A DNA stretch of 64,000 nucleotides from Nitrospirota bacterium (GTDB lineage Bacteria; Nitrospirota; Thermodesulfovibrionia; Thermodesulfovibrionales; Magnetobacteriaceae), in contig JADFXG010000001.1 in the NCBI GenBank assembly GCA_015233895.1, positions 62,001 through 126,000 on the forward strand. Reading direction: 5' to 3'. The notes below the pieces were generated by a model, which was given only the letters and a program-made list of their open reading frames with translations, was not told the origin of the DNA and searched no databases. Made by a program: the position numbers and the translations under genes. Of this stretch, positions 1-64,000 are shown in pieces. Positions within the stretch are counted from its first letter, which is position 1; every line of letters begins with the position of its first letter.

Positions 1-378
1 AAAACCAAAAGAACCCAAAGCTGTACCAGTTATTAACAATTGAAACTCTTCCCGATTTGGAATTGCACCGCGTGTGCCAAGCGAACTAGCCTGACTTGCG
101 CCGATAGCAGCAACTGCATCAGCAAAAGCATTAATGGCCTTTGCACCAAATTCCGCAAATATACCATGACTTCCGACTGTAGGCTTTCCACGAAATGTTA
201 AACTAGCACGGATGGGCTCCCGCGTAGGAGCTGACACTGAAGCAATCAAATCCTCAACTTCCTTCTTGCGCGTCTCTAAGCCTATACGATCAATGACGTT
301 AACCTCGGGAATCTGCTTGAGCAAGCTTTCCAAAGTAGTTTTTTCAGCCTGCAAATGATAGTATTCATTTATATTCAT
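1..378 (-). CDS. Unrecognised protein, 3' end cut by window edge
   Basis: An open frame runs from an ATG at 378 to the window edge with no stop, giving the first 126 residues. The N-terminus is charged and probably helical (about residues 1-48). It is followed by a sequence rich in Ala and Gly (around residues 75-105). The start overlaps the stop of the DUF6932-like gene by ATGA, so the two are translationally coupled, with this gene second. I do not recognise the family. The coupling suggests it is the functional partner of the nucleotidyltransferase-like protein, possibly as a toxin-antitoxin or defence pair. That is inference. Confidence 0.7.
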   Translation of the reverse strand, partial: MNINEYYHLQAEKTTLESLLKQIPEVNVIDRIGLETRKKEVEDLIASVSAPTREPIRASLTFRGKPTVGSHGIFAEFGAKAINAFADAVAAIGASQASSLGTRGAIPNREEFQLLITGTALGSFGF

Positions 379-956
379 TGTTGGCCTCCTTGGTCTTTCA
401 TTTCATCAAGGTTAGCCTTTGCAGTTGAATCATCTATCTGTGAAAGATCAACCTGCAGATATCCTTTCCACTGGTTGTTTCGCCTGTGAGACCACATGCT
501 GTACCAATAAGTGAAATGTTGGACAAGCAATTCAAGTTTATTGCTATCCAAATGTACGAAATAAGCGTCAACATGATGATCGGCTTTTGTATGAACAGGA
601 TTGAAAAGACGAGGATGAGCTGACAAAATATCTTGTTGTGTTTTTCCTGAAGGCAAATGGAAGAATGTTACTACATCTATATCAATAGGAGAACGACCTT
701 CAATAATTTCAATATTCTCAAGAAAACTTCCATCAATCCACTGAAATCCTTCAATAAGCCCGGCACTATATAAATTGGCACGGAATGTAAGTAAGCCTGA
801 CAAAATACCCTTGCGTTGAGTGGTTGTACCGAAACGTAACACAATATCAGTAATTGAAACAAGATATGGTGAGCGATCTACAGAAGTAGGATTATTTACA
901 TTAATTGGCGGCAAAACACCTTGATGATTCCAGTCTGGTATCGTGTTAGTTATCAT
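375..956 (-). CDS. DUF6932-like / nucleotidyltransferase-fold protein
   Basis: A 193-residue protein. The N-terminal pattern W-N-x2-G-x-L-P-P (residues 9-17) and the following helical region resemble the DUF6932 family. A DGSF motif at 75-78 followed by DID at 92-94 matches the GS...DxD signature of nucleotidyltransferase-fold enzymes, where the two Asp residues bind metal. The start is supported by a GGAG Shine-Dalgarno about 9 nt upstream. It is the first gene of a two-gene unit whose second member is cut by the window edge. Genes of this class often sit in accessory or defence islands. The substrate and any toxin role cannot be read from the sequence. Confidence 0.65.
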   Translation of the reverse strand: MITNTIPDWNHQGVLPPINVNNPTSVDRSPYLVSITDIVLRFGTTTQRKGILSGLLTFRANLYSAGLIEGFQWIDGSFLENIEIIEGRSPIDIDVVTFFHLPSGKTQQDILSAHPRLFNPVHTKADHHVDAYFVHLDSNKLELLVQHFTYWYSMWSHRRNNQWKGYLQVDLSQIDDSTAKANLDEMKDQGGQQ

Positions 957-1360
957 AATTCTGTCTCCACTTGTCTTATTCTATATCTAACTAAATTTTA
1001 TCTTAGTTTTTCTAAAGAGTATTTCAAGGTTCTGTTGCATTTATTCTTGTAATTATATTATAGCAAGATTATACGTGTAAATCCACATTTTCCTCAATGC
1101 CCAAGGAACTACGCTTTGTATATGTACTGTCTGCTACCCAATTCATTCCCAACTACTGCTTTATAGATATAGCTTTTGTGTACTGTTATATCACTTCGTT
1201 AAAAAAAATCCAACACCCCTATATCACTTTCTTCCTGTTACTGCAATTGTCCTCAAAGTCTGCCTGTCAAAATTCTCGTAAAGATCAACCATTATGCCTA
1301 TGTTAAGGTTATTTATTTTTCAGAAGCCAGCTTGCCATACTATGTCGTAGCACGTGCAAC
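957..1360. other. Gene-free spacer of 404 bp
   Basis: No convincing gene lies here. A 69-codon plus-strand frame at 1097-1306 has no ribosome-binding site and low-complexity composition. The part near 1052-1081 holds a candidate minus-strand promoter for the DUF6932-like gene. The rest lies downstream of the heptosyltransferase stop, and no U-tailed terminator hairpin was seen. Confidence 0.6.
1052..1081 (-). promoter_or_regulatory. Candidate sigma70 promoter for DUF6932-like gene
   Basis: On the minus strand TTTACA (1081-1076) is followed after 18 nt by a perfect TATAAT (1057-1052). The start codon at 956 lies about 90 nt downstream. The region is AT-rich, so chance matches are possible. 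Confidence 0.4.
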
Positions 1361-2482
1361 TTATAGTTTCCCCTTTATCACAGACCAGACCTCATCTGTG
1401 GTAATATCATCGAGGCATTTACTCTTTTTTGAACCGTCACAGCCATCCTGTCCGCAGGGGATACAGTCCCAGTCTCGTTGAATAGCGGTGTGAATGCCGG
1501 AGTGCTGAACAGAGTTTCTTTTGGTGTAGGGAGTATCTGCTGAGCTGTTATTGTCCCACGGGCCCCAGTTGAAGACTCCGGAGGGACCAAACAAGGCGAC
1601 AACCGGCGTATTAACTGCCGCAGCTATGTGCATAGGGGCCGAGTCAACACCAAAAAACAAGGCGCACCTCTGTGATATAGCTGCAAGACTTTTGAGTGTC
1701 GTTTTTCCAACCAAAGAAATTACACCGGCCTTTTGTTTAACCAACGACAATATACTGTTTGCCCTCTCTGTCTCTTTAGTGTCCGGCGATGATGTAACCA
1801 CAACTCTGACACCATAGCCGAGCAAATTTTCTATTATCTCAGCCATGCACTCATCAGGCCAGCACTTAAAAAACCATCTCGATGTCGGATGTACATGAAC
1901 CACTCTGTCAGCATCACTAACGCCGTTAATTTTAAACAACTTTCTGATGTCATCCAGTTCTTTGTCAGGAATTTGAATCCGCACGGAGTAATCCATGGCT
2001 TCATCAGGCAGAGAAAACAATCTCTGAATAAGGTCCAGATTTTGCATAACCACATGCTTAGAGCCGTCAAGAACAAACCGGTCAGTGTAGATGAGGTTTT
2101 TCCCCCACAGGCTTAGCTTGTTTGTGTGCTTTCCTGCCCTTACTTTAGCTCCGCTCATCAGTGATATTATGGCTGCCCTGTCCCCTCCCGTTAAATCTAT
2201 GGCAACATCAGGGGAAATAGCACTGCGAATGCTCTTTAGAAAGGAAAACTCCCGTGAGTATTTTTTAAGAAACGACAGCCCTTTGATTTTTCTGTTAAAT
2301 ACGATAATATCATCTATGGATGGATGCCCGGACAATACATCCTCTGTGCCTGAGTTTATTAGTGCCGTAATGCGGGCGTTGGGAAATGCTCGCCTAAGCG
2401 TGCTAAATACAGGGGAGGTCAGAAGCACATCACCAATGTGTCTTAGCTTAATTACCAGAATTGATTTTATGTCTCTATCCAT
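1361..2482 (-). CDS. LPS heptosyltransferase, glycosyltransferase family 9
   Basis: A 373-residue GT9 (WaaF/WaaC/WaaQ-like) enzyme expected to transfer heptose from an ADP-heptose donor to the LPS inner core at the cytoplasmic face. Signs are the N-terminal IRHIGD-like segment, DLTGGD near residue 95, the VHPTSRWFFK segment, and the C-terminal donor-site run FFGVDSAPMHIAAA followed by ALFGPSG. The C-terminal cysteine cluster (DCIPC...GCDG...KCL) is seen in WaaQ-type members. The ATG at 2482 was chosen because AAGGA lies 6-8 nt upstream. A longer frame from a TTG at 2509 overlaps the previous gene more. It overlaps the upstream glycosyltransferase by 8 nt, so they form an operon. Confidence 0.9.
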   Translation of the reverse strand: MDRDIKSILVIKLRHIGDVLLTSPVFSTLRRAFPNARITALINSGTEDVLSGHPSIDDIIVFNRKIKGLSFLKKYSREFSFLKSIRSAISPDVAIDLTGGDRAAIISLMSGAKVRAGKHTNKLSLWGKNLIYTDRFVLDGSKHVVMQNLDLIQRLFSLPDEAMDYSVRIQIPDKELDDIRKLFKINGVSDADRVVHVHPTSRWFFKCWPDECMAEIIENLLGYGVRVVVTSSPDTKETERANSILSLVKQKAGVISLVGKTTLKSLAAISQRCALFFGVDSAPMHIAAAVNTPVVALFGPSGVFNWGPWDNNSSADTPYTKRNSVQHSGIHTAIQRDWDCIPCGQDGCDGSKKSKCLDDITTDEVWSVIKGKL

Positions 2483-3590
2483 TGTTTTTTCCTTTAATAA
2501 ACTCCTCAATTAATGATGTAAACTCAAATGAGGCACGCTCTATGCTAAATCCTGCGGCAGTAATGGATGCGCTATTACCCATCTCTGCAGCCTTTGGTAT
2601 GGCTGCTTTAATTAAATCTGCTAAAGCTTCAGTGTTTAGCGGATCATCTAAGACTGCGCCGTTTATCCCATTTTCAATGAGTTCAGATACCCCGTTTGTC
2701 TTAGTTGTAATGACAGGTAGACCCGATGCCATTGCTTCAAGGGAGGCGTTACTAAAGGGATCATACAGGGTTGGAAGGACAAAAATATCCCCTGCGGCAT
2801 AAACCCTTTCTATCGCTTTTACAGGACCTGAAAAAATACACCGCTCCATAATGCCAAGCTTTTTGGAAAGCCGTTTATACTTTGCAATGTCACCCTTCCC
2901 TGCCACTAAAACCCTGATGTCATCGTTAATTAAAGAAACCGCATGAAGCAGTGTCGGAAGCCCTTTTCGCTCATACCCAGAGCCAACAAACACCACAACA
3001 GGCACACTGTCAGAAATTCCCAGCTCCTGTCTTAATGCGGCTCTATAGATGTCTCTGTTGTCTTTATTAAATCTCTTAAGGTCAACGCCATTATATAAAA
3101 CCCTGATTTTTTCAGCACTGATACCGTAGTCAGCAATAATATCCTGTTTTACCATATTGGAATTTGCAACAATAACCGGAGTTTTTTTTAAGCACTCTTT
3201 TTCAATGTTCAAAATAGCTCTGTGATTTGGATTTATCTTAAAAGAAAACCTCCTGAGTGGATTTTCTATAACCGCTCTGCGTTTAAGCCACGTGCTGTGA
3301 CAGCCATCCCCTGCCCTGTATATGTCCTGAGTGGTTGTGCGCTCAAAGCTAACTGTACAATCAAACTTCAGATTTGCAATTAGTTTTTTCACACTCCGGT
3401 TAAACGACAATGCTGAACAGAGCGGGTTAACTGGAACTTTGTAAAAAGACACACCCTCTGTTTGCCTCCAGTCTCTGGTGAGCACGGATATTTCATATCC
3501 CTCTGATATTAGGCGGCTGCAGAGGGTTTGCAGGTAGTTTTCAGCACCGCCAAATGGATCAAAGCGTTTTCTTATGAAGGCTATTTTCAT
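2475..3590 (-). CDS. Glycosyltransferase family 4 (WaaG-like)
   Basis: A 371-residue GT-B glycosyltransferase. The N-terminus carries the acceptor-side GGAENYL motif (residues 15-21). The C-terminal half has VFVGSGYERKG and the GT4 donor-binding E-x7-E region around PFSNASLEAMASGLP. The length and GGAE motif resemble WaaG/RfaG, which adds the first glucose of the LPS outer core, but acceptor specificity is not readable. It is first in a two-gene operon with the GT9 gene, so the pair likely builds LPS core oligosaccharide. An extended -10 promoter lies just upstream. Confidence 0.88.
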   Translation of the reverse strand: MKIAFIRKRFDPFGGAENYLQTLCSRLISEGYEISVLTRDWRQTEGVSFYKVPVNPLCSALSFNRSVKKLIANLKFDCTVSFERTTTQDIYRAGDGCHSTWLKRRAVIENPLRRFSFKINPNHRAILNIEKECLKKTPVIVANSNMVKQDIIADYGISAEKIRVLYNGVDLKRFNKDNRDIYRAALRQELGISDSVPVVVFVGSGYERKGLPTLLHAVSLINDDIRVLVAGKGDIAKYKRLSKKLGIMERCIFSGPVKAIERVYAAGDIFVLPTLYDPFSNASLEAMASGLPVITTKTNGVSELIENGINGAVLDDPLNTEALADLIKAAIPKAAEMGNSASITAAGFSIERASFEFTSLIEEFIKGKNNG

Positions 3591-3644
3591 CGTTAAGCCG
3601 GTAAATATGAGTGTTCATTGTAGTGCATCAATAAAGCCGCAACA

Positions 3645-3653
3645 ATTATAACA
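3645..3653 (-). promoter_or_regulatory. Extended -10 promoter for the LPS glycosyltransferase operon
   Basis: On the minus strand the sequence TGTTATAAT gives a TGn extension and a perfect TATAAT, about 55 nt upstream of the GT4 start at 3590. No good -35 box is visible at 16-18 nt spacing, as expected for an extended -10 element. It sits back to back with a plus-strand promoter. Confidence 0.5.
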
Positions 3654-3661
3654 TATTGTCA

Positions 3662-3691
3662 TTGACATGTATTAAAAAGAAGTGTTAGCAT
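3662..3691 (+). promoter_or_regulatory. Candidate sigma70 promoter for the small-protein pair
   Basis: A perfect TTGACA (3662-3667), an 18-nt spacer and TAGCAT (3686-3691, four of six consensus bases). It precedes the GTG start at 3764 by about 70 nt and is divergent from the extended -10 element of the glycosyltransferase operon. Confidence 0.45.
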
Positions 3692-3763
3692 TTAATTAGT
3701 AGTGAAAATCAGTATAAATGTACGGAGTGAATTAGAATAGCAAAAAGAAGGGAGTGGTGAACT

Positions 3764-4000
3764 GTGGATTCAGATAATAGTGCTAAGGACAGAGCAATTC
3801 CGATGGTAGAGGAGCTGTTGAAGCGCGAAAGCAGTTACTGTCAAAAAAAGCCGGAGGACCGGTCTTGTGAAGAACTTATTATTATGCTTATTCAAGCAGA
3901 CATATCTAAAAGAGTCTATGCTAACTATGAACCAAGGCTAAAAAAATGGATGACACATTTAGATAAAAATTTAACACGGTATCTGGTGAAACATTTTTGA
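3764..4000 (+). CDS. Small hypothetical protein
   Basis: A 78-residue, charged, soluble and probably all-helical protein that I do not recognise. It starts with GTG at 3764, preceded by a GGGAG/GGTGA stretch 4-10 nt upstream. It has two cysteines (residues 26 and 34) and no signal peptide or membrane segment. It is coupled to the next gene through a TTGA overlap and lies behind its own candidate promoter, which supports it being real. Function is unknown; the coupling points to a shared role with the two-helix membrane protein downstream. Confidence 0.6.
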   Translation: MDSDNSAKDRAIPMVEELLKRESSYCQKKPEDRSCEELIIMLIQADISKRVYANYEPRLKKWMTHLDKNLTRYLVKHF

Positions 4001-4413
4001 CAGATGAAATTAAAAAGAACGATGATGTTGATAAACTTGATCAATCCAAACCTGAAAGTAGTGCTAAAAATGTAGTACAGGAGCTCTCTTCGCGAAGCTC
4101 GATGTTAATTCAAGGCTTAAGTGGCTTTAACCCAATACACCCTATAATTGAAAAATTTACTACAAACCATGTTGATAAATTTCTTGACTATAGCCGTGAA
4201 AGCGATAAAGAGATTTACAAATTACAGAGTTCCAACAGATGGTTCCATCTGGCATATGCTTTCCTTATATTAATCTTTCTGGTATTTTTAATAACCTTCC
4301 TTGCAAATACCAATAAAGAGCTTTTGAGTGATATTTTGAAAATATTGCTTATTTTTGTTGGCGGTTTTGGAAGCGGCTACGGATTCAAAGCATACAAAGA
4401 CAAAAAAGAATAA
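3997..4413 (+). CDS. Hypothetical two-helix membrane protein
   Basis: A 138-residue protein with a polar N-terminal half (residues 1-80) and two hydrophobic helices at about 84-105 and 112-132 joined by a short loop, a hairpin in the inner membrane. The C-terminus is lysine-rich, consistent with a cytoplasmic end. The start is a TTG whose last two bases form the TGA of the preceding gene, indicating translational coupling. A GGTG element sits just upstream. I do not recognise the family. The hairpin plus soluble domain could anchor the small upstream partner, which is inference. Confidence 0.6.
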   Translation: MTDEIKKNDDVDKLDQSKPESSAKNVVQELSSRSSMLIQGLSGFNPIHPIIEKFTTNHVDKFLDYSRESDKEIYKLQSSNRWFHLAYAFLILIFLVFLITFLANTNKELLSDILKILLIFVGGFGSGYGFKAYKDKKE

Positions 4414-4448
4414 ATCCTCTGTTCAACTTTTTAAGATTATTCCTTCAA

Positions 4449-4898
4449 ATGCAATCTTTCATAAGCATAGGTTCAAACATAGGTGACAGGAAGGCTAATT
4501 GCACAAGGGCTGTGCAATTGTTAAACTCAAACGATATAGTGGTTAAAGCAGTGTCAGGCATGTATGAAACCAAACCGTGGGGAGTAACATCGCAGCCGGA
4601 TTTTATAAATATGTGTGTCGAGATTGAAACCACCCTTCAGCCGACTGAACTTCTGGCTGTTCTTAAAGAGATAGAAAAAATCATGGGGCGCAAGGAGTCT
4701 GCCAGATGGGGGCCTCGTGTTATAGACCTTGACATCGTGTTTTATGGGCAGGAGATAATAAACACCCAAAACCTGCAAATCCCACATCCTCACATGCACG
4801 AAAGGGATTTCGTACTAATACCGCTTTCTGAGCTTGCACCACGTATGCTGCACCCGGTATTAAATAAGACAGTGGAGGAATTACTCAGGCAGCTTTAA
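4449..4898 (+). CDS. folK: 2-amino-4-hydroxy-6-hydroxymethyldihydropteridine diphosphokinase
   Basis: A 149-residue HPPK, which transfers pyrophosphate from ATP to 6-hydroxymethyl-7,8-dihydropterin in folate synthesis. Family motifs are present in order: the SIGSNIGD start (residues 5-12), YETKPWG with DFIN, then RWGPRVIDLDIV carrying the Mg-binding DLD, and PHPHMHERDFVL near the C-terminus. The length is typical of single-domain FolK. Its 3' end overlaps the 3' end of convergent hisH by 14 nt. No other folate gene is adjacent. Confidence 0.95.
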   Translation: MQSFISIGSNIGDRKANCTRAVQLLNSNDIVVKAVSGMYETKPWGVTSQPDFINMCVEIETTLQPTELLAVLKEIEKIMGRKESARWGPRVIDLDIVFYGQEIINTQNLQIPHPHMHERDFVLIPLSELAPRMLHPVLNKTVEELLRQL

Positions 4899-5499
4899 CA
4901 AATTTACCGAAGTTTTCAAGAATTTTAAGACCGTGTGCCTGGCTCTTTTCTGGATGAAACTGCATAGCAAACACATTGTCTTTCCACACCATTGAAGTAA
5001 ACTCCACGCCATATGGAGTTACTCCGGAAATTATAGATTGGTCCTCCGGGGAGACATAATATGAGTGGACAAAATAAAAATAGCTGCCATCTTCTATGCC
5101 TTCAAAAAGCGGCGGCTTTTTCTTAAACGATACAACATTCCAGCCCATGTGAGGAATTTTAAGGTCTTTATCTTTAAATCTGACAACTTTACCCTTAAAA
5201 ACTCCCAGTCCTGTTGAGTTACCAAACTCCTCGGACTCTGTAAAAAGCAACTGAAGCCCCAGACATATACCGAGAAACGGTTTTCCTTTTTCAATTGATC
5301 GTTTTATAGTTTCAATAAGATCGAGATTTTGCAGATTTACCATACAATCCCTGAAAGCGCCAACTCCTGGAATTACCACCCCCGCAGCATTGTCAATATC
5401 ACTTGATTTGCTGGTGACAATCGCTTCAATACCAACTTTCAGAAACCCCTTCTGCACACTTCTGAGATTTCCCATGCCGTAATCCAATATAGCTATCAT
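4885..5499 (-). CDS. hisH: Imidazole glycerol phosphate synthase, glutaminase subunit
   Basis: A 204-residue class I glutamine amidotransferase. With HisF it supplies ammonia for the conversion of PRFAR to imidazole glycerol phosphate and AICAR in histidine synthesis. It shows the N-terminal DYGMGN-L-S pattern, PGVGAF oxyanion-strand residues, the nucleophile Cys79 in GICLGLQ, and the C-terminal QFHPEKS with the His-Glu of the triad. The ATG at 5499 is chosen because GGGAGAG lies 3-9 nt upstream; an in-frame TTG 27 nt earlier lacks a site. No other his gene lies in the window, so the pathway is dispersed here. Confidence 0.95.
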   Translation of the reverse strand: MIAILDYGMGNLRSVQKGFLKVGIEAIVTSKSSDIDNAAGVVIPGVGAFRDCMVNLQNLDLIETIKRSIEKGKPFLGICLGLQLLFTESEEFGNSTGLGVFKGKVVRFKDKDLKIPHMGWNVVSFKKKPPLFEGIEDGSYFYFVHSYYVSPEDQSIISGVTPYGVEFTSMVWKDNVFAMQFHPEKSQAHGLKILENFGKFVKAA

Positions 5500-5578
5500 C
5501 TCTCTCCCACTATGATAATCTAACAAGCCGCATCAAAGCAAGTGCTAAATCTCAATGCGCTAATGGCAATATACAACT

Positions 5579-6868
5579 TTAAAAATATTTCTTAATAATA
5601 CCATTAAGGTAGTCCTCTAAAAAAGAATCCTCCGCTTTACAGAAAGAATCATATAGATTTTTAGATATCTTAAGAAACAGATCAAGCAGGATTGGATCAA
5701 AGTGTGTTAATCTCTCAGACTCTAAAATGCTGACAGTGTGTTCGTAAGTGAACGGTTCTTTGTATGGCCTTTTTGAAGTAAGCGCATCAAAGACATCTGC
5801 AATAGCAAATATCCTGGCATTGAACGGTATGCTGTCGCCACTTAAACCGGATAAATAACCAGAACCATCAAGTTTTTCGTGGTGGTATTGAACCACATCA
5901 ACAGAGTCCCTAAGCCAGGTATATTTACCAACAATATCCACGCCGTGATGCACATGCGTTTTCATAATTTCAAACTCATCGTCGGTGAGTTTCCCGGGCT
6001 TTAATAAAATATTGTCAGATATTGCAATCTTTCCAATATCGTGAAGAAATGAGCCCTTGATTAAGCTCCTTAAATTATCCTTACTAAGCCCGGCAATTTC
6101 TCCAAGTTTAACAGAGTATATGGTTACCCGGTAATTATGAATATTGGTATCACTGTCCCGTTTTGCAATAGCACTGCCAAGAGCAACAAGCATTCCAATG
6201 TTTGCCTCAGACAGATCAGTTGAAAGTTTAATCAAATCCTTATTCATTACAATTATTATTGGATAGAGTATGGCAGTGGTTGCAAACACACATATAACCA
6301 CAAGCAAAAGAGAACCTACTATTAAATCCACAATTGCTTTCATTGTGTTTTCGCCAACTTTATAAATGCCTTCAAAGTAACCTGCAATCGAACCGTCAGG
6401 TCCTTTTAGAGGTACAAATACCTGCAAAAAAATCGTACCTGAAACATACAGCCGCTTATAACTGACTGTGTCTCTGAATTGATGAGCCGCATGTTCCCTA
6501 TTAGCCGCCTTTTCATATCGCTCTACGGTAACAGCATCCGGAGACATTACCTCTACAACTTTCTTTTTGTTCCTGTCGTACAATTCAACTACAATGAAAT
6601 GCCCCATCTCTATGTGCTTGTGCATGGAATTGGCCAGAGATTGTTTACACTCAGCTTTATCACAATTCAGGTATTCCAATTGAGTTTTATCATGAACCAG
6701 TGGTTTTGACTCTCTTTCGGCGAGGTTAGTAACCAATTCGTCAATGCTCTCAAGTTTAATAAAAAACACTATAGCTCCCAATATCAGAGAAAGAATAATC
6801 CATCCTGCCGTGAGCCTTATAATAAGTTTTAAATGAATGCTTTTCTGAGTTCTAAATGTTTTTGCCAT
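5579..6868 (-). CDS. Membrane HD-GYP-type sensor protein
   Basis: A 429-residue signalling protein. Two membrane helices (about 17-38 and 181-207) bracket a periplasmic sensor region of about 140 residues containing two cysteines in a DKAECK segment. The cytoplasmic part is an HD-GYP domain (about 225-405), normally a cyclic-di-GMP phosphodiesterase. Metal ligands are present: HD at 276-277, the HHG pair near 307-309, and HH at 329-330 before EKLDGSGY. The signature GYP tripeptide is GYL here (337-339), so activity may be altered. It stands alone between hisH and a divergent CBS gene. A cache-like sensor fold is plausible but not proven. Confidence 0.88.
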   Translation of the reverse strand: MAKTFRTQKSIHLKLIIRLTAGWIILSLILGAIVFFIKLESIDELVTNLAERESKPLVHDKTQLEYLNCDKAECKQSLANSMHKHIEMGHFIVVELYDRNKKKVVEVMSPDAVTVERYEKAANREHAAHQFRDTVSYKRLYVSGTIFLQVFVPLKGPDGSIAGYFEGIYKVGENTMKAIVDLIVGSLLLVVICVFATTAILYPIIIVMNKDLIKLSTDLSEANIGMLVALGSAIAKRDSDTNIHNYRVTIYSVKLGEIAGLSKDNLRSLIKGSFLHDIGKIAISDNILLKPGKLTDDEFEIMKTHVHHGVDIVGKYTWLRDSVDVVQYHHEKLDGSGYLSGLSGDSIPFNARIFAIADVFDALTSKRPYKEPFTYEHTVSILESERLTHFDPILLDLFLKISKNLYDSFCKAEDSFLEDYLNGIIKKYF

Positions 6869-6950
6869 TAGTGTTATTATATCAGTGTTAAGAGTTTATA
6901 TCTATTGCTTTTTTGTTATATTCGATAATGTTTAATAAAGGAGGTGTTTT

Positions 6951-7439
6951 ATGAAAGCAAAAGATATTATGGAGGTGGTGTGCCAATCTATAACCCACTC
7001 TGATACCATAAAGACAGCGATAAGAAAGATGTTGTGCTCCAGAGGTGCTGAGGGAATAACCAGAGTAAGAGGACTCCATGTTGTGGACGATGATGGACAA
7101 CTCATTGGAATGCTAAGTATGATAAATATCTTAAAGGCAGTACACCCAAACTATATGGAATTAGGGGAGGATTTAAGTGCATTTACCTGGGATGGTATGC
7201 TTGAAACACTTGTGAAAAAAATTGCCGATATGCCAGTTAGCAATATAATGAGTAAAACCACGCTTTATGTAGAGGAAAATGCCCCGCTTATGAAATGCCT
7301 GGACATTTTGTTAAAACACAATGTCAGAAGACTTCCTGTAGTAAATGGCCAAAATCAGGTTATTGGTATTATACATATACGAGACTTGTACAATGTAGTA
7401 ATAAAGACTCTGTTAGATGACGAGTGGGGAGGTAAATGA
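6951..7439 (+). CDS. Tandem CBS-domain protein
   Basis: A 162-residue protein built from two CBS motifs. The first starts with KAKDIMEVV and ends near the segment LIGMLSMINIL; the second starts at VSNIMSK and ends at VIGIIHIRDLY. Such Bateman modules bind adenine nucleotides and regulate attached or neighbouring proteins. A GGAGGTG Shine-Dalgarno lies 5 nt before the ATG. Its TGA overlaps the ATG of the downstream permease, so it is probably the nucleotide-sensing regulator of that transporter. Confidence 0.9.
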   Translation: MKAKDIMEVVCQSITHSDTIKTAIRKMLCSRGAEGITRVRGLHVVDDDGQLIGMLSMINILKAVHPNYMELGEDLSAFTWDGMLETLVKKIADMPVSNIMSKTTLYVEENAPLMKCLDILLKHNVRRLPVVNGQNQVIGIIHIRDLYNVVIKTLLDDEWGGK

Positions 7440-8797
7440 TGCATGAAACAGCTGCACCCCCAGCGTCTGCCGGGGGTTTTGTTTTCTGGGCATCTACGAT
7501 AATTTTTATTGCGGCTTATGCGGTAATAATGTCTGAGAAAATCCATAAAACTGTTGTAGCCATAGTTGGTGCCTCACTTATCCTAATTCTTGGGATATTA
7601 ACTCAGCACGAGGCATTTAACGTCGAGGAGCTCGGTGTGGACTGGAACGTGATTTTTCTTCTTATTTCTATGATGATAATAATTAACCTTATGCGGCCTA
7701 CCGGTTTTTTTGAATACATTGCAATTAAAGGCGCCCGTCTTGGAAAAGGCAACCCCATCCGGATAATGATAATTTTTTCAGTAGTCACTGCAGTGATAAG
7801 TGCATTTTTAGACAATGTTACCACGGTTTTACTAATAACACCGGTTACTATTCTTATAGCGGACGCATTAGATGTGGATCCGGTGCCATTTCTTATCATG
7901 GAGGCTATCGCATCCAATATCGGAGGAACAGCAACGCTCATAGGGGATCCGCCAAACATCATGATTGCCTCAAAAGCAAAATTTGTTTTTATGGATTTTA
8001 TCGTACATCTCACTCCAATAATTGTTTTAATTATGGTTGTGCTAGTTGTCGTAATAAAAATAGTATTTGGCAATAAACTTAAGACTACGGATGAAAAGAG
8101 ACAAAGAATACTTCAAATGAATGAAAACGATGCCATCAAAGACCCAGCCATGCTCAAAAAATCTCTGTTTGTGTTAGCACTTGTGCTCACAGGGTTTGTT
8201 TTTCACGGTAAACTTCACTATGAACCGGCAACGATAGCGCTTTTTGGCGCCGGACTTCTGCTCTTACTGTCAAAAGTCCGTGAGCCGCACCACATACTTG
8301 CGGAGGTTGAATGGCCTGAGATTTTCTTTTTTATAGGGCTTTTTATATTAGTCGGAGGCGTGGTAAAGGGCGGTCTTGTTAATTTCCTGTCACTTAAAAT
8401 GCTTGCGCTTACTCACGGAAATCTTTTTGGTACGAGTATGGTGGTTTTATGGTTTTCAGCAATAGCATCGGCAATTATTGATAACATTCCTTTTGTTGCC
8501 ACAATGAATCCCCTGATAATTGACATGGCACATCAACTTTGGCCAAATCTTGACGGCGTTGCACTTGTTCAACACAAAGACCTGATGCCTGTGTGGTGGT
8601 CGCTGGCACTGGGAGCGTGTCTGGGAGGTAACGGCACAGCTATCGGCGCCACAGCCAATGTTATCGTGGTCGGAATGGCTGAAAAGGCAGGACGAAAGAT
8701 TTCTTTTATACGCTTTCTCGCTTATGGATTTCCAATTATGATTCTGACCGTTTTTATATCTATGATGTATATTTGGCTACGGTACTATCTTTTATAG
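7436..8797 (+). CDS. ArsB/NhaD-type permease of the ion transporter superfamily
   Basis: A 453-residue integral membrane protein with roughly 11-12 hydrophobic helices. It carries the two inverted-repeat signature loops of the IT superfamily: GGTATLIGDPPNIM (about residue 162 on) and GGNGTAIGATANVI (about residue 400 on). These resemble ArsB/NhaD and citrate-type carriers; the substrate could be Na+/H+, arsenite, or an organic or inorganic anion. It starts in a four-base overlap with the CBS gene (ATG at 7436 or the adjacent ATG at 7439). The coupling suggests nucleotide-dependent control of transport. No arsenic genes are nearby, which argues weakly against arsenite. Confidence 0.88.
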   Translation: MMHETAAPPASAGGFVFWASTIIFIAAYAVIMSEKIHKTVVAIVGASLILILGILTQHEAFNVEELGVDWNVIFLLISMMIIINLMRPTGFFEYIAIKGARLGKGNPIRIMIIFSVVTAVISAFLDNVTTVLLITPVTILIADALDVDPVPFLIMEAIASNIGGTATLIGDPPNIMIASKAKFVFMDFIVHLTPIIVLIMVVLVVVIKIVFGNKLKTTDEKRQRILQMNENDAIKDPAMLKKSLFVLALVLTGFVFHGKLHYEPATIALFGAGLLLLLSKVREPHHILAEVEWPEIFFFIGLFILVGGVVKGGLVNFLSLKMLALTHGNLFGTSMVVLWFSAIASAIIDNIPFVATMNPLIIDMAHQLWPNLDGVALVQHKDLMPVWWSLALGACLGGNGTAIGATANVIVVGMAEKAGRKISFIRFLAYGFPIMILTVFISMMYIWLRYYLL

Positions 8798-8846
8798 ATG
8801 ACACACTATTTGCCTTAACAAGAGTAAATCAGCTACAATAGACAGC

Positions 8847-9389
8847 ATGTTAGAGGATTATCTCAGTAAGATGAAAGGCAAGGCTGTTTCACCTGCAAGG
8901 GTGAGTATGTCAGAGGTTGTCTGGTCATGGACAGGGGCGTTTCTGGGTATTTTGGCAGTAGCCTATATCAGCTATAACATTATAGCTGGTACCGGTTTTA
9001 CGATGATAATAGGCTCATTTGGGGCATCTGCGGTATTAATCTACGGAGCAATAAAGAGCCCTCTTGCTCAACCCAGAAATCTGATAGGCGGCCATGTAAT
9101 TTCAGCCATAATCGGCGTCACATGTTATAAGTTGTTTCATATCCACATGTGGTTAGCAGCTCCGCTAGCTGTTGCAACAGCTATTGCTGTCATGCACATG
9201 ACACGCACTCTTCATCCTCCGGGTGGTGCAACTGCTCTGATAGCAGTAATTGGCGGCAAAACTGTAAATGATCTTGGGTTTATGTATGCTCTGGTGCCTG
9301 CAGGTGCAGGAGCTGTTATTATGCTTATTATCGCACTTATAGTAAATAATATTCCAAAAACAAGAAACTACCCGGAATACTGGTTTTAG
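8847..9389 (+). CDS. HPP family membrane protein
   Basis: A 180-residue protein with four to five hydrophobic helices. It contains the family-naming motif HPPGGATAL (about residues 127-135), preceded by TRTL. HPP proteins are integral membrane proteins; a plant and cyanobacterial branch transports nitrite, but most bacterial members lack a proven substrate. It begins 49 nt after the ArsB/NhaD-type permease, probably in the same transcription unit. I infer a transport role without assigning a substrate. Confidence 0.88.
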   Translation: MLEDYLSKMKGKAVSPARVSMSEVVWSWTGAFLGILAVAYISYNIIAGTGFTMIIGSFGASAVLIYGAIKSPLAQPRNLIGGHVISAIIGVTCYKLFHIHMWLAAPLAVATAIAVMHMTRTLHPPGGATALIAVIGGKTVNDLGFMYALVPAGAGAVIMLIIALIVNNIPKTRNYPEYWF

Positions 9390-9475
9390 TGTGATTGTTT
9401 TCTTACCGGCAGTAAAAGTGGTAAAATACAGTTTAAATTGAGTGAGCTTACGTTATGTACGTGGGGGACTTAAGG

Positions 9476-9628
9476 ATGCAGTCAGATGATGAGCAGCCAA
9501 CAGAGGAGGCAATTGTGCGTCTTGTTAAAAAGCTTCAGGAGCAGTTTGAGAAAAGTACACAGCTTGATGCTGCTATAATGAAAAACCTTGAGCAACTTAT
9601 AAAAAACCACAAGGAAGCTGGTCAATGA
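9476..9628 (+). CDS. Small acidic helical protein
   Basis: A 50-residue frame, rich in Glu, Gln and Lys with heptad-like spacing of Leu/Ile/Val, suggesting one or two amphipathic helices or a short coiled coil. The ATG at 9476 has GGGGGA 7 nt upstream; an in-frame ATG at 9455 is possible but lacks a site. It stands between the HPP gene and greA on the same strand. I do not recognise it. The good ribosome-binding site is the main support. Confidence 0.5.
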   Translation: MQSDDEQPTEEAIVRLVKKLQEQFEKSTQLDAAIMKNLEQLIKNHKEAGQ

Positions 9629-9730
9629 AATTCGGCTACCCAATGTACAGCCATAAACTATATTATTGCTTTTTTCTTTATAATAAATAAGCGGGAATGC
9701 CCGCACTGAGGAGCACCTGGAGGAACTTTG

Positions 9731-10204
9731 ATGGAAAGAATACCTATGACACCCGATGGCTACAAAAAGCTTAAAGATGAACTGGACAGACTTCTAAAGG
9801 TGGACAGGCCGCAAAACATAAAAGACATAGCCACGGCAAGGGCACACGGTGATCTGTCTGAAAACGCCGAGTACCATGCAGCTCGGGAAAAGCAGTCTTT
9901 CTTAGAGGGCAGAATTCAGGAGCTTCAGTCAAAAACCGCTATGGCACAGGTAATAGACCCATCAAAAGTCAAACATGACAAGGTTGCTTTTGGCGCTAAG
10001 GTTAAGCTCTTTGATCTTGAAACAGATGAGGAGAAGGAATACTTTCTTGTCGGCCCGGATGAGACGGATGTAAAAGACGGGAAAATATCCATCACATCTC
10101 CGGTTGCAAAAGCGCTTCTTGGTAAAGAGGTCGGGGATGAGGTTACAATTAAGGCACCTGCAAAGACTTTCAAGTACGAGGTGGTTGAAATCATCTTTGA
10201 ATAG
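9731..10204 (+). CDS. greA: Transcription elongation factor GreA
   Basis: A 157-residue GreA, which inserts its coiled coil into the RNA polymerase secondary channel and stimulates transcript cleavage in backtracked complexes. The N-terminal coiled coil contains the ENAEYHAA-type tip with the acidic residues needed for catalysis (DLSENAEY, about 39-46). The C-terminal FKBP-like domain begins around residue 80 and ends with the conserved Y-E-V segment. The ATG at 9731 is preceded by GGAGGAAC at good spacing. A 5-bp GCGGG/CCCGC hairpin at 9691-9704 sits in the leader. Confidence 0.95.
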   Translation: MERIPMTPDGYKKLKDELDRLLKVDRPQNIKDIATARAHGDLSENAEYHAAREKQSFLEGRIQELQSKTAMAQVIDPSKVKHDKVAFGAKVKLFDLETDEEKEYFLVGPDETDVKDGKISITSPVAKALLGKEVGDEVTIKAPAKTFKYEVVEIIFE

Positions 10205-10303
10205 CACTTTTTATGTAATATACATTGATTTGTATTTCCCAATATGATATTATCAACGAGGCGTCAGTCAGCCTGAATGATGAGTGTGAGGGGAGATAAC
10301 ATT

Positions 10304-11140
10304 ATGTATAGTGTTGAAATAAGCCGCAGTAATCCGGGATGTTTTCTGTTTTTAATAGATCAGTCTGGCTCTATGGGTGACCCCTTTGGCGGAAACCCAA
10401 CGCTCTTAAAAAGCCACGGTGTCGCTGATGCTGTTAACAGGCTTCTTTCCAATCTCGTCATTAAATGCTCTAAAGACGACGGCATCAGAAACTATTTTGA
10501 GGTGGGCGTCATTGGCTATGGAAATCCGGATGTCTCCTCTGCTTTTATGGGGACGCTTGCCGGGCGTGAGCTTGTAAAAATAGAGGAAATCGGCAACAAT
10601 CCTCTTAGAATAGAAGAGCGCCTCCAGCAAATATCCGCAGCCGATGGCGAGACAGTTCAAAAGAGCGTAAAATTCCCCGTCTGGATTGAACCCCTCGCCC
10701 GTAATGGCACGCCAATGTGCAAGGCTTTTGACACGGCTCGCTCTATTTTAGAAAGATGGATAGCCTTGAACCTTAATAGCTATCCCCCGATTATTATAAA
10801 TATCACAGACGGCGATGCCACTGATGGTAACCCCATCCCGTATGCACGCGACCTCATGCGCCTTAATACAAATGACGGCAACGTGCTGCTTTTTAACATT
10901 CATATCTCTAATCAACACTCAGTGCCAATTATATATCCCGATAAAGCCCCCACTATCTCAGACCAGTACGCCGCTCTTTTGTTTGAAATATCAAGTCTCC
11001 TGCCTGATACCTTTATTACCGCAGCCCTTAACGACGGCTATGCCGTTAATCAGCAAAGCAGAGGGTTTGGGTTCAACGCTGACCTTATTTCCCTGATTAA
11101 TTTTATTGATATAGGAACCAGAGTCGGAATGTTACGATAG
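10304..11140 (+). CDS. TerY-like von Willebrand factor A domain protein
   Basis: A 278-residue single-domain vWA protein with an intact metal-ion-dependent adhesion site: DQSGS (Asp19, Ser21, Ser23), Thr136 in NGTPM and Asp169 in ITDGD. The ATG at 10304 is chosen for the GGGGAG element 8 nt upstream; an ATG 27 nt earlier is in frame but lacks a site. It is the first gene of a tight three-gene operon followed by a PP2C phosphatase and a protein kinase. That set matches the TerY-P triad described computationally by Anantharaman, Iyer and Aravind, where the vWA protein is the proposed scaffold or phosphorylation target. No ter genes are in the window. Confidence 0.85.
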   Translation: MYSVEISRSNPGCFLFLIDQSGSMGDPFGGNPTLLKSHGVADAVNRLLSNLVIKCSKDDGIRNYFEVGVIGYGNPDVSSAFMGTLAGRELVKIEEIGNNPLRIEERLQQISAADGETVQKSVKFPVWIEPLARNGTPMCKAFDTARSILERWIALNLNSYPPIIINITDGDATDGNPIPYARDLMRLNTNDGNVLLFNIHISNQHSVPIIYPDKAPTISDQYAALLFEISSLLPDTFITAALNDGYAVNQQSRGFGFNADLISLINFIDIGTRVGMLR

Positions 11141-11152
11141 GACATCTCTATT

Positions 11153-11971
11153 ATGAAGTTTTTACCTTTGTCCTCAGTCAAAAAGAGAAATGCTGTTTTT
11201 TTCAATAAATTCATTATGGATTTCCACAACTATTACACCCCAAAAAACGGCAACTCGATGGAGGATTACGAGGATGCCTGCGCTTATAGTGAAGAGAGTC
11301 TGTGTTTTTGTCTGTCCGATGGCGCTACGGAATCTCCGTTTTCTAAAGAGCTGGCAACTTTGCTTGTTAACAACTTTGTACGCCAGCCAATTCCCAATGA
11401 TAATTTAAAACAGGCTCTGCTTCATACTGTCATTCAGTCTCAACCCCTCTGGCACGATATACTGAAGGACAAACAGCTCCCGTGGTATGCAGAGCAAAAA
11501 ATATCCACAGGCTCACATGCCACTTTTACAGGGCTTCGCCTTACCGTACTCCCTGCCAAATCCCTTAAAGACAAACTGAAAAGGGTTGTCAAAATCAAAT
11601 GGGAAACTGTTGGGGTTGGAGATTCTTGTTTTTTTATCGTACGCAATGATGAATTATTTAAAGCCTTTCCTATTGGCAAAGTTGAGGACTTTAATAACAC
11701 GCCTCCGCTTATCTCAAGCATTGAGCCACTGACAGAAGAGAACATTGCTTATGACTCAGGGATTATTCAAAAAGGCGACAAACTGTATCTAATGACAGAT
11801 GCCATAGCGCTGTGGTTTTTAAAGTCCTCCATAAACGGCGATAAACCATGGGATACGCTCCAGAGTATTGACAGCATGGAGACCTTTATCTCCTTTGTTG
11901 ATACACTGAGAGCCGGCAAAGAAATTAAAAATGACGACGTATCCTGCATAATGATGAACTTTAAGCCCTGA
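11153..11971 (+). CDS. PP2C-family serine/threonine phosphatase
   Basis: A 272-residue metal-dependent phosphatase. PP2C landmarks are visible: a Glu-Asp pair in NSMEDYED (about 37-41), LSDGATE with Asp56-Gly57, the GVGDSCFFIV strand (154-163), LMTDAIA with Asp216, and the C-terminal metal motif NDDVS (260-264). The domain is compact and has no membrane segment. It lies 12 nt after the vWA gene and 4 nt before the kinase gene, so the three are co-transcribed. The expected role is to reverse phosphorylation by the downstream kinase, possibly on the vWA protein. Confidence 0.88.
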   Translation: MKFLPLSSVKKRNAVFFNKFIMDFHNYYTPKNGNSMEDYEDACAYSEESLCFCLSDGATESPFSKELATLLVNNFVRQPIPNDNLKQALLHTVIQSQPLWHDILKDKQLPWYAEQKISTGSHATFTGLRLTVLPAKSLKDKLKRVVKIKWETVGVGDSCFFIVRNDELFKAFPIGKVEDFNNTPPLISSIEPLTEENIAYDSGIIQKGDKLYLMTDAIALWFLKSSINGDKPWDTLQSIDSMETFISFVDTLRAGKEIKNDDVSCIMMNFKP

Positions 11972-11975
11972 AATT

Positions 11976-13550
11976 ATGAAGAAATACCCTCTCCCTGACC
12001 AATACAACAAGGCGGTTCAAAACCCCGAACTGTGTTTCACAGACCCAGAGCTAAGAGCCGGCGCTATCGAATTAAACAAACTAGGGCTTCCCTTTGTAAG
12101 ATGCGGTAATTTCTCCTCCGTATATAAAATCATACTGCCGGATAAGGAACTTGCTGTAAAGTGTTTTTTTAATTACTACACGGATATAAAGTACCGTTAC
12201 GAACGCATTTCTGAATACCTTCATACGATCAACTCTCCGTATTTTATAGATTTCCAGTATCAGGAGGATGGAATCAGGGTTAATGGGAAAAACTATCCGC
12301 TGCTTTCTATGGGCTGGATTACCGGCACATCGTTCGACAAATATATAGAGGAGTGTATAAAAACCGGAGACACCGGCAAAATTACCGCTCTCAGAGACTC
12401 CTTTGTTTCCATGTGCAGGCAGTTGAGAAAGGATAAGACTGCTCACGGAGACCTTCAACACGCAAACATCATAGTGACCCCAGGTGGGCTTAAACTCATA
12501 GATTACGACGGTATGTATGTGGCCTCTGTGACACTTACGCAAAGTAACGAGGTAGGGCACCCTAACTACCAGCACCCTAAAAGGACCCGCTTCCACTACA
12601 GTGAGACGATGGATAACTTCAGCGTCATGGTTATTCATACCGCACTAACGGCGTTAATCTATAAACCTGCTCTGTGGGAGAGGTATTTTAATGGCGATAA
12701 CCTGATTTTTTCTGAAAAAGATTTTTCTAACACTAACCAATCCCCGCTGTTTAGGGAACTGCTCTCCTCGGATGTACTTAAAACACAGGTCACGGTGCTT
12801 GCTAAAACCTGTCTGCTGCCTTGTGAAAAATCACCGGATTTTTTATCACTTTTGAATGCTGACGGCTCAATCAACACCGGCCTTCTGCCAGAGGAAATAC
12901 AGATACAACCGGAAAGCGTAAGTCCTGTAAGTACCAGCCATATTCCCTCAGCTTCAGGCGATATGACAATTTGTCCAAACTGCAAAAGCGCTCAAAACGC
13001 AATTGGAATTTTCTGTAACAGTTGCGGCTATTCGCTGATAAACGAAAAACCCCCTCAATTGATAACCATTCAACCCGCTAAGCAGTTTAAATTCCCAAAA
13101 TTTAAAACTATAGCGCTTTATTTTTTGGTGTTTTCTTTAGTCCTGTTTCTGTACGATAACACAAAAACAGGGCCTGTCAAAAAAATTACTTTTGATGATG
13201 TTTTAACCATCGCAGAACAAATTTTTGCTAAGGGTAAAATGGAAAAACTCACAAAGGCTATTGAGGCAGACCCGGTTAATCCCTCCTCATACTATCAAAG
13301 AGCAATGGAGTATGTTAAAGCCGGAAACTACGACAAAGCTATAGAGGATTTTACAAAGGTTTTGAAGTATGAACCTCAAAATGCTAAGGCATACTTTAAT
13401 CGCGGTGTGGCATTCGGCATGCTTGGGTTTCACAAAGAAGCTGTCTCAGACTACATCGAGGCCGCAAAACTTGGCCTTAAACCCGCTCAGGATTTCCTTG
13501 ACTCTAAAAATATCGCATGGAAACCGGACAGCAGTAAAGAGCTAAAATAA
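11976..13550 (+). CDS. Protein kinase with zinc ribbon, membrane helix and TPRs
   Basis: A 524-residue multidomain protein. Residues 1-300 form a eukaryotic-like kinase domain: glycine loop GNFSSVYK (44-51), Lys62 in AVKCF, catalytic HGDLQHAN (157-164) and metal-binding DYD (176-178). A CxxC-x10-CxxC zinc ribbon follows (Cys333, 336, 347, 350), then one membrane helix (about 377-394) and two TPRs (about 437-503). The kinase is predicted cytoplasmic and the TPR part periplasmic. HGD in place of HRD is usual for this group. It is the third gene of the vWA-PP2C-kinase operon. The membrane and TPR extension suggests a sensor or docking role absent from minimal triads. Confidence 0.88.
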   Translation: MKKYPLPDQYNKAVQNPELCFTDPELRAGAIELNKLGLPFVRCGNFSSVYKIILPDKELAVKCFFNYYTDIKYRYERISEYLHTINSPYFIDFQYQEDGIRVNGKNYPLLSMGWITGTSFDKYIEECIKTGDTGKITALRDSFVSMCRQLRKDKTAHGDLQHANIIVTPGGLKLIDYDGMYVASVTLTQSNEVGHPNYQHPKRTRFHYSETMDNFSVMVIHTALTALIYKPALWERYFNGDNLIFSEKDFSNTNQSPLFRELLSSDVLKTQVTVLAKTCLLPCEKSPDFLSLLNADGSINTGLLPEEIQIQPESVSPVSTSHIPSASGDMTICPNCKSAQNAIGIFCNSCGYSLINEKPPQLITIQPAKQFKFPKFKTIALYFLVFSLVLFLYDNTKTGPVKKITFDDVLTIAEQIFAKGKMEKLTKAIEADPVNPSSYYQRAMEYVKAGNYDKAIEDFTKVLKYEPQNAKAYFNRGVAFGMLGFHKEAVSDYIEAAKLGLKPAQDFLDSKNIAWKPDSSKELK

Positions 13551-13677
13551 GGAATTTTTAAAAAGATTAATCTTTGTTATGTACTACACTAAAAAAATTT
13601 TCTTTTTAAAATAATGCCGTTTATGTTAATATTAACGTTGTGACTTAAAAAGAATTCTAAAAAAAGAAAAAATCATG

Positions 13678-13706
13678 TTGACAACAAATATAAAAAACTA
13701 TATAAT
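13678..13706 (+). promoter_or_regulatory. Consensus sigma70 promoter of the tRNA-tuf-rpo block
   Basis: A perfect TTGACA (13678-13683), an exact 17-nt spacer and a perfect TATAAT (13701-13706) lie about 60 nt upstream of tRNA-Tyr. The upstream region is A/T-rich, consistent with an UP element. This is the match expected for a strong, growth-related transcript covering tRNAs and tuf. Confidence 0.9.
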
Positions 13707-13767
13707 TATCAATTCTATGCAAAGCAGACATTAAAAATGTATGCAGGAACAGGTAAATAACGTCTAT

Positions 13768-13849
13768 GGAGAGGTTCCCGAGCGGCCAAAGGGGACGGGC
13801 TGTAAACCCGTTGACTCAGTCTTCGGAGGTCCGAATCCTCCCCTCTCCA
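13768..13849 (+). tRNA. tRNA-Tyr (GTA)
   Basis: Acceptor arm GGAGAGG pairs with CCTCTCC, discriminator A at 13849. The anticodon stem-loop GGGC-TGTAAA-CCC reads GTA. The long variable arm is as expected for bacterial tRNA-Tyr. The T loop is GGTCCGAATCC. The 3' CCA is not encoded. Confidence 0.95.
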
Positions 13850-13856
13850 TTTATTT

Positions 13857-13928
13857 GCGGGAGTAGCTCAGTGGTAGAGCGTCAGCCTTCCAAGCTGAGG
13901 GCCGCGGGTTCGAATCCCGTTTCCCGCT
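13857..13928 (+). tRNA. tRNA-Gly (TCC)
   Basis: Acceptor GCGGGAG pairs with TTCCCGC (one G-T pair), discriminator T. The anticodon loop CTTCCAA gives TCC. Canonical D-arm (AGCTCAGTGGTAGAGC) and TTCGAAT T loop. It starts 7 nt after tRNA-Tyr. CCA is not encoded. Confidence 0.95.
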
Positions 13929-13945
13929 CTGAATCAGGGCTTTTT

Positions 13946-14018
13946 GCCCATGTAGCTCAGTCGGCAGAGCACATCCTTGGTAAGGATGAGGTCACCGGTT
14001 CGATTCCGGTCATGGGCT
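13946..14018 (+). tRNA. tRNA-Thr (GGT)
   Basis: Acceptor GCCCATG pairs with CATGGGC, discriminator T. The anticodon loop TTGGTAA gives GGT. D-arm AGCTCAGTCGGCAGAGC and T loop GTTCGATTC are standard. It lies 62 nt upstream of tuf in the conserved Tyr-Gly-Thr-tuf order. CCA is not encoded. Confidence 0.95.
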
Positions 14019-14080
14019 TCAGTTTATACGATACAGACGGTTGGTTTAATAGAGATAACTACTAAGGAGGTAGAGAAGAG

Positions 14081-15280
14081 ATGGCAAAGGCTAAGTTTGA
14101 AAGGACAAAGCCGCACGTCAATGTTGGCACGATAGGGCACGTTGACCACGGTAAGACAACACTGACGGCGACGATAACCAAGGTGTTGGCAATGAAGGGG
14201 CAGGCGAAGTTTACAGCCTACGATCAGATAGATAATGCACCGGAGGAAAAGGCAAGAGGTATAACAATAGCAACGGCGCACGTTGAGTACGAGACGGACA
14301 ACAGGCACTATGCGCATGTGGACTGTCCTGGGCATGCTGACTATGTAAAGAACATGATAACCGGGGCGGCACAGATGGATGGAGCAATCCTAGTGGTGAG
14401 TGCCGCTGATGGCCCTATGCCGCAGACGAGGGAGCACATCTTGTTGGCACGGCAGGTGGGAGTGCCCTGTATAGTGGTGTTTATGAATAAGACAGACATG
14501 GTGGATGACCCTGAGCTCATTGAGCTGGTGGAGCTTGAGATACGAGAGCTGCTCAGCAAGTATGGGTTTCCCGGGGATGAGATACCGATAGTAAAGGGCA
14601 GTGCGTTAAAGGCAATAGAGAGCACGGCAACAGAGCCGTCAGCGCCCGAGTACAAGTGTATAGCGGAACTGATGGATGCGGTGGATGCGTATGTACCACA
14701 GCCACAGAGGCCGTTGGATAAGCCATTTTTGATGCCGATAGAGGATGTATTTTCAATAAGCGGCAGAGGGACGGTAGTAACAGGCAGAGTGGAGCGTGGC
14801 ATAGTCAAAGTGGGTGAGGATGTAGAGATAGTGGGGATATCAGCCACAAGAAAGTCGGTAGTGACCGGGGTGGAGATGTTTAGGAAACTTCTTGATGAGG
14901 GGCGAGCCGGAGATAACATAGGAGCGCTTTTAAGAGGAGTGGGCAAAGATGAGGTAGAAAGGGGCCAGGTGTTAGCGAAACCTGGCAGCATAACGCCGCA
15001 CACTAAGTTTAAGGCAGAGGCATATGTGTTGACAAAGGAGGAGGGCGGCAGACATACGCCGTTTTTTAAGGGATACAGGCCGCAGTTTTACTTCAGGACG
15101 ACAGATGTGACAGGAGTGTGTGAGCTGCCAGAGGGAGTGGAGATGGTAATGCCTGGTGATAACATAAGCATAAAAGTGGAGTTAATAGCGCCGATAGCAA
15201 TGGAAAAGGAACTGCGTTTTGCAATCCGTGAGGGTGGCAGAACAGTTGGTGCCGGTGTTGTTACAGAGGTTTTGGAGTGA
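14081..15280 (+). CDS. tuf: Elongation factor Tu
   Basis: A 399-residue EF-Tu, the GTPase that carries aminoacyl-tRNA to the ribosome. All G motifs are present: GHVDHGKT (P loop), RGIT (switch I), DCPGHADY (switch II), NKTD and SALK. Domains II and III follow, with conserved GRVERG and the C-terminal [12 protein letters not shown]. Thr replaces the more common Cys in NKxD. A GGAGG element lies 10 nt before the ATG. It sits directly behind three tRNA genes and before rpmG, the ancestral arrangement. This is the only copy in the window. Confidence 0.98.
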
Positions 15281-15287
15281 TTACGAT

Positions 15288-15440
15288 ATGAGAGATATAA
15301 TACTGCTTCAATGCACAGAGTGTAAGAGTAAGAACTATGCAACAAGAAAAAACAAGAAGAACACGACCGATAAGATCGTGCTAAAGAAGTATTGCAAATT
15401 TGACCGTCGCCACACAGACCATAAGGAGACGAAATCCTAA
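15288..15440 (+). CDS. rpmG: 50S ribosomal protein L33
   Basis: A 50-residue L33 in the conserved position between tuf and tRNA-Trp/secE. The first zinc knuckle CTEC (Cys9, Cys12) is intact. In the second, only Cys36 remains and Asp39 stands where the second Cys usually is (CKFD). It is therefore an intermediate form between the zinc-binding and zinc-free types. Basic residues dominate the centre, as expected for rRNA contact. The ATG at 15288 follows the tuf stop by 7 nt. Confidence 0.93.
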
Positions 15441-15464
15441 TTGAATAAAAACGGTTCTTTGCAC

Positions 15465-15540
15465 AGGCCAGTAGCTCTAACGGTAGAGCGTCGGTCTCCA
15501 AAACCGAGGGCTGGGGGTTCGAATCCCTCCTGGCCTGCCA
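15465..15540 (+). tRNA. tRNA-Trp (CCA)
   Basis: Acceptor AGGCCAG pairs with CTGGCCT, discriminator G at 15537, followed by an encoded CCA (15538-15540). The anticodon loop CTCCAAA reads CCA. It sits between rpmG and secE as in many bacteria. It is the only one of the four tRNAs here with an encoded 3' CCA. Confidence 0.95.
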
Positions 15541-15624
15541 GTGTTATTGCATGTGGGGTACACAACCCTCTTCAAAAAGCTGTGTATGTGTGTTTGTTGT
15601 GAATAAAAGGTAAGGAATAAGGAA

Positions 15625-15810
15625 ATGGTTGAAAGAATTAAAGCATTTTTAAAAGAGGTAAAGATAGAAACAAAGAAGGTTGTGTTTCCAGGCCGTGAGG
15701 AGTTGATAGGCTCTACATGGGTAGTGGTGATATTTGTTATAATAGTGTCGTTTTTCTTAGGCATTGTTGATTTAGGCTTGACAAAAATGATGCAAAATTT
15801 GATAAGGTAG
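15625..15810 (+). CDS. secE: Preprotein translocase subunit SecE
   Basis: A 61-residue single-helix SecE, the short form that clamps SecY in the inner-membrane translocon. The amphipathic N-terminal segment with E-x-K-K-V-x-FPGREEL (about 15-28) is the family signature. One hydrophobic helix follows (about 33-52). GGAATAAGGA precedes the start. It lies 4 nt upstream of nusG, as usual. Confidence 0.95.
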   Translation: MVERIKAFLKEVKIETKKVVFPGREELIGSTWVVVIFVIIVSFFLGIVDLGLTKMMQNLIR

Positions 15811-15814
15811 GCAG

Positions 15815-16339
15815 ATGGCTAAACAGTGGTACGTAGTGCACACGTATTCGGGATACGAGGAAAAGGTGAAATTGTCTATAGAAGACAAGGTTGAGCGTGC
15901 AGGGCTGCAAGAACAGATAAGCCGCGTGCTGATTCCCACCGAACGTGTCGTAGAAATCAGAAGGGGCAAAAAGACCGAGAGTGATAAGAAGTTCTACCCA
16001 GGCTATATCCTTGTTGAAATGCAGCTTAATGATGAAACATGGCACATGGTAAAAACAATCCCCAGAGTGACAGGTTTTGTAGGCGGCCAGCACCCCGTGT
16101 CGCTTCCCCCTGAGGAGGTGGAGGTTATCCTTCAGCAGCAGGAAAAGGGTGTCGGCACAGAGGTCAAGATGCAGTACGAAAAGGGTGAAAACGTGAGAAT
16201 CGTTGACGGCCCGTTTTCTAACTTTAACGGATATGTTGATGAGATTGATATGGACCACGGCAGGCTTAAAGTCATGGTCAGCATATTTGGGCGGCAGACG
16301 CCTGTTGAGTTAAATTTCTATCAGGTGGAAAAGGCCTGA
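15815..16339 (+). CDS. nusG: Transcription termination/antitermination protein NusG
   Basis: A 174-residue NusG, which binds RNA polymerase across the cleft and couples transcription with Rho or ribosomes. The NGN domain opens with WYVVHTYSGYE and includes the RRGKK and FYPGYILVEM segments. The C-terminal KOW domain spans about 122-173 with the GPFSNFNG pattern. No insertion domain is present. It is followed 43 nt later by rplK. Confidence 0.97.
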   Translation: MAKQWYVVHTYSGYEEKVKLSIEDKVERAGLQEQISRVLIPTERVVEIRRGKKTESDKKFYPGYILVEMQLNDETWHMVKTIPRVTGFVGGQHPVSLPPEEVEVILQQQEKGVGTEVKMQYEKGENVRIVDGPFSNFNGYVDEIDMDHGRLKVMVSIFGRQTPVELNFYQVEKA

Positions 16340-16382
16340 TTACATCAATGAGATAAAGATAACCGAGGAGGAGTAACAATAT

Positions 16383-16808
16383 ATGGCAAAAGAAGTAAAA
16401 GCAATGGTGAAAATCCAGATAAATGCTGGTAAGGCGAACCCGGCGCCGCCCATAGGGCCAGCACTAGGCCCGCATGGGGTTAACATAATGGATTTCTGTA
16501 AGCAGTTTAACGCTAAAACTCAGACTATGGGGGAAACTATTGTCCCCGTTGTCCTGACCATATACAAAGACAGAACCTTTACATTTATAACAAAAACACC
16601 CCCTGCCTCAGAGCTTGTGAAAAAAGCTGCCGGTATCATCAAAGGCTCAAGCGTTCCCAACAAAGAAAAGGTAGGCAAAATTACTATGGAGCAGGTCAGG
16701 GAGATTGCAAAGACCAAGATGCCCGACCTAAATGCCTATGGAGTGGAGGAGGGCGTTAGGATTATAAGCGGCACAGCCCGCAGCATGGGTGTTGATATCA
16801 TAGGATAA
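16383..16808 (+). CDS. rplK: 50S ribosomal protein L11
   Basis: A 141-residue L11 that forms the GTPase-associated stalk base. The N-terminal domain has the proline-rich [17 protein letters not shown]-type segment, the target region for thiopeptides. The C-terminal rRNA-binding domain ends with GTARSMG. The start has GGAGGAG 9 nt upstream. Confidence 0.97.
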
Positions 16809-16972
16809 CGCCATGTAGCAGTCAGAAGCATAACGAGGCGGCAAGGAGAAAGCGACGCCTCCCCTTACAGGGGATTCCCCTTTAGGGGAGACGTTGAGGA
16901 GCTTTTGAGGATGCCAACGAAGTTAGGCGATAGAATGCTGCTTGGTATAAGGGTTCTTTAGGAGGACTACTG
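16809..16972 (+). promoter_or_regulatory. Structured rplK-rplA spacer
   Basis: A 164-nt spacer inside an otherwise compact operon. It can form GAGGCG/CGCCTC (16835-16840 with 16856-16861), CCCC/GGGG (16861-16864 with 16870-16873) and TCCCCT/AGGGGA (16876-16881 with 16884-16889) helices, so it is strongly structured when transcribed. It may carry an L1 autoregulatory site or a small inserted repeat. I cannot match it confidently to the known L1 leader consensus. Confidence 0.35.
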
Positions 16973-17665
16973 ATGGGTAAGAAGTACGAGTTAGTAAAAA
17001 GTAAGGTGGAGCCCAAAGAGCTCACGCTTGAGGATGCCATAGAGGCCCTTAAGTCGCTTAAGTATGTTAAGTTTGACGAAACGGTGGATATTGCCCTGAA
17101 CCTTGGGGTTGATCCTAGAAAAAGCGACCAAATGGTCAGAGGCTTTGTGGTGCTTCCGCATGGAACAGGGAAAACAGTGAAAGTGCTTGTGTTTGCTAAG
17201 GGTGAAAAGCAAAAAGAGGCAACCGATGCCGGTGCTGATTTTGTAGGGGCTGAGGACATGATTGAAAAGATTCAGAAGGGATGGCTTGATTTTGATAAAG
17301 CTGTGGCAACTCCGGATGTTATGGGAGCTGTCGGTAAGCTTGGTAAGCTGCTTGGCCCGCGCGGGCTTATGCCTAACCCAAAATCCGGCAGTGTGACTTT
17401 TGACGTAGCCAAGGCCGTTAAAGAGATAAAGGCTGGTAAGGTTGACTACAGAGTGGAGAAAGCGGGCATTATTCATATGCCGGTAGGAAAACTCTCCTTC
17501 AGCACGACATCTCTTGTGGAAAATATCAAAACGGCAGTTGACTCTGTCATTAAGGCAAAGCCTCAGACAAGCAAAGGGAAATATTTAAAAAGGCTCGTGG
17601 TTACCTCTACGATGGGCCCGGGTCTAAAGGTGGATTTCAACTCCGTAACATTAACAAGAATTTGA
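16973..17665 (+). CDS. rplA: 50S ribosomal protein L1
   Basis: A 230-residue L1, stalk protein involved in E-site tRNA release and in many bacteria a translational repressor of its own operon. Conserved features include the segment [12 protein letters not shown] and [13 protein letters not shown] (about 124-136), with the C-terminal TMGPG-x-K-V-D. AGGAGG precedes the ATG by 7 nt. The structured spacer upstream and the L10 leader downstream flank it. Confidence 0.97.
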
Positions 17666-17669
17666 GTTT

Positions 17670-17815
17670 AAAACGGTCGGAGACGACAGGTACTGCGCTG
17701 TTTAATGGGATGAATATATCCTGCCTGTTGAGACTGGATGGTCAAAAAGCCCTCACAGGTGCCCGATAGGGCCAATGTGTGTGTTCCAGCCAAAGTCTCC
17801 TGCTGTAAATTCTTT
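17670..17815 (+). ncRNA. Ribosomal protein L10 leader
   Basis: The 168-nt gap between rplA and rplJ contains a G/C-rich folded segment with the sequence pattern expected of an L10 leader (blocks such as CGGAGACGACAGG, ATCCTGCCTGTTGAG, AGCCCTCACAGG and AAAGTCTCC). The first and last blocks share complementary GGAGAC/GTCTCC, closing the structure. L10-(L7/L12)4 is known to bind such leaders and repress rplJL translation. Position and pattern agree; edges are approximate. Confidence 0.75.
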
Positions 17816-17833
17816 TAAAAAGAAGGAACTGAT

Positions 17834-18352
17834 ATGAACAAACAGGAAAAAGAAGTGGTAGTGTCCGAATTAAAGGACAAATTCAGCCGCTCAAAGTCCG
17901 TTGTGTTTACAAACTACACTGGGATGACTGTGGCTGATCTATCGGACTTACGGGTTAATTTACGAAAGAGCAATATTGAGTACAAGGTGGTTAAAAACAC
18001 TCTTGCCAAATTAGCCTGCGAGGGAACGGCCATTGAAAGCACTAAGAGCATTTTTACCGGCCCTGTTGGGTTGGCTATTGGCTACGATGATCCAATATCG
18101 GTCTCAAAGCGGGTGTTTGAGTACGCTAAGGGTAACGACAAGTTTAAGGTCTTAAACGGTTTTGTTGAGGGGCGGGTTTTTGACGCAAAGGATTTAAAGA
18201 AGATATCGGAGCTTCCACCCCGCGAGGTATTACTTTCTCAGGTGGCAGGTTGCATGTCTGCGCCCGCAACTAAAATGGCATCTCTTCTTGATGCAACAGT
18301 AAGTAGAATGGTTAACGCGCTAAATGCGCTAAAAGACAAAAAAACAAATTAA
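17834..18352 (+). CDS. rplJ: 50S ribosomal protein L10
   Basis: A 172-residue L10 that anchors L7/L12 dimers on the ribosome. The N-terminal globular domain shows the FTNYTGM and YKVVKNTLAKLA patterns. The C-terminal helix that carries the L12 dimers spans about residues 135-168. It is preceded by the L10 leader, so it is likely repressed by its own protein complex. rplL follows 54 nt later. Confidence 0.97.
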   Translation: MNKQEKEVVVSELKDKFSRSKSVVFTNYTGMTVADLSDLRVNLRKSNIEYKVVKNTLAKLACEGTAIESTKSIFTGPVGLAIGYDDPISVSKRVFEYAKGNDKFKVLNGFVEGRVFDAKDLKKISELPPREVLLSQVAGCMSAPATKMASLLDATVSRMVNALNALKDKKTN

Positions 18353-18406
18353 AACGGAGACTATGATTATCTCTGAAAAATATTCCTTTGAGGAGGCAAA
18401 ATTAAG

Positions 18407-18787
18407 ATGGCTTCAGTAACAAAAGAGCAGGTGTTTGAGTTTTTTGACAATATGACAATCCTTCAGATGTCGGAATTTATCAAGGAGTTTGAGGAAAGAT
18501 ACGGTGTAACGGCACAGGCTGCGGTAGCAGTAGCGGCAGCCCCGGCAGCGGCAGAGGCAGCTCCGGTTGAGGAAAAGACCAGCTTTGACGCAATACTGGC
18601 CTCGGTTGGCGACAAGAAGATTCAGGTAATAAAAGTGGTAAGAGAGCTTACCGGTCTTGGGCTTAAAGAGGCAAAAGAGCTTGTTGATACAGCTCCTAAG
18701 GAAATAAAAACCGGAGTGTCCAAAGAAGAGGCTGAAAACATCAAGGCCAAAGTAGAGGAGCAGGGAGCTAAAGTAGAAATCAAGTAG
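18407..18787 (+). CDS. rplL: 50S ribosomal protein L7/L12
   Basis: A 126-residue L7/L12 stalk protein that recruits translation GTPases. Residues 1-32 form the dimerising domain. An Ala/Pro-rich hinge follows (about 38-52), then the C-terminal domain with the conserved segment [26 protein letters not shown] element lies 8-12 nt before the ATG. The 98-nt gap to rpoB has no clear attenuator hairpin with a U tract. Confidence 0.97.
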
Positions 18788-18885
18788 CGAATATTCCCAT
18801 TGGCTGTTATATCCTACATAAAATACAGGCTTTTTCCTCACAACTGAAGGATTAAAAGCCCCGATAAAAAAACTTAAGGAGTAAC

Positions 18886-21800
18886 ATGGCAAGGGCACAA
18901 AGACAAGAAAGGGTTAACCTGGGTAAGGTTGCCAGGGTACTTGATGTACCCTATTTAATAGAAATACAGAGAAGATCGTATGAGGTATTTTTACAGAAAG
19001 AGCTAACGCATGAACTGAGAAAAAATGCAGGGCTGGAGTCTGCTTTTAGAAGCGTCTTTCCCATTGTAGATTACAACGAGACCGCCTCTGTTGAGTATCT
19101 GGGCTACTATCTTCTTGAGCCGAAGTACAGGGTCAGGGAGTGTGTCCATAAGGGACTTACCTATTCAGCGCCGATAAAAATCCGGGTCAGGCTGAATCTG
19201 TGGGAAACCCCGGAGGATGGCAAAAAGGTAGAAGACGACAAGAAAATGCTTAAAGAGTCCCGTGAAGAGGAGGTCTATATAGGGGAGATTCCCCTTATGA
19301 CTGACACTGGCTCATTTGTAATAAACGGGATAGAACGTGTCATTGTAAGTCAGCTTCACCGTTCACCAGGAGTGTTTTTTAACACTGACAAAACAAAAAC
19401 CCACACAAGTGGCCGGCTACTCTACACCGCAAGGGTTATTCCCTCCAGAGGTTCATGGCTGGACTTTGAGTTTGACACTAAAGACATTCTATACGTTCGT
19501 ATTGACAGAAGAAAGAAGCTGCCGGCAACCATTGTGCTAAAGGCACTGGGTTATAAGAATGAAGACCTGCTAAAGATATTCTATCCGATAGAGACGATAA
19601 AGATACTTGGCAGAAATGAATTCAGCCGTAAAGTGTCTTCAATACTCTCTGGCAACAAGGCAAGCACTACTATTTTAGACCCTAAGAGCAAAGGCACACT
19701 GCTTGTAAAAGAGGGTGCAAAAATCACAAAAGCAGCCATCAAACGCCTTCAAAACGCTGGAATTGAGGAGATCCCGATTCTAAGGGATGAGGTCATAGGG
19801 CGCTACAGCCTAAACGACGTGGTTGACCCTGAAACTGGTGAAATCATCGTGGAGGGTAATGAGGTTATCACAGAGGACAATCTTAACAAAATTCTTTCTC
19901 TGCCGATAGAAACTCTTGATTTGCTTTTCATTGATAATGTCCGCTACCTGTCCTCACTGAGGGATACCCTTTTGATGGATAAGATAAACACCAAAGAGGA
20001 TGCCCTAATAGAGATATACAAAAAGATGAGACCCGGTGAGCCTCCTACTCTTGAGGCATCTAAAGCACTGTTTGCCGGTTTGTTTTTTGACGAAAAACGC
20101 TATGACCTTTCCCCGGTAGGCAGGCTTAAGGTCAATAAACGGCTTGGTCTTGACACCCCCATGGATAACACGGTTCTTACCGATAACGACATTATTGAAA
20201 TCATAAAGTACCTGCTTGCGCTAAGAACCGGCCAGGGCGAGGTGGATGACATTGACCATCTCGGCAACCGGCGGGTAAGAAGCGTGGGCGAGCTGCTTGA
20301 AAACCAGTTCCGCATAGGACTGATACGGATGGAACGCGCCATTAAGGAAAAAATGATGATCATAGACATAAAAGATATAATGCCTCATGACATCATAAAC
20401 GCAAAACCCGTGATGGCAGCGGTTAAGGAGTTCTTTGGCTCAAGCCAGTTGAGCCAGTTTATGGACCAGACCAATCCGCTTTCTGAAATAACCCATAAAA
20501 GAAGGCTATCGGCTCTTGGCCCTGGAGGACTTACCCGTGAGCGCGTTGGATTTGAAGTTAGAGACGTTCATCCAACCCACTACGGCAGAATCTGCCCGAT
20601 TGAGACCCCTGAGGGCCCAAACATCGGGTTAATTGTCTCACTGGCCAGCTATGCCCGTATTAACGAGTACGGATTTCTTGAAGCCCCCTACAGAAAGGTG
20701 GTTAACGGCAGAGTGACAGGAGAGATTTTGTTTCTTTCCGCCATAGAGGGTGAGAAATTTGTAATAGCAGAGGCGACATCTCCTTTTGATAAGGACGGGC
20801 ATCTGATAGGAGAGGCGATTTCGGCAAGAATCGCGGGCGACTTAAAAATATTCACCCCTGCAGAGATTAGCTACATGGATGTCTCCCCAAAACAGATAGT
20901 GGGTGTTTCAGCCTCACTGATACCGTTTCTGGAAAACGATGACGCTAACCGTGCTCTTATGGGCTCTAACATGCAAAGACAGGCAGTCCCCCTGACCTAT
21001 ACGGAGTCTCCAATTGTGGGAACCGGTATGGAGTTTGTTGCGGCAAGGGACTCAGGAGCTTGCATTACGGCACGGCGGTCGGGAACTGTGGAAAGTTTGG
21101 ATTCTAACAGAATAGTGATAAGGGTGGCGGATGAGGGGGGGGTGGATATCTATAATTTGGTTAAATTCACACGTTCCAATCAAGCCACTTGTATAAATCA
21201 GCGCCCGATAGTGGAGGTGGGTGCAAAGGTTACTGCCGGGGATGTGATAGGCGACGGGCCATCAACGGATATGGGAGAGCTGGCGCTGGGGAAAAACGTG
21301 CTTGTTGCATTTATGCCCTGGGGCGGCTACAATTTTGAGGATGCCATCCTGTTAAGTGAACGGCTTGTAAAAGACGATGTCTTTACATCGGTGCACATAG
21401 AGGAGTTTGAAGTCGAGGCAAGAGACACAAAGCTTGGCCCTGAGGAAATCACCAGAGATATTCCTAATGTCGGTGAAGATTCACTGGCCAATCTTGACGA
21501 AAGCGGAGTCATTTACGTTGGGGCTGAGGTAAAACCCGGTGATATTCTGGTCGGTAAGATAACCCCCAAGGGTGAGACTCAATTGACTCCGGAGGAAAAG
21601 CTCCTTCGAGCGATATTTGGTGAAAAAGCTGAGGAGGTTAAGGAAAGCTGTCTTTACGTTCCTCCAGGCATTAAGGGCACAGTGGTGGATGTTAAAGTAT
21701 TTACACGGCGCGGAATAAAAAAGGATGCCAGAGCCAAAGCTCTGGAAGATGATGAGATACGGGGACTTCAGAGGGATTTTGAAGAGGAGACCCGGATAGT

Positions 21801-22842
21801 CAGTCAGGAGCTCTACAATAAGGTAAGAAAACTGCTGCAAGGTAAGATAGTCCTTGAGGATGTAAAGGATCAGTCAAACAAAGAGTTTATCTGTAAGAGC
21901 GGTGACATTTTGGACACTAAAATGCTGGAAGCGTTATGGGATAAGAAGATAGTGCGCCTGAGCGTTGACGATGAGCATGTCACTAATGAGATAGAGGAGC
22001 TCAACAAGAAGGTTAAAGACTACCTGAAAAATCTCCAGGTACGGTATGACGAACGAATAGAGAGATTGAAAAAGGGAGACGAACTGCCCCCCGGAGTCAA
22101 TAAACTCATAAAGGTCTATATTGCTATGAAGCGTAAGATACAGGTCGGGGATAAGATGGCAGGGCGGCATGGCAACAAGGGTGTTGTAGCTATGGTGCTT
22201 CCTGAGGATGACATGCCCTACTTGCCCGATGGTACGCCGGTAGAAGTGGTGTTAAACCCGCTTGGTGTGCCCTCAAGAATGAACGTTGGCCAGATACTTG
22301 AAACACACCTTGGTATGGCCGCAAACGCTCTTGGTATAAAAGTGGCAACTCCAGTTTTTGAAGGCGCCACTGAAGAGGACATACGCGAGATGTTAAAGAA
22401 AGGCGGGCTTTCTGAAACAGGCCAGTCAATCCTCTGTGACGGTAAAACCGGCGAGGCCTTTGAACGCCCGGTTACGGTAGGGTATATGTACATGTTAAAG
22501 CTCCATCACCTGGTAGAGGACAAGATACATGCCCGTTCCATAGGGCCGTACTCGCTTGTGACTCAACAGCCTCTGGGCGGCAAGGCACAGTTTGGCGGTC
22601 AAAGGCTCGGTGAAATGGAGGTGTGGGCTCTTGAAGCGTACGGAGCCTCCTACACCCTTCAGGAGTACTTAACAGTTAAAAGCGATGATGTCAGTGGCAG
22701 GGCTAAAATGTACGAGGCAATTGTTAAGGGCGATGCCACCCTTGACCCGGGAGTGCCGGAGTCGTTCCACGTACTTATAAAGGAGCTTCAGAGCCTTTGT
22801 CTTGATGTTGAACTTCTTGAGAAAAAGAACAAGGGGGGATAA
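18886..22842 (+). CDS. rpoB: RNA polymerase subunit beta
   Basis: A 1318-residue beta subunit. It contains the rifampicin-pocket sequence with [12 protein letters not shown] and [12 protein letters not shown] (about 520-545), the [15 protein letters not shown] segment, and the C-terminal [19 protein letters not shown] region that contacts beta'. The length is normal, with no large lineage insertion evident. The residues at the usual rifampicin-resistance positions look like the sensitive state. The stop is 2 nt before the rpoC start, so the two are coupled. Confidence 0.98.
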
Positions 22843-22844
22843 AC

Positions 22845-25800
22845 TTGTCAGAATCTATGTTTGGTATGTACCACGAACCGAAGAGCCAGAAGGAGTTTGA
22901 TGCCGTAAGGATAATGCTGGCTTCGCCGGAGAGAATCAGAGAGTGGTCGTTTGGAGAGGTCAAAAAACCTGAGACAATAAATTACAGGACTTTTAAGCCT
23001 GAAAAGGACGGGCTCTTCTGTGCCAAAATTTTTGGGCCGGTAAAAGACTGGGAGTGTATTTGCGGAAAGTATAAGAGAATGAAACATCGCGGCGTGGTGT
23101 GCGATAAGTGCGGCGTCGAGGTTATACACGCAAAGGTAAGGCGAGAACGTCTTGCTCACATAGAGCTCTGTACTCCGGTTGCTCATATATGGTTTTTAAA
23201 GGGTGTTCCCAGCCGCATAGGGCTGCTTTTGGATATGACTATGAAAAACCTTGAAAAAGTCCTCTACTTTGAAAGTTATGTGGTAATTGACCCAGGGGAC
23301 ACCCCCCTTAAGGAAAAACAAGTTCTCACAGAGGATGAGTACAAGAAAAACAGCATGGAGCTTGGTAACAGGTTTAAGGCAGGTATGGGAGCCGAGGCTA
23401 TCAAAGAGCTGCTAAAGAAGGTGGAGTTGGTCTCCCTTGATACCGAACTTAAGATGAAAATCCATGAGGTCACATCCATTGGGATAAAAAAACGTATCAC
23501 TAAGCGTCTGAAAATTGTTGAGGATTTCATATCCAGCGGCAACAAGCCGGAGTGGATGATTCTTGACGTAATCCCTGTACTTCCCCCTGATTTAAGGCCT
23601 CTTGTGCCGCTTCAGGGAGGCAGATTCGCCACCAGTGATTTAAATGACCTCTACCGCAGGGTTATAAACAGAAACAACAGGCTAAAGCGTTTAATGGAAC
23701 TAAAAGCGCCAAGCGTTATAGTTAAAAACGAAAAACGAATGCTTCAGGAATCGGTGGACTCCCTGTTTGATAACACAAAAGGGGCTAAGGTACCCAAAGG
23801 TTCAACCAAACGATCCCTTAAATCCCTTAGCGACATGATAAAGGGTAAGCAGGGGCGTTTCAGACAAAACCTTCTGGGTAAACGTGTTGATTACTCCGGG
23901 CGTTCGGTTATCGTTGTAGGCCCTGACCTTAAACTCCACCAGTGCGGAATACCCAAGCTTATGGCACTTGAGCTTTTTAAGCCTTTTGTTTTCAACAAAC
24001 TTGAGGATAAAGGATATGTCACGACAATAAAACAGGCGAAAAAGTTTGTTGAGATGGAACGCCCTGAGGTCTGGGATGCCCTTGAAGATGTTATCAAAGA
24101 GCATCCGGTTCTTTTAAACAGGGCGCCGACCTTGCACAGGCTTGGCATACAGGCCTTTGACCCTGTGCTTATAGAGGGAAAAGCTATAAAGCTGCACCCT
24201 CTTGTCTGTACATCGTATAATGCAGACTTTGACGGCGATCAGATGGCAGTGCACGTGCCGCTTTCCATTGAGGCACAGGTAGAGGCAAGAGTGCTTATGA
24301 TGTCTATAAACAATCTGCTCTCTCCGGCAAGCGGAAAGCCCATAGTGCTTCCCACCCAGGATATGGTACTGGGCATCTACTACCTGACCAAGGAAAAGGC
24401 TGGGGCAAAGGGTGAGGGCAAGATATTCTCCTCGCCGGATGAGGTGCGTATTGCCTATGACAACACAGTTGTCACTGAACATGCAAAGATAACAGTTTAT
24501 ATAAACGGGGAAAAGATATCAACAACGGTTGGCAGAGTGCTGTTTTATGAGATAGTTCCTGCTGAGGTGCCATTTCAGGAAATCAACCGGGTGCTTACCA
24601 AAAAAGAGGTGCAAAAGGTAATAGACTATGCTCATAAGTACGCTGGGAAGAGAAAGACCGTGTTGTTTCTTGATGAACTAAAGAGACTTGGCTTTGAGTA
24701 TGCGACAAGGTCCGGAATTTCCATCTGTATCTCAGATATGCACGTGCCGTCGAAAAAGCCAGAAATACTCAAAGGCGCTGAGAAAGAAGTCATGGAGGTA
24801 TATAAACAGTACTCTGATGGTCTTATAACTCAGGGCGAGCGGTACAACAAGGTTATAGATATATGGGCAAATGTAACAGAGAAAGTGGCTGAGGTTATGA
24901 TGGCAGAGTTGGGAGCTGAGGAGGGCAAAACATTCACACCGGAGGAAATCGAAAAAAGCCGGGCCTTTAACAGCGTCTTTATGATGGCTGACTCAGGAGC
25001 CAGAGGCTCTGCGGCACAGATCCGCCAGCTTGCCGGTATGAGAGGCCTTATGGCAAAGCCATCGGGAGAGATCATAGAAACTCCGATTACAGCCAATTTC
25101 CGTGAGGGGCTCTCTCCGCTTCAGTACTTTATCTCAACCCACGGCGCTCGTAAGGGATTAGCCGATACGGCTCTAAAAACCGCCAACTCCGGTTATCTTA
25201 CAAGGAGACTGGTCGATGTGGCCCAGGATGTGATAATTACCGAGGAGGACTGCGGCACTGATGACGGAATTATGATAACTGCCCTTATCGAAGGCGGTGA
25301 GATAATACAGCCCCTTGAGGAAAGACTGCTTGGGAGAATCTCTGCTGAGGACATCCGTGACCCTGTAACTAAGGAGATTATTCTGCCACGAAACGGCGAC
25401 ATAGATGAAGAGATGGTTATACGAATAGTTGAGGCCGGTATAGACAGGGTCAAGATTCGTTCCGTGCTGACCTGCCAGACACGCTTTGGTATCTGTATGA
25501 ACTGCTATGGCAGGGATTTGGCAAGAAACGAGCGGATTCAAATGGCCGAGGCTGTGGGAATCATAGCGGCACAGTCTATCGGAGAGCCAGGAACGCAGCT
25601 TACCATGAGAACCTTCCACATCGGTGGTGCTGCTACAAAGATAATTGAGCAGGCAGTCCTTAGCGTTAAGCACTCGGGGACAGTCAAGTTTGTTGATGTT
25701 AACTCTGTCATAAACCGTGACGGATTGCACGTGGTAATGAACCGCAACGCTTTTATAGCGGTTGTGGATGAAAGTGGCCGTGAGAGGGAAAAACACAACA

Positions 25801-26993
25801 TCGTGTATGCTGCGAAATTGCTCGTAAAGGATGGCGATAAAGTACAGATCGGGCAAAAGATAGCCGAGTGGGACCCGTATTCCACCTCGATTTTGACTGA
25901 GGTTGGAGGACGTGTTGCGTGGGGAGACGTTGAGGAGGGTGTGACGGTTAAGGAACAGGTTGACGAAATAACCGGACTTTCCCATAAACTCATAGTGGAC
26001 TTTCCTACGCATTTAGACCTGAGGCCAAGAATTTCGATAAAGGATGAGCACGGGAAAGCGACTCTGAAACTCTCCAGCGGCATACCAGCGCGTTACATGC
26101 TCCCAGTAGGGTCAAACATTCTGGTAGAAAAAAACGATCTTGTCGCTCCCGGAGATGTTTTAGCGAAAATTCCAAGAGAGACTGTTAAGACAAAGGACAT
26201 AACCGGAGGTCTTCCCAGAGTTGCCGAATTATTTGAAGCACGTAAACCAAAAGAGCCCACTCTTGTTTCAGAAATAGACGGCGTTGTGGAGTTTGTATCA
26301 ACACAAAAGGGCTCACGAATGGTTAAAGTGCGCGGCGGGGATGTGGTTAAGGAGTACACAATCCCAAAGGGTAAGCATGTGACGGTTCACGAGGGTGACT
26401 GGGTAAAAGCCGGCGAGGCTCTTATGGATGGCGCTGTAAATCCCCATGATATTTTAGACATCCTGGGTCCTACAGAGCTTCAGCGCTATCTTGTGGATGA
26501 GGTTCAGAAGGTTTACCGCTTGCAGGGTGTTTCAATTAACGACAAGCACATAGAGATAATCATCCGGCAGATGATGAGAAAGGTGCGCATAGAAGACCCC
26601 GGTGACACTGAGCTTATGATAGGCGATCAGGTGGACAGGATGGAGTTTCAGGAGCTAAACGCTGTAATAATGTCTGACGGTAAGAGGCCTGCAATAGGTA
26701 AGCCTCTGCTTCTTGGCATAACAAAGGCCTCACTGACTACCTACAGCTGGGTATCTGCAGCATCGTTTCAGGAAACCACACGGGTGCTCACAGACGCGGC
26801 CCTTAGCGGCGGAGTGGATGAGTTACGTGGCCTAAAGGAAAATGTCATCATGGGCAAAATAATCCCGTGCGGCACTGGTATGGAAAAGTACAGAAACACG
26901 TACGTAAAGCGCGAATCGGATGAAATAAAGAAGGAACTGGAAGTGCAACAGGAAGAGGTGGATGTGCATGATGAACCGGTGTTAGAAACATAA
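22845..26993 (+). CDS. rpoC: RNA polymerase subunit beta'
   Basis: A 1382-residue beta' subunit. The N-terminal zinc site (CICGKYKR...CDKCGVEV, about 63-85) and the catalytic Mg motif NADFDGD (about 458-464) are intact. The second zinc site (CGTDD...[13 protein letters not shown], about 803-887) and trigger-loop region are present. The start is taken as TTG at 22845 because AAGGGGGG lies 6 nt upstream; the first ATG, 12 nt later, is too far from it. A perfect 13-nt inverted repeat follows the stop. Confidence 0.98.
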
Positions 26994-26997
26994 TATA

Positions 26998-27024
26998 TTA
27001 AGGGAGGGCACTGCCCTCCCTTAA
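26998..27024. terminator. Perfect inverted repeat after rpoC
   Basis: TTAAGGGAGGGCA, a central C, then TGCCCTCCCTTAA: 13-nt arms that form a 12-bp stem with an ACT loop, 5 nt after the rpoC stop. There is no U tract on the plus strand, so it may act as a factor-dependent terminator or an mRNA 3'-end stabiliser. Its GGCACTGCC core resembles the hairpin after the aldolase gene. Confidence 0.6.
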
Positions 27025-27099
27025 ATCCACCCATATCCCCCTAACCCCTGGTTTTTGGCAGCTTTTGGCTGCTGCTTGCTATAAAACGGAGACAATAAT

Positions 27100-28110
27100 G
27101 TGATACATCAGCCCGCAGGAGAGTTAAGAAAGCAGCTTATAATATCGGCATCACTGTTATTTGCGATACTGACCACAGGAACATTTGGTTACATGGCTGT
27201 AGAGGGATGGAATGCGTTTGATTCTTTTTATATGGTGGTTATAACGCTTGCAACAATTGGTTTTCAGGAAGTTCATCCGCTTAGCAACGAGGGGCGGGCT
27301 TTTACGATTTTTTTAATTTTTTCAGGAGTTGGAATATTAGCTTACAATGTCAACGTGGCTTTGCGGGCATTGTTTGAAGGGGAGTTTCAAAAAATCCTCG
27401 GGAGGAGGAAGTTGGAAAAAAAGATAAAAGAGATCAAGGATCACTATATAATCTGCGGTTTTGGCAGAATGGGCAGGATAATATGCAAGGAGTTAAGGTC
27501 ATGCTGGGTGCCTTTTGTCGTCATAGATCAGGAAATTGCAAAACCTGATGAGGATGAGGACTATTTGTTTTTAGCCGGAGATGCAACACACGATGAGGTT
27601 TTAAAGATGGCTGGTATAGAGAGAGCAAAGGGAATAGTCTCGGTGTTGTCAACCGATGCGAATAATCTTTTTGTAGTGTTGTCAGCGCGTGTGTTAAATC
27701 CATCTTTAAAGATAGTGGCAAGAGCAGTGGAGGAAAGCACTGAATTGAAGCTTCTCAGGGCAGGGGCTGACAGAGTGGTGGCGCCATACAATATAGGAGG
27801 GCTTAAGATAGCGCAAACTATACTTAAGCCAGCTGTAGTGGATTTTTTGGAGTTTGCCACTTTAAGCGGTAACATAGCGCTTCAGATGGAGGAGATTCCG
27901 GTAAAAGGGACATCGGTGTTTGTAGAAAGAACTGTTGCAGAGACAGAAATTGGAAGAAAGTTTGGCATTATAATAGTAGCCATAAAGCGCTCAGACGGAG
28001 AAATGTTGTTTAATCCAACCCATAAAACCATAATCAAAACCGGCGATGTTCTCATAGCCCTTGGAGAGGTAAATAAACTTAACGAGGTAGAAAAGCTTGC
28101 GGGTAATTAA
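27100..28110 (+). CDS. Two-helix potassium channel with RCK domains
   Basis: A 336-residue protein with an ion-channel fold: TM1 (about 12-32), pore helix and filter (41-58), TM2 (66-88). The cytoplasmic part has a TrkA-N/RCK domain with the nucleotide-binding GFGRMG (120-125) and a TrkA-C domain (about 250-335). The arrangement matches MthK-type channels gated by ligand binding to RCK rings. The filter reads TLATIGFQEV, so the usual TVGYGD is changed, with Phe for Tyr and Gln-Glu in place of Gly-Asp. The start is GTG at 27100 after ACGGAGA. It stands between rpoC and the aldolase gene. Confidence 0.88.
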   Translation: MIHQPAGELRKQLIISASLLFAILTTGTFGYMAVEGWNAFDSFYMVVITLATIGFQEVHPLSNEGRAFTIFLIFSGVGILAYNVNVALRALFEGEFQKILGRRKLEKKIKEIKDHYIICGFGRMGRIICKELRSCWVPFVVIDQEIAKPDEDEDYLFLAGDATHDEVLKMAGIERAKGIVSVLSTDANNLFVVLSARVLNPSLKIVARAVEESTELKLLRAGADRVVAPYNIGGLKIAQTILKPAVVDFLEFATLSGNIALQMEEIPVKGTSVFVERTVAETEIGRKFGIIIVAIKRSDGEMLFNPTHKTIIKTGDVLIALGEVNKLNEVEKLAGN

Positions 28111-28237
28111 ACTTCTTACTTGCTAATTCTATTTAAAAGATGATTAAACTTGACAAAAAGACTGCATGTGAATTACCATCATCAGAGAAACATAATCAAT
28201 CTTTTGAGATTGTAAAAACATATAAACGGAGGAAAAC

Positions 28238-29215
28238 ATGGGAACAGTAAAGTACACTGAGCTTGGTCTTGTTAACACCAAAGAGATGTTCAAAAAAGCC
28301 ATGGAAGGACACTATGCCATTCCGGCTTATAATTTCAATAATCTTGAGCAGCTTCAAGCCATCGTTATTGGATGTGTTGAGTCTAAATCACCAGTTATAG
28401 TACAGGTATCAAGCGGAGCAAGAAAGTATGCCAATCAGACACTTTTGCGTTATCTGGCAATGGGTGCGGTACAGATGATGAAAGATATGGGCGGCAATAT
28501 CCCAATAGCCCTTCACCTTGACCACGGAGACACGTTTGAACTGTGTAAATCATGTGTGGATACTGGTTTTTCCTCAGTAATGATAGACGGCTCTCATCAC
28601 CCCTATGATGAAAACGTAGCGCTTACTAAAAAAGTTGTTGAATATGCCCATGCCAACAACGTGACGGTAGAGGGAGAGCTTGGCGTGTTAGCCGGTATTG
28701 AGGACGATGTGTCGTCAGAGGTCAGCCACTATACAAAGCCTGAAGAGGTTGAGGATTTTGTAAAAAAGACCGGAGTGGACAGTCTTGCTATATCAATTGG
28801 AACATCGCATGGAGCATTCAAGTTTAAAGTAAAGCCTGGTGAGGAGCCACCGCCTCTTCGTTTTGATATTTTAGAGGAGGTACAAAAGAGAATACCTGGT
28901 TTTCCGATAGTCCTTCACGGCGCATCCTCAGTTATTCAGGAGTACGTGGAAATGATAAATAAGTATGGTGGAAAGATGGATAACGCAGTAGGCGTCTCAG
29001 AGGAGCAATTAAGAAGAGCAGCTAGCTCAAACGTTTGCAAGATAAACATAGATAGTGACGGAAGGCTGGCAGTTACTGCAATAATAAGAAAAGTTTTTGC
29101 CGAAAAACCTGGAGAGTTTGATCCAAGAAAGTACCTGGGACCGGCCAGAGACGAACTGGTAAAGATGATAAAGTACAAAAACGAAAAAGTGTTAGGAAGC
29201 GCCGGTAAGGCTTAG
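28238..29215 (+). CDS. fba: Class II fructose-bisphosphate aldolase
   Basis: A 325-residue zinc-dependent aldolase that cleaves or forms fructose-1,6-bisphosphate in glycolysis/gluconeogenesis. It has the YNFNNLEQ substrate segment (31-38), HLDHGD (93-98, catalytic Asp95 and zinc-ligand His96), a second acidic/His region GELGVLAGIEDD, and HGASSV near residue 228. The C-terminal KINIDSDGR precedes the closing helix. GGAGG lies 7 nt before the ATG. A TTGACA sequence at 28150-28155 may be part of its own promoter, but the -10 is weak. An inverted repeat follows. Confidence 0.93.
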   Translation: MGTVKYTELGLVNTKEMFKKAMEGHYAIPAYNFNNLEQLQAIVIGCVESKSPVIVQVSSGARKYANQTLLRYLAMGAVQMMKDMGGNIPIALHLDHGDTFELCKSCVDTGFSSVMIDGSHHPYDENVALTKKVVEYAHANNVTVEGELGVLAGIEDDVSSEVSHYTKPEEVEDFVKKTGVDSLAISIGTSHGAFKFKVKPGEEPPPLRFDILEEVQKRIPGFPIVLHGASSVIQEYVEMINKYGGKMDNAVGVSEEQLRRAASSNVCKINIDSDGRLAVTAIIRKVFAEKPGEFDPRKYLGPARDELVKMIKYKNEKVLGSAGKA

Positions 29216-29227
29216 TTTCAAATAAAG

Positions 29228-29254
29228 AAGGGGAAGGACACTGTCCTTCCCCTT
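29228..29254. terminator. Inverted repeat between fba and response regulator
   Basis: AAGGGGAAGGACA, C, TGTCCTTCCCCTT: perfect 13-nt arms between convergent genes. On the minus strand the stem is followed by the T-rich run CTTTATTTG, a fair intrinsic terminator for the signalling genes. On the plus strand the T run is about 12 nt away. It shares the CACTG centre with the repeat after rpoC. Confidence 0.65.
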
Positions 29255-29290
29255 ACGTAAATTACATTTTTAGAAAAACTATTGTATTTC

Positions 29291-29833
29291 CTATTTTAGC
29301 TCGTCAAGCAGCCCTTTTACCGCCTCTAACAGTTCCTCAGGGTTTACGGGCTTATCCAAAAACAGCTCAGGGAGCGATATGTATGGTTTTATTTTTGCAT
29401 CTTTATCGCGGAACTGTTCTATCATCCGTTCTCTTTCAAATAACAGCATTTTACGATAAGATGTAAAGCGCAGGAAAAACTTGTCTATCTTACTATCTAC
29501 ACTATCCAATAGCCCCTGCATCTCTTTTATTATATCCTCGTTATCTATCTCATTTCGCGCCTGCTCAATAAAAGCCATTGCAGAGCTTAATATGATGACG
29601 GGTATGTTTCGTAATTCTTTTCTGCTTTTTAAATCCTGTAGGGTACTTATTCCATTTTTCCGTGGCATCATTATATCCAATATAATAATGTCCGGCTTTT
29701 CTTCTTTTGCCTTTTTAAATCCCACCTCTCCGTTTTCTGCTAAAAGCACAGAATACCCGTTCTGTTCTAACACTATAGAAAGGAATTTCCTTGCGGCCTC
29801 GTCATCATCCACTACCAACACTCGTTTACTCAT
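29291..29833 (-). CDS. Response regulator receiver protein with long insert
   Basis: A 180-residue single receiver domain. The acidic pocket DDD (9-11), phosphoacceptor Asp53 in ILDIMMP, Ser83/84 and the conserved Lys161 in DKPVNP are all present. Between strand 4 (ending near Ser84) and the Lys there are about 76 residues instead of the usual 20 or so. The extra segment (about 90-150) is highly charged and probably helical. There is no output domain, so it probably acts by protein contact within the neighbouring kinase system. It lies 39 nt after the REC-kinase gene. Confidence 0.88.
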   Translation of the reverse strand: MSKRVLVVDDDEAARKFLSIVLEQNGYSVLLAENGEVGFKKAKEEKPDIIILDIMMPRKNGISTLQDLKSRKELRNIPVIILSSAMAFIEQARNEIDNEDIIKEMQGLLDSVDSKIDKFFLRFTSYRKMLLFERERMIEQFRDKDAKIKPYISLPELFLDKPVNPEELLEAVKGLLDELK

Positions 29834-29872
29834 AACACTCCTCCTTTTGTCTAATTTTTTTTAATTTAATAT

Positions 29873-31162
29873 TTAAACTAATTTGCTTAAAAGCTCCTTT
29901 TTAGCAAGCGGGAGCTTTATTTGAAACGTTGTACCTTTTCCTATCTCTGAATATACATCCAGTTTTCCGCCATGTTCTTTTATTATTTTCTTTGTTATTG
30001 AAAGCCCAAGTCCGTTACCCCTTGAGTGTTTTGTAGAGTAAAACAGGTTATATATGCGTGCGATATCCTCTTGTTTAATACCGCATCCGTTGTCCTCCAC
30101 CTCTATGACGGCACAGCTCTCGCCTGTAAAATGAGTGCGCACAGCCACCCGTCCAAATTCACAGTCATCTGCTGTGAATATCTTATCTTTACAAGCATCC
30201 ACGGCATTAGAAAGCAGATTCAGGACGGCAGTGTGAAGAGCATATTGATCAAACAACACATCGGGCAGTGTTTCATCAGTTTCAGCAGTTATCTCAACAG
30301 GTTTGCTCTCTGTAGAAGTGTGCTTGACTTCATAAGATTTGACAATTTCATTTATCAGTGTGTTTAGTGAGCCAGGCTTTAACTGAAGCTTATTAAACCG
30401 GGACAGACTAAGCAGATCGGACGTAAGAGTTTCCATTCTGGAAATACCAATTTTCGTTATATCCCAGCCCTGTTTTACCAAATCCACATTATTGCTTTTC
30501 AGTGCAGAATCTATTAAGTATTTGCCGCCTTTAAGTGCATTAAGAATGTTCTTGGCACCGTGCATTATCTGCGATATTGCAAGTCCCATTGCTGCCTGTT
30601 GTGCCTGTTGAGCGGCTATTTTTTCTGCCTCAAGCCGTTTTTGAAATTCCTCGGCAAGCGCCTTGCCAGCTTTCTCTAAATCCATGATGTCTCTGTAAGA
30701 GCGCAGGCAGGTAATAAGCGCTGTATATAACTTTTGTATGGTTAGATCGCTCTTTTCCAAAAATCCGTTAATATCATAATCAACGATTACTGACTTTTCA
30801 GGAGCAATACCGGGCTGCCCGGTTCTTAACAAAATCCTTACGTAACGATTTTTTAACTCATCCCTGATGTACTTAACAAGATTTAAGCCTGCAAGATCAT
30901 CCTCCATGACCACATCAAGAAGTATAACAGCTGTGTCTGCGTTATCGCATAGAATCAACTTTGCCTGAGCAGCAGAAAATGCAAACAGAAGTTCTAACTC
31001 CTTGTCCTGAAAAACAAAACCTGCAAGCGCCGACTTTGTAGCCCTCTGAAGCTCAGCGTCATCATCTACAACTAACACTTTCCAGAAATCTCTGACAGTG
31101 CCAGCCTCTCCGGCTCTGTCATCCTCCTCAAAAAACGAATATGCATCTTCTGTGTCTTTCAT
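29873..31162 (-). CDS. Receiver-histidine kinase hybrid
   Basis: A 429-residue soluble protein with an N-terminal receiver domain (acidic pair near 35-36, LLDVVMED phosphoacceptor near 83), a coiled coil, then a kinase core. The phosphoacceptor-like His is in MHGAKNIL, which departs from the usual H-E-[LIF] box. The ATPase part has LLSNAVDAC (N box), DNGCGI (G1) and GNGLGLSI (G2). The ATG at 31162 is preferred over the TTG 6 nt upstream. It probably receives phosphate from the upstream kinase and relays it to the single receiver. No membrane segment is present. Confidence 0.87.
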   Translation of the reverse strand: MKDTEDAYSFFEEDDRAGEAGTVRDFWKVLVVDDDAELQRATKSALAGFVFQDKELELLFAFSAAQAKLILCDNADTAVILLDVVMEDDLAGLNLVKYIRDELKNRYVRILLRTGQPGIAPEKSVIVDYDINGFLEKSDLTIQKLYTALITCLRSYRDIMDLEKAGKALAEEFQKRLEAEKIAAQQAQQAAMGLAISQIMHGAKNILNALKGGKYLIDSALKSNNVDLVKQGWDITKIGISRMETLTSDLLSLSRFNKLQLKPGSLNTLINEIVKSYEVKHTSTESKPVEITAETDETLPDVLFDQYALHTAVLNLLSNAVDACKDKIFTADDCEFGRVAVRTHFTGESCAVIEVEDNGCGIKQEDIARIYNLFYSTKHSRGNGLGLSITKKIIKEHGGKLDVYSEIGKGTTFQIKLPLAKKELLSKLV

Positions 31163-31204
31163 AATCAATTCTCTTTAATTAAGCCGCGGCGGCGGCACAA
31201 TAAG

Positions 31205-33298
31205 TCAGGAGACCTCCTTCGGTATAGTAATAACAAAAGTGGTTCCATCACCCTCCACACTCTCACAGTATATATCGCCTTTCAGCGTCTGTGCAACTAT
31301 ATTATAAACAATATGCAAACCAAGCCCGCTGTTACCGCCCTTACGGTTAGTTGTAAAAAAGGGATCAAAGATTTTACCCAGAGTACCCTCCGGAATCCCT
31401 TTACCATTGTCTTTAAACATTAAGACCACGTTATTGAAGTTTTCTATAATGCTAATGTTGATTGTTCCATTAAAATCCTCGTTAAACGCATGTATAAACG
31501 AATTCATTATAAGATTGGTCATTATCTGAGCGATAGCTCCGGGATAGTTATCCAGCTCTATCTCTCTGTCGCAATGAATGTGTATCTTATGTGGAGTTTT
31601 TTTGATCATAGGTTTTAAACTCATGATAATCTCCTCCACGTACTCCTTAAGTTTAAATATGCGCCTCTGGTGGCTTGTCTGGTCGCCTGACACCATCTTA
31701 AAACTCTTTACCATAGCGGAGGAACGCAGAAGATTTTTAACGATAATATCACTGTCCTCTAAAGCTACATCAAAATACTGCTCTATTTTAGACTTTGAGA
31801 GCTTGTTGCCATGAAATAATTGATGAACCTCACGGGTTTTTTCCTGCAGGTGTGAGGCTGAGAGGACGCTGGAACCGATAGGGGTATTTATCTCATGCGC
31901 CACCCCTGAGACAAGCTGTCCAAGGGCTGCCATTTTTTCCGACTGTATAATTTTCTCGGTACTGAGTTTTAGCATATAGTTTGTTTGTTTTAGCTCCTCA
32001 AGAAGGCGTATCTGTTTTTCCTCAGCCTCTTTTCGCTCAGAAGTATCATTAAAGACGACAACAGCACCAACTAATTGTTGATTTTCATCAAAGATTGGCG
32101 TTGACACATATTCTACAGGAAAACTTGAGCCGTCCTTTCTCCAAAACACTTTATCATTAACACGGTAAACGACTCCGTCTTTAAAAGTCTTATGAATGTG
32201 GCAATCGCTATCGGTACAGTTTGAGAAGTCAGGGTAATTATGGTGAATGATGCTGTGGTTGTGCTTTCCAAGCAGCTCCCCCGGAGTCCATCCGAGCATC
32301 TTAGCGGCAGCTGGGTTTAAAAACGAAATCATTCCGTTACTGTTAAGCCCGTAAATCCCCTCACCGGCAGAGTTTAGTATCAGTTCGTGTTGTATCTTTA
32401 GTTTAACTAACGCCTCCTCTGCACCCCTTCTGGCTATAATGCCGGCAAGTGTGTTTGAAACAGCAGTTAAAAACTCCTCTTCTATATGAGCCTTTTTATG
32501 TCCATCCTTTAAGTACAGGTTAAATATGCCGAGAAGCTTACCCTCAAGTTTTATAGGTACACAAAAATGCCCGTGTTGAGTCATTTTATCAAAAGTAATG
32601 TCATGTCTGTCATCTATACAATCTGCAAAAACCGTCTTACTGATGGCTGCTGCCCTGCCGCAAAGACATTTGCCAAACGGCACCTCATTACAGGCTATCA
32701 GGAGCTCCTCTGAAAAACCCTTTTGAACCTTTAACTGCAAAACTTCAGCATTTTCTTTGACAAGAAAAATTGCCCCCTTAGATTCAAATTTTAACCATGG
32801 CAAAGTTATGATTGTTTCTAAAATCCTGTCCATTTGCTCAGTGAGGGAAATCGGTTCAAGTGAAATTCTCAGGATGGTGTTTAGTACGCTCTGGATTTGA
32901 TACTGAAACACATGGTCTTTTTCAACCATGTTGTTATATAGTGCTATCTTTATAGCAGCATAAAGAGCGCTGTCATGGAATGGTTTTAAGATATAGCCGT
33001 AGGGGTTTGTTCTTTCAACCCGCCTGAGTATTGCCTCATCGGCATATGCGGTAAGATAAATTACTGGGATGTTGTACTTTTCCCTTATTCGCTTTGACGT
33101 CTCTATGCCGTCAATATCCCCCTCGATGTTAATATCCATCAAAATTAAATCCGGGGGTGTTTCCTCAACGATTGCAATGGCATCAACTCCGGTACTTACT
33201 GTGGCTGCAACCTTATAGCCCCAGCCCTGAAGCAAATTCCTAATATGCAGTGATACCACCGCCTCATTATCCACTACAAGAATACTCTTTTTCAGCAT
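31205..33298 (-). CDS. REC-GAF-PAS histidine kinase
   Basis: A 697-residue soluble sensor kinase. Domains in order: receiver (about 1-120; LMDINIEG phosphoacceptor region and Lys in LKPF), GAF (about 140-290, with CGRAAAI), PAS (about 300-430, with a Cys-rich CTDSDCHIHK stretch), HisKA with SGVAHEINTP and HATPase (N box IMNSFIHA, DNGKGIP, GNSGLGLHI). The ATG at 33298 was chosen because the domain starts there at LKKSILVVDNE. The reading frame extends 225 nt upstream, but that stretch contains a hairpin and overlaps dsrP. It lies downstream of dsrMKJOP and could report redox or sulfur state, which is inference. Confidence 0.9.
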   Translation of the reverse strand: MLKKSILVVDNEAVVSLHIRNLLQGWGYKVAATVSTGVDAIAIVEETPPDLILMDINIEGDIDGIETSKRIREKYNIPVIYLTAYADEAILRRVERTNPYGYILKPFHDSALYAAIKIALYNNMVEKDHVFQYQIQSVLNTILRISLEPISLTEQMDRILETIITLPWLKFESKGAIFLVKENAEVLQLKVQKGFSEELLIACNEVPFGKCLCGRAAAISKTVFADCIDDRHDITFDKMTQHGHFCVPIKLEGKLLGIFNLYLKDGHKKAHIEEEFLTAVSNTLAGIIARRGAEEALVKLKIQHELILNSAGEGIYGLNSNGMISFLNPAAAKMLGWTPGELLGKHNHSIIHHNYPDFSNCTDSDCHIHKTFKDGVVYRVNDKVFWRKDGSSFPVEYVSTPIFDENQQLVGAVVVFNDTSERKEAEEKQIRLLEELKQTNYMLKLSTEKIIQSEKMAALGQLVSGVAHEINTPIGSSVLSASHLQEKTREVHQLFHGNKLSKSKIEQYFDVALEDSDIIVKNLLRSSAMVKSFKMVSGDQTSHQRRIFKLKEYVEEIIMSLKPMIKKTPHKIHIHCDREIELDNYPGAIAQIMTNLIMNSFIHAFNEDFNGTINISIIENFNNVVLMFKDNGKGIPEGTLGKIFDPFFTTNRKGGNSGLGLHIVYNIVAQTLKGDIYCESVEGDGTTFVITIPKEVS

Positions 33299-33453
33299 GA
33301 TACCTATTATATAATAAATCTGTTCTTTTAGTAATAATATTAAAAGAGCCGCAGCATAAACATTTGGTCGCTCACCGGCGAAAGGACACTCGGTAACTAA
33401 ACAACAGTGCTTTGTATGAGCCGCTGTATTTTCGTAATATGAGATATAAGCTA

Positions 33454-33498
33454 CCCTCCCCTTTCTGCCCGTAGTCGTCAGGACAGAAAGAGAGAGGG
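33454..33498. repeat. Interrupted hairpin downstream of dsrP
   Basis: CCCTC (33454-33458) pairs with GAGGG (33494-33498), and CTTTCTG (33461-33467) pairs with CAGAAAG (33484-33490), with a small internal loop and a 16-nt apical loop. It begins 9 nt after the dsrP stop on the minus strand and may end or stabilise the dsr transcript. There is no U tract. Confidence 0.5.
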
Positions 33499-33506
33499 CT
33501 CTTAAT

Positions 33507-34664
33507 CTAAGCTTCCAGTTCAACCTTTACTACTATAGCAATTCTATATAAAGCTGTTAAAATCAACAGCCCTATTGACCATATGCCTGCAGTCACTAAT
33601 AACTCATTTAACGTTGGCCAATACTCAGTAATCTTCTCAAGCGGATTTGGCACAAACCCTCCAATAACAAAACCAAACCCTTTGTCAATCCACAGTGATA
33701 CATGCACGAAGATGCAAGCAATAACCAGTGTTACCTGATTCGTACGTGTAGCTGGTATCAACAGCATGAAAACCGCAGTTATGGCTAGCAATGTTGAAAA
33801 CCACATCAATGGAATCAATTTTCCGTGGCTTTCAAGGCCAAAATACAGATACTTGAATGACTGCATATGACCCGGTATGTGGCTATAAAAAGCTGTAAAA
33901 AGCTCTAACCCTACAAAGAATATGCTAACAATCAAGGCATAAGTAACTATCGTTACAAGTCCCTTTATTGCTCTGTCTCCCGGATCAAACTTAGTTATTT
34001 TTTTAATTAAAAGACACAATAGCACCAACAAGGCAGGACCACTGGCAAATGCTGAAGAGAGGAATCGAACCGCCATAATTGCTGATAACCAAAAATGCCT
34101 TGCCGGCAAACCTGCATACAGAAAAGCCGTTACAGTGTGAATGCTAAAGGCCCACGGTATGGATAAAAATACAAGCGGTTTTATCCACTTTGGCGGGTGG
34201 ACTAATTTGTAATGTGCGCTTAGTGACACCCATCCAACGACAATGTTAAGCATCAGATAACCGCTTAATACAATCATGTCCCAGAACATTACAGAGTTAG
34301 GGGTTGGGTGGAGAATTACGTTAAGGATACGTGTGGGCTGGCCCATATCAACAAAAATAAATAGCATACACATTATAACAGAAGGGATCGCCAGAAATTC
34401 ACCTAATATTGTTATTCTGCCAAATCTCTTAAAATCGTGCAAATAGTATGGCAATACAACCATAACTGCAGATGCCGCCACACCTACAAAGAAGGTGAAT
34501 TGGGCTATATAAAAACCCCATGAAACATCACGGCTCATACCGGTTAGGCCTAAACCATAGTGATACTGTCTTATGTAGCATGCGACGCCTACAAGGATTA
34601 CCGCCAGTAAAAAGCATATCCAGGCCCAGTAATATTTACTGCCTGACAGAGCCTTTTCAATCAT
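33507..34664 (-). CDS. dsrP: DsrP, NrfD-type quinone-interacting membrane subunit
   Basis: A 385-residue polytopic protein with about ten hydrophobic helices and NrfD/PsrC family features (the YHYGLGLTGMSRDVSWG stretch near residues 30-45, followed by a helix with GVAASAV). DsrP is thought to exchange electrons between menaquinone and the periplasmic DsrJ/DsrO side of the DsrMKJOP complex. It follows dsrO by 2 nt and ends the dsrMKJOP run. A paralogous NrfD gene lies 5 kb away in the cytochrome/FeS/NrfD module. Confidence 0.92.
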   Translation of the reverse strand: MIEKALSGSKYYWAWICFLLAVILVGVACYIRQYHYGLGLTGMSRDVSWGFYIAQFTFFVGVAASAVMVVLPYYLHDFKRFGRITILGEFLAIPSVIMCMLFIFVDMGQPTRILNVILHPTPNSVMFWDMIVLSGYLMLNIVVGWVSLSAHYKLVHPPKWIKPLVFLSIPWAFSIHTVTAFLYAGLPARHFWLSAIMAVRFLSSAFASGPALLVLLCLLIKKITKFDPGDRAIKGLVTIVTYALIVSIFFVGLELFTAFYSHIPGHMQSFKYLYFGLESHGKLIPLMWFSTLLAITAVFMLLIPATRTNQVTLVIACIFVHVSLWIDKGFGFVIGGFVPNPLEKITEYWPTLNELLVTAGIWSIGLLILTALYRIAIVVKVELEA

Positions 34665-34666
34665 TT

Positions 34667-35455
34667 TTAGCTACCTCCTATTACATAATAGACACCAGGG
34701 AACGTACCTAAGTCAGGTTTGCGGGTGATAGTGAATTTGGAGCGGAGAGTTTTTCTGACATTAGAATTCTCATCCTTTAAGTCTCCAAAAATAAGTGCAC
34801 CATTTGAGGCCTCAACGCAAGCAGGCAGCTCACCTCTGTATAATCTATCTGCACAGAAATTGCACTTTTCAACCACTCCCTTAGTTCTGGTAGGGTATGA
34901 GGGGTTAATGTTTTTTATAAATGGACGCGGATCTCTCCAATTGAAACTCCTTGCTCCATAAGGACATGCAGCCATACAAAACCTGCACCCAATACAGCGG
35001 TGGTAGTCCATAACAACTAAACCGTCTTCACGTTTAAAAGTTGCCTTTGTGGGACACACCCTGACACAGGGCGGATTATCACAGTTGTTACACAGGACTA
35101 AAAATTTCATTTTTTCTATGCTTTCGGTCAAATAGCCGTTATAACTATCAGGAAAGGCGTTCTCATATTTCTCAGCCCATATCCACTTTATCTCATGCTT
35201 TTCACTTTCCATCTGCGGTATATTATGGGTCTTGTTACATGCTTCTATACATTTGTTGTAACTTTCCTCAGTTGGGAAGGCTTTCATATCCACTACCATA
35301 GCCCATCTTTTAGCAGACTTAGCCATACCTTCTTTAAGCTCAGGTGAGGCTTCAAGTTCACCGGGAGCTAAAACCTTAAACAGCGGCGAACCTAAAAGTC
35401 CTAAAAGTCCTGTTGCTCCGGCTGCTTTTAGAAATTGTCTTCTATCTATACTCAT
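34667..35455 (-). CDS. dsrO: DsrO, periplasmic ferredoxin-like subunit
   Basis: A 262-residue iron-sulfur protein with an N-terminal twin-arginine signal (DRRQFLKAAG, about 4-13), so it is exported folded to the periplasm. Cysteine groups for several [4Fe-4S] clusters are visible: CNNCDNPPCVRVCP, CIGCRFCMAACPYG and CNFCADRL with a late Cys in PACVEA. The ATG at 35455 was chosen for its AAGGAG site and because it immediately precedes the signal; a longer frame reads back into dsrJ. The start overlaps the dsrJ stop by ATGA. It should pass electrons between DsrJ and DsrP. Confidence 0.93.
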   Translation of the reverse strand: MSIDRRQFLKAAGATGLLGLLGSPLFKVLAPGELEASPELKEGMAKSAKRWAMVVDMKAFPTEESYNKCIEACNKTHNIPQMESEKHEIKWIWAEKYENAFPDSYNGYLTESIEKMKFLVLCNNCDNPPCVRVCPTKATFKREDGLVVMDYHRCIGCRFCMAACPYGARSFNWRDPRPFIKNINPSYPTRTKGVVEKCNFCADRLYRGELPACVEASNGALIFGDLKDENSNVRKTLRSKFTITRKPDLGTFPGVYYVIGGS

Positions 35456-35850
35456 AACTTGTTCTCCTTCTGAGCAACATGACAATCCCAGCAATAGACA
35501 CTCACAGAGGCATATGTGTGGCATCTGTCGCAAAACTCACTCTTGTTTGAGTGACAATGCAAACATGTTAATTGAAGGCTTTTTTCATACATTACACCAT
35601 CAATTTTGCCGAACTCTCTATGGTTGCCGCGGACTACATCATCTCTCCAGCTGTTTAGTATCTTCATGTGTTCATGTCTCATTTGCTCTTTTGGCAGTAT
35701 GCACTGCTTAACAGTCATGTTGTCTATGACTGGGGTATTTAGCTTTACATTTACATCTGTCGGAGTCTTTACCTTATTATAGATAAAGGGAAAGCTGACA
35801 ATTACAATAAAAACAACTAACACATAGATTATCTTGTTTTTGTCAGACAT
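35452..35850 (-). CDS. dsrJ: DsrJ, triheme cytochrome c
   Basis: A 132-residue protein anchored by one N-terminal helix (about 7-24). It carries three CxxCH haem sites: CLHCH (96-100), CDRCH (107-111) and CWDCH (120-124), the hallmark of DsrJ. Family members have haems with unusual axial ligands and are proposed to handle sulfur species or electrons at the periplasmic face. The ATG at 35850 is preceded by AAGGAGG and overlaps dsrK by 8 nt. Longer in-frame starts lie inside dsrK and lack sites. Confidence 0.94.
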   Translation of the reverse strand: MSDKNKIIYVLVVFIVIVSFPFIYNKVKTPTDVNVKLNTPVIDNMTVKQCILPKEQMRHEHMKILNSWRDDVVRGNHREFGKIDGVMYEKSLQLTCLHCHSNKSEFCDRCHTYASVSVYCWDCHVAQKENKL

Positions 35851-37474
35851 CTTCACTATCCTCCTTTGCATCACCGTCCTCAGCTCCTGAAAGCGGTTCA
35901 CCCCTTAGATCAGTATCCCTGTCATTTTCTCCCTTCATCTTCAAGGCATTAGCAAGGAGTTCTGTAACTCCTATTACCTTAACTCCTGGCACCCAGTAGT
36001 CCATAAGGGTGGTCAGAGCTGCCCTGTCAATGGCGCATATACAGGCGAGCATATTAACATCGTATTTATTTTTCACATGCTTAACGGCATTTGCCCTCGG
36101 AAAACCGCCACGTAAGCGCAGCTCCATGTTTTCAGAGGCATTAAGGCCTGAGCCGCTGCCGCAACAAAAGGTCTTTTCACGGATTGTGTTTTCTGGCATC
36201 TCAAAGAAGTTATTGCATACCTTATTTATAATGTAGCGCGGCTCTTCTAAAAGCCCCATACCTCTTGACGGGTTACAGGAGTCGTGAAAGGTTACTTTGT
36301 AGTGGTCGTTTCTTGACGGGTCAATTTCAAGCTTGTTATGTTTTAAGAGGTCTGCTGTAAACTCTGAGATATGAACCATCTTTGTAGAGGCAGCATTTTC
36401 AAACACAGTACCGGTAATTGGGGAAACCGGAACCTGTAGAAAATCTGCCGGCCCGTTCCATGTATCCATGTACTGGTTTAGCACTCTCCACATGTGTCCG
36501 CACTCTCCGCCCAGTATCCACTTTACACCTAACCGCTTTGCCTCGGCATATATCTTTGAGTTTAGCCTTTTGCCCATTTCGTTTGACGTAAATGACCCGA
36601 AATTGCCACCCTCAGAAGCATAAGTGCTCCATGTGTAGTCAAGGCCTAACTCATGAAACAGCATTAAATAGCCCATGCAGGTATATGTACCTGGGTCGGC
36701 AAACAGGTCTCCTGATGGAGTTACAAATAGTATCTCAGCACCTTTTCTGTTAAAGGTCGGTTCTATTTTGATGCCTGTAATTTCCTCTATTTCATCTAAC
36801 AGGAACTCAACACTGCTTGTGATAGTGTGGGGCTCAAGGCCAAGGTGGTTACCTTTCATGTAGCAATTAGCCACAGGACCAGCTATCCATTCGATGTTTA
36901 ACCCTAACAGGTTAAGAAGCTCACGGGCTATCATTGTAATCTCAGCAGTGTCTATGCCATACGGACAAAACACGGAACACCTGCGGCATTCCGTGCACTG
37001 AAAGAAATAGTACCACCACTCCTTCAGCACATCCTCGGTAAGTTCCCTTGCCCCTGCAATCTTGCCCAGTATCTTACCAGCCGTTGTAAATTCCCTGCGA
37101 TAAACAGACCTGAGCAGCTCAGCCCTCAGCACCGGCATATTTTTAGGGTCACCCGTGCCAAGAAAGAAATGGCACTTGTCAGCACATGCGCCACACCTTA
37201 CACATATATCCATAAAGATGTGAAATGAACGGTATTTTTCAAGCCTTTCCGCCATTCCTTTTAGTACAATTTCCTGCCAGTTATCGGGTAGCTTCCAATC
37301 CGCCTCCGCTGACGACCACTTTCTTGGGTTTGGAAAGCCTACAGTTTTAAGACTGTTTTCGCTGGCACCATGACAGTACATACCTTTCCTCATTTGTACC
37401 GAAACAGACATCCAGTCCTCCTCAGGAGGCATATAATTTATCTTGGACAATTCATCTGGTTTTAAATTTGACAT
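35843..37474 (-). CDS. dsrK: DsrK, HdrD-like iron-sulfur subunit
   Basis: A 543-residue cytoplasmic subunit related to heterodisulfide reductase HdrD. Two [4Fe-4S] ferredoxin sites are visible: CVRCGACADKC (91-101) and CTECRRCSVFC (160-170). Cysteine-rich CCG-type motifs include SCNPSRG and TFCCGSGSG in the C-terminal third. DsrK is considered the catalytic subunit that reduces the DsrC trisulfide formed during sulfite reduction. The acidic C-terminal tail (EDGDAKEDSEDV) is unusual in composition. It follows dsrM by 2 nt; no dsrC or dsrAB is in the window. Confidence 0.95.
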   Translation of the reverse strand: MSNLKPDELSKINYMPPEEDWMSVSVQMRKGMYCHGASENSLKTVGFPNPRKWSSAEADWKLPDNWQEIVLKGMAERLEKYRSFHIFMDICVRCGACADKCHFFLGTGDPKNMPVLRAELLRSVYRREFTTAGKILGKIAGARELTEDVLKEWWYYFFQCTECRRCSVFCPYGIDTAEITMIARELLNLLGLNIEWIAGPVANCYMKGNHLGLEPHTITSSVEFLLDEIEEITGIKIEPTFNRKGAEILFVTPSGDLFADPGTYTCMGYLMLFHELGLDYTWSTYASEGGNFGSFTSNEMGKRLNSKIYAEAKRLGVKWILGGECGHMWRVLNQYMDTWNGPADFLQVPVSPITGTVFENAASTKMVHISEFTADLLKHNKLEIDPSRNDHYKVTFHDSCNPSRGMGLLEEPRYIINKVCNNFFEMPENTIREKTFCCGSGSGLNASENMELRLRGGFPRANAVKHVKNKYDVNMLACICAIDRAALTTLMDYWVPGVKVIGVTELLANALKMKGENDRDTDLRGEPLSGAEDGDAKEDSEDV

Positions 37475-37476
37475 AC

Positions 37477-38472
37477 CTACTCCTTTTCCAATGGCAGACC
37501 AACTGTCTTCATTTTATCCCTGAAATCATCTTCATACTCTTCATAAGTATGAACTTTAACAGGATAGTTCCACGGGTTTATGTGTCTAATCCTACGGCTG
37601 TTGTTAGGCATATTTCGTGTGGGGCTCAAAAATACGCCAGCAGCGTGCATTAACTTACTGAAAGGGAAATAGGCCAATAGAACACTCACTAAGAATAAGT
37701 GTATGTAGAATATTAGTCCTAAATCATGCGTAATGGTTGGTTTGAGGCTAAAGAGTCCAACGGTAAAAGCTTTTACAGAGATAATATCTACCTTCAGGAT
37801 GTACCTCATTATCATCCCGGTTGTAGCAATAAAGAGAATCAGTAACAAAGGGAAATGATCATTAGGCAGAGAGAAATAGCTCACCTGAGGTATAACAACC
37901 CTTCTGAAAAACAAGTATGTAGCGGAAATCAGCAAAATCAATCCTGTCCAATACAAAACCGGTACACCTAACTGCATAAGGCCGTCCATGCCCTCAACTA
38001 AAGAAAGCGCCGATGGAATGGGATCCAGAAACAATCTTAAGTGTCTTACCAGCACTATAAGGAATGACCAATGAAACGCAAGGCCACCCAACCAAAGCCA
38101 CTTGCTGGACTGGTGAATTAGGCGTCCTTCATCCTCCTTAAGAGCGGTGCTTGTGTTGCTAAACAGAGAGCGGAAAAGCAACACCTCTAAGGCCATTCTG
38201 ACAATAACTTCAAGATTGTTTGAGGGATTATCAAACCTGTTTCGTTTAATCCAGGAAAAAGATTTCTGTTGCCCGCTTGTGGTTGGGATACAGAAAGGAA
38301 CTGCTGAGCGCCCCCACTTCAATATACGCAGAACAACCCCTACCACAAAAATGATAAAGGCTGTATAAGGTATCATTACTCCAAAGAGATATTGTAGGTT
38401 AAGCATTTCGACACCTACAAAGGCAACTATCACAATGCCCATTACTCCAAGGAAGGGAAGCAAGATTTTCAT
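37477..38472 (-). CDS. dsrM: DsrM, cytochrome b subunit
   Basis: A 331-residue membrane protein related to NarI-type dihaem cytochrome b, with about six hydrophobic helices. It begins with a helix directly after the initiator Met, then a hydrophilic linker (about 65-85). Histidines within helices, such as the HWSF and HDLGLIFYIH segments, are candidate haem b ligands. DsrM takes electrons from menaquinol to DsrK. A strong AGGAGGTGG site lies 8 nt before the ATG. It is the first gene of dsrMKJOP and follows the RsbRD_N gene by 22 nt, so they are probably co-transcribed. Confidence 0.93.
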   Translation of the reverse strand: MKILLPFLGVMGIVIVAFVGVEMLNLQYLFGVMIPYTAFIIFVVGVVLRILKWGRSAVPFCIPTTSGQQKSFSWIKRNRFDNPSNNLEVIVRMALEVLLFRSLFSNTSTALKEDEGRLIHQSSKWLWLGGLAFHWSFLIVLVRHLRLFLDPIPSALSLVEGMDGLMQLGVPVLYWTGLILLISATYLFFRRVVIPQVSYFSLPNDHFPLLLILFIATTGMIMRYILKVDIISVKAFTVGLFSLKPTITHDLGLIFYIHLFLVSVLLAYFPFSKLMHAAGVFLSPTRNMPNNSRRIRHINPWNYPVKVHTYEEYEDDFRDKMKTVGLPLEKE

Positions 38473-38494
38473 TTAGACCACCTCCTGTTAGATT

Positions 38495-39007
38495 TTATAC
38501 GGTTTTTGCATCTTCAGCGTTTACTCTCTTTGTTAGCATGAAGGTGCTTCTTTTTATTTCATTAACTTTAAGATTGAAAATATCTTCACGGCACTGCATA
38601 AAGATATCAAAAGAGATAAGGGTCAATTTGTCTATAGTATCTTCAAAGGCCAATAATTCCTTATATAATTGGTCACCCTTAATATAACTTTTTGTTGCGG
38701 TTCTCAGAGCTTGCTTTAATAAAAATATTAATGATATAGCATCAGACGGGTTAGAGTCCTGAACAGCTCTTACCCTGATTATATCATTTAGCAAGACTAT
38801 AATACGTTCCTGTACCATGTTGTTTAGGAGTTCCTCCAACACTCCTTCTATTGATACCAAAATGCTGTGTCCTATGGGGTTATTAAAGGGATCGTTCTTT
38901 TTTTCGAGAAATGCTTTACTCTCTGGTGGATATGTTTGAATTATAAGTGTGTACCAACCGTTTAAAAGGTTACTTTTTTCCTTTACTAATATATCATGCA
39001 AATTCAT
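38495..39007 (-). CDS. RsbRD N-terminal domain-like protein
   Basis: A 170-residue all-helical soluble protein. The opening pattern (LVKEKSNLLNGWYTLI followed by YP) and length match the RsbRD_N family, named after the N-terminal domain of the Bacillus RsbR-type stressosome proteins. Genes of this family are commonly found just upstream of dsrM in sulfate reducers. The ATG at 39007 is used because GGAGACAG precedes it; a GTG 12 nt upstream is also in frame. It contains one Cys and no known cofactor site. Function in sulfur metabolism is not established; a regulatory or assembly role is inference. Confidence 0.75.
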   Translation of the reverse strand: MNLHDILVKEKSNLLNGWYTLIIQTYPPESKAFLEKKNDPFNNPIGHSILVSIEGVLEELLNNMVQERIIVLLNDIIRVRAVQDSNPSDAISLIFLLKQALRTATKSYIKGDQLYKELLAFEDTIDKLTLISFDIFMQCREDIFNLKVNEIKRSTFMLTKRVNAEDAKTV

Positions 39008-39254
39008 CTCTGTCTCCACTGTACACAGCTATTGCGCCATCAATAAATTCTTCACTAATGTTTACTCCCGATGCGCCTGAGCTTAATGCAATATGCAATA
39101 GCTCTTTGCATAAAAATATCTATGTGCTTATTCAGGTCACTTTCTAACCTGAAACTGCTATTTTAACTCCAAAACTCTATGAGATGTATTTATGCATGTA
39201 TATTACAGTGTTTCCACCTCGTAATCCAACACAACAGCTATGATTATGATATAG

Positions 39255-39530
39255 TTACATCGGTCTTTTAGCATATTTTGTAAAAAACTCACACTTTCTG
39301 CATTGTTTTATTTTTTCTTTAAACTCATCTATCACATTGCCATGGCATAGTGTACCGGTTAATTTCCAGCATTCCTGGCCATTATTATTAATAAATGCAA
39401 CACAAGCATTCCTTTTTGACTCCTCGCACTTTAAAACATCCCAGCAATTAACGACATCTGACTCTTTGATAAAAACCGGACAAGCAGACCTTTCGTCTTC
39501 ACTGCATTTTTTAATTTCCCAACAGTTCAT
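39255..39530 (-). CDS. Two-CW domain cysteine-rich protein
   Basis: A 91-residue protein with a repeated cysteine pattern. NCWEIKKC...SACP at the N-terminus is repeated as NCWDVLKC...NACV (starting about residue 28) and then ECWKLTGTLC, and it ends with CRKCEFF. This is the two-CW domain pattern found alone or at the ends of signalling proteins in sulfate reducers and relatives. Cys spacing suggests metal or cluster binding. It has its own candidate promoter and a GGAGAG site. It lies between the NrfD module and the dsr cluster, so a redox-sensing role is possible but unproven. Confidence 0.75.
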   Translation of the reverse strand: MNCWEIKKCSEDERSACPVFIKESDVVNCWDVLKCEESKRNACVAFINNNGQECWKLTGTLCHGNVIDEFKEKIKQCRKCEFFTKYAKRPM

Positions 39531-39551
39531 TTATCTCTCCTTTGTACACAT

Positions 39552-39579
39552 ATTATACAAAAGCTTTGCCTATAACCAA
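39552..39579 (-). promoter_or_regulatory. Candidate promoter for two-CW gene
   Basis: On the minus strand TTGGTT (39579-39574), a 16-nt spacer and a perfect TATAAT (39557-39552) lie about 22 nt upstream of the two-CW start codon. It may also drive the RsbRD_N-dsrMKJOP genes by read-through. Confidence 0.45.
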
Positions 39580-39665
39580 CTTTAGCATTAACATATACTT
39601 TTGTCAACTGTTTATACATCAATAAAGACATTACCAATACATCTTCAGTGATTCACTATTGCAGA

Positions 39666-39693
39666 CGAGCATAGCTACTTGTAGCTATGCTCG
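39666..39693. repeat. Perfect 13-bp inverted repeat
   Basis: CGAGCATAGCTAC, TT, GTAGCTATGCTCG. It lies 60 nt downstream of the NrfD gene stop and about 135 nt upstream of the two-CW gene. It could be a transcript end for the NrfD module (no U tract follows) or an operator for the two-CW/dsr promoter. Confidence 0.55.
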
Positions 39694-39752
39694 ATGTGCA
39701 TTATGTGTGTGGTTATATGATAACTTAGTACAGACATTTCTTTATTGCTTAA

Positions 39753-40988
39753 CTAGAATAGTCTCTGTGAGAGTCTGTCCTCTGCCTCTGCACACTCTTG
39801 CTCTGTAAAGATATCTTTAAACACAGGCAACACTTTGTTGAATATGAACAGGAGGACAAACGGAGCCATTAAAAGCCCAACTGCAGGAATAATCCCCTCT
39901 TTAAGTATGTCAAAATTCTTAGATAAAAACGGTATATGAAATTCTAAGAATCCTGCAAAACTTTTGGACATAGACTGTCCGCCTATGACAACATCCCAAC
40001 GCATCGTAAACACACCCATGAGAACAAGAGAAGCTGCAACAAAAGCCCTCAGCATCGAAAGGCGTGGCAGCACCAGCAAAAAGAAAGGAAGGATCATTCC
40101 GCATATCCATTGTACTACTATCATTTTGAAAGCAAAGCGTTTAAACAGCAGCTCGCTCATTATGCCCCAGAACTCCTCTGCCGTGTATGCGTGAAAAACG
40201 ATGTCTATCCCCTCTAAAAGAAATGCTATCGCTAAAAAGTAAGAGAGCACTTTGCACATACTCTTTATAGGCACAAAACATATAAAGTGCTTCTTGAAAG
40301 CCATTCCAGCTATGTAGGTAACAATACAGACAGCAACGCCTGAGATAACCGCTGACATAAGAAAAATGAAAGGCATAAGCGGGGTCTTCCAAAGCGGCAC
40401 AGTTTTTACCGATCCAAATATGAATCCAACATATCCATGTAGCACACAGGCTGCAGGAATTCCCGCAGTTGCCAGTATTTTCACTATTTTTTCATCAATG
40501 TGCAGTGCCTTCTCACTAACATCATAACTGCCCAGAGTCAGTACCTTGTAAAGTAACCCCATCAAACCATTTCTTTCCTGAGCCTGCTTAATGATATAAG
40601 GCCTGAAAACAAACCATATCTCAGAAAGCACAATTGACATATATGTTAGATAAATAAATGTAAAGGCTGAAATCGCAGAATAAAAATGCGGCGTCATCAT
40701 TATATTAATAGACCTTTGCGGCTGTGTCAGGTGTAGGAGAAGCGGGGTAGGCGCCATTATCAAAAGAGCAAGCGAAAACACCAGCGAAAACTTAGCAACT
40801 GGTTTAAGCTCATCCTTTCCAAAGACATGATACAACGAGGAAAGCACAAATGCTCCTGCTACAAGACCGGTTAGGTACGGATATATAACAATATGTATTC
40901 CCCAGTATATATACTCATTAGGGTATGTAAAAAACTCTTTTACTGTCCAATATGCTCCATGTGCAAGTGTATGCTCATCCATTAACAT
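39753..40988 (-). CDS. NrfD/PsrC-type membrane subunit
   Basis: A 411-residue polytopic protein with about ten hydrophobic helices and NrfD-family features. The N-terminal helix region has YLTGLVAGAFVLSSLYHV, followed by a LLHLTQPQRS loop. It is expected to interact with menaquinone and exchange electrons with the FeS protein encoded 6 nt upstream. It is longer than DsrP and clearly a different paralogue. With the tetrahaem cytochrome and the TAT-exported FeS protein it forms a complete electron-transfer unit that lacks a molybdopterin subunit. Confidence 0.88.
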   Translation of the reverse strand: MLMDEHTLAHGAYWTVKEFFTYPNEYIYWGIHIVIYPYLTGLVAGAFVLSSLYHVFGKDELKPVAKFSLVFSLALLIMAPTPLLLHLTQPQRSINIMMTPHFYSAISAFTFIYLTYMSIVLSEIWFVFRPYIIKQAQERNGLMGLLYKVLTLGSYDVSEKALHIDEKIVKILATAGIPAACVLHGYVGFIFGSVKTVPLWKTPLMPFIFLMSAVISGVAVCIVTYIAGMAFKKHFICFVPIKSMCKVLSYFLAIAFLLEGIDIVFHAYTAEEFWGIMSELLFKRFAFKMIVVQWICGMILPFFLLVLPRLSMLRAFVAASLVLMGVFTMRWDVVIGGQSMSKSFAGFLEFHIPFLSKNFDILKEGIIPAVGLLMAPFVLLFIFNKVLPVFKDIFTEQECAEAEDRLSQRLF

Positions 40989-40994
40989 TCTCCT

Positions 40995-41768
40995 TTATCT
41001 TACGATTTGGTCAAGACCCAAATAAAAAACGTGCGGTTCATTGCCGTACTCAGGTTTTAGCACTGCGACTCTCTTAGAGCTGATTATCTTAAAGACCTCA
41101 CTATTGGGGTCATTAATATATCCTATTTTCCTTACACCAAAAGCACAGGCGTCTATACAAGCTGTTTGTTTGCCTTTAGTAATTCTGTGGTAGCAGAACG
41201 TACACTTATCAGCCGTGTTGGTCACAGGATTAAAAAATCTTGCAAAATACGGACAGTTGGTTATACAGTACCCACACCCGATACACCATGAGCGGTCAAC
41301 CAAAGAAACGCCGTCCTCTGTCTTATATGTAGCACCAGCCGGACATACCTGCACACATGATGGCTTTTCACACTGGTTACAGAGCTTGGGTACGTAGAAC
41401 TGCTTAGTTATCTCCTCATCCTTAACCTCATGTCCATAGGGATCATTTGAGGTGAACCCTTCACGTGCGCCCTTAGGCGAGTCTATTATCACATCGCCGT
41501 CTTTTAACTGTATGTATCTTTCCACCCATGTGCGTTGTACCTCAGCCTCAAAGGGTATTTCATTTTCCAGCTTACATGCCTTGGCACACATCCCACAGCC
41601 AACGCATTTTGTTGTGTCCACAACGAAGGCCCATCTTTTCTTTTCGCTGAATGACCGAACCAAAGATGCCATCGCCTCCGGCTTAAACATCTCAAGAGCG
41701 CTTATCGGGATTGCCATACCTGCTACAGTAAGCAGCCCGGCCTTAATAAAATCTCTTCTTGTCACCAT
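40995..41768 (-). CDS. TAT-exported 4Fe-4S ferredoxin-like subunit
   Basis: A 257-residue DsrO/PsrB-like iron-sulfur protein. The twin-arginine signal TRRDFIKAG is at residues 3-11. Four cysteine groups follow: CVGCGMCAKAC, CNQCEKPSCVQVCP, CIGCGYCITNCP and CTFCYHRI with ACIDAC, enough for four [4Fe-4S] clusters. The ATG at 41768 was chosen because it directly precedes the signal and has AAGGAG upstream; a longer start gives an atypical leader. It should wire the tetrahaem cytochrome to the NrfD subunit. Confidence 0.9.
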   Translation of the reverse strand: MVTRRDFIKAGLLTVAGMAIPISALEMFKPEAMASLVRSFSEKKRWAFVVDTTKCVGCGMCAKACKLENEIPFEAEVQRTWVERYIQLKDGDVIIDSPKGAREGFTSNDPYGHEVKDEEITKQFYVPKLCNQCEKPSCVQVCPAGATYKTEDGVSLVDRSWCIGCGYCITNCPYFARFFNPVTNTADKCTFCYHRITKGKQTACIDACAFGVRKIGYINDPNSEVFKIISSKRVAVLKPEYGNEPHVFYLGLDQIVR

Positions 41769-41822
41769 TACCTGCAATCTCCTTTGCTTTAGCAAACACA
41801 GCTTTTATAGGCTGTCTTTGGG

Positions 41823-42344
41823 CTATTTAAATCCCGCAGTGTGCACATCGTGGCACGTTACACACTCTATGCCGGCATTGTGGGTCTTTGGGTCTATCAT
41901 ATTAAACTTAATAGTTCCCTTTGAGGACTCAGAATACTCCGCCGGTCTGAATGGCAACTTTGCATGACATCTCTTACAAAGTTCACGCGAGCTGTCCACT
42001 CCGATTTCAAGCAGATACTTAAAATCTTCCTTCAGGTCAACTGGGTGCTTCTTGTCTGGCTTTGAAGTCATCACATGGCAGTCCTCACACTGCACCTTCT
42101 GGTGCCCTGAGGCTTTTATCTTTTCCACCTTATCAGAGTGGCACTGACCACAGAACTCTTGTCCCATGTACTTTACCGGATAATCCGTCCAGTACTTCTC
42201 GTTTTTTAAACTATGCCACTGATACTTGTAGTCACCGCTTTTAGCTGTGAAATCACCTGGCACATAAATTGTCCTGAAGATCAAAAGAAACACCACCGCT
42301 CCTACTATCAAAATCACCGGACGCCACGCATGGCTCATTTTCAT
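41823..42344 (-). CDS. Membrane-anchored tetraheme cytochrome c
   Basis: A 173-residue c-type cytochrome with an uncleaved N-terminal helix (about 8-24) and four CxxCH sites: CGQCH (65-69), CEDCH (86-90), CKRCH (123-127) and CVTCH (161-165). It is first in the cytochrome/FeS/NrfD operon, with GGAGTGG before the ATG and a strong promoter about 60 nt upstream. The order cytochrome-FeS-NrfD parallels dsrJ-dsrO-dsrP. A periplasmic electron carrier or entry point to the menaquinone pool is likely. The donor or acceptor is unknown. Confidence 0.9.
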   Translation of the reverse strand: MKMSHAWRPVILIVGAVVFLLIFRTIYVPGDFTAKSGDYKYQWHSLKNEKYWTDYPVKYMGQEFCGQCHSDKVEKIKASGHQKVQCEDCHVMTSKPDKKHPVDLKEDFKYLLEIGVDSSRELCKRCHAKLPFRPAEYSESSKGTIKFNMIDPKTHNAGIECVTCHDVHTAGFK

Positions 42345-42401
42345 CTTTCCACTCCTTCTGTTATCAACAGCACTTTGTATATCCTATACTTAACTTTGGG
42401 G

Positions 42402-42430
42402 AGTATAAAACAAAAAAAAATTATTGTCAA
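42402..42430 (-). promoter_or_regulatory. Near-consensus sigma70 promoter of the NrfD module
   Basis: On the minus strand a perfect TTGACA (42430-42425), an exact 17-nt spacer and TATACT (42407-42402, five of six). It is about 58 nt upstream of the tetrahaem cytochrome start and downstream of aroE. The A/T tract inside the spacer and upstream would favour strong initiation. Confidence 0.8.
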
Positions 42431-42458
42431 GAACTTTTTTTATTTTTTTTAAACTATT

Positions 42459-43295
42459 TTAAACGACAATTTTTTCGTAAACTTCAAGAAGGGCTTTTCT
42501 CATTATTTCAACCGGAGCTGTTGTTTGGGTCCAGAGTTCAAATGCGAGCACTCCCTGCCAAAAGAGCATTCCCAGCCCATTAGCGGCGGGACAGTGCAGG
42601 GTTTTGGCTGCTTTAATAAGCGGAGTATCTTTATATATAACGTCACAGACGGTGTGGGAGGCACTAAGAAGCGAAAAATCAAAGGGCGCTGGATCGCCAG
42701 GTTTAAGGCCAAGAGGGGTTGCGTTAATGATAACATCGTGGTTTCTTATTGCATCGCAATTTTGTTTTTCTGCAAACACGTTTGAATTTACAGTTTTCAG
42801 GTGTGTTGTAAGAGAAGTGAGCTTTGGCACATCAATGTCAAAGATGCTCAATGCGTCGGCCTCTTTGGCAATGTAGTATGTTATGGCTTTAGCAGCGCCT
42901 CCAGCCCCCACAACAAACACCTTTTTGCCTTTCAGCGAAATCCCAGCCTCTGTAAGTGATCTCATAAACCCTCTGCCATCTGTGTTATAGCCGATAAGTT
43001 TGCCATCTTTGTTTACAATTGTGTTGACAGCCCCTATGAACCTTGCCTCTTCATCTATCTCATCGAGGGCAGCCATAGCTTTTTCCTTATGGGGAACTGT
43101 CACATTAGCCCCGGCAAAGTCCATAGCCCTGACGCCATAGACTGCCTTTGCCAGATGATCCGGATGTACGGAAAAACACAGGTAGCAAAAATCCAGCCCC
43201 AGATGGCTAAAGGCTGCATTGTGCATGTACGGTGAAAGACTGTGCCCTACCGGATAACCGATAAGGCCTGTAATTTTTGTTTTTGCTGTAATCAT
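42459..43295 (-). CDS. aroE: Shikimate dehydrogenase
   Basis: A 278-residue NADPH-dependent enzyme that reduces 3-dehydroshikimate to shikimate in the chorismate pathway. Substrate motif GYPVGHSLSPYMHN (about 14-27), the catalytic Lys in NVTVPHKEKA (about 64-73), NTDGRGF, and the dinucleotide loop VGAGGAAKA (about 129-137) are all present. Its ATG overlaps the TGA of the DUF512 gene, making it the last gene of a tightly packed run. No other aro gene is nearby. Confidence 0.96.
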   Translation of the reverse strand: MITAKTKITGLIGYPVGHSLSPYMHNAAFSHLGLDFCYLCFSVHPDHLAKAVYGVRAMDFAGANVTVPHKEKAMAALDEIDEEARFIGAVNTIVNKDGKLIGYNTDGRGFMRSLTEAGISLKGKKVFVVGAGGAAKAITYYIAKEADALSIFDIDVPKLTSLTTHLKTVNSNVFAEKQNCDAIRNHDVIINATPLGLKPGDPAPFDFSLLSASHTVCDVIYKDTPLIKAAKTLHCPAANGLGMLFWQGVLAFELWTQTTAPVEIMRKALLEVYEKIVV

Positions 43296-44590
43296 GTCGT
43301 ACTCTCCCCAAGGGCAGATATAAGTCCCTCAAAGGTGGACTCTATTGTTTTAACCTCAACCTTTAGTGCCTCAGAAATAAACTCAACTGTTATATCGTCA
43401 AGAAACACGCTTTTCCCGGATTTAAGGGAAACATCCGGTATGAGCAGGATTTCATCACCCTTTATTTGGTCTATCAGTGAGCGCACAATGTCACGTCCTG
43501 TAAGAAGGCCGCATACGGTTATGGTATTGCCAAACACATGGTTTTCAACCTGTATGGCCTGTATGTCTATGCCGGTTTTCTTGTTGAGTTTAAGCGTAAA
43601 TTCCCGGAGGTACGGATAAAACGAAACTCCGGTGTAGGTGATAAATTTTCGCTTTGAAGGGTGCTTAATTGATCTGAAGCGTGAGGCTTTGTGAAGAAAT
43701 GCCGGTAACATCCCAACTCCGTTTTCTATTTGCGGCAGGTCACCATAGTGTTCAAGAGGCGGAAACTTTATCCCGCTTTTTATATATAGCTCATCTGAGC
43801 CATATATGACGGGCTCTCCGTGCTTTTTTATACATTTCTTCTGATGTGACTCTATGATTTCAAGTGCTTTTTGGGCATCCTCTTTGGTGACAGGCTGAAT
43901 CTTTTTCTTATGAAAAGCCGTCAAGCCCACCGGCACCACTGCTACAGACATAACAAACGGATAGTGTTTCCTTAAATCGCCCAGCGTCCGGTCAAGCTCA
44001 GCGCCGTCGTTTATGCCAGGACACAGCACCACCTGTGCATGGAGCTTTATCTTGTTTTTAACAAAAAAATGAATCTCCTTGTTTATGTCGGCAAGTGCTG
44101 GATTACCCATAAGTTTGGCTCTGAGAGCGTTGTTTGTGGTGTGCACAGATATATAGAGCGGGCTTAAGCGCTGCTCGATAATTCTCTGTCTGTCATATTC
44201 CGTCAAGTTAGAAAGTGTTATGTAATTGCCGTACAGGAAGGAGAGTCTGAAGTCCTCGTCCTTAACGTACAGGGTTTTTCTAAATCCGGCGGGCATCTGA
44301 GATACAAAACAGAACTGGCAGCGGTTTTTGCATGTTTTTATCTTAAAGGGCTCAATTTCAACGCCAAGCGGGGCTCCCTCATCTTTTTCAATAAGTTTAC
44401 CGATGATTTTACCTCGCCGTTTCAGGAGTATATCGAGTGTCTCATCCTGCGCATAAAATGCAAGGTCTAGCCCGTCAGATATCTTATTACCGTTTATGGA
44501 CACTATCTCGTCTAAGACCCTTATGTCTGAAAGACCAGCCGGAGAGTTGTCCTCTACCGCATGCACTCTGTTACTGACAGATTCACTCAT
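43292..44590 (-). CDS. DUF512 radical-SAM-like iron-sulfur protein
   Basis: A 432-residue protein. The N-terminus is a PDZ-like segment (GLSDIRVLDEIVSINGNKI, about 19-37). A CKNRCQFC motif (about 88-95) gives the C-x3-C-x2-C spacing of radical SAM enzymes, followed by FVSQMPAGFRKTLY. The C-terminal half matches DUF512 with the YTGVSFYPYL and GLLTGRDIV segments. The family is widespread in anaerobes and cyanobacteria, and its reaction is not established. It overlaps pgsA by 8 nt and aroE by 4 nt, so the three are translated together, perhaps only for compactness. Confidence 0.88.
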   Translation of the reverse strand: MSESVSNRVHAVEDNSPAGLSDIRVLDEIVSINGNKISDGLDLAFYAQDETLDILLKRRGKIIGKLIEKDEGAPLGVEIEPFKIKTCKNRCQFCFVSQMPAGFRKTLYVKDEDFRLSFLYGNYITLSNLTEYDRQRIIEQRLSPLYISVHTTNNALRAKLMGNPALADINKEIHFFVKNKIKLHAQVVLCPGINDGAELDRTLGDLRKHYPFVMSVAVVPVGLTAFHKKKIQPVTKEDAQKALEIIESHQKKCIKKHGEPVIYGSDELYIKSGIKFPPLEHYGDLPQIENGVGMLPAFLHKASRFRSIKHPSKRKFITYTGVSFYPYLREFTLKLNKKTGIDIQAIQVENHVFGNTITVCGLLTGRDIVRSLIDQIKGDEILLIPDVSLKSGKSVFLDDITVEFISEALKVEVKTIESTFEGLISALGESTT

Positions 44591-45137
44591 TTGCGTACAT
44601 AAACCCCTTGTAAAGATAATGGAGCCCTGAGACCACCGTAAGCACAGCCGTCACTATAACAAGCAGCTTAGGGTCGGGAAAAACTCCGCGGAAATTAATT
44701 TTTAAAAGCATATACGCTAACAGCACCATCTGAAATGCTATAGCAAATTTGCCATACACAGAGGGCATTATAAAGACCACGTGCCTAACCATGTACAGCA
44801 GCCCCCAGCCCACAACTACGATCAAATCCCTGCTGATTATGCAAATTGTCAGCCATGTTGGAATGAACCCGTAAAAAGAAAACAGCACATAAGACGTTAT
44901 AAGCAAAAACTTATCGGCCGTAGGGTCTAAAAACTTTCCCAGCTGTGTTTGCTTTTTTGTAAGCCGTGCTATCAGCCCGTCAAGAGCATCCGTTATCGAG
45001 GCCGCAACAAATATGATGAGTGCCCACCGGTACTGTGCATAGATTAAAAGAGCGGCAAAAAAAGGTATTGCCACTATCCTTAACATAGTCAGGACATTTG
45101 GTACATTTAGCACAGCGGTGTTTGGTTTTTCCACCAA
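44583..45137 (-). CDS. pgsA: CDP-diacylglycerol-glycerol-3-phosphate phosphatidyltransferase
   Basis: A 184-residue integral membrane enzyme of the CDP-alcohol phosphatidyltransferase family. It makes phosphatidylglycerol phosphate for anionic phospholipids. The complete D-G-x2-A-R-x8-G-x3-D-x3-D signature is visible (DALDGLIARL...LGKFLDPTADKF, about 45-70). Four to five hydrophobic helices and the length fit PgsA. It lies 30 nt after the TPR gene in the minus-strand run. Confidence 0.93.
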   Translation of the reverse strand: MVEKPNTAVLNVPNVLTMLRIVAIPFFAALLIYAQYRWALIIFVAASITDALDGLIARLTKKQTQLGKFLDPTADKFLLITSYVLFSFYGFIPTWLTICIISRDLIVVVGWGLLYMVRHVVFIMPSVYGKFAIAFQMVLLAYMLLKINFRGVFPDPKLLVIVTAVLTVVSGLHYLYKGFMYANE

Positions 45138-45167
45138 TGTTTTCCTTTAAACAATAAATTTTTTACT

Positions 45168-46241
45168 TTACGGAATATTAAAAGGGAAAGAGCCTCCAAT
45201 ATCATAAATCCCTAACCCTTTGTGGCATGCGTGTTCATTTCCCTCTAATGCCGCCAGCATGGCGCTCCCATGGCAGTGCTCTATGCTGAAAGAATAACGT
45301 GCAGTTAAATCCAGTGCTTTTTTAACTAAGATGATTGACTGCCGCTTTCTTTTACTAAGAAACTCAACCTGTGCATTGCCTAAAAAAACATAAGCAACTC
45401 CCCGCACATCGGAGGTCTTCTTAAAACACCTGAGAGCCCGCGCAAAGTGTTTTTCACTTTCAGAAATCCTGCCCTGCATCAAAGAAAGAACCCCTAAACT
45501 CCACACAGTATATGCTGAGCTTACGATGTCATCTATCTGCTCATAAATTTTCAGGGCTTTGTTTAAAAACTTTCTGCTGTCTTGAAACTCACCTGTCATA
45601 CGCAGTGCATTGCCAATACCGCAAAATGAGTAGGCAACTCCAAAGCGATCTTTTTCTTTTTTGAAAATGGTGTTTGACCTGGTGTAATTGTCAAAAGATG
45701 AGGCAAAATCCCCAGCCATTCGCTTTGCCCCGCCTAAGCCGGTATGGCAGTAGCCAACCCCTGAGGTTTCATCTAATTGTTCAAACATCTCTTTGGCACG
45801 CTCAAACAATTCAACAGCCTGCCTTATATCACCCGATATTCTGAAAGTTCCAGCCTTTGCCCATAAACAAAAGGCTATGCCGGATTTGTCCGTTTTTTCA
45901 ATATATCCGGCCTCAGCCTCTTCAATTTTCTGAAGGGCTTCTTTCCATAACCCCAAAGCCCGTAATGCCAGTGCCCATCCCACTATGCTGTCCAGTGCGC
46001 TGACAGTGTCGTTAAGTGACATTGAAAGCTCACGCGCCCGTTTGTAATCCTCGGCGGCCTCTGTGAACTTGCCGCTCATCCGCTTACAGTCGGCTAAAGC
46101 ACAAAGACATCTAAGTCTTGAATCATCCTCATTTTCACACAGTTTTAATGCTTTTTCATAAGCCTTTAGCGCTTTCCCGTACTCTGAGGCATCCGTGTGT
46201 TCGGAGGCTTTATCAAGGTATTTTTCTATTTTACTTTGCAC
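45168..46241 (-). CDS. TPR-repeat protein
   Basis: A protein of about 357 residues made of consecutive tetratricopeptide repeats: at least eight 34-40-residue units with the A-x2-Y-x-G/A-x-A pattern (for instance around EYGKALKAYEKALKL). Such solenoids mediate protein contacts; no enzymatic domain is seen. I place the start at the GTG at 46241, which overlaps the last 11 nt of rpe. The frame is open further upstream but only within rpe. There is no clear Shine-Dalgarno, so expression probably depends on coupling with rpe. Confidence 0.8.
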   Translation of the reverse strand: MQSKIEKYLDKASEHTDASEYGKALKAYEKALKLCENEDDSRLRCLCALADCKRMSGKFTEAAEDYKRARELSMSLNDTVSALDSIVGWALALRALGLWKEALQKIEEAEAGYIEKTDKSGIAFCLWAKAGTFRISGDIRQAVELFERAKEMFEQLDETSGVGYCHTGLGGAKRMAGDFASSFDNYTRSNTIFKKEKDRFGVAYSFCGIGNALRMTGEFQDSRKFLNKALKIYEQIDDIVSSAYTVWSLGVLSLMQGRISESEKHFARALRCFKKTSDVRGVAYVFLGNAQVEFLSKRKRQSIILVKKALDLTARYSFSIEHCHGSAMLAALEGNEHACHKGLGIYDIGGSFPFNIP

Positions 46242-46890
46242 CGGTAATAGTCCGAATGTCTGATATAGTTTTTGAATAGTTGCCGGATGTATAAAATGCT
46301 GAACCCATGACCACCATGTTTGCTCCGGCATCGGCAATGGTTTTAATGTTTTTGGGCGACACTCCGCCATCAACCTCTATGACAGGGTTTAGGCCACGCT
46401 CTTTGAGCATCTCCTTTAGCCGTATTATCTTATTAACCGCTCCCGGAATAAACTTTTGTCCGCCAAATCCCGGGTTTACGCTCATTATAAGCACAAGGTC
46501 AACATCGGCAATTATATCCTCAAGCAGAGCAAGAGGGGTAGCAGGGTTAATGGAAACTCCGGCTTTGGCACCCTGTTGTTTTATCCAGTTGATGGTTCGG
46601 TGCAGGTGTCTCTCGGCTTCAAGGTGAATAGTTAAGATATCAGCCCCTGCCTCTATAAAGTTGACTACATATCTGTCCGGTTTTTCTATCATAAGGTGAA
46701 CATCAAGTGGAATAGTTGCCACCTTTTTAATCTGTTCAACGACAAAGTACCCGATAGTTATATTGGGCACAAAGCTGCCATCCATGACGTCAATGTGGAG
46801 GTAGTCAGCCCCTGCCGCCTCCGTATCTTTTATTTCCCTGCCCAACTCCAAAAAATCAGCCGACAGTATTGATGGAGCTATTAGTATCAT
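46231..46890 (-). CDS. rpe: Ribulose-phosphate 3-epimerase
   Basis: A 219-residue TIM-barrel enzyme that interconverts ribulose-5-phosphate and xylulose-5-phosphate in the pentose phosphate pathway. Motifs in order: APSILSADF (5-13), HIDVMDGSFVPN (about 33-44), DVHLMI, MSVNPGFGGQKF (about 138-149) and EVDGGV with the phosphate-binding GANMVVMGSAFY near the end. Its ATG overlaps the stop of the PASTA gene. The combination PASTA-rpe is common in bacteria. Confidence 0.97.
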   Translation of the reverse strand: MILIAPSILSADFLELGREIKDTEAAGADYLHIDVMDGSFVPNITIGYFVVEQIKKVATIPLDVHLMIEKPDRYVVNFIEAGADILTIHLEAERHLHRTINWIKQQGAKAGVSINPATPLALLEDIIADVDLVLIMSVNPGFGGQKFIPGAVNKIIRLKEMLKERGLNPVIEVDGGVSPKNIKTIADAGANMVVMGSAFYTSGNYSKTISDIRTITGAK

Positions 46891-47618
46891 TGTGATTCCC
46901 CTTCTTTTTGATCTGGCTGGTGTTCATCAGTAACTACCTCCTCCTCCGCTTGCAAACTGACAGTGTCTCCCCGTTTAACCATAGTGTCCGGCTGAGGTTT
47001 CTGGCTGATAATTTTTGAGCCTGAGCCGGAAACTGTTGTTTTAATTCCAATAGTGTCTGCCACTTTATCTGCGTAAGAGGTGGTTTTCCCTATAAAATCC
47101 GGGCACAGGTAGGTCTCCACAAATGGACCTGCGCTAACAAGCAGGTCTATTTCAGCAGCGCCCTTTTCCTCTGAGACCGGCCTTTGTGCTATTACTGTGC
47201 CTTTTTCCTGAGTATCGGAGTGAACCTCAAGCACCCGGTCTATTTTAGTTTTGTTCTGAGCTGCGGTTTCGTAAGCCTTATCCAAAGTAAGTCCCTTAAG
47301 GTCTGAATCAGTAAAGCTCTGTCCCTTACTCATCACAACAGATATGGTTCTACCCTCTTTTATTTTGTTTCCCGCCGGAATATTCTGTTTCATAATCTGT
47401 CCGGCCTTCACGGCGTTGCTGTAGTCTTCACCCTCAATTTTCAAAAATAATTTCACTCCGGCTAATATACCTGTAGCTTCTAAAAGACTTTTACCGGTTA
47501 AATCCGGTACCGTTATGCTTTTACTTGAGGTAAGAGCGTTAAAAGTAACATACCCTGTAACCAGAGATACAAGGACAAATAACACAAAAAATACAAAAAC
47601 CCTTAACAACGCTTTCAA
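46887..47618 (-). CDS. PASTA-domain membrane protein
   Basis: A 243-residue protein with one N-terminal membrane helix (about 6-29) and three extracytoplasmic PASTA repeats (about 34-100, 102-170, 171-233), each opening with a V-P/L-x-G-x-[ST/D] pattern such as VPDLTGKSLLEA. PASTA domains bind peptidoglycan or its precursors. No kinase or penicillin-binding domain is attached, so it is a stand-alone wall-sensing or wall-anchoring protein. The acidic Glu/Gln-rich tail follows the last repeat. It is first in the run that includes rpe. Confidence 0.9.
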   Translation of the reverse strand: MKALLRVFVFFVLFVLVSLVTGYVTFNALTSSKSITVPDLTGKSLLEATGILAGVKLFLKIEGEDYSNAVKAGQIMKQNIPAGNKIKEGRTISVVMSKGQSFTDSDLKGLTLDKAYETAAQNKTKIDRVLEVHSDTQEKGTVIAQRPVSEEKGAAEIDLLVSAGPFVETYLCPDFIGKTTSYADKVADTIGIKTTVSGSGSKIISQKPQPDTMVKRGDTVSLQAEEEVVTDEHQPDQKEGESQ

Positions 47619-47795
47619 TGCCGCAACCTCTCAATTTAAACATTCAAGCAACCTACAAATTACAACTTTAGTTTTAAGCTCAAGTCCAATTTTGAATGCT
47701 ATCATAAAATAATTTTAATTGCAAGTGATTTTTTTTCGTTCGGATTTAAATTGAAAAAATGCAGAGACTTACACCACTGTACCCTCCCCTGCCAC

Positions 47796-47825
47796 TTTTC
47801 AATAAATATTAATTTATATTATACT
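47796..47825 (+). promoter_or_regulatory. Candidate promoter for malQ-glgX
   Basis: TTTTCA (47796-47801), an 18-nt spacer and TATACT (47820-47825), about 40-55 nt before the malQ start. The spacer is fully A/T-rich. It lies in the 245-nt divergent gap between the PASTA gene and malQ. Confidence 0.4.
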
Positions 47826-47881
47826 ACTGCACCCGTAGGGTTTACCATGAAGAGAGCATAAATATGAAAAAGAGGTGTTTT

Positions 47882-49858
47882 ATGAAATTTGGTGAAATAA
47901 CAAGATTTATGACGGGGGTTGCAATCCCTGTTTTTTCCATAAAAACGGAGGAAAACTGCGGCATTGGAGATTTTCTTGATTTAATAAAATTTGCACATTT
48001 TTGTAAGAAGGCCTCTCTTGACGTTATCCAGATTCTTCCGGTAAATGACACCGGTATGGACGCATCCCCGTATAACGCTCTCAGCGCCTTTGCCCTTCAT
48101 CCAATCTACATAAGGCTTGAAACACTGGCTGACGGCGATCTCAAGTGGAACGACAGCTTCACAACCGAAATTGCTGCGGCTAAGAAACGCCTTAATGCCC
48201 TGCCAAAAGTTGACTACCTTGAGGTGCGATCCTTTAAGGAGGGCATGCTTAAGAAAATCTATCTCTATAACGAAAAGAAAATAAAAGGATCAAAAGAGCT
48301 CGCTCAGTGGATTTCTGAAAATAAATGGGTTTTGCCTTATGCCGTCTATCGCGCAATTAAGGACACGTACATGTTTGACACGTGGCTCAACTGGAAAGAA
48401 ATGAGAGACCCCTCTGAGGCAGATTTAAAACAGTATTGGAAAGAACACGAGACAGAGGTTATGTTTTTTGCATGGGTACAGTTTGAACTGGAAAAACAGC
48501 TCGTCATGGCATCAAAAACCATAGAGGAAATGGGGTTGAGACTAAAGGGTGACATCCCTATTTTGATAAATGAAGACAGCGCCGATGTGTGGTATGACAG
48601 GAGGCTCTTTGACTTAAAAGGACGTGCAGGCGCTCCCCCTGATATGTTTTCCGATATAGGCCAAAACTGGGGCTTCCCGTGTTATAACTGGGATGTGCTT
48701 AAAAAGGAGGACTACAGCTTCTGGCGTGCAAGACTTAAACAAGCAGCTAAGTTCTACCACGCCTACCGTATAGATCACGTGCTTGGGTTTTTCCGCATCT
48801 GGCGGATACCGGAAACCGAGTCCTCCGGACGGCTTGGGCACTTTGACCCCTGTGCCTCAATGTCTATCTCCGATATTATGAATGCCGGATTCTCTGCCTA
48901 TCAAGTGCGCTCTTTTGCCGAACCACTCTTTACAAAATCATATCTTAGAAGTTATTTTGGAAACTCCTCGGAATATGTCATAAGCACCTACTTTAAAGAA
49001 GACTCGGACGGTAATTTTTCCTTTAACTCAGCTATCAGTGGAGAGAGAGCTATTCTTGCTTTAAAAGATAATGATGATACTAAAATTAAACTCCTTGATC
49101 TTTACCGTGACCGCCTTCTGGTTCAACCCAATGTCCTTGTGGATTCATATCAGCCAACATGGTTATACTACAAAAGCCGGGCGTTTCACAATATGGATGA
49201 CGGGCAGCGCTACCGTGTGCGTGAGCTGATAGACAGAACTACCGCTCAAAACGAAAAAATATGGGCAGAAAACGCTCTGACGCTTCTTACCATGATGTGT
49301 GAAACAACGGATATGCTCGTTTGTGCTGAAGATTTAGGGGCGGTGCCAAAGTGTGTGCCCGGGGTGTTAGAGAAACTTAACATTCTCAGCCTGAGAGTAG
49401 AGCGTTGGGCACGGGACTATAATATGGACCCGGCCCCGTACATTGATACCGGAGACTATCCGCGGTTAAGCGTCTGTTCACCCTCAGTTCATGACACATC
49501 AGTACTCAGAGGCTGGTGGGAGGAGGGCAATTGGGACAGAAACCAGTACTATAACCTGCTCCATTTGTATGGCGACTGCCCGCATCATCTGACCACGGAG
49601 GTTGCCGCCGCTGTAATTAGAAGAAACATGCGCTCTAACTCTATGCTCACCATCTTTCCGCTTCAGGATCTTCTGGCTCTCCATGACGATTTAAGAATGC
49701 CACTGCCTGAAGATGAACGCGTCAATGTGCCCGGAACAATCACCACCTCTAACTGGTCATTTAGGATGAAAGACAATGTGGAGCGGCTCCTTAACTATGA
49801 TAACTATACAAATTACCTCAGAAGTTTTATTGATGAGCGCAGGAACCGCTATTTTTGA
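47882..49858 (+). CDS. malQ: 4-alpha-glucanotransferase
   Basis: A GH77 enzyme of about 658 residues that disproportionates maltooligosaccharides during glycogen or maltose turnover. Catalytic landmarks are present: LINEDSADVWYD, the nucleophile Asp in YRIDHVLGFFRIW, the acid/base Glu in CAEDLGAVP, and the stabilising Asp in HDTSVLRGWW. The ATG at 47882 has GAGGTG 5 nt upstream; an in-frame ATG at 47864 is also possible and would add six residues. No starch-binding module is present. It precedes glgX by 37 nt, forming a glycogen-degrading pair. Confidence 0.93.
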   Translation: MKFGEITRFMTGVAIPVFSIKTEENCGIGDFLDLIKFAHFCKKASLDVIQILPVNDTGMDASPYNALSAFALHPIYIRLETLADGDLKWNDSFTTEIAAAKKRLNALPKVDYLEVRSFKEGMLKKIYLYNEKKIKGSKELAQWISENKWVLPYAVYRAIKDTYMFDTWLNWKEMRDPSEADLKQYWKEHETEVMFFAWVQFELEKQLVMASKTIEEMGLRLKGDIPILINEDSADVWYDRRLFDLKGRAGAPPDMFSDIGQNWGFPCYNWDVLKKEDYSFWRARLKQAAKFYHAYRIDHVLGFFRIWRIPETESSGRLGHFDPCASMSISDIMNAGFSAYQVRSFAEPLFTKSYLRSYFGNSSEYVISTYFKEDSDGNFSFNSAISGERAILALKDNDDTKIKLLDLYRDRLLVQPNVLVDSYQPTWLYYKSRAFHNMDDGQRYRVRELIDRTTAQNEKIWAENALTLLTMMCETTDMLVCAEDLGAVPKCVPGVLEKLNILSLRVERWARDYNMDPAPYIDTGDYPRLSVCSPSVHDTSVLRGWWEEGNWDRNQYYNLLHLYGDCPHHLTTEVAAAVIRRNMRSNSMLTIFPLQDLLALHDDLRMPLPEDERVNVPGTITTSNWSFRMKDNVERLLNYDNYTNYLRSFIDERRNRYF

Positions 49859-49895
49859 TATAACATACTAAACTTATGGAAGGATACGCTATATT

Positions 49896-52004
49896 ATGAA
49901 ACCCCTTGAAAAAACTAAAGGCAAACGTCTGTCTAAAAAAGGCGGACTTGAGATCTTCAGAGGCAGTCCTAACCCGCTTGGCTCAACAGTCAGAACAAAC
50001 GGTATTAATTTTGCTGTTTTTTCAAAACATGCAACCGACGTCATACTAATTATCTATGCCTCAGGGGAGAGAACGCCCATTGCAGAGATTCCTCTGGACT
50101 CACAGTACAATAAGACAGGAGACATCTGGCATGTCTTTATAAAAGGTCTCTACACAATGACCCGGTACGGCTACATAATAGAACGTGACCCTAATGATAA
50201 TCCCAATGTACACAGATTTTGTTGCGGTAACGTGTTGGCAGACCCTTATGCCAAAGCTCTTTCCGGGTCATCAGACTGGGGTAAACTTTACAAGCGCAGA
50301 GGGGATGACACCTCTGATACTCCGTACAATATTCGCCGCTCTATTGTTATAGAGGACGACTTCGACTGGGGCTATGACACACAGTTGAATATTCCCATTA
50401 AGGATTCCATAATTTACGAAATGCACGTCAGAGGGTTTACCGTTGACAAGTCCTCTGACGCTAACTGTCCCGGCACGTACAATGGAGTCATAGAGAAAAT
50501 CCCATATCTTAAAGAGCTCGGCGTTACAGCGCTGGAATTGCTTCCCATAATGGAATTTGAAGAGATTGACTCCGACCGCATTGACCCTCTTACAGGGAGA
50601 CGGCTTTTCAATTACTGGGGTTATCAGCCGATATCGTTTTTTGCTCCTAAAGCCTCCTACGCATGTGATGGCAGAAACGGAATGCAGGTCAGGGAGTTTA
50701 AATCTATGGTTAAGGCCCTTCATGAGGCTGGCATTGAGGTGATTCTGGATGTGGTGTTTAATCATACGGCTGAGGGTAATGAGCGAGGGCCCTCGTTTTC
50801 GTTTAAAGGCATTGATAATTGCATCTACTACATAGTGGATCCGGTGACAGGAGATTACCATAATTACTCCGGTTGCGGCAACACGTTAAACTGTAATCAT
50901 CCGGTTGTAAGAAACATGATTTTAGACTGTCTGCGGTACTGGGTGACGGAGATGCACGTGGATGGTTTCCGGTTTGATTTGGCCTCAATATTAGGGCGGG
51001 GACGGGACGGCTCAGTGCTAACAGATCCTCCCTTACTTGAGCGAATAGCGGCTGATCCGATTCTTGCCAACACAAAACTAATAGCCGAGGCGTGGGATGC
51101 CGCAGGGTTGTATCAGGTCGGTTCATTTCCAAACTGGGGACGGTGGGCGGAGTGGAACGGTAAGTTCAGAGACGATGTGAGACGCTTTGTAAGAGGAGAG
51201 AAGGGGTTTGCTGAGGCAATGATGCTGCGATTGATTGGCTCTCCGGATCTTTATAAGGTAAGCGGACGCGAGCCCTTCCACAGTATAAACTTCATCACGT
51301 GCCATGATGGCTTTACGCTAAACGATCTGGTCTCTTATGATTATAAACATAACGAAAGCAATGGTGAGGATAACCGAGACGGAGCAAACGACAACTGGAG
51401 CTGGAACTGCGGCTGGGAGGGTGATACTGAGCATTACTCGGTAAACATGCTAAGACGGCGTCAGATGAAAAACTTTGCAGCCATACTGCTTCTTTCCCAT
51501 GGAGTACCGATGATACTTGCCGGAGATGAACTGATGAGGACTCAGAGGGGTAATAATAATGCCTACTGTCAGGACAACAGGATTAGTTGGATAAATTGGG
51601 ATTTGTTAGAGGAAAATCCTGACATGTTCAGGTTTTTCAGGGAATTGATAAAATTCCGTAAACAACACAATGTCCTGCGTCCGGAGAGATTCCACTCTGA
51701 GGATATCAGTTGGCACGGAGTAGAGGTAAACAAGCCCGACTTTTCACAACATTCACGCACTATAGCGATGTTTATAGCAGGACATGACGCAAGCGGTGAT
51801 ATATATATAATATTAAACAGCTACTACGACTTCCTGAGATTTAACCTGCCAGCGCCTACGTGCTGGAAAAAATGGCACAGACTTATAGATACAAATCTTG
51901 AGTCGCCCTGTGATATAATGGATGTGGGTTCGGAGTTTTACATAGAGGAGCAAAACCATTACGTGGTGGCACCCAGATCAGTTGTGGTTTTATTGAGTAA
52001 GTAG
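49896..52004 (+). CDS. glgX: Glycogen debranching enzyme GlgX
   Basis: A 702-residue GH13 isoamylase-type enzyme that hydrolyses alpha-1,6 branches of glycogen. An N-terminal CBM48-like domain (about 20-150) is followed by the catalytic barrel. Conserved regions: DVVFNHTAEG, the nucleophile Asp in DGFRFDLASILGR, the general acid Glu in IAEAWDAAG, and the transition-state Asp in CHDGFTLNDLVSY with the YKHNEANGE-like stretch. The length matches the family. It follows malQ in the same direction. Confidence 0.95.
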   Translation: MKPLEKTKGKRLSKKGGLEIFRGSPNPLGSTVRTNGINFAVFSKHATDVILIIYASGERTPIAEIPLDSQYNKTGDIWHVFIKGLYTMTRYGYIIERDPNDNPNVHRFCCGNVLADPYAKALSGSSDWGKLYKRRGDDTSDTPYNIRRSIVIEDDFDWGYDTQLNIPIKDSIIYEMHVRGFTVDKSSDANCPGTYNGVIEKIPYLKELGVTALELLPIMEFEEIDSDRIDPLTGRRLFNYWGYQPISFFAPKASYACDGRNGMQVREFKSMVKALHEAGIEVILDVVFNHTAEGNERGPSFSFKGIDNCIYYIVDPVTGDYHNYSGCGNTLNCNHPVVRNMILDCLRYWVTEMHVDGFRFDLASILGRGRDGSVLTDPPLLERIAADPILANTKLIAEAWDAAGLYQVGSFPNWGRWAEWNGKFRDDVRRFVRGEKGFAEAMMLRLIGSPDLYKVSGREPFHSINFITCHDGFTLNDLVSYDYKHNESNGEDNRDGANDNWSWNCGWEGDTEHYSVNMLRRRQMKNFAAILLLSHGVPMILAGDELMRTQRGNNNAYCQDNRISWINWDLLEENPDMFRFFRELIKFRKQHNVLRPERFHSEDISWHGVEVNKPDFSQHSRTIAMFIAGHDASGDIYIILNSYYDFLRFNLPAPTCWKKWHRLIDTNLESPCDIMDVGSEFYIEEQNHYVVAPRSVVVLLSK

Positions 52005-52184
52005 TGGTAGCAAGCCGAGACAGTTGCAAAAATAACAGGTGTGAGCTGAGTTGTAACAGTAGTGAACATATAAAATAAACGGGTAAAGGTATTCGGGGTT
52101 TGAGTAATCCATAGACATATTGACTCAGACAGTGATAATATAACAAAGTAGCATTCAGCAAATGGGCAGGAGGAAGGGCTTTAG

Positions 52185-54260
52185 TTGAAACTCTCTAAAG
52201 AGTTAATATCACGGTTGTTTAGCGAAAAGGCGCTCAGTGACTTAAACCTGAAATCGCCTGTGGTTTTTTCTGTATTTATAGTCATATCCATTTTTATATC
52301 CGAGTGGTTTATAATGCTGTTAATCCCGCAAGCAAGAGAGGTGTCTGATTTTGTAAAAAGAACGGTAGGTACGACCTCTCTGATAATATTAATGTTACCA
52401 GTCCTGTATTTTTTCCTTTTCAGACCTCTTAAGATTCAAGTTACGGAGTGCTGCAGAGCAAAGCAAAAGCTTCGGCAACTTAATAGCGATCTAAACGTAA
52501 AAGTCTGTGAACTGGCTACATCTGAGGAACATTTTAAAACTCTGGTTGAGACCATTCCGGATATTGTTTACAGACTTGATGCTGAGGGCAGATTCACGTA
52601 TCTCAACAACACTATAGAGAATCTCGGGTTTTCACCTGAGGAACTGATTGGCCAGCATTTCAGTGTAATCGTATCATCAGAGTACGTTGAAAAAGTCAGC
52701 AAAGAAAATGTGCTGCCTAAATTAACCGGAGTTAAAACCGGAGACAGGGAAGCTCCCAAACTATTTGACGAAAGAAGGTCAGGCCCAAGGAGCACAACCG
52801 GACTTGAAGTTCGCATTATGAGAAAATGCGCCGATAACGATGAAACCAAAAATGCCGACCGTATGATAGCTGAGATAAACAGTTCAGGTGTCTATGATGT
52901 GGATTGTACAACGATGAGAAAAGAACATTCAGGTACAATAGGAATAATTAAACCGTTGGTTTCTGATACAATTGGCACAGTTGGTGTAATAAGGGATATA
53001 ACGGTAAGGAAAAAAGCTGAAGAGGCGTTGATTGAAGCTGTTAGACAGTTTAAAATGATTTCTGACGGCATCCCGTCTCTTATCTGGATGTCTGACATTG
53101 ATGGCGGTTGCACTTATGTCAACAAGCAGTGGCAGGAGTTTACCGGCAAATACATAGATGATGATTTAGGGGAGTGTCTAAAAGAGTCCTTACATCCGGA
53201 TGATTTAGAAAGAACGAGGGAGGTCTATGCTTATGCCTTTAAAAACTCAAAACCCTTTGAAGTAGAGTTCAGACTGATAAGATATGACGGGGTGTATGTT
53301 TGCTTTTTAAACAAGGGAGTGCCATTTACTCTGCCTGATGAAAAATTCTCAGGCTATATCGGACTATGTACTGACATAAGCGCAAGGAAAGCGGCTGAGG
53401 AAGAGCTTAAGGAAAAAACAATACAGCTTGAGAATTTAAATCAAAACCTGAATGCACGAGTTATAGAGGAGGTGGATCGGGGCAGGAGAAATGAACAACT
53501 TCTGATTCAACAGTCGAAAATGGCATCGATGGGGGAGATGCTTGCCGCTATAGCGCATCAGTGGAGACAGCCGCTTAATGCCCTTGGTTTGCTGGTTCAG
53601 GATATAGAGGATGCTTTCGAATATGGAGAGCTTGACAGCCTCAGTATGTCAGATTCAGTCAGCAAATGTATGGAGCAAATAACCTTTATGTCTCGTACAA
53701 TAGATGATTTCAGGAATTTTTTCAGACCGAGCAAAGAAAAAATTCCTTTTAATGTTGTAACAGCGATAAAGGAGCTTCTTTCTTTTTTGACAGTTCAGTC
53801 TGTAAAAGTAGTAATGAAGATAAGGTTTTTTTACAGGCAATGCGACACTGAGGTTACTGTAACTGACATGCCGGAGGACTCTCTTGCCGGGATAATTGTG
53901 TTAGGTTATCCAAATGAGTTTAAACACGTTGTGATGAATATAGTAAACAACTCAAAAGATGCAATAGTGAACAGACTTAAGAAAACCCCGGAATTAAAGG
54001 GAGATATCCGCATTTCAGTATCAGAGGTAAACGGCAAGGTGCTGATAGAAATAAAGGACAATGGCGGGGGAATCTCTGAAGAGGCATTGCAGAGATTGTT
54101 TGAACCATATTTTTCAACTAAGGAGGCAGAAGAGGGGACAGGCATTGGGCTTTACATGTCAAAGGTAATAATCGAAAATAACATGCACGGGCGGCTATAT
54201 GCTGAAAACGAGGGTGAGGGAGCTAAGTTTACCATAGAGTTAAATGTTTATCACTGCTAA
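52185..54260 (+). CDS. Membrane PAS-PAS histidine kinase
   Basis: A 691-residue sensor kinase. Two N-terminal membrane helices (about 24-47 and 62-85) have almost no periplasmic loop between them. A coiled coil follows, then two PAS domains (about 115-290, which includes an unusual charged insert around 180-240, and 285-405), HisKA with AAIAHQWRQPLNALG and HATPase (N box VNNSKDA, DNGGGI, GTGIGLYM). The start is a TTG at 52185 behind AGGAGGAAGGG. No response regulator is adjacent, so it is an orphan kinase. The signal is unknown. Confidence 0.9.
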   Translation: MKLSKELISRLFSEKALSDLNLKSPVVFSVFIVISIFISEWFIMLLIPQAREVSDFVKRTVGTTSLIILMLPVLYFFLFRPLKIQVTECCRAKQKLRQLNSDLNVKVCELATSEEHFKTLVETIPDIVYRLDAEGRFTYLNNTIENLGFSPEELIGQHFSVIVSSEYVEKVSKENVLPKLTGVKTGDREAPKLFDERRSGPRSTTGLEVRIMRKCADNDETKNADRMIAEINSSGVYDVDCTTMRKEHSGTIGIIKPLVSDTIGTVGVIRDITVRKKAEEALIEAVRQFKMISDGIPSLIWMSDIDGGCTYVNKQWQEFTGKYIDDDLGECLKESLHPDDLERTREVYAYAFKNSKPFEVEFRLIRYDGVYVCFLNKGVPFTLPDEKFSGYIGLCTDISARKAAEEELKEKTIQLENLNQNLNARVIEEVDRGRRNEQLLIQQSKMASMGEMLAAIAHQWRQPLNALGLLVQDIEDAFEYGELDSLSMSDSVSKCMEQITFMSRTIDDFRNFFRPSKEKIPFNVVTAIKELLSFLTVQSVKVVMKIRFFYRQCDTEVTVTDMPEDSLAGIIVLGYPNEFKHVVMNIVNNSKDAIVNRLKKTPELKGDIRISVSEVNGKVLIEIKDNGGGISEEALQRLFEPYFSTKEAEEGTGIGLYMSKVIIENNMHGRLYAENEGEGAKFTIELNVYHC

Positions 54261-54276
54261 ATAACTCTCTCAACAA

Positions 54277-54306
54277 TTGACAACCTTAGTTTAGGCAGCT
54301 TAATAT
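54277..54306 (+). promoter_or_regulatory. Candidate promoter for the toxin-antitoxin/HD-GYP operon
   Basis: A perfect TTGACA (54277-54282), an 18-nt spacer and TAATAT (54301-54306). A perfect TATAAT also exists at 54304-54309, but its 21-nt spacing is too long. The antitoxin start is about 40 nt downstream. Confidence 0.45.
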
Positions 54307-54348
54307 AATGAGCTGGTACGGACGGTTAAGTTTAAGGAGATTGGCTTT

Positions 54349-54546
54349 ATGATGGAAATAGTAAAAAAATATGTCGTGGATGAGAATAATAACAGGTTAG
54401 CAGTTGAAATTGACATTGAAACATTTAATAAGATTGAAGACATACTAGAAGACTATGGACTCTATAAGCTGATGATTGACGACAAAGACAATGACTCCCT
54501 TAACCTTGAACAAGCAAAAGAATATTTTCATGCAGTGTCTGATTAA
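54349..54546 (+). CDS. Type II antitoxin-like protein
   Basis: A 65-residue acidic protein. The N-terminal part (V-K-K-Y-V-V-D-E-N-N-N-R-x-A-V-E-I-D-I-E-T-F) resembles a Phd/RelB-like DNA-binding start, and the acidic C-terminal half is the sort that wraps a toxin. AGGAG lies about 9 nt before the ATG. Its TAA overlaps the toxin ATG by one base, the usual antitoxin-first arrangement. It likely neutralises the RelE/ParE-type toxin and represses the operon. Identification rests mainly on the partner. Confidence 0.75.
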   Translation: MMEIVKKYVVDENNNRLAVEIDIETFNKIEDILEDYGLYKLMIDDKDNDSLNLEQAKEYFHAVSD

Positions 54547-54812
54547 TGGAATTCAGGTACAGGAAGCAATTCTTAAAAGACCTTGCCTCTTTGCCTGCGC
54601 CTTACAAAAAACAAATTGAGTACCTTGTGTTTGAGGAGCTGCCTTTGGTTAATCCTGAATCGCTTTTTTCCAGAATATCAAAAATGAAAGGATATGATGG
54701 ATTTTACAAGGTAAAGAAAGGGGATTTCCGTATTGGCTTGTCTGTTGCTTTTGACAAATTGGAATTCAGAAGAGTGCTCCATAGAAGAGATATTTACAGG
54801 TTTTTCCCATAA
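54546..54812 (+). CDS. RelE/ParE-family toxin
   Basis: An 88-residue basic protein with the RelE/ParE fold pattern: F-R-Y-R-K-Q-F-L-K-D-L at the start, KKGDFRIGLSV in the central strand and the C-terminal VLHRRDIYRFFP motif. Known members either cleave mRNA at the ribosome or poison gyrase; the sequence alone does not decide. It is coupled to the antitoxin upstream and lies only 2 nt before an HD-GYP gene. This is an unusual neighbour for a toxin. Confidence 0.88.
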   Translation: MEFRYRKQFLKDLASLPAPYKKQIEYLVFEELPLVNPESLFSRISKMKGYDGFYKVKKGDFRIGLSVAFDKLEFRRVLHRRDIYRFFP

Positions 54813-54814
54813 AA

Positions 54815-55804
54815 ATGATTAAAACTATAGAAACAGAAGAGCTTAAAGTTGGAATGTATGTCAAGATTTCTGAGTCATGGCATAAACATCCGTTTATTAA
54901 AAATGAATTTGTAATAACAAACGATATACAAATTAAGCAAATAATTGAAAACGGTATCAAAAGTGTTTTCATAGATACCGATAAAGGTATCTTAACTATA
55001 AAGAATATTGAAAACATCACCCATTCAGACAAAGACCTGATGCCGCCCATTGTGTGGCAGCCGGATAAACTAATGCCGGATGATCTTAAAGAAGCCATAG
55101 AAGACACCACGATGCCTAAGAGGGAAAAAGCAAAACAAGTTTACAAGTCATCCCTTCAGGTGATGGGAAAATTGTTTGAAAGTCCAACTGCTGAAAACAT
55201 TAAAACATCAAAAGATGCCGTAGCCAGCCTGGTTGATATGATTCTCAGAGAACCTGAGACCTCTGGCTACCTTTTAAACATAACCTCTCACGATTTCTAC
55301 ACCTATACCCACTCAGTAAATGTGGGGATATTGTCAATAATGGTATCTAAGGAAATCTTCAAAAACTCGGACGCTCATAACATGCACGAAATTGGAGCTG
55401 GATTTTTTCTTCACGACATCGGTAAAACTAAAATTACACCAAGGATAATCAACAAACCCGGTCGTCTTACCGATGACGAAATGTTTGAGATGCGCACTCA
55501 TCCCTATCAGGGGTACAAGATACTCAAAGAGGCTGATCAATTAAGCGAGGAATGTAAAATCATCGTAATGCAGCATCATGAAAGAGAGGACGGAACCGGA
55601 TATCCGCGCAGGTTAAAAAAGGATGAAATCCACCCCTACGGCAGAATCGGCTGTATTTCGGATGTGTTTGACGCTATCACTGCCGAGCGCTCTTATAAGC
55701 AGGCAATGAGCCCGTTTGAAGCCCTGAAACTTATGAAAGAAGAAATGCTGCACCACTTTCAGGAGGAGATATTTTCAAAGTTTGTTTTGATTTTTAGTAA
55801 ATAA
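54815..55804 (+). CDS. DUF3391/HD-GYP cyclic-di-GMP phosphodiesterase
   Basis: A 329-residue soluble protein. The N-terminal DUF3391 domain (about 1-75; L-K-V-G-M-Y-V) is followed by an HD-GYP domain (about 145-325). HD at 200-201, the later His residues and HHEREDGTGYP (254-264) with an intact GYP are present, so cyclic-di-GMP hydrolysis is expected. It starts 2 nt after the toxin stop, so the antitoxin, toxin and phosphodiesterase appear to share one transcript. This differs from the other HD-GYP gene at 5.6-6.9 kb, which is membrane-bound and has GYL. Confidence 0.92.
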   Translation: MIKTIETEELKVGMYVKISESWHKHPFIKNEFVITNDIQIKQIIENGIKSVFIDTDKGILTIKNIENITHSDKDLMPPIVWQPDKLMPDDLKEAIEDTTMPKREKAKQVYKSSLQVMGKLFESPTAENIKTSKDAVASLVDMILREPETSGYLLNITSHDFYTYTHSVNVGILSIMVSKEIFKNSDAHNMHEIGAGFFLHDIGKTKITPRIINKPGRLTDDEMFEMRTHPYQGYKILKEADQLSEECKIIVMQHHEREDGTGYPRRLKKDEIHPYGRIGCISDVFDAITAERSYKQAMSPFEALKLMKEEMLHHFQEEIFSKFVLIFSK

Positions 55805-55865
55805 CCACTGTGCTGCATCACTGCTTATTAATCTCCCTTATTAGTCAATATTTATAACCATATTT

Positions 55866-57311
55866 TTATACCGGAGCAATCCCCTGAAGGCGCTTAATTT
55901 CGATGAGTGTTTTGGAGTATTCGTTTTTAGCTGTTTTTTCCTGATAAATAGCGGTAACGTAATCGCTTTGGAATTTTAAGACATCGTTTAAAGTGGCAAG
56001 TCCTACTTTAAACTTGCCCTCTTCAGCCTCTAACTGTTTTTCTGCGGCAAGACGGGTTTTTTCAGTTGTCTTGATTTTCTTTTCTGCAAAAATCAGGGCG
56101 TTTAGCGCATCGCGCAGAGAGGCGGCAGTAGTTTGCTCAATCTCCAGCACTTTGGCCTCGTACTGGTCTTTTTCATAGGATGCCTTCTTGTAGTAGCCCT
56201 TAAATTTGCGGTTTCCAATAGGGAGTGATACGGTAACTCCGATTTGCCATGCAAAGTCATTTCCTTGCGTCATTTTATCAAGTGCTGTGCCGTGGTTTTC
56301 GCTAAGCCCTATGTAGCCGTAGGAGCCGGTTAAGTCCACCTCCGGAAGCATCTGGTTTTTGTAGTAGTGTTTAAGCAGTTCACGGTTTTGTTTTTCAAGC
56401 TTTGCGCTGCGGTAGTCCTGTCTGAACTTAAGTGCAGTCTCAACAATAGTGTCTAACTCTGGCGGTACAACCGGTTTAACAGGCTGAGAAATTGGCAATA
56501 GCCGCACATTTTTTTCATTTATGTTTAAAAGCGTTTTAAGAGCGTTTTCAGCATCAACAAGGGTTTTCTCGGCATCAAGAAGATTACCCTCCCGCCTTGC
56601 TATCTCAGCCTCTGCCGTGTAGATGTCAACCGGTGCGCTTAAACCAATCTCTATTTTTGCCTTAACAATGTTACAGGTGTCATTGGCAAGGTTTAAGCCA
56701 ATTTTAGCAGCTTCAACGTTACTTATTGCAGAGGCCAGATCCCAGTACTTTTTAGCTGCCTCAGCAAGTTTATCATTAACAGTTGAATCATACGTTAACT
56801 TAGCTATCTCGAAAGTGTTCTTATACACATTGATATTAGTACTTTGCACGGTTGTGCCAAAACCTTTTAATACTGGTTGAGTAATGGATAGTTTTACCTC
56901 TGACGTATAATAAGGATTAAATGTCAGGTAGGCAGAGTCTCCCCAGTAACGGTCATTTTCAAATGATAACTGATACTGAGTGCCGGTAAGAAGTGTACCG
57001 GAAAGTGTTGAGTTGTAAGTGGATACACTGGACTGAGAACTGTCGTAAGAGGTGCTTGAGGGCTCCTTCGTGTAGGAGTTTGTTACGCCAAGAGATATGG
57101 ACGGGTCAAATGCACCCTCGTTAATTAACACATCGGAGGCAGCAGAACCTGGCTTGTAGCTTTCCGTCTTTAAAGTAAGATTTTTGTCTAACACCATAGC
57201 CGCCACATCCTCAACCGTAAGTTCCATTTGCTCGTGTGCAGAGAGCCGTTGAGCTGGTAAAACTAAAAAAATCAAAATCAAAATATAAAATAATCTATTT
57301 GAACTTAACAT
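55866..57311 (-). CDS. TolC-family outer membrane efflux protein
   Basis: A 481-residue protein with a signal peptide (hydrophobic core about 7-20, likely cleaved near RLSA-HEQ). The rest has the TolC pattern: two repeats of long alpha-helical coiled segments with beta-strand stretches (GTQYQLSFENDR, SLPIGNRKFKG). It would form a trimeric outer-membrane channel with periplasmic tunnel for a type I or RND exporter. No inner-membrane pump or adaptor gene is adjacent. It converges with the HD-GYP gene. Confidence 0.88.
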   Translation of the reverse strand: MLSSNRLFYILILIFLVLPAQRLSAHEQMELTVEDVAAMVLDKNLTLKTESYKPGSAASDVLINEGAFDPSISLGVTNSYTKEPSSTSYDSSQSSVSTYNSTLSGTLLTGTQYQLSFENDRYWGDSAYLTFNPYYTSEVKLSITQPVLKGFGTTVQSTNINVYKNTFEIAKLTYDSTVNDKLAEAAKKYWDLASAISNVEAAKIGLNLANDTCNIVKAKIEIGLSAPVDIYTAEAEIARREGNLLDAEKTLVDAENALKTLLNINEKNVRLLPISQPVKPVVPPELDTIVETALKFRQDYRSAKLEKQNRELLKHYYKNQMLPEVDLTGSYGYIGLSENHGTALDKMTQGNDFAWQIGVTVSLPIGNRKFKGYYKKASYEKDQYEAKVLEIEQTTAASLRDALNALIFAEKKIKTTEKTRLAAEKQLEAEEGKFKVGLATLNDVLKFQSDYVTAIYQEKTAKNEYSKTLIEIKRLQGIAPV

Positions 57312-57440
57312 CGGTGATTATTATATCATTTTTTTACTTTCAAAACTGTTAATTTTATGATAAACTACTGTGTGCAATTTTCCTGATGGTCAGAAATTAC
57401 TAACCGCATACAAGCGGTAGAAAAAAGGAGCAATAGCCAG

Positions 57441-59033
57441 ATGAAAACCACGTTGATAGCGCCTACGCCGCCGGATGTTGCGGCTTTTGGCGTAAGAACT
57501 CTCTCTGCTTATCTGAAAAAGCACGGTAAAGAGGTTAGAAATATATTCCTCCCCGGTGGAGTTGAAAAATTTAAATATAAAACCGGATTTAAGTATAACT
57601 ACGAACAAAAACTTATGGACCAGGTGATAGAGCTGTGTAAGGGCTCAGACCTCATTGGGATTTCATTTATGAGTAACTACCTTGACAGGGCAACACAACT
57701 GTGTGAGACCTTAAGGGCAGCCCTTAAGGTGCCCGTTGTCGTAGGCGGCATACATCCCACCGTAATGTCTGAGGATTGTCTGAGATTTGCTGACATTGTG
57801 TGTGTCGGTGAGGGTGAGGAAACACTGCTTGAGCTTGTTAATGCTATTGAGGCAGGTAAGGATTACTCAGACATTCAGAATCTGTGCTTAAAGAAAAACG
57901 GTGTAACAGTCAGAAACCCCATGCGGGCACTTGTGCAGGATCTGGACTCAATCCCGTTTTGCGATTTCGGTATGGATGGGCACTTTATCTATGACAATAT
58001 AAAAGGCTCCATAGAGCCGATGTCAAAAGACCTCTTAAAACGCATGTTTCCACTTGAGCCGCACCTTGAGGGAACATTTTATGATTCATACAAAAGAACT
58101 CTTAGCTTTAAAGTTATGACCACACGGGGCTGTCCTCACCACTGCTCGTTCTGTGCGGAAAAAACCCTGTCAGAAATGTACAAGGGGCAGAGGTATTTAA
58201 GAAAACGGGGGGTTAACAACATCATAGAGGAGCTTTTGTGGGTAAAGCGGGAATTTGACTTTGTGGAAAGCATCTTTCTGTTTGACGATACCTTTATGGT
58301 CAGAGGTGAACCTGAGATAATTGAGTTTGCAGCTGCCTACAAAAAACACATCGGGCTACCATTTCACATTCAGGCAAGTCCGGGCACGGTTACTGAAGCC
58401 AAGATGGAGGCACTGATTGATGCCGGCCTTGTTTTCGTTGAGATGGGGATTCAGTCTATGAGTCAACATGGTATGGAGTTATATAAAAGAAGCATCACAG
58501 GGGGCACAATTTTAAAGGCTGCCGATGTGTTTCATAAGTATCAGGGGCGAATATATCCGCCGTGTTACCATATAATTTTAGATAACCCATGGGAGAGCAC
58601 ATCTGATGTTGCTGAAACCCTTGATCTTATCCTTCAGCTTCCAAAGCCATTTTGGTTAAAGCGTGCCTCACTGGTCTGTTTTCCCGGAACCGACCTCTAT
58701 GAAAAAGCTAAGCGTGACGGCATCATTAAAACCGAGGAGGATGAGTGGCGTGAGGTCTATTCAAAGCACCTTCACACTCCGCACGGCTCCTACATAAATT
58801 TCCTGACTTATCTGGCCGGTTTTTCCCATTTTCCACGGTTTATGGTAAAGCTGCTTGCCGCTAAACCGCTTATAAAACTTCTTGATAAGGAGTCTTTGAA
58901 CGGGCTTTACAGTTACTTAAACAGAATGGGAGAGAGGTTAATAGTAATATCTAAAGGAGTTCGATCACTATTTAAAGGTGATTTTCACCGTATATACAGA
59001 TACTTTGTAAGGACGGGGTCTAAGACTTCTTAA
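57441..59033 (+). CDS. B12-binding radical SAM protein
   Basis: A 530-residue enzyme of the BchE-like class. The N-terminal cobalamin-binding domain (about 1-150) has the RTLSAYLKKHG start and VVGGIHPTV (about 100-108). The radical SAM core (about 210-430) carries CPHHCSFC (C-x3-C-x2-C) for the [4Fe-4S] cluster. The C-terminal region is basic and helical. An AAAAGGAG site precedes the start. It is 16 nt upstream of a PCP-reductase-domain gene, so the two may act in one pathway. Such enzymes methylate, cyclise or rearrange lipids, tetrapyrroles or natural products. The substrate here is unknown. Confidence 0.9.
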   Translation: MKTTLIAPTPPDVAAFGVRTLSAYLKKHGKEVRNIFLPGGVEKFKYKTGFKYNYEQKLMDQVIELCKGSDLIGISFMSNYLDRATQLCETLRAALKVPVVVGGIHPTVMSEDCLRFADIVCVGEGEETLLELVNAIEAGKDYSDIQNLCLKKNGVTVRNPMRALVQDLDSIPFCDFGMDGHFIYDNIKGSIEPMSKDLLKRMFPLEPHLEGTFYDSYKRTLSFKVMTTRGCPHHCSFCAEKTLSEMYKGQRYLRKRGVNNIIEELLWVKREFDFVESIFLFDDTFMVRGEPEIIEFAAAYKKHIGLPFHIQASPGTVTEAKMEALIDAGLVFVEMGIQSMSQHGMELYKRSITGGTILKAADVFHKYQGRIYPPCYHIILDNPWESTSDVAETLDLILQLPKPFWLKRASLVCFPGTDLYEKAKRDGIIKTEEDEWREVYSKHLHTPHGSYINFLTYLAGFSHFPRFMVKLLAAKPLIKLLDKESLNGLYSYLNRMGERLIVISKGVRSLFKGDFHRIYRYFVRTGSKTS

Positions 59034-59049
59034 AAAGGAGGACTGTATC

Positions 59050-59442
59050 ATGAAATTTAACTGTCTGAAATGTAATATAGAAATGCCGGTTAAGAGGGAG
59101 CAAAGCACTGAAGCCTATGCCGCTGGCGCAACGTTAACGTTTTCCTGTGCCGGTTGTGGAGCTTCTTTTGCAATGATTGCTAATCCTATGGAGGAGAAGA
59201 TGATAAAAGAGCTTGGTGTGCATGAAGGCAAGCCAAAAGTGCCGGAAACCCCGGTGGAATCTGTAAGCACTGCCACAAAGACATTACAGTGGGAGCCTGA
59301 GGCACTTAAGCGGCTTGAGAAAGTGCCTGTGTTTGTAAGATGGATGGCCAAGTCAACAATCGAAAACCATGCACGGGAAAAGGGATTAAGCACAATCACT
59401 GTGGCTCTGATGGAGGAGGCGAGGCATCTTTATGGAAATTAA
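59050..59442 (+). CDS. Zinc-ribbon/PCP-reductase-domain protein
   Basis: A 130-residue protein. Two CxxC pairs (Cys5/Cys8 and Cys33/Cys36) form an N-terminal zinc ribbon. The C-terminal third (about 82-128; EALKRLEKVPVF-x-R-x-M-A-K, then IENHAREKG and the closing MEEARHLYGN) matches the PCP_red domain seen at the C-terminus of light-independent protochlorophyllide reductase subunit B. There are no photosynthesis genes in the window, so the domain acts in another context. GGAGG lies 7 nt before the ATG. It is probably co-transcribed with the radical SAM gene. Confidence 0.82.
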   Translation: MKFNCLKCNIEMPVKREQSTEAYAAGATLTFSCAGCGASFAMIANPMEEKMIKELGVHEGKPKVPETPVESVSTATKTLQWEPEALKRLEKVPVFVRWMAKSTIENHAREKGLSTITVALMEEARHLYGN

Positions 59443-59472
59443 AGAAACTTTTTTAAGAGGGAGGATTATCCC

Positions 59473-59970
59473 GTGTTAATAAAAGGGAAATCATGGAAAT
59501 TTGGAAGAGACATTGATACGGATGCGATAATTCCGGCAAGGTACTTAAACACTTCAGACCCTGCGGAGCTTGCAGCGCATGTGATGGATGATGCTGATAA
59601 GGATTTTTATAAGAAATTAAGCCAAGGGGATTTAATAGTTGCAGAGGAAAACTTTGGCTGCGGCTCATCCCGTGAACACGCCCCTATTGCCATAAAAGCC
59701 GCAGGGCTTTCAGCGGTTTTAGCAAAAAGCTATGCCAGAATATTTTACAGAAACGCCTTTAACATAGGATTGCCTATTTTTGAATCCTCGGAGGCCGTCG
59801 ATGGCATAAAAGAGGGTGATGTGGTAGAGATAGATGCGGATACCGGAATAATTAAAAACCACACGACTGGGGCTGAGTTTAAAGCAAAGCCAATCCCTCC
59901 GTTTATGCAGGAGCTGATAAACTCCGGCGGACTTATTGAGTGGACACGAAAAAAACTGAAAATTGCCTGA
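59473..59970 (+). CDS. leuD: 3-isopropylmalate dehydratase small subunit
   Basis: A 165-residue LeuD of the short (archaeal/clostridial) type, which with LeuC isomerises isopropylmalate in leucine synthesis. It could also be a homoaconitase- or citramalate-pathway small subunit. Motifs: [15 protein letters not shown] (about 9-23) and [11 protein letters not shown] (about 57-67). The start is GTG at 59473 behind GGGAGG. leuC is not adjacent, which is unusual. dcd begins 12 nt downstream, so leuD may head the nucleotide-related run. Confidence 0.92.
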
Positions 59971-59982
59971 GTTTATAAAGAT

Positions 59983-60558
59983 ATGATTTTATCAGACAGA
60001 GACATAAGACAATCATTAGAGAGCGGACGGATAACGGTTGTACCGTACCCTGAGCTTGACAAGCAGCTGGGAGCCTGCACGCTTGATATGCGGCTGGGTA
60101 ATGTCTTTAGCGTGTTTGAACACAGCAGATATCCTGTGCTTGATTTAAGATCGGGAATTAAAATTGATGACATCATGAAATCAATAACAATCCCTGACGG
60201 AGAAAGGTTTATCCTTCAGCCAGGGGAGTTTGCTCTTGCTATGACTATTGAGAGACTTGAGCTGCCGGCAGACCTTGTTGGCCGTATAGACGGCAGAAGC
60301 AGTCTGGGACGCCTCGGACTAATAATTCATGGCACCGCTTCAACGTTTGAACCGGGTTGGAGAGGAAATCCCACCCTGGAGCTCAGTAACATTGGCAGAA
60401 TGCCGATAGCACTGTATCCGGGTATGCGAATATGCTCTTTCACATTTGAAATGCTCTCATCTCCTGCAGAGGTTCCCTATGACAAGAAGGTAAGTGCAAA
60501 GTACATGAATCAGGACGGACCTCAGCCCAGTAAAATAATTGACGATGACGCCACATAG
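59983..60558 (+). CDS. dcd: dCTP deaminase
   Basis: A 191-residue trimeric enzyme of the dUTPase/Dcd fold that deaminates dCTP to dUTP (some members go directly to dUMP). The family segment G-R-S-S-L-G-R-L-G-L is at about 105-114, followed by PGWRGNPTLELSN (about 127-139) with the catalytic Glu. The C-terminus ends in a flexible tail that closes over the substrate. It begins 12 nt after leuD and 13 nt before the HAD gene. In context it would feed dUMP production for the thymidylate synthase-like protein 1.3 kb downstream. Confidence 0.94.
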   Translation: MILSDRDIRQSLESGRITVVPYPELDKQLGACTLDMRLGNVFSVFEHSRYPVLDLRSGIKIDDIMKSITIPDGERFILQPGEFALAMTIERLELPADLVGRIDGRSSLGRLGLIIHGTASTFEPGWRGNPTLELSNIGRMPIALYPGMRICSFTFEMLSSPAEVPYDKKVSAKYMNQDGPQPSKIIDDDAT

Positions 60559-60571
60559 ATAGACGGGCTGC

Positions 60572-61258
60572 ATGAAAAAGTTAAAGGGAGTGTTTTTTGA
60601 TATAGGATCAACTTTGGTAATGGGGCCGGATATATCGCCATGTAAGGATATTGCCAAAATTCTTGGCCACACTGAGATTAACTCTGACATGGTTAAAGAT
60701 ATAATAATGGTCAGAGAGCTAACATCTCCACCCGATATAATCAAATATCTTGTGAGCATTGTAAATGCAGAAGCCATAACGAGGTGCACGCATAAGGTTA
60801 AGGATCTCTGGGATAGCCAGGAAATAGCAGCTATAGAAATAACAGGTGCTTCTGAGACAGTAAAAGAACTGAAACAGATGGGATTACTTATAGGCCTTAT
60901 TTCAGACATTTGGGTACCATACTATAAGTCTTTCAAACTGGCCTGCCCTGAGATTGTGGCCACAGTGGACAGTACCACGCTGAGTTTCAGAGAGGGCGTA
61001 AGAAAACCCAACCCAGTGCTTTATGAAAGGGCTTTGGCATCTCTTGATTTGACCCCTGACGCTGCCGTTATGGTAGGGGATTCGTATTTTAGCGACATCG
61101 AGCCGGCTATGAAGTTGGGCATGAATACTGTGTGGTTTTTGTCACGTCCCGCACATGAGCTGGATCCAATTGTACGGGTATTTAATGGCGAACTTAAAAA
61201 ACCTGATTACACCATAGGAACAATTTCACAGCTACTAATGCTGGATTTATGGAGATAA
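60572..61258 (+). CDS. HAD-superfamily hydrolase
   Basis: A 228-residue Rossmannoid phosphatase. Motif I is DIGST (residues 10-14), so the nucleophile Asp10 is present but the second Asp of DxD is Gly. Motif II is the Ser/Asp in LISDIW, motif III the Lys in RKPNP and motif IV GDSYFSD (about 169-175). A helical cap lies between motifs I and II. The position between dcd and the thymidylate synthase-like fusion suggests a nucleotide phosphatase acting on dUMP, dUTP or a product, which is inference. It is 4 nt from the next gene. Confidence 0.88.
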   Translation: MKKLKGVFFDIGSTLVMGPDISPCKDIAKILGHTEINSDMVKDIIMVRELTSPPDIIKYLVSIVNAEAITRCTHKVKDLWDSQEIAAIEITGASETVKELKQMGLLIGLISDIWVPYYKSFKLACPEIVATVDSTTLSFREGVRKPNPVLYERALASLDLTPDAAVMVGDSYFSDIEPAMKLGMNTVWFLSRPAHELDPIVRVFNGELKKPDYTIGTISQLLMLDLWR

Positions 61259-61262
61259 ATAT

Positions 61263-61874
61263 ATGAAAATTTTAAAGATAAAACATTTCTCTACCGGACA
61301 GTTGATTGAAAATCTTAAAAACATTACGATGCTTCATGCACCGGAAATCCGCCCTTATAAAGATGTGTTTATTTCATTAGAGCATATTTCTGTCAACTAC
61401 CTGCATCCGGCACAGTATTATGTCTTACATAAGGAATTAGACAAAGTGCGCAATCTGAGGTGGGAGCTAAGAAATCACAATATAGACATTTTTAATTTAA
61501 ACGGCTATGTGAAAATATGGCTTGAGGATGAGGAGGAGCCAATTGATCTGCTCCCTCCGGTAGTTGAGGAATCCATTGAAAAAGACGGACGAGTCGTAAA
61601 CATCATAAACGATGGAATGCACAGGGTGTTTTTGTCGCGTCTTGAATGGGTCAATCCTCAGGTAATTTTTGTGCGCGGTATTCCCAAAGATTTACCCTAT
61701 TACGCATACCCAATTCCAGAGGGATGGGATAAGGTTAAAATTGTTGAGGATTTACCGGAGGGGTTTCTTAAGAAATGGCACAGAATTGAAAAGTATAAGA
61801 CACTTTACAGAAACTTCAACTCTGCATTTGAAAATGTTGGAGGCCCCAGAGGGCATAACTCCAAAAAGAGTTAA
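61263..61874 (+). CDS. DGxHR-motif (ParB/DndB-like) protein
   Basis: A 203-residue soluble protein. The centre has IINDGMHRVFLSR, with DGMHR at 117-121. This DGxHR motif marks the ParB/sulfiredoxin-like fold, also found in DndB of DNA phosphorothioation. The C-terminal part (PEGWDKVKIVEDLPEGF and KWHRIEKYKTLYRNFNSAF) looks conserved but is not recognised. It overlaps the next gene by one base (TAATG), so it is translationally coupled to the thymidylate synthase-like fusion. Its role could be phosphotransfer, nucleotide binding or DNA binding. No specific function is claimed. Confidence 0.75.
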   Translation: MKILKIKHFSTGQLIENLKNITMLHAPEIRPYKDVFISLEHISVNYLHPAQYYVLHKELDKVRNLRWELRNHNIDIFNLNGYVKIWLEDEEEPIDLLPPVVEESIEKDGRVVNIINDGMHRVFLSRLEWVNPQVIFVRGIPKDLPYYAYPIPEGWDKVKIVEDLPEGFLKKWHRIEKYKTLYRNFNSAFENVGGPRGHNSKKS

Positions 61875-63322
61875 TGGAATTTGTACCTGTTTATTATAAA
61901 GACTCCCTAACCATTATAAATCCAAATGGTTATGTTGGAGTTGTCACCCTATGGTCAAAGCCGCAAGCAGTAATAGACAAATTCAAAGAGGCTGGTGTGG
62001 ATTTAGACGCATCCAGCTCACAAGTCGCCGCTTTTGGCACACTCTATGGCAATGGACTAAAGCACCTTCTTGCCAATTTGCTCTATAACCCTCAGATAAC
62101 ACATATCTTAATTTGCGGACGGGATACCGGAGGGTCGTTGCAGCAACTGTTGAGCTTTTTTAATAAAGGTGTGGAAAAAGAAATTCAACTTGGCATTACA
62201 AGTAACAGGATTATCGGCACATCCAGATTTTTGCCTGAGGCGTTAACTCCTGAGTTATTTAAGAATCCTCCCAATTTAACCTATATAGGAAAGGAGAGCG
62301 ACGCTGAATTTAAAATAAAACTGATGGCTTTCTTTGATAATCTTCCGTCAGGATTAAATATGGCAGAGGCTGAGAGAGTAGAAATAGATTTACCAGAAAT
62401 TACTCCCTCGTATTTTCCTTCTAATCAGCGCAGTCATATAATTATAAAAAACACTCCGCTTGAAGCGTGGAAAGAGTTGATCTTTTGTCTGGATCGTTTT
62501 GGGCGCATGACAGAGCTTAAGCCTGACAAGCGCCGCAAAGAGCTGCAAAACGTAAAGGTAATAGTAGAAAATCCGATAGAGGAGAACAACGAGCGTTTAA
62601 AGCCGTTTGGATTTTCTATCGAAGAGCTCCATGACTATCAGAGCACAGTCATGAGCGATATTGTAGAGGGGGATTATGGCTATGGCAACAGAATCAGGGA
62701 TTATTTTGATGTGGATGCTCTGATTGTCTGTATAGAAAAACTAAAGAGAAACCGGCAGGACAGGCGTTCTTTTATAGTGCTATGGGATTCAAGGACAGAC
62801 CTGACCGACACATGGCGCTCCTCTCCTTGTTTAGCTACAATTTTTCTCCGGGTGTTTGATGATAAACTGACACTTTCGGCAACTTTCAGAGTCCATAACG
62901 CATTGGATGCGTGGCTCAAAAATTTCTATGCTCTTATGGCTATTCAAAAGCATGTCGCACAACAGACAGGGATACAAGCAGGAGCTATAACTATAATCAG
63001 CCACTCCATAAGCATAAATCCCGATGAGGGGTATGAAAAGCTCCAGATGATTGTCCGTGAGCACAGCGGTAATTTTAAGTTTGAGGCCGACCCAAACGGG
63101 CAGTTCAGATTTAAAATTGAGGATGGGCAAATTGTTGCAGAGCATATCTATAATGGAGAGAAACTCACTGAATACAGGAGTAAAAAAGCCGAGCGGATAC
63201 AGTATGAGATAAAACGCGACAGGGCAATCTCAGACATAGGCCACGCTATTTTTGTAGGCAGACAACTTGCTAAGGCTGAGCGGTGCTTAAAAACCGGTGA
63301 GGCATTTACTGAAGAATTGTAA
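61874..63322 (+). CDS. MtrA-like domain fused to thymidylate synthase-like domain
   Basis: A 482-residue fusion. Residues 1-170 resemble the cytoplasmic domain of methyltransferase MtrA (DUF4346-like): VGVVTLWSK, GNGLKHLLANLLYNP, THILICGRDTGG and NRIIGTSRFLPE. Residues 175-480 resemble thymidylate synthase: YGYGNRIR (268-275), DRR (296-298), catalytic Cys319 in SSPCLATI, Arg339, Asn350 and His377. Compared with ThyA, the residue after the Cys is Leu instead of His, the Asp169 position is Asn and the Tyr209 position is Ile. It is the last gene of the dcd-HAD-DGxHR run. It may make dTMP with a non-folate methyl carrier or modify another pyrimidine; both are inference. Confidence 0.8.
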   Translation: MEFVPVYYKDSLTIINPNGYVGVVTLWSKPQAVIDKFKEAGVDLDASSSQVAAFGTLYGNGLKHLLANLLYNPQITHILICGRDTGGSLQQLLSFFNKGVEKEIQLGITSNRIIGTSRFLPEALTPELFKNPPNLTYIGKESDAEFKIKLMAFFDNLPSGLNMAEAERVEIDLPEITPSYFPSNQRSHIIIKNTPLEAWKELIFCLDRFGRMTELKPDKRRKELQNVKVIVENPIEENNERLKPFGFSIEELHDYQSTVMSDIVEGDYGYGNRIRDYFDVDALIVCIEKLKRNRQDRRSFIVLWDSRTDLTDTWRSSPCLATIFLRVFDDKLTLSATFRVHNALDAWLKNFYALMAIQKHVAQQTGIQAGAITIISHSISINPDEGYEKLQMIVREHSGNFKFEADPNGQFRFKIEDGQIVAEHIYNGEKLTEYRSKKAERIQYEIKRDRAISDIGHAIFVGRQLAKAERCLKTGEAFTEEL

Positions 63323-63400
63323 CGCTCTAATTATGTTTCTTGTATGTCTTTAAAAACAAACGAATAATCACTGACAACATCTGCAATAAGATTTATAAAT

Positions 63401-63412
63401 CTATGTTATACT
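63401..63412 (+). promoter_or_regulatory. Possible extended -10 element before the ATPase gene
   Basis: TGTTATACT (63404-63412) gives a TGn-like extension with TATACT, about 45 nt upstream of the ATG at 63457. No matching -35 box is seen. Confidence 0.3.
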
Positions 63413-63456
63413 TAATAAATAATTTGAGTAACAGATTGTTGAATGCAGGAGCGTAA

Positions 63457-64000
63457 ATGATTATTACTAAACTTGAATATAGTGAAAACGTTTTTGGCAG
63501 ACAATGGAAATTAAAAAGTACTGATCTGAGTATGCACAATTTAATTATCGGCCTTAACGCTACAGGTAAGACCAGATCCTTGAACGCTATATTGGATTTG
63601 AGATTATGTATCATGAAATCAATCATTTACAGTAGCTTTATGAAAAATTCGCAACGATCATGGGATATTGAATTTTTAGATACTCAAATTACGCCACCAG
63701 TTAAATATGTTTATAAATTGATATTATCAGAAATACAAGTAGAACTTGAGGAATTTAAAAATGATGAACGTGTGTTAATAAAAAGAGAAAAAGATAACGG
63801 TCAGATATTTTCTGAAAGCACAAAAAAAATGATAGATTTCTCACCTCCTGAAAAAGAGTTAACGGTAAACGTGCGTCGTGATAAAAAAGAATTTCCTTTT
63901 CTGGAAAAATTGTGGTCATGGGCAGATGAATTTCGTTCCTTAAACTTTACACAGTTTAGCCCGCATTTTGTTATGTATAAAGACACGCTTGAGAGATTTA
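63457..64000 (+). CDS. AAA-type ATPase, 3' end cut by window edge
   Basis: The first 181 residues of a protein starting at the ATG at 63457, which has AGGAG 6 nt upstream. A Walker A motif GLNATGKT lies at 32-39, right after a short beta-rich lead, as in OLD/RecF/SMC-like AAA_15/AAA_21 ATPases. The following 140 residues are charged and helical with no Walker B yet. The A+T content is higher than in the upstream operon. Members of this class often sit in defence or accessory islands, but the product cannot be named from the visible part. Confidence 0.75.
   Translation, partial: MIITKLEYSENVFGRQWKLKSTDLSMHNLIIGLNATGKTRSLNAILDLRLCIMKSIIYSSFMKNSQRSWDIEFLDTQITPPVKYVYKLILSEIQVELEEFKNDERVLIKREKDNGQIFSESTKKMIDFSPPEKELTVNVRRDKKEFPFLEKLWSWADEFRSLNFTQFSPHFVMYKDTLERF

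Follow-up and report, generated by a model that had tools for sequence, protein, structure and literature searches.

A TerY-P-type triad of Nitrospirota with a kinase that is probably tethered to the inner membrane

Three adjacent genes at positions 10304-13550 (+ strand) of the window (the whole stretch of 64,000 nucleotides analysed) encode a vWA protein, a PP2C-type phosphatase and a Ser/Thr kinase, in that order, and are confirmed as a genuine TerY-P-type triad. This triad is probably a phosphorylation switch tethered to the inner membrane. The tethered switch is based on the domains and catalytic motifs of the three proteins, on the co-linearity of their genes, and on a zinc ribbon and a hydrophobic helix that are present in the kinases of three genera. 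The triad type is already known, and the tail of the kinase, which consists of a four-cysteine ribbon, one hydrophobic helix and a TPR part, is what sets the window case apart.

Identification of the triad

The intergenic gaps are 12 nt (vWA/PP2C) and 4 nt (PP2C/kinase), and the gene order and spacing given by the first-pass annotation are correct. Its assignment to TerY-P is borne out by PADLOC, in which all three proteins match the models of this system at E-values of 2e-91 (vWA), 7.1e-32 (PP2C) and 1.2e-82 (kinase). A chance grouping of three open reading frames is ruled out because of these E-values and the gene linkage in the family genomes described below. Pfam is weak on the window copies: VWA_2 matches the vWA protein at 7e-5, just below the cut-off, the PP2C protein gives no significant match (DUF3223 at 0.16 only) and Pkinase does not match the kinase. 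Pkinase does match relatives of this kinase, such as L013 at 5.5e-10.

The vWA gene (10304..11140, + strand) encodes a TerY-like protein of 278 amino acids. The longest open reading frame begins at 10277; the start is taken as 10304 because the relatives begin with MYSVEISR or MYDAEISR and because AGGGGAG precedes this position. The match to TerY spans residues 2-278 and is of full length. A complete MIDAS-type motif of the form DxSxS...T...D (DQSGS ... T ... D) was found by reading. Its residues are identical in all nine family copies that include this region, which the contig start has removed from the tenth. The structure model of this protein, which is of medium confidence (mean pLDDT of 67, built from 5 sequences), has mostly vWA/I-domain proteins as its best PDB matches (E-values from 1.1e-4), with a query TM-score of 0.36-0.46 in the top 18.

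The PP2C gene (11153..11971, + strand) encodes a predicted PP2C-type Ser/Thr phosphatase of 272 amino acids. The segments EDA, DGA, GDS, TDA and NDD, located by reading, are presumably the PP2C motifs. DA, DGATES, (S/T)DA and NDD are conserved in the 10 family copies, and the g7 copies have GDV where the others read GDS.

The kinase gene (11976..13550, + strand) encodes a predicted Ser/Thr kinase of 524 amino acids, in which the kinase domain (residues ~1-296) is followed by the zinc ribbon, the membrane helix and the TPR part. The match to STK_OB is restricted to residues 3-296, corresponding to profile positions 2-297 of 562. K62, HGDLQHxN and DYD, also located by reading, are taken to be the kinase motifs; the usual catalytic lysine is replaced by arginine in the Calothrix and Acaryochloris copies. 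The kinase domain of the window protein is the sole kinase-domain match of that protein in its own genome. A second kinase copy is rejected, since the 24 further whole-protein matches are all located at residue 406 or above, at the TPR end. The structure model of the kinase is poor (mean pLDDT of 58.5, 3 sequences), so that the Foldseek matches of the kinase-domain model, which are protein kinases and designed TPR proteins, add little. A link to MamA and the magnetosome, raised by the top NCBIfam match of the kinase (8.5e-10), is also rejected, since this match, which is limited to the TPR part, scores 38.4 bits where the cut-off is 200.

Tail of the kinase

The zinc ribbon (12972..13025, + strand; residues 333-350) contains four cysteines in the arrangement C-x2-C...C-x2-C. 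This pattern is found in all eight complete family kinases, which represent three genera within a single Nitrospirota family, and in none of the 34 other kinases surveyed outside the family. The matches to the Pfam ribbon families are below the cut-off (DZR at 0.018 for the window copy, Zn_Ribbon_1 at 5e-5 for L020 and DZR at 9e-6 for L019). The eight tail-bearing family kinases form one clade (100/100).

A single predicted membrane helix (13101..13157, + strand; residues 376-394) has a mean hydropathy of 1.76. A hydrophobic helix is detected in seven of the eight complete family kinases at a hydropathy of 1.6 and in all eight at 1.5, the helix of G004 passing the lower cut-off only. The scan is crude and flags a segment of the kinase domain as well in three family copies. 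A helix is seen at residues 376-395 of the kinase model, at low confidence (blocks of 36-57). The ribbon and the one helix that had been read from the window kinase at first pass are supported by these counts. The charges flanking the helix fit the inside rule in six of the eight kinases when the net charge is used, and in four when lysines and arginines are counted, with two ties and two reversed.

The TPR part (13242..13475, + strand; approximately residues 423-500) is matched by TPR_1 at 9e-13, and residues 421-500 of the kinase model have block pLDDT values of 80-93. This part is expected to be located on the far side of the membrane, provided that the helix spans the membrane. Towards g7, the helix and ribbon are better conserved than the TPR part: the identities of the window kinase to the four g7 copies are 48-52% for the helix, 35-40% for the ribbon, 6-17% for the linker and 16-18% for the TPR part, which is reduced to about one repeat in these copies. 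The identities to G004 are about equal for the helix (33%), ribbon (30%) and TPR part (30%). The first-pass annotation took the predicted position of the TPR part outside the cytoplasm as a sign that the module may sense an envelope signal. The TPR part is indeed present, but judged from the sequences a conserved sensor appears doubtful, because of the low identity and the loss of repeats in g7 and the identity of 30% to G004.

A hydrophobic tail segment is also found in 25 of the 34 related kinases surveyed outside the family. Of the 41 matches that scored 80 bits or more, the survey used 31; nine were without a locus, and L061, a second kinase of G438, which is without a tail helix, was omitted. 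The tails of L034 and L064 extend beyond their loci.

Distribution and genomic context

Within the family, the vWA gene occurs in 10 genomes, and in all 10 the three genes are adjacent and in the same order, one gene being shortened by a contig end in L018, L021 and L024. Related genomes with unlinked genes, which had been named at first pass as the case that would speak against the triad, were looked for, and none was found. The triad is present in 7 of the 395 sampled genomes of the phylum, 10 of the 19 of the family and all four of the genus that were searched. Its site differs within the genus, and its flanks vary: greA and tRNA genes in the window, a hisH-like gene and tRNA genes in G001, cNMP-binding and PTAC genes in G003, a histidine kinase gene in G004, and genes for vWA and TPR membrane proteins in g7. 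A type II restriction pair is located ~7-9 kb downstream of the triad in G004.

None of the nine flanking window proteins is matched by PADLOC, which detects no CnuH/CnuE or McrBC-type genes (CoCoNuT type II/III-A) among them. Pfam assigns eight flanking window proteins to HPPK, GATase, HD, CBS, a CitMHS/ArsB-type transporter, HPP, GreA and EF-Tu. This neighbourhood gives no pointer to a target. At an E-value of 1e-5, the vWA protein matches no phage record, and phage carriage of the triad is rejected; two plasmid records, both cyanobacterial, are matched, and the same two recurred in further plasmid searches.

In g7, a gene for another vWA protein lies directly upstream of the triad at all three mapped loci, and a protein search located the same gene upstream on a fourth contig as well, in G017. 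Its product has a hydrophobic stretch at the N-terminus, as well as a helix and a coiled coil, the helices having been located by reading. Its relatives are found in 17 of the 19 family genomes, and the relative in the window genome, with 32% identity, is encoded on another contig. This gene is therefore rejected as a family-wide partner, and only its adjacency in g7 counts because the relatives are so widespread.

Neither TerD nor TerB is matched in the own genome of the triad. One TerC-family protein is encoded on another contig; this family is broad, with matches in 9 of 14 control genomes. The earlier statement that ter genes are absent holds for TerD and TerB, but is inexact because of this TerC-family protein. 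The window triad therefore does not exhibit the ter association, which is not constant among TerY-P triads according to an excerpt of PMC11090510.

Possible functions

In the tethered switch, the single helix would hold the kinase at the inner membrane, and both its zinc ribbon and its catalytic domain would be cytoplasmic. The kinase would phosphorylate itself and a partner, which may be the vWA protein or something recruited via the metal site of the vWA protein, and the PP2C enzyme would reset the phosphorylation state. The input would be linked to the membrane or envelope, and the most likely guess for the output is a membrane-proximal stress response. More tentatively, the family may represent a distinct transmembrane branch of TerY-P, in which the ribbon and one spanning helix replace the OB tail to give a single-pass receptor-like kinase, and in which the cytoplasmic vWA partner and the second vWA protein of the sister genus, with a presumed outward-facing domain, would form one cross-membrane signalling path.

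The triad could instead be a stand-alone anti-phage system like the OB-fold TerY-P, in which an infection cue would act on the kinase, a host or phage target would be modified and the infection would be stopped. TerY-P is reported to be active against T7-like phages in the excerpted text of PMC7699616 (see also PMC11090510), and the matches of all three proteins to the PADLOC TerY-P models, the patchy distribution in the phylum and family, the change of site within the genus and the restriction pair in G004 are consistent with such a role. It is unlikely, however, since the kinase lacks the OB-fold that the defence kinase carries, the triad is retained in every genus genome searched, the nine flanking window proteins are without a PADLOC match, and the vWA protein matches no phage record and two plasmid records at an E-value of 1e-5.

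A much less probable explanation is that the ribbon binds nucleic acid, so that the switch would relay a cue from DNA or RNA in the cytoplasm to the membrane and the far-side TPR part would be a dispensable tail. The cross-genus identity of the ribbon (30-40%) as compared with that of the TPR part (16-30%) and a helix-hairpin-helix-like segment read in YegI-type tails point in this direction, but short ribbons bind proteins too. A ribbon that replaces the OB-fold may bind nucleic acid, as suggested in the available section of the CoCoNuT paper (PMC11090510). The same source, citing Anantharaman 2012, states that TerY-P triads are involved in tellurite resistance, and the window switch might accordingly belong to a Ter metal/tellurite stress system and work with Ter proteins encoded elsewhere. 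This is highly improbable: the TerC-family protein of the genome would fit, but it belongs to a broad family and is encoded on another contig, and TerD and TerB are without a match. The membrane-tethered switch is the reading preferred here.

Comparison with known systems

Published TerY-P triads already include ones whose kinase carries a zinc ribbon or an OB-fold, as described in an excerpt of PMC11090510. The window triad is similar to them in that it contains a vWA protein with a full-length TerY match, a PP2C protein and a zinc-ribbon-fused kinase, but differs from them in that no ter genes or PADLOC-listed neighbours are present among the nine flanking window proteins and in that the kinase continues through a hydrophobic helix into a TPR part. 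It shares the same three families, including the kinase domain (1e-82), with the stand-alone defence TerY-P (STK-OB), but the OB-type tail is missing and the profile match stops at position 297 of 562. The Calothrix plasmid kinase L026 matches STK_OB up to position 537.

Actinobacterial kinase-PP2C-vWA genes adjoin GAP1-N2 GTPase systems, and kinases fused to transmembrane helices beside PP2C and vWA genes have been published, according to the part of PMC7159879 consulted. In contrast, EF-Tu is the only GTPase among the window flanks scanned. Literature searches beyond PMC7159879 gave no match that combines kinase, zinc ribbon, vWA, PP2C, transmembrane helix and TPR, and TerY is absent among the matches listed for its pairing with Nitrospirota.

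The yegL-pphC-yegI locus of E. coli K-12 (L062) likewise encodes vWA, PP2C and kinase proteins together, and YegI is membrane-bound. The window proteins are, however, barely similar to these proteins, with BLASTP E-values of 5e-4 over 48 amino acids (vWA), 0.69 (kinase) and 0.44 (PP2C). YegI has three hydrophobic segments and another tail in the same scan, whereas the window kinase has one segment and a TPR part. Among the 34 surveyed kinases, 10 have a tail that is matched by the YegI tail (best E-value of 2.3e-13), and the tails of YegI, L063 and L033, used as probes, match none of the eight family kinases at an E-value of 0.05. YegI is membrane-bound and autophosphorylates, and it is dephosphorylated by PphC, as reported in an excerpt of PMC13232886. 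With YegI and the kinases fused to transmembrane helices, a membrane-bound kinase in such a gene set is not new.

TerY-P triads have so far been mainly predicted stress or anti-phage switches. The window case and the tail survey suggest that the core of kinase, phosphatase and vWA protein is constant and that the kinase tail, which may be an OB-fold, a YegI-type tail, leucine-rich repeats or a single helix with a zinc ribbon, is an interchangeable part that provides the input. In that case, what the system responds to could be tested by tail swaps. An uncharacterised family is thereby linked to a membrane-bound example for which biochemistry is available, E. coli YegI.

Identification of the triad

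Three genes on the plus strand at window 10304-13550 encode, in this order, a vWA protein (278 aa), a PP2C phosphatase (272 aa) and a kinase (524 aa), separated by gaps of 12 and 4 nt. They match the PADLOC profiles TerY (2e-91), PP2C (7.1e-32) and STK_OB (1.2e-82), respectively. These results bear out the assignment made in the first-pass annotation, and the locus is very probably a TerY-P-type triad. Pfam alone would miss most of it, because the vWA match is sub-threshold and neither PP2C nor Pkinase is matched in the window triad, leaving clear matches only for TPR; NCBIfam gives no match for either the vWA or the PP2C protein. By reading, the window copies carry the residues that an active kinase, a PP2C and a MIDAS-type vWA should have. 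Alignment shows that K62, HGDLQHxN and DYD are conserved in 8/8 family kinases, and that DA, DGATES, (S/T)DA and NDD are conserved in 10/10 family PP2C copies; the PP2C GDS motif is GDV in g7, another genus of the family. The Calothrix and Acaryochloris kinase copies have Arg at the usual catalytic Lys position.

Occurrence and genomic context

The window genome comprises 3.7 Mb in 65 contigs. The vWA gene is present in all four genomes of the window genus, this one included, and in 10 of the 19 family genomes (3/7 genera; 7/12 among well-complete genomes). Of 395 genomes sampled evenly across the phylum, seven carry it, all of them from the window family. Relatives with unlinked genes, named in the first-pass annotation as evidence against a module, are not found: the three genes are adjacent and in the same order in all ten family genomes with the vWA gene, one triad gene each being cut short at L018, L021 and L024. 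The flanks are greA, tRNA genes (identified by eye) and tuf in the window. Genome G001 has a hisH-like gene with tRNA-Tyr/Gly/Thr genes at this place, and genome G003 has cNMP-binding and phosphate-propanoyltransferase genes; a histidine kinase gene lies upstream in genome G004, and g7 has other genes again. This linkage with changing flanks indicates that the three genes are retained or relocated together. A perfect sigma-70 consensus (TTGACA-17-TATAAT) is located at window 13678-13706, between the kinase gene and the tRNA genes. A gene for a CHASE2 sensor with a Ser/Thr kinase lies ~6 kb from the G001 triad (L016:15572-18106).

The statement that ter genes are missing holds for TerD and TerB, with 0 matches in the window genome, but not for TerC, of which one family protein is encoded on another contig. 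Nine window proteins flanking the triad also give 0 PADLOC matches, so that no Ter system or defence island is seen around it. At the G004 locus, genes for a restriction enzyme of type II (PADLOC 9e-109) and for a methyltransferase (2e-71) are located ~7-9 kb downstream of the triad (L019:13147-15000).

Features of the g7 loci

The gene directly upstream of the g7 triad (L020:7136-9502, L022:2857-5166, L023:5813-8731) encodes another vWA protein, which by reading has a hydrophobic stretch in its N-terminal part, a single helix after it and a long coiled coil. It is also present on a contig of genome G017, and its relatives are at other sites in most family genomes. The gene directly downstream (L020:12883-14658, L022:8403-10034, L023:11986-13647) encodes what by reading is a membrane protein of several helices; it has a C-terminal TPR, is 73-77% identical among the loci and may be akin to TMTC-type glycosyltransferases. 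Neither gene adjoins the triad in the window genus or G004. These two neighbours suggest that the triad of g7 may act at the envelope.

The g7 PP2C frame (L020:10355-11146, L021:3078-3866, L022:6028-6813, L023:9583-10371, L024:757-1536) contains no ATG, GTG or TTG before the DA motif in any of the five genomes, and in all five the vWA stop shares bases with an ATA codon (ATAA or ATAG). The g7 PP2C may be made by AUA re-initiation, or possibly via a -1 frameshift that joins vWA and PP2C.

The kinase tail

The match of the kinase to the STK_OB profile ends at residue 296, which corresponds to position 297 of 562 in the profile; the window kinase therefore lacks the OB-fold portion. Instead, the tail contains a four-Cys zinc ribbon (residues 333-350), a single hydrophobic helix (376-394) and TPR (423-500), in line with the zinc ribbon, membrane helix and TPR part of the first-pass annotation. 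The ribbon pattern is present in all eight complete family kinases. The helix is detected in 7/8 at a mean hydropathy of 1.6 and in 8/8 at 1.5, by a crude scan that, at the 1.6 threshold, picks out a segment of the kinase domain as well in three family copies. Compared with four g7 copies, the window kinase is 48-51% identical in the kinase domain, 48-52% in the helix and 35-40% in the ribbon, but only 6-17% in the linker and 16-18% in the TPR part, which is shrunk to about one repeat in g7. Against G004 the values lie closer together, at 50% in the kinase domain, 33% in the helix and 30% in both the ribbon and the TPR part. The charge flanking the helix fits an inner N-side in 6/8 kinases by net charge and in 4/8 by Lys+Arg count. 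A structure model places a helix at 376-395 with low confidence (block pLDDT 36-57) and gives 80-93 for residues 421-500, the kinase domain being poor.

The triad is probably a membrane-tethered switch. That it senses an envelope signal through the kinase TPR part is weakly supported. The first-pass interpretation therefore stands in part, strongly for the TerY-P triad and with fair likelihood for the tether, but weakly for TPR sensing.

Comparison with other kinases and known systems

The tails of 43 kinases were surveyed: eight from the window family, E. coli YegI and 34 others. For the last group, 31 were taken from the 41 matches that score 80 bits or more within the phyla of loci L013 and L015 (Armatimonadota and Bacteroidota); L014 and two plasmid loci complete it. 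Among these 34, a tail hydrophobic segment is present in 25 and absent from nine (hydropathy 1.5), and the four-Cys pattern is found in none, the L034 and L064 tails being cut by the locus end. When the tails of YegI, L063 and L033 serve as probes, fifteen are matched by one or more of them; the YegI tail matches ten (best E 2.3e-13). An OB-type tail occurs in the Calothrix plasmid kinase (profile matched to 537 of 562), and the L014 kinase contains leucine-rich repeats. Thus, the tail varies while the core is constant. Acaryochloris plasmid pREC4 encodes, downstream of vWA and PP2C genes, a triad-type kinase (L027:8236-10635) for which a helix is predicted at ~409 and whose tail is long, at ~370 aa. 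In a kinase-domain tree, the eight family kinases form one clade (100/100), whose position among the remaining kinases is not resolved; the YegI branch is very long, and several rows, among them that of the window kinase, deviate in composition from the alignment.

Zinc-ribbon kinases in TerY-P triads and OB-fold kinases in anti-phage TerY-P are already published (PMC11090510, PMC7699616), and E. coli YegI is reported to be membrane-bound, to autophosphorylate and to be dephosphorylated by PphC (PMC13232886, citing two other papers). A ribbon-helix-TPR kinase form or a Nitrospirota triad was not found described in the open-licence papers searched.

Follow-up and report, generated by a model that had tools for sequence, protein, structure and literature searches.

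A conserved, probable three-domain thymidylate synthase variant and its co-occurring ParB-CE partner in Nitrospirota and other bacteria

A protein of 482 amino acids encoded in the genome of a Nitrospirota bacterium, in which an MtrA-like domain, a thymidylate synthase (TS) domain and a PterinBD-DUF4346 domain are fused, is likely to serve the cell as its de novo thymidylate synthase and to work together with a ParB-CE protein encoded immediately upstream. The gene lies at 61874..63322 (+ strand) of the stretch of DNA that we analyzed, which is 64,000 nucleotides long and is called the window below. To our knowledge, ThyA and ThyX are the only thymidylate synthase families in general recognition. 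The fusion and its co-occurring partner apparently represent a conserved, undescribed TS variant that is neither an ordinary TS nor a corrinoid enzyme. A literature search that covered DUF4346, fusions of MtrA to TS, and ParB in connection with TS, with most subscription journals and preprints outside its coverage, found no description of them.

Domain composition of the fusion protein

The open reading frame proved to be real, with the boundaries given in an earlier note on this DNA. According to the ORF call and domain searches, the protein consists of three parts. An MtrA-like Rossmann domain occupies residues 1 to about 160 (61874..62353, + strand), as delimited by hhalign comparison with MtrA and by column counts; the TS domain extends from about residue 185 to about residue 400 (62426..63073, + strand), as placed by structure match and alignments; and residues 406-479 at the C-terminus (63089..63310, + strand) form a PterinBD-DUF4346 domain (PF14251; E-value 1.1e-15, 58.6 bits against a cut-off of 29.6), which Pfam finds in 42/42 fusion relatives. 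The earlier note had assigned the whole of the C-terminal two thirds to TS, which holds for residues ~185-400 and fails for residues 406-479, where DUF4346 had been overlooked. DUF4346 is a putative pterin binder, by its family name. The AlphaFold2 model of the fusion, built from 42 relatives, has a mean pLDDT of 86 and a pTM of 0.69; because of the latter value, the placement of the domains relative to one another is uncertain.

The fusion matches the Pfam family PF00303 with an E-value of 7e-8 (32.3 bits against a cut-off of 24.3), and PF00303 is recovered at E<0.01 in 41 of the 42 members of the fusion family. The nearest NCBIfam family is TIGR03283, the methanogen-type TS (E-value 1.5e-32), at a score of 112.7 bits, which is under the equivalog cut-off of 174.55. 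The Pfam scan gave no match of the fusion to PF02511 (ThyX), a family that fills the same metabolic slot with an unrelated fold. A structure prediction with comparison to TS, which the earlier note had proposed, recovered the TS fold: compared with solved structures of TSs and their relatives, the TS part of the model reaches Z-scores of about 19-24 over about 200 residues. Among PDB entries, a phage dCMP hydroxylase (9iqu, Z 23.6) has the best fold match, and the CMP hydroxymethylase MilA is also among the top structural matches; despite this rank, neither is close to the fusion in sequence. A closed genome from the genus of the source organism encodes, in addition to the fusion, a short TS-like protein of 214 amino acids (L013, 1423-2064, - strand), whose gene adjoins a DNA polymerase III alpha-like gene.

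The MtrA-like domain

The similarity of the N-terminal domain to MtrA (PF04208), the corrinoid subunit of the H4MPT:CoM methyltransferase, is below the Pfam cut-off in the window protein (E-value 0.003), and PF04208 is found at E<0.01 in 4 of the 42 fusion members. When a profile of 28 fusion N-terminal domains was compared with five real MtrA sequences using hhalign, a collinear match of 119 columns was obtained with a probability of 96.8 % and an E-value of 3e-10; the same profile run against the unrelated ParB-CE family as a control gave a probability of 0.7 %. On the strength of these two values we regard the homology, which covers about 120 residues, as real. It rests on the profile comparison, the search with the whole structural model having returned TS matches. 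The N-terminal third is thus MtrA-like, as the earlier note had described it, and both homologies in its picture of an MtrA-like domain fused to a divergent synthase hold.

In MtrA, the cobalt linkage is formed by His84, the cobalt ligand, and Glu54, which supports this ligand (PMC4915002). The position of His84 is occupied by Ser88 in the window protein and by Ser (41/42) or Thr (1/42) among its relatives, while Glu54 falls within a two-residue deletion of the fusion in the hhalign alignment; the fusion also differs from MtrA in having no membrane helix. These observations bear on the view that the fusion is a corrinoid-dependent methylase, in which a methyl-corrinoid on the MtrA-like domain supplies the methyl group. 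The homology to MtrA is true, and a DUF4346-containing MtrA protein with an intact His is encoded in a sister family, both of which would suit such an enzyme. However, because the cobalt-ligand His is replaced in 42/42 members, a methyl-corrinoid carrier, as the earlier note had conceived the MtrA part, is unlikely, and the loss of His84 and Glu54 led us to reject a corrinoid methyl donor. The Cys-enamine chemistry of TS needs a methylene group and a hydride and does not accommodate a methyl cation equivalent. We therefore give the corrinoid explanation next to no credence; the MtrA-like domain probably serves structure or pterin binding, rather than methyl-corrinoid transfer.

The MtrA protein of the sister-family bacterium (L012, 997-2169, - strand) is 390 amino acids long and consists of a Cys-rich N-terminus, an MtrA domain with the His intact, and DUF4346; it is a possible candidate for a corrinoid/pterin protein. 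Such NF002128-like MtrA + DUF4346 proteins have the same order as the fusion, an MtrA-type domain followed by DUF4346, and differ from it in having no TS domain, an intact His and the extra Cys-rich N-terminus. Judged by domain order, the fusion looks like one of these proteins with TS inserted between both domains.

Active-site residues of the TS domain

We aligned the 42 fusions with E. coli ThyA, the TS of phage M6 and 16 stand-alone TSs from the order to which the source genome belongs. The E. coli ThyA reference sequence agrees end to end with PDB entry 1aob, and MAFFT and hhalign, the latter run against two different TSs, give a register that is ungapped from the catalytic Cys through the Asn to the conserved Ser. 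Established roles of Cys146, Arg21/126/166, His207 and Tyr209 in ordinary TS have been tabulated (PMC6005164), and a list of TS catalytic residues is likewise available (PMC4304848).

Cys146 and the uracil-reading Asn177 correspond to C319 and N350 and are present in 42/42 fusions, as are the phosphate-binding Arg21, Arg126' and Arg166 (R221, R297 and R339) and the equivalent of Tyr94 (Tyr270). The catalytic residues that are kept are therefore invariant across a family whose members are down to 38 % identical, and the retention of Cys319, Arg339 and Asn350, proposed previously, is borne out by the alignments in all 42 members. Three other residues are replaced. Asp169, a pterin contact, is Asn342 in the window protein and Asn in 42/42 fusions, in agreement with the earlier reading. 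His207 corresponds to Ser380, with Ser, Gly or Thr across the family, and Tyr209 corresponds to Asn382, with Asp or Asn across the family and Arg once. His377, which had been taken for a retained His207, and the Ile that had been taken for the replacement of Tyr209 were both misaligned by three residues. His377 belongs to a Ser-His-Ser motif three positions before the His207 equivalent and is a conserved residue (41/42) new to this family. In the same-order stand-alone TSs, in contrast, Asp169 is found in 16/16, His207 in 16/16 and Tyr209 in 15/16. As read from these alignments, the pterin-holding contact and both deoxyribose 3'-OH contacts of TS are lost in the fusion. The change of His147, directly after the catalytic Cys, to Leu is present as had been claimed, but it says nothing special because Leu stands there in 16/16 stand-alone TSs of the same order. 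The Trp80 loop is missing in the fusion and in ordinary stand-alone TSs alike.

It is conceivable that the fusion carries out ordinary ThyA chemistry, converting dUMP and methylene-tetrahydrofolate to dTMP, with the extra domains as scaffolding and ParB-CE as a regulator or a co-inherited house-cleaning enzyme. The retained Cys, phosphate Arg residues and Asn, the archaeal-type TS family TIGR03283 as the nearest family, and the Leu after Cys and Trp80 loop loss in common with stand-alone TSs are all consistent with this. With archaeal/methanogen-type ThyA, the fusion shares the TS fold, the Cys, the phosphate Arg, Asn177, the Leu after Cys and the short form lacking the Trp80 loop; it differs from this type in the replacement of Asp169/His207/Tyr209, in its two extra domains and in its partner protein. 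Since these three residues are replaced in essentially all members, and since ParB-CE, even where it is unlinked, accompanies the fusion rather than other TSs, we consider ordinary chemistry unlikely.

The replacement of Asp169, His207 and Tyr209, which ordinary TSs keep (Tyr209 save one), also counts against reading the fusion as a dTMP synthase. It could instead be a base-modifying or other nucleotide enzyme, with UMP, dUDP or dUTP among its conceivable substrates, in cells that gain their dTMP through salvage; the loss of both 3'-OH contacts and the phage dCMP hydroxylase as the closest PDB fold point in this direction. However, the dCMP/CMP hydroxymethylase signature, an Asp at the Asn177 position, is absent, and Asn350 in its place (42/42) argues for uracil over cytosine. 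The fusion is moreover chromosomal, conserved across phyla and complementary to ThyX and stand-alone TS, and DNA-modification genes were not found alongside it; DNA hypermodification was rejected because the flanks hold no supporting genes. An enzyme that does not make dTMP thus appears improbable to us.

Distribution of the fusion and other thymidylate synthases

The earlier note had proposed searching the genome for thyA and thyX. In the source genome, which is 100 % complete, we found neither ThyX nor any TS other than the fusion. Among 60 related genomes, the fusion is present in 10, a weak eleventh match being an MtrA protein, and a recognizable TS (ThyX, stand-alone TS or fusion) is present in 58; the two relatives with none recognizable (G010 and G017) are incomplete assemblies (92 % and 75 %). 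Seven of the 10 fusion genomes of the family are without ThyX and three carry both, and the exclusion between fusion and ThyX among relatives has a Fisher p of 0.07, which is weak alone.

We also examined 32 fusion genomes of other lineages (Desulfacinum, Desulfobacca, Syntrophobacterales, one Armatimonadota and one Planctomycetota). ThyX was found in 0/32, and in 29/32 PF00303 matched only at the fusion; of the remaining three, two have a further short PF00303 match and in one the fusion itself is below threshold. The fusion therefore occurs in Nitrospirota and Desulfobacterota, cultured Desulfacinum species included, and in one genome each of Armatimonadota and Planctomycetota. These counts cover TS families, not thymidine salvage, and are no proof of dTMP synthesis. 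The suggestion of a product other than dTMP, made in the earlier note, nonetheless finds no backing in the genomic evidence, the fusion being the sole TS in the source genome and in most of the others. The accompanying suggestion of a different one-carbon donor fared better in part: Asn in place of Asp169 in 42/42 hints at unusual one-carbon chemistry, whereas the MtrA methyl carrier is unsupported.

Canonical DHFR (PF00186) was found in 0/60 same-order relatives, many of which rely on a ThyA-type TS, and is absent from 29/32 fusion genomes of other lineages. We discarded this absence as a sign of unusual chemistry, because DHFR is equally absent in relatives with ordinary TS or ThyX. The presence of folK (HPPK) at 4449-4898 of the window favors folate over methanopterin, without proving it.

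The ParB-CE protein and genomic neighborhood

The gene preceding the fusion encodes a ParB-CE protein of 203 amino acids (61263..61874, + strand; PF24392, Pfam E-value 1.8e-77), and its stop codon overlaps the fusion start by 1 nt (TAATG). ParB-CE is present in 10/10 fusion-bearing relatives and in 0/50 others (Fisher p 1.3e-11). It is also present in 30/32 fusion genomes of other lineages (the completeness of the two negative genomes is not given), and in 26 of these 30 it is distant from the fusion or located on a different contig. The two proteins thus occur together in 40 of the 42 fusion genomes searched, often unlinked, while ParB-CE was absent from 14 control genomes and none was found in GenBank phages. 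In a mirror-tree comparison, ParB-CE and fusion distances are correlated with an r of 0.80 (reached in 0/2000 permutations), to which shared species history contributes. The best reading of this co-occurrence is that ParB-CE is a functional partner of the fusion. Counting against a two-part thymidylate synthase are the three genomes with fusion and ThyX, the 2/32 genomes without ParB-CE, and two virus contigs on which ParB-CE has no fusion in the sequence read nearby.

The structural model of ParB-CE (pLDDT 92) resembles sulfiredoxin, free serine kinase, SbnI and ParB, with Z-scores of only 6-7, and nearly all of its listed structure matches belong to the ParB/sulfiredoxin/free-serine-kinase superfamily at that same level. 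This is the sole fold group found for ParB-CE, and a distant one, with no sequence match; the invariant residues of ParB-CE include the motif Asp117-Gly-Met-His-Arg121 (DGMHR).

Such a fold would be in keeping with a two-step reaction, in which the TS domain, like phage dUMP hydroxymethylases, forms 5-hydroxymethyl-dUMP with release of tetrahydrofolate in place of dihydrofolate, and ParB-CE phosphorylates the hydroxymethyl group for elimination and reduction to the methyl group of dTMP. The best phage matches of the fusion belong to the TSs of the group of Pseudomonas phage M6, which are known as dUMP hydroxymethylases, and the absence of DHFR from 60/60 relatives and 29/32 other genomes is compatible with this scheme. 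The M6 type TS is about 32 % identical to the fusion over 110 TS-core residues and keeps the Cys and Asn; however, it retains Asp169, His207 and Tyr209, which the fusion does not, and it lacks the extra domains. Relatives with an ordinary TS lack DHFR to the same extent, so that its absence says little, no reductase was identified, and the ParB-CE fold match reaches a Z of only 6-7. We would accordingly be surprised if this two-step scheme were correct.

Several other genes lie upstream in the window. A HAD-family hydrolase (60572..61258, + strand), identified by domain search and neighborhood survey, is a recurrent but looser neighbor of the fusion than ParB-CE. A dCTP deaminase (59983..60558, + strand; TIGR02274 E-value 1.2e-58, exceeding the cut-off) was rejected as a conserved partner because it adjoins the fusion in some Nitrospirota only. 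Further upstream are a B12-binding radical SAM protein (57441-59033 of the window), for which NCBIfam gave no equivalog above cut-off, and, directly after it, a small PCP_red-domain protein (59050-59442 of the window). Recurrent neighbors in Desulfobacterota other than ParB-CE and the HAD hydrolase look like lineage synteny and were set aside.

The fusion was also detected on two uncultivated virus contigs. One of them (14,960 bp), viral by the database's assignment, has ParB-CE just upstream of the fusion, and the other carries a phosphoribosyltransferase gene resembling pyrE. On two further virus contigs ParB-CE is present, and the surrounding 20 kb that were read hold no fusion; a dCMP deaminase-like protein is encoded on one of the two as well. 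Together, the virus contigs (L132, L131, L133 and L123) suggest viral supplementation of pyrimidine nucleotide synthesis.

Proposed function

From the domains, residue conservation, sole-TS status and co-occurrence observed here we infer a substrate, a product, a one-carbon donor and roles for the accessory domains. If the fusion is, as we think likely, a de novo thymidylate synthase, a deoxyuridine nucleotide, most likely dUMP, would bind the TS domain, and the dCTP deaminase encoded in this operon could provide some of it. Cys319 would attack C6 as in ThyA, with Asn350 reading the uracil and Arg221, Arg297' and Arg339 holding the phosphate. The one-carbon unit would come from a methylene-tetrahydropterin, most likely methylene-tetrahydrofolate, and the C-terminal pterin-binding domain, instead of the usual Asp169, may hold the pterin, at least in part. 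The MtrA-like domain, having lost its cobalt ligand, would probably be structural or pterin-binding. ParB-CE may be a nucleotide-using helper enzyme or a subunit needed for the reaction, which would supply a step or stabilize the enzyme. More speculatively, and with a good deal less confidence, the pair might constitute a third thymidylate route, in which a TS-fold enzyme with a re-plumbed cofactor site is fed its one-carbon unit via the attached pterin domain and depends for completion of the methyl group on the nucleotide-using partner of ParB/sulfiredoxin fold, which would, for instance, phosphorylate a hydroxymethyl intermediate.

A three-domain TS with a co-occurring partner would thus fill the slot of ThyA or ThyX in dozens of anaerobic bacteria, and viruses carry the fusion too. 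With near-universal TS residues replaced across the whole family, the fusion offers a natural enzyme in which the role of the pterin-contacting Asp and that of the sugar contacts can be tested. For PF24392 and DUF4346, the association described here would provide a first functional lead.
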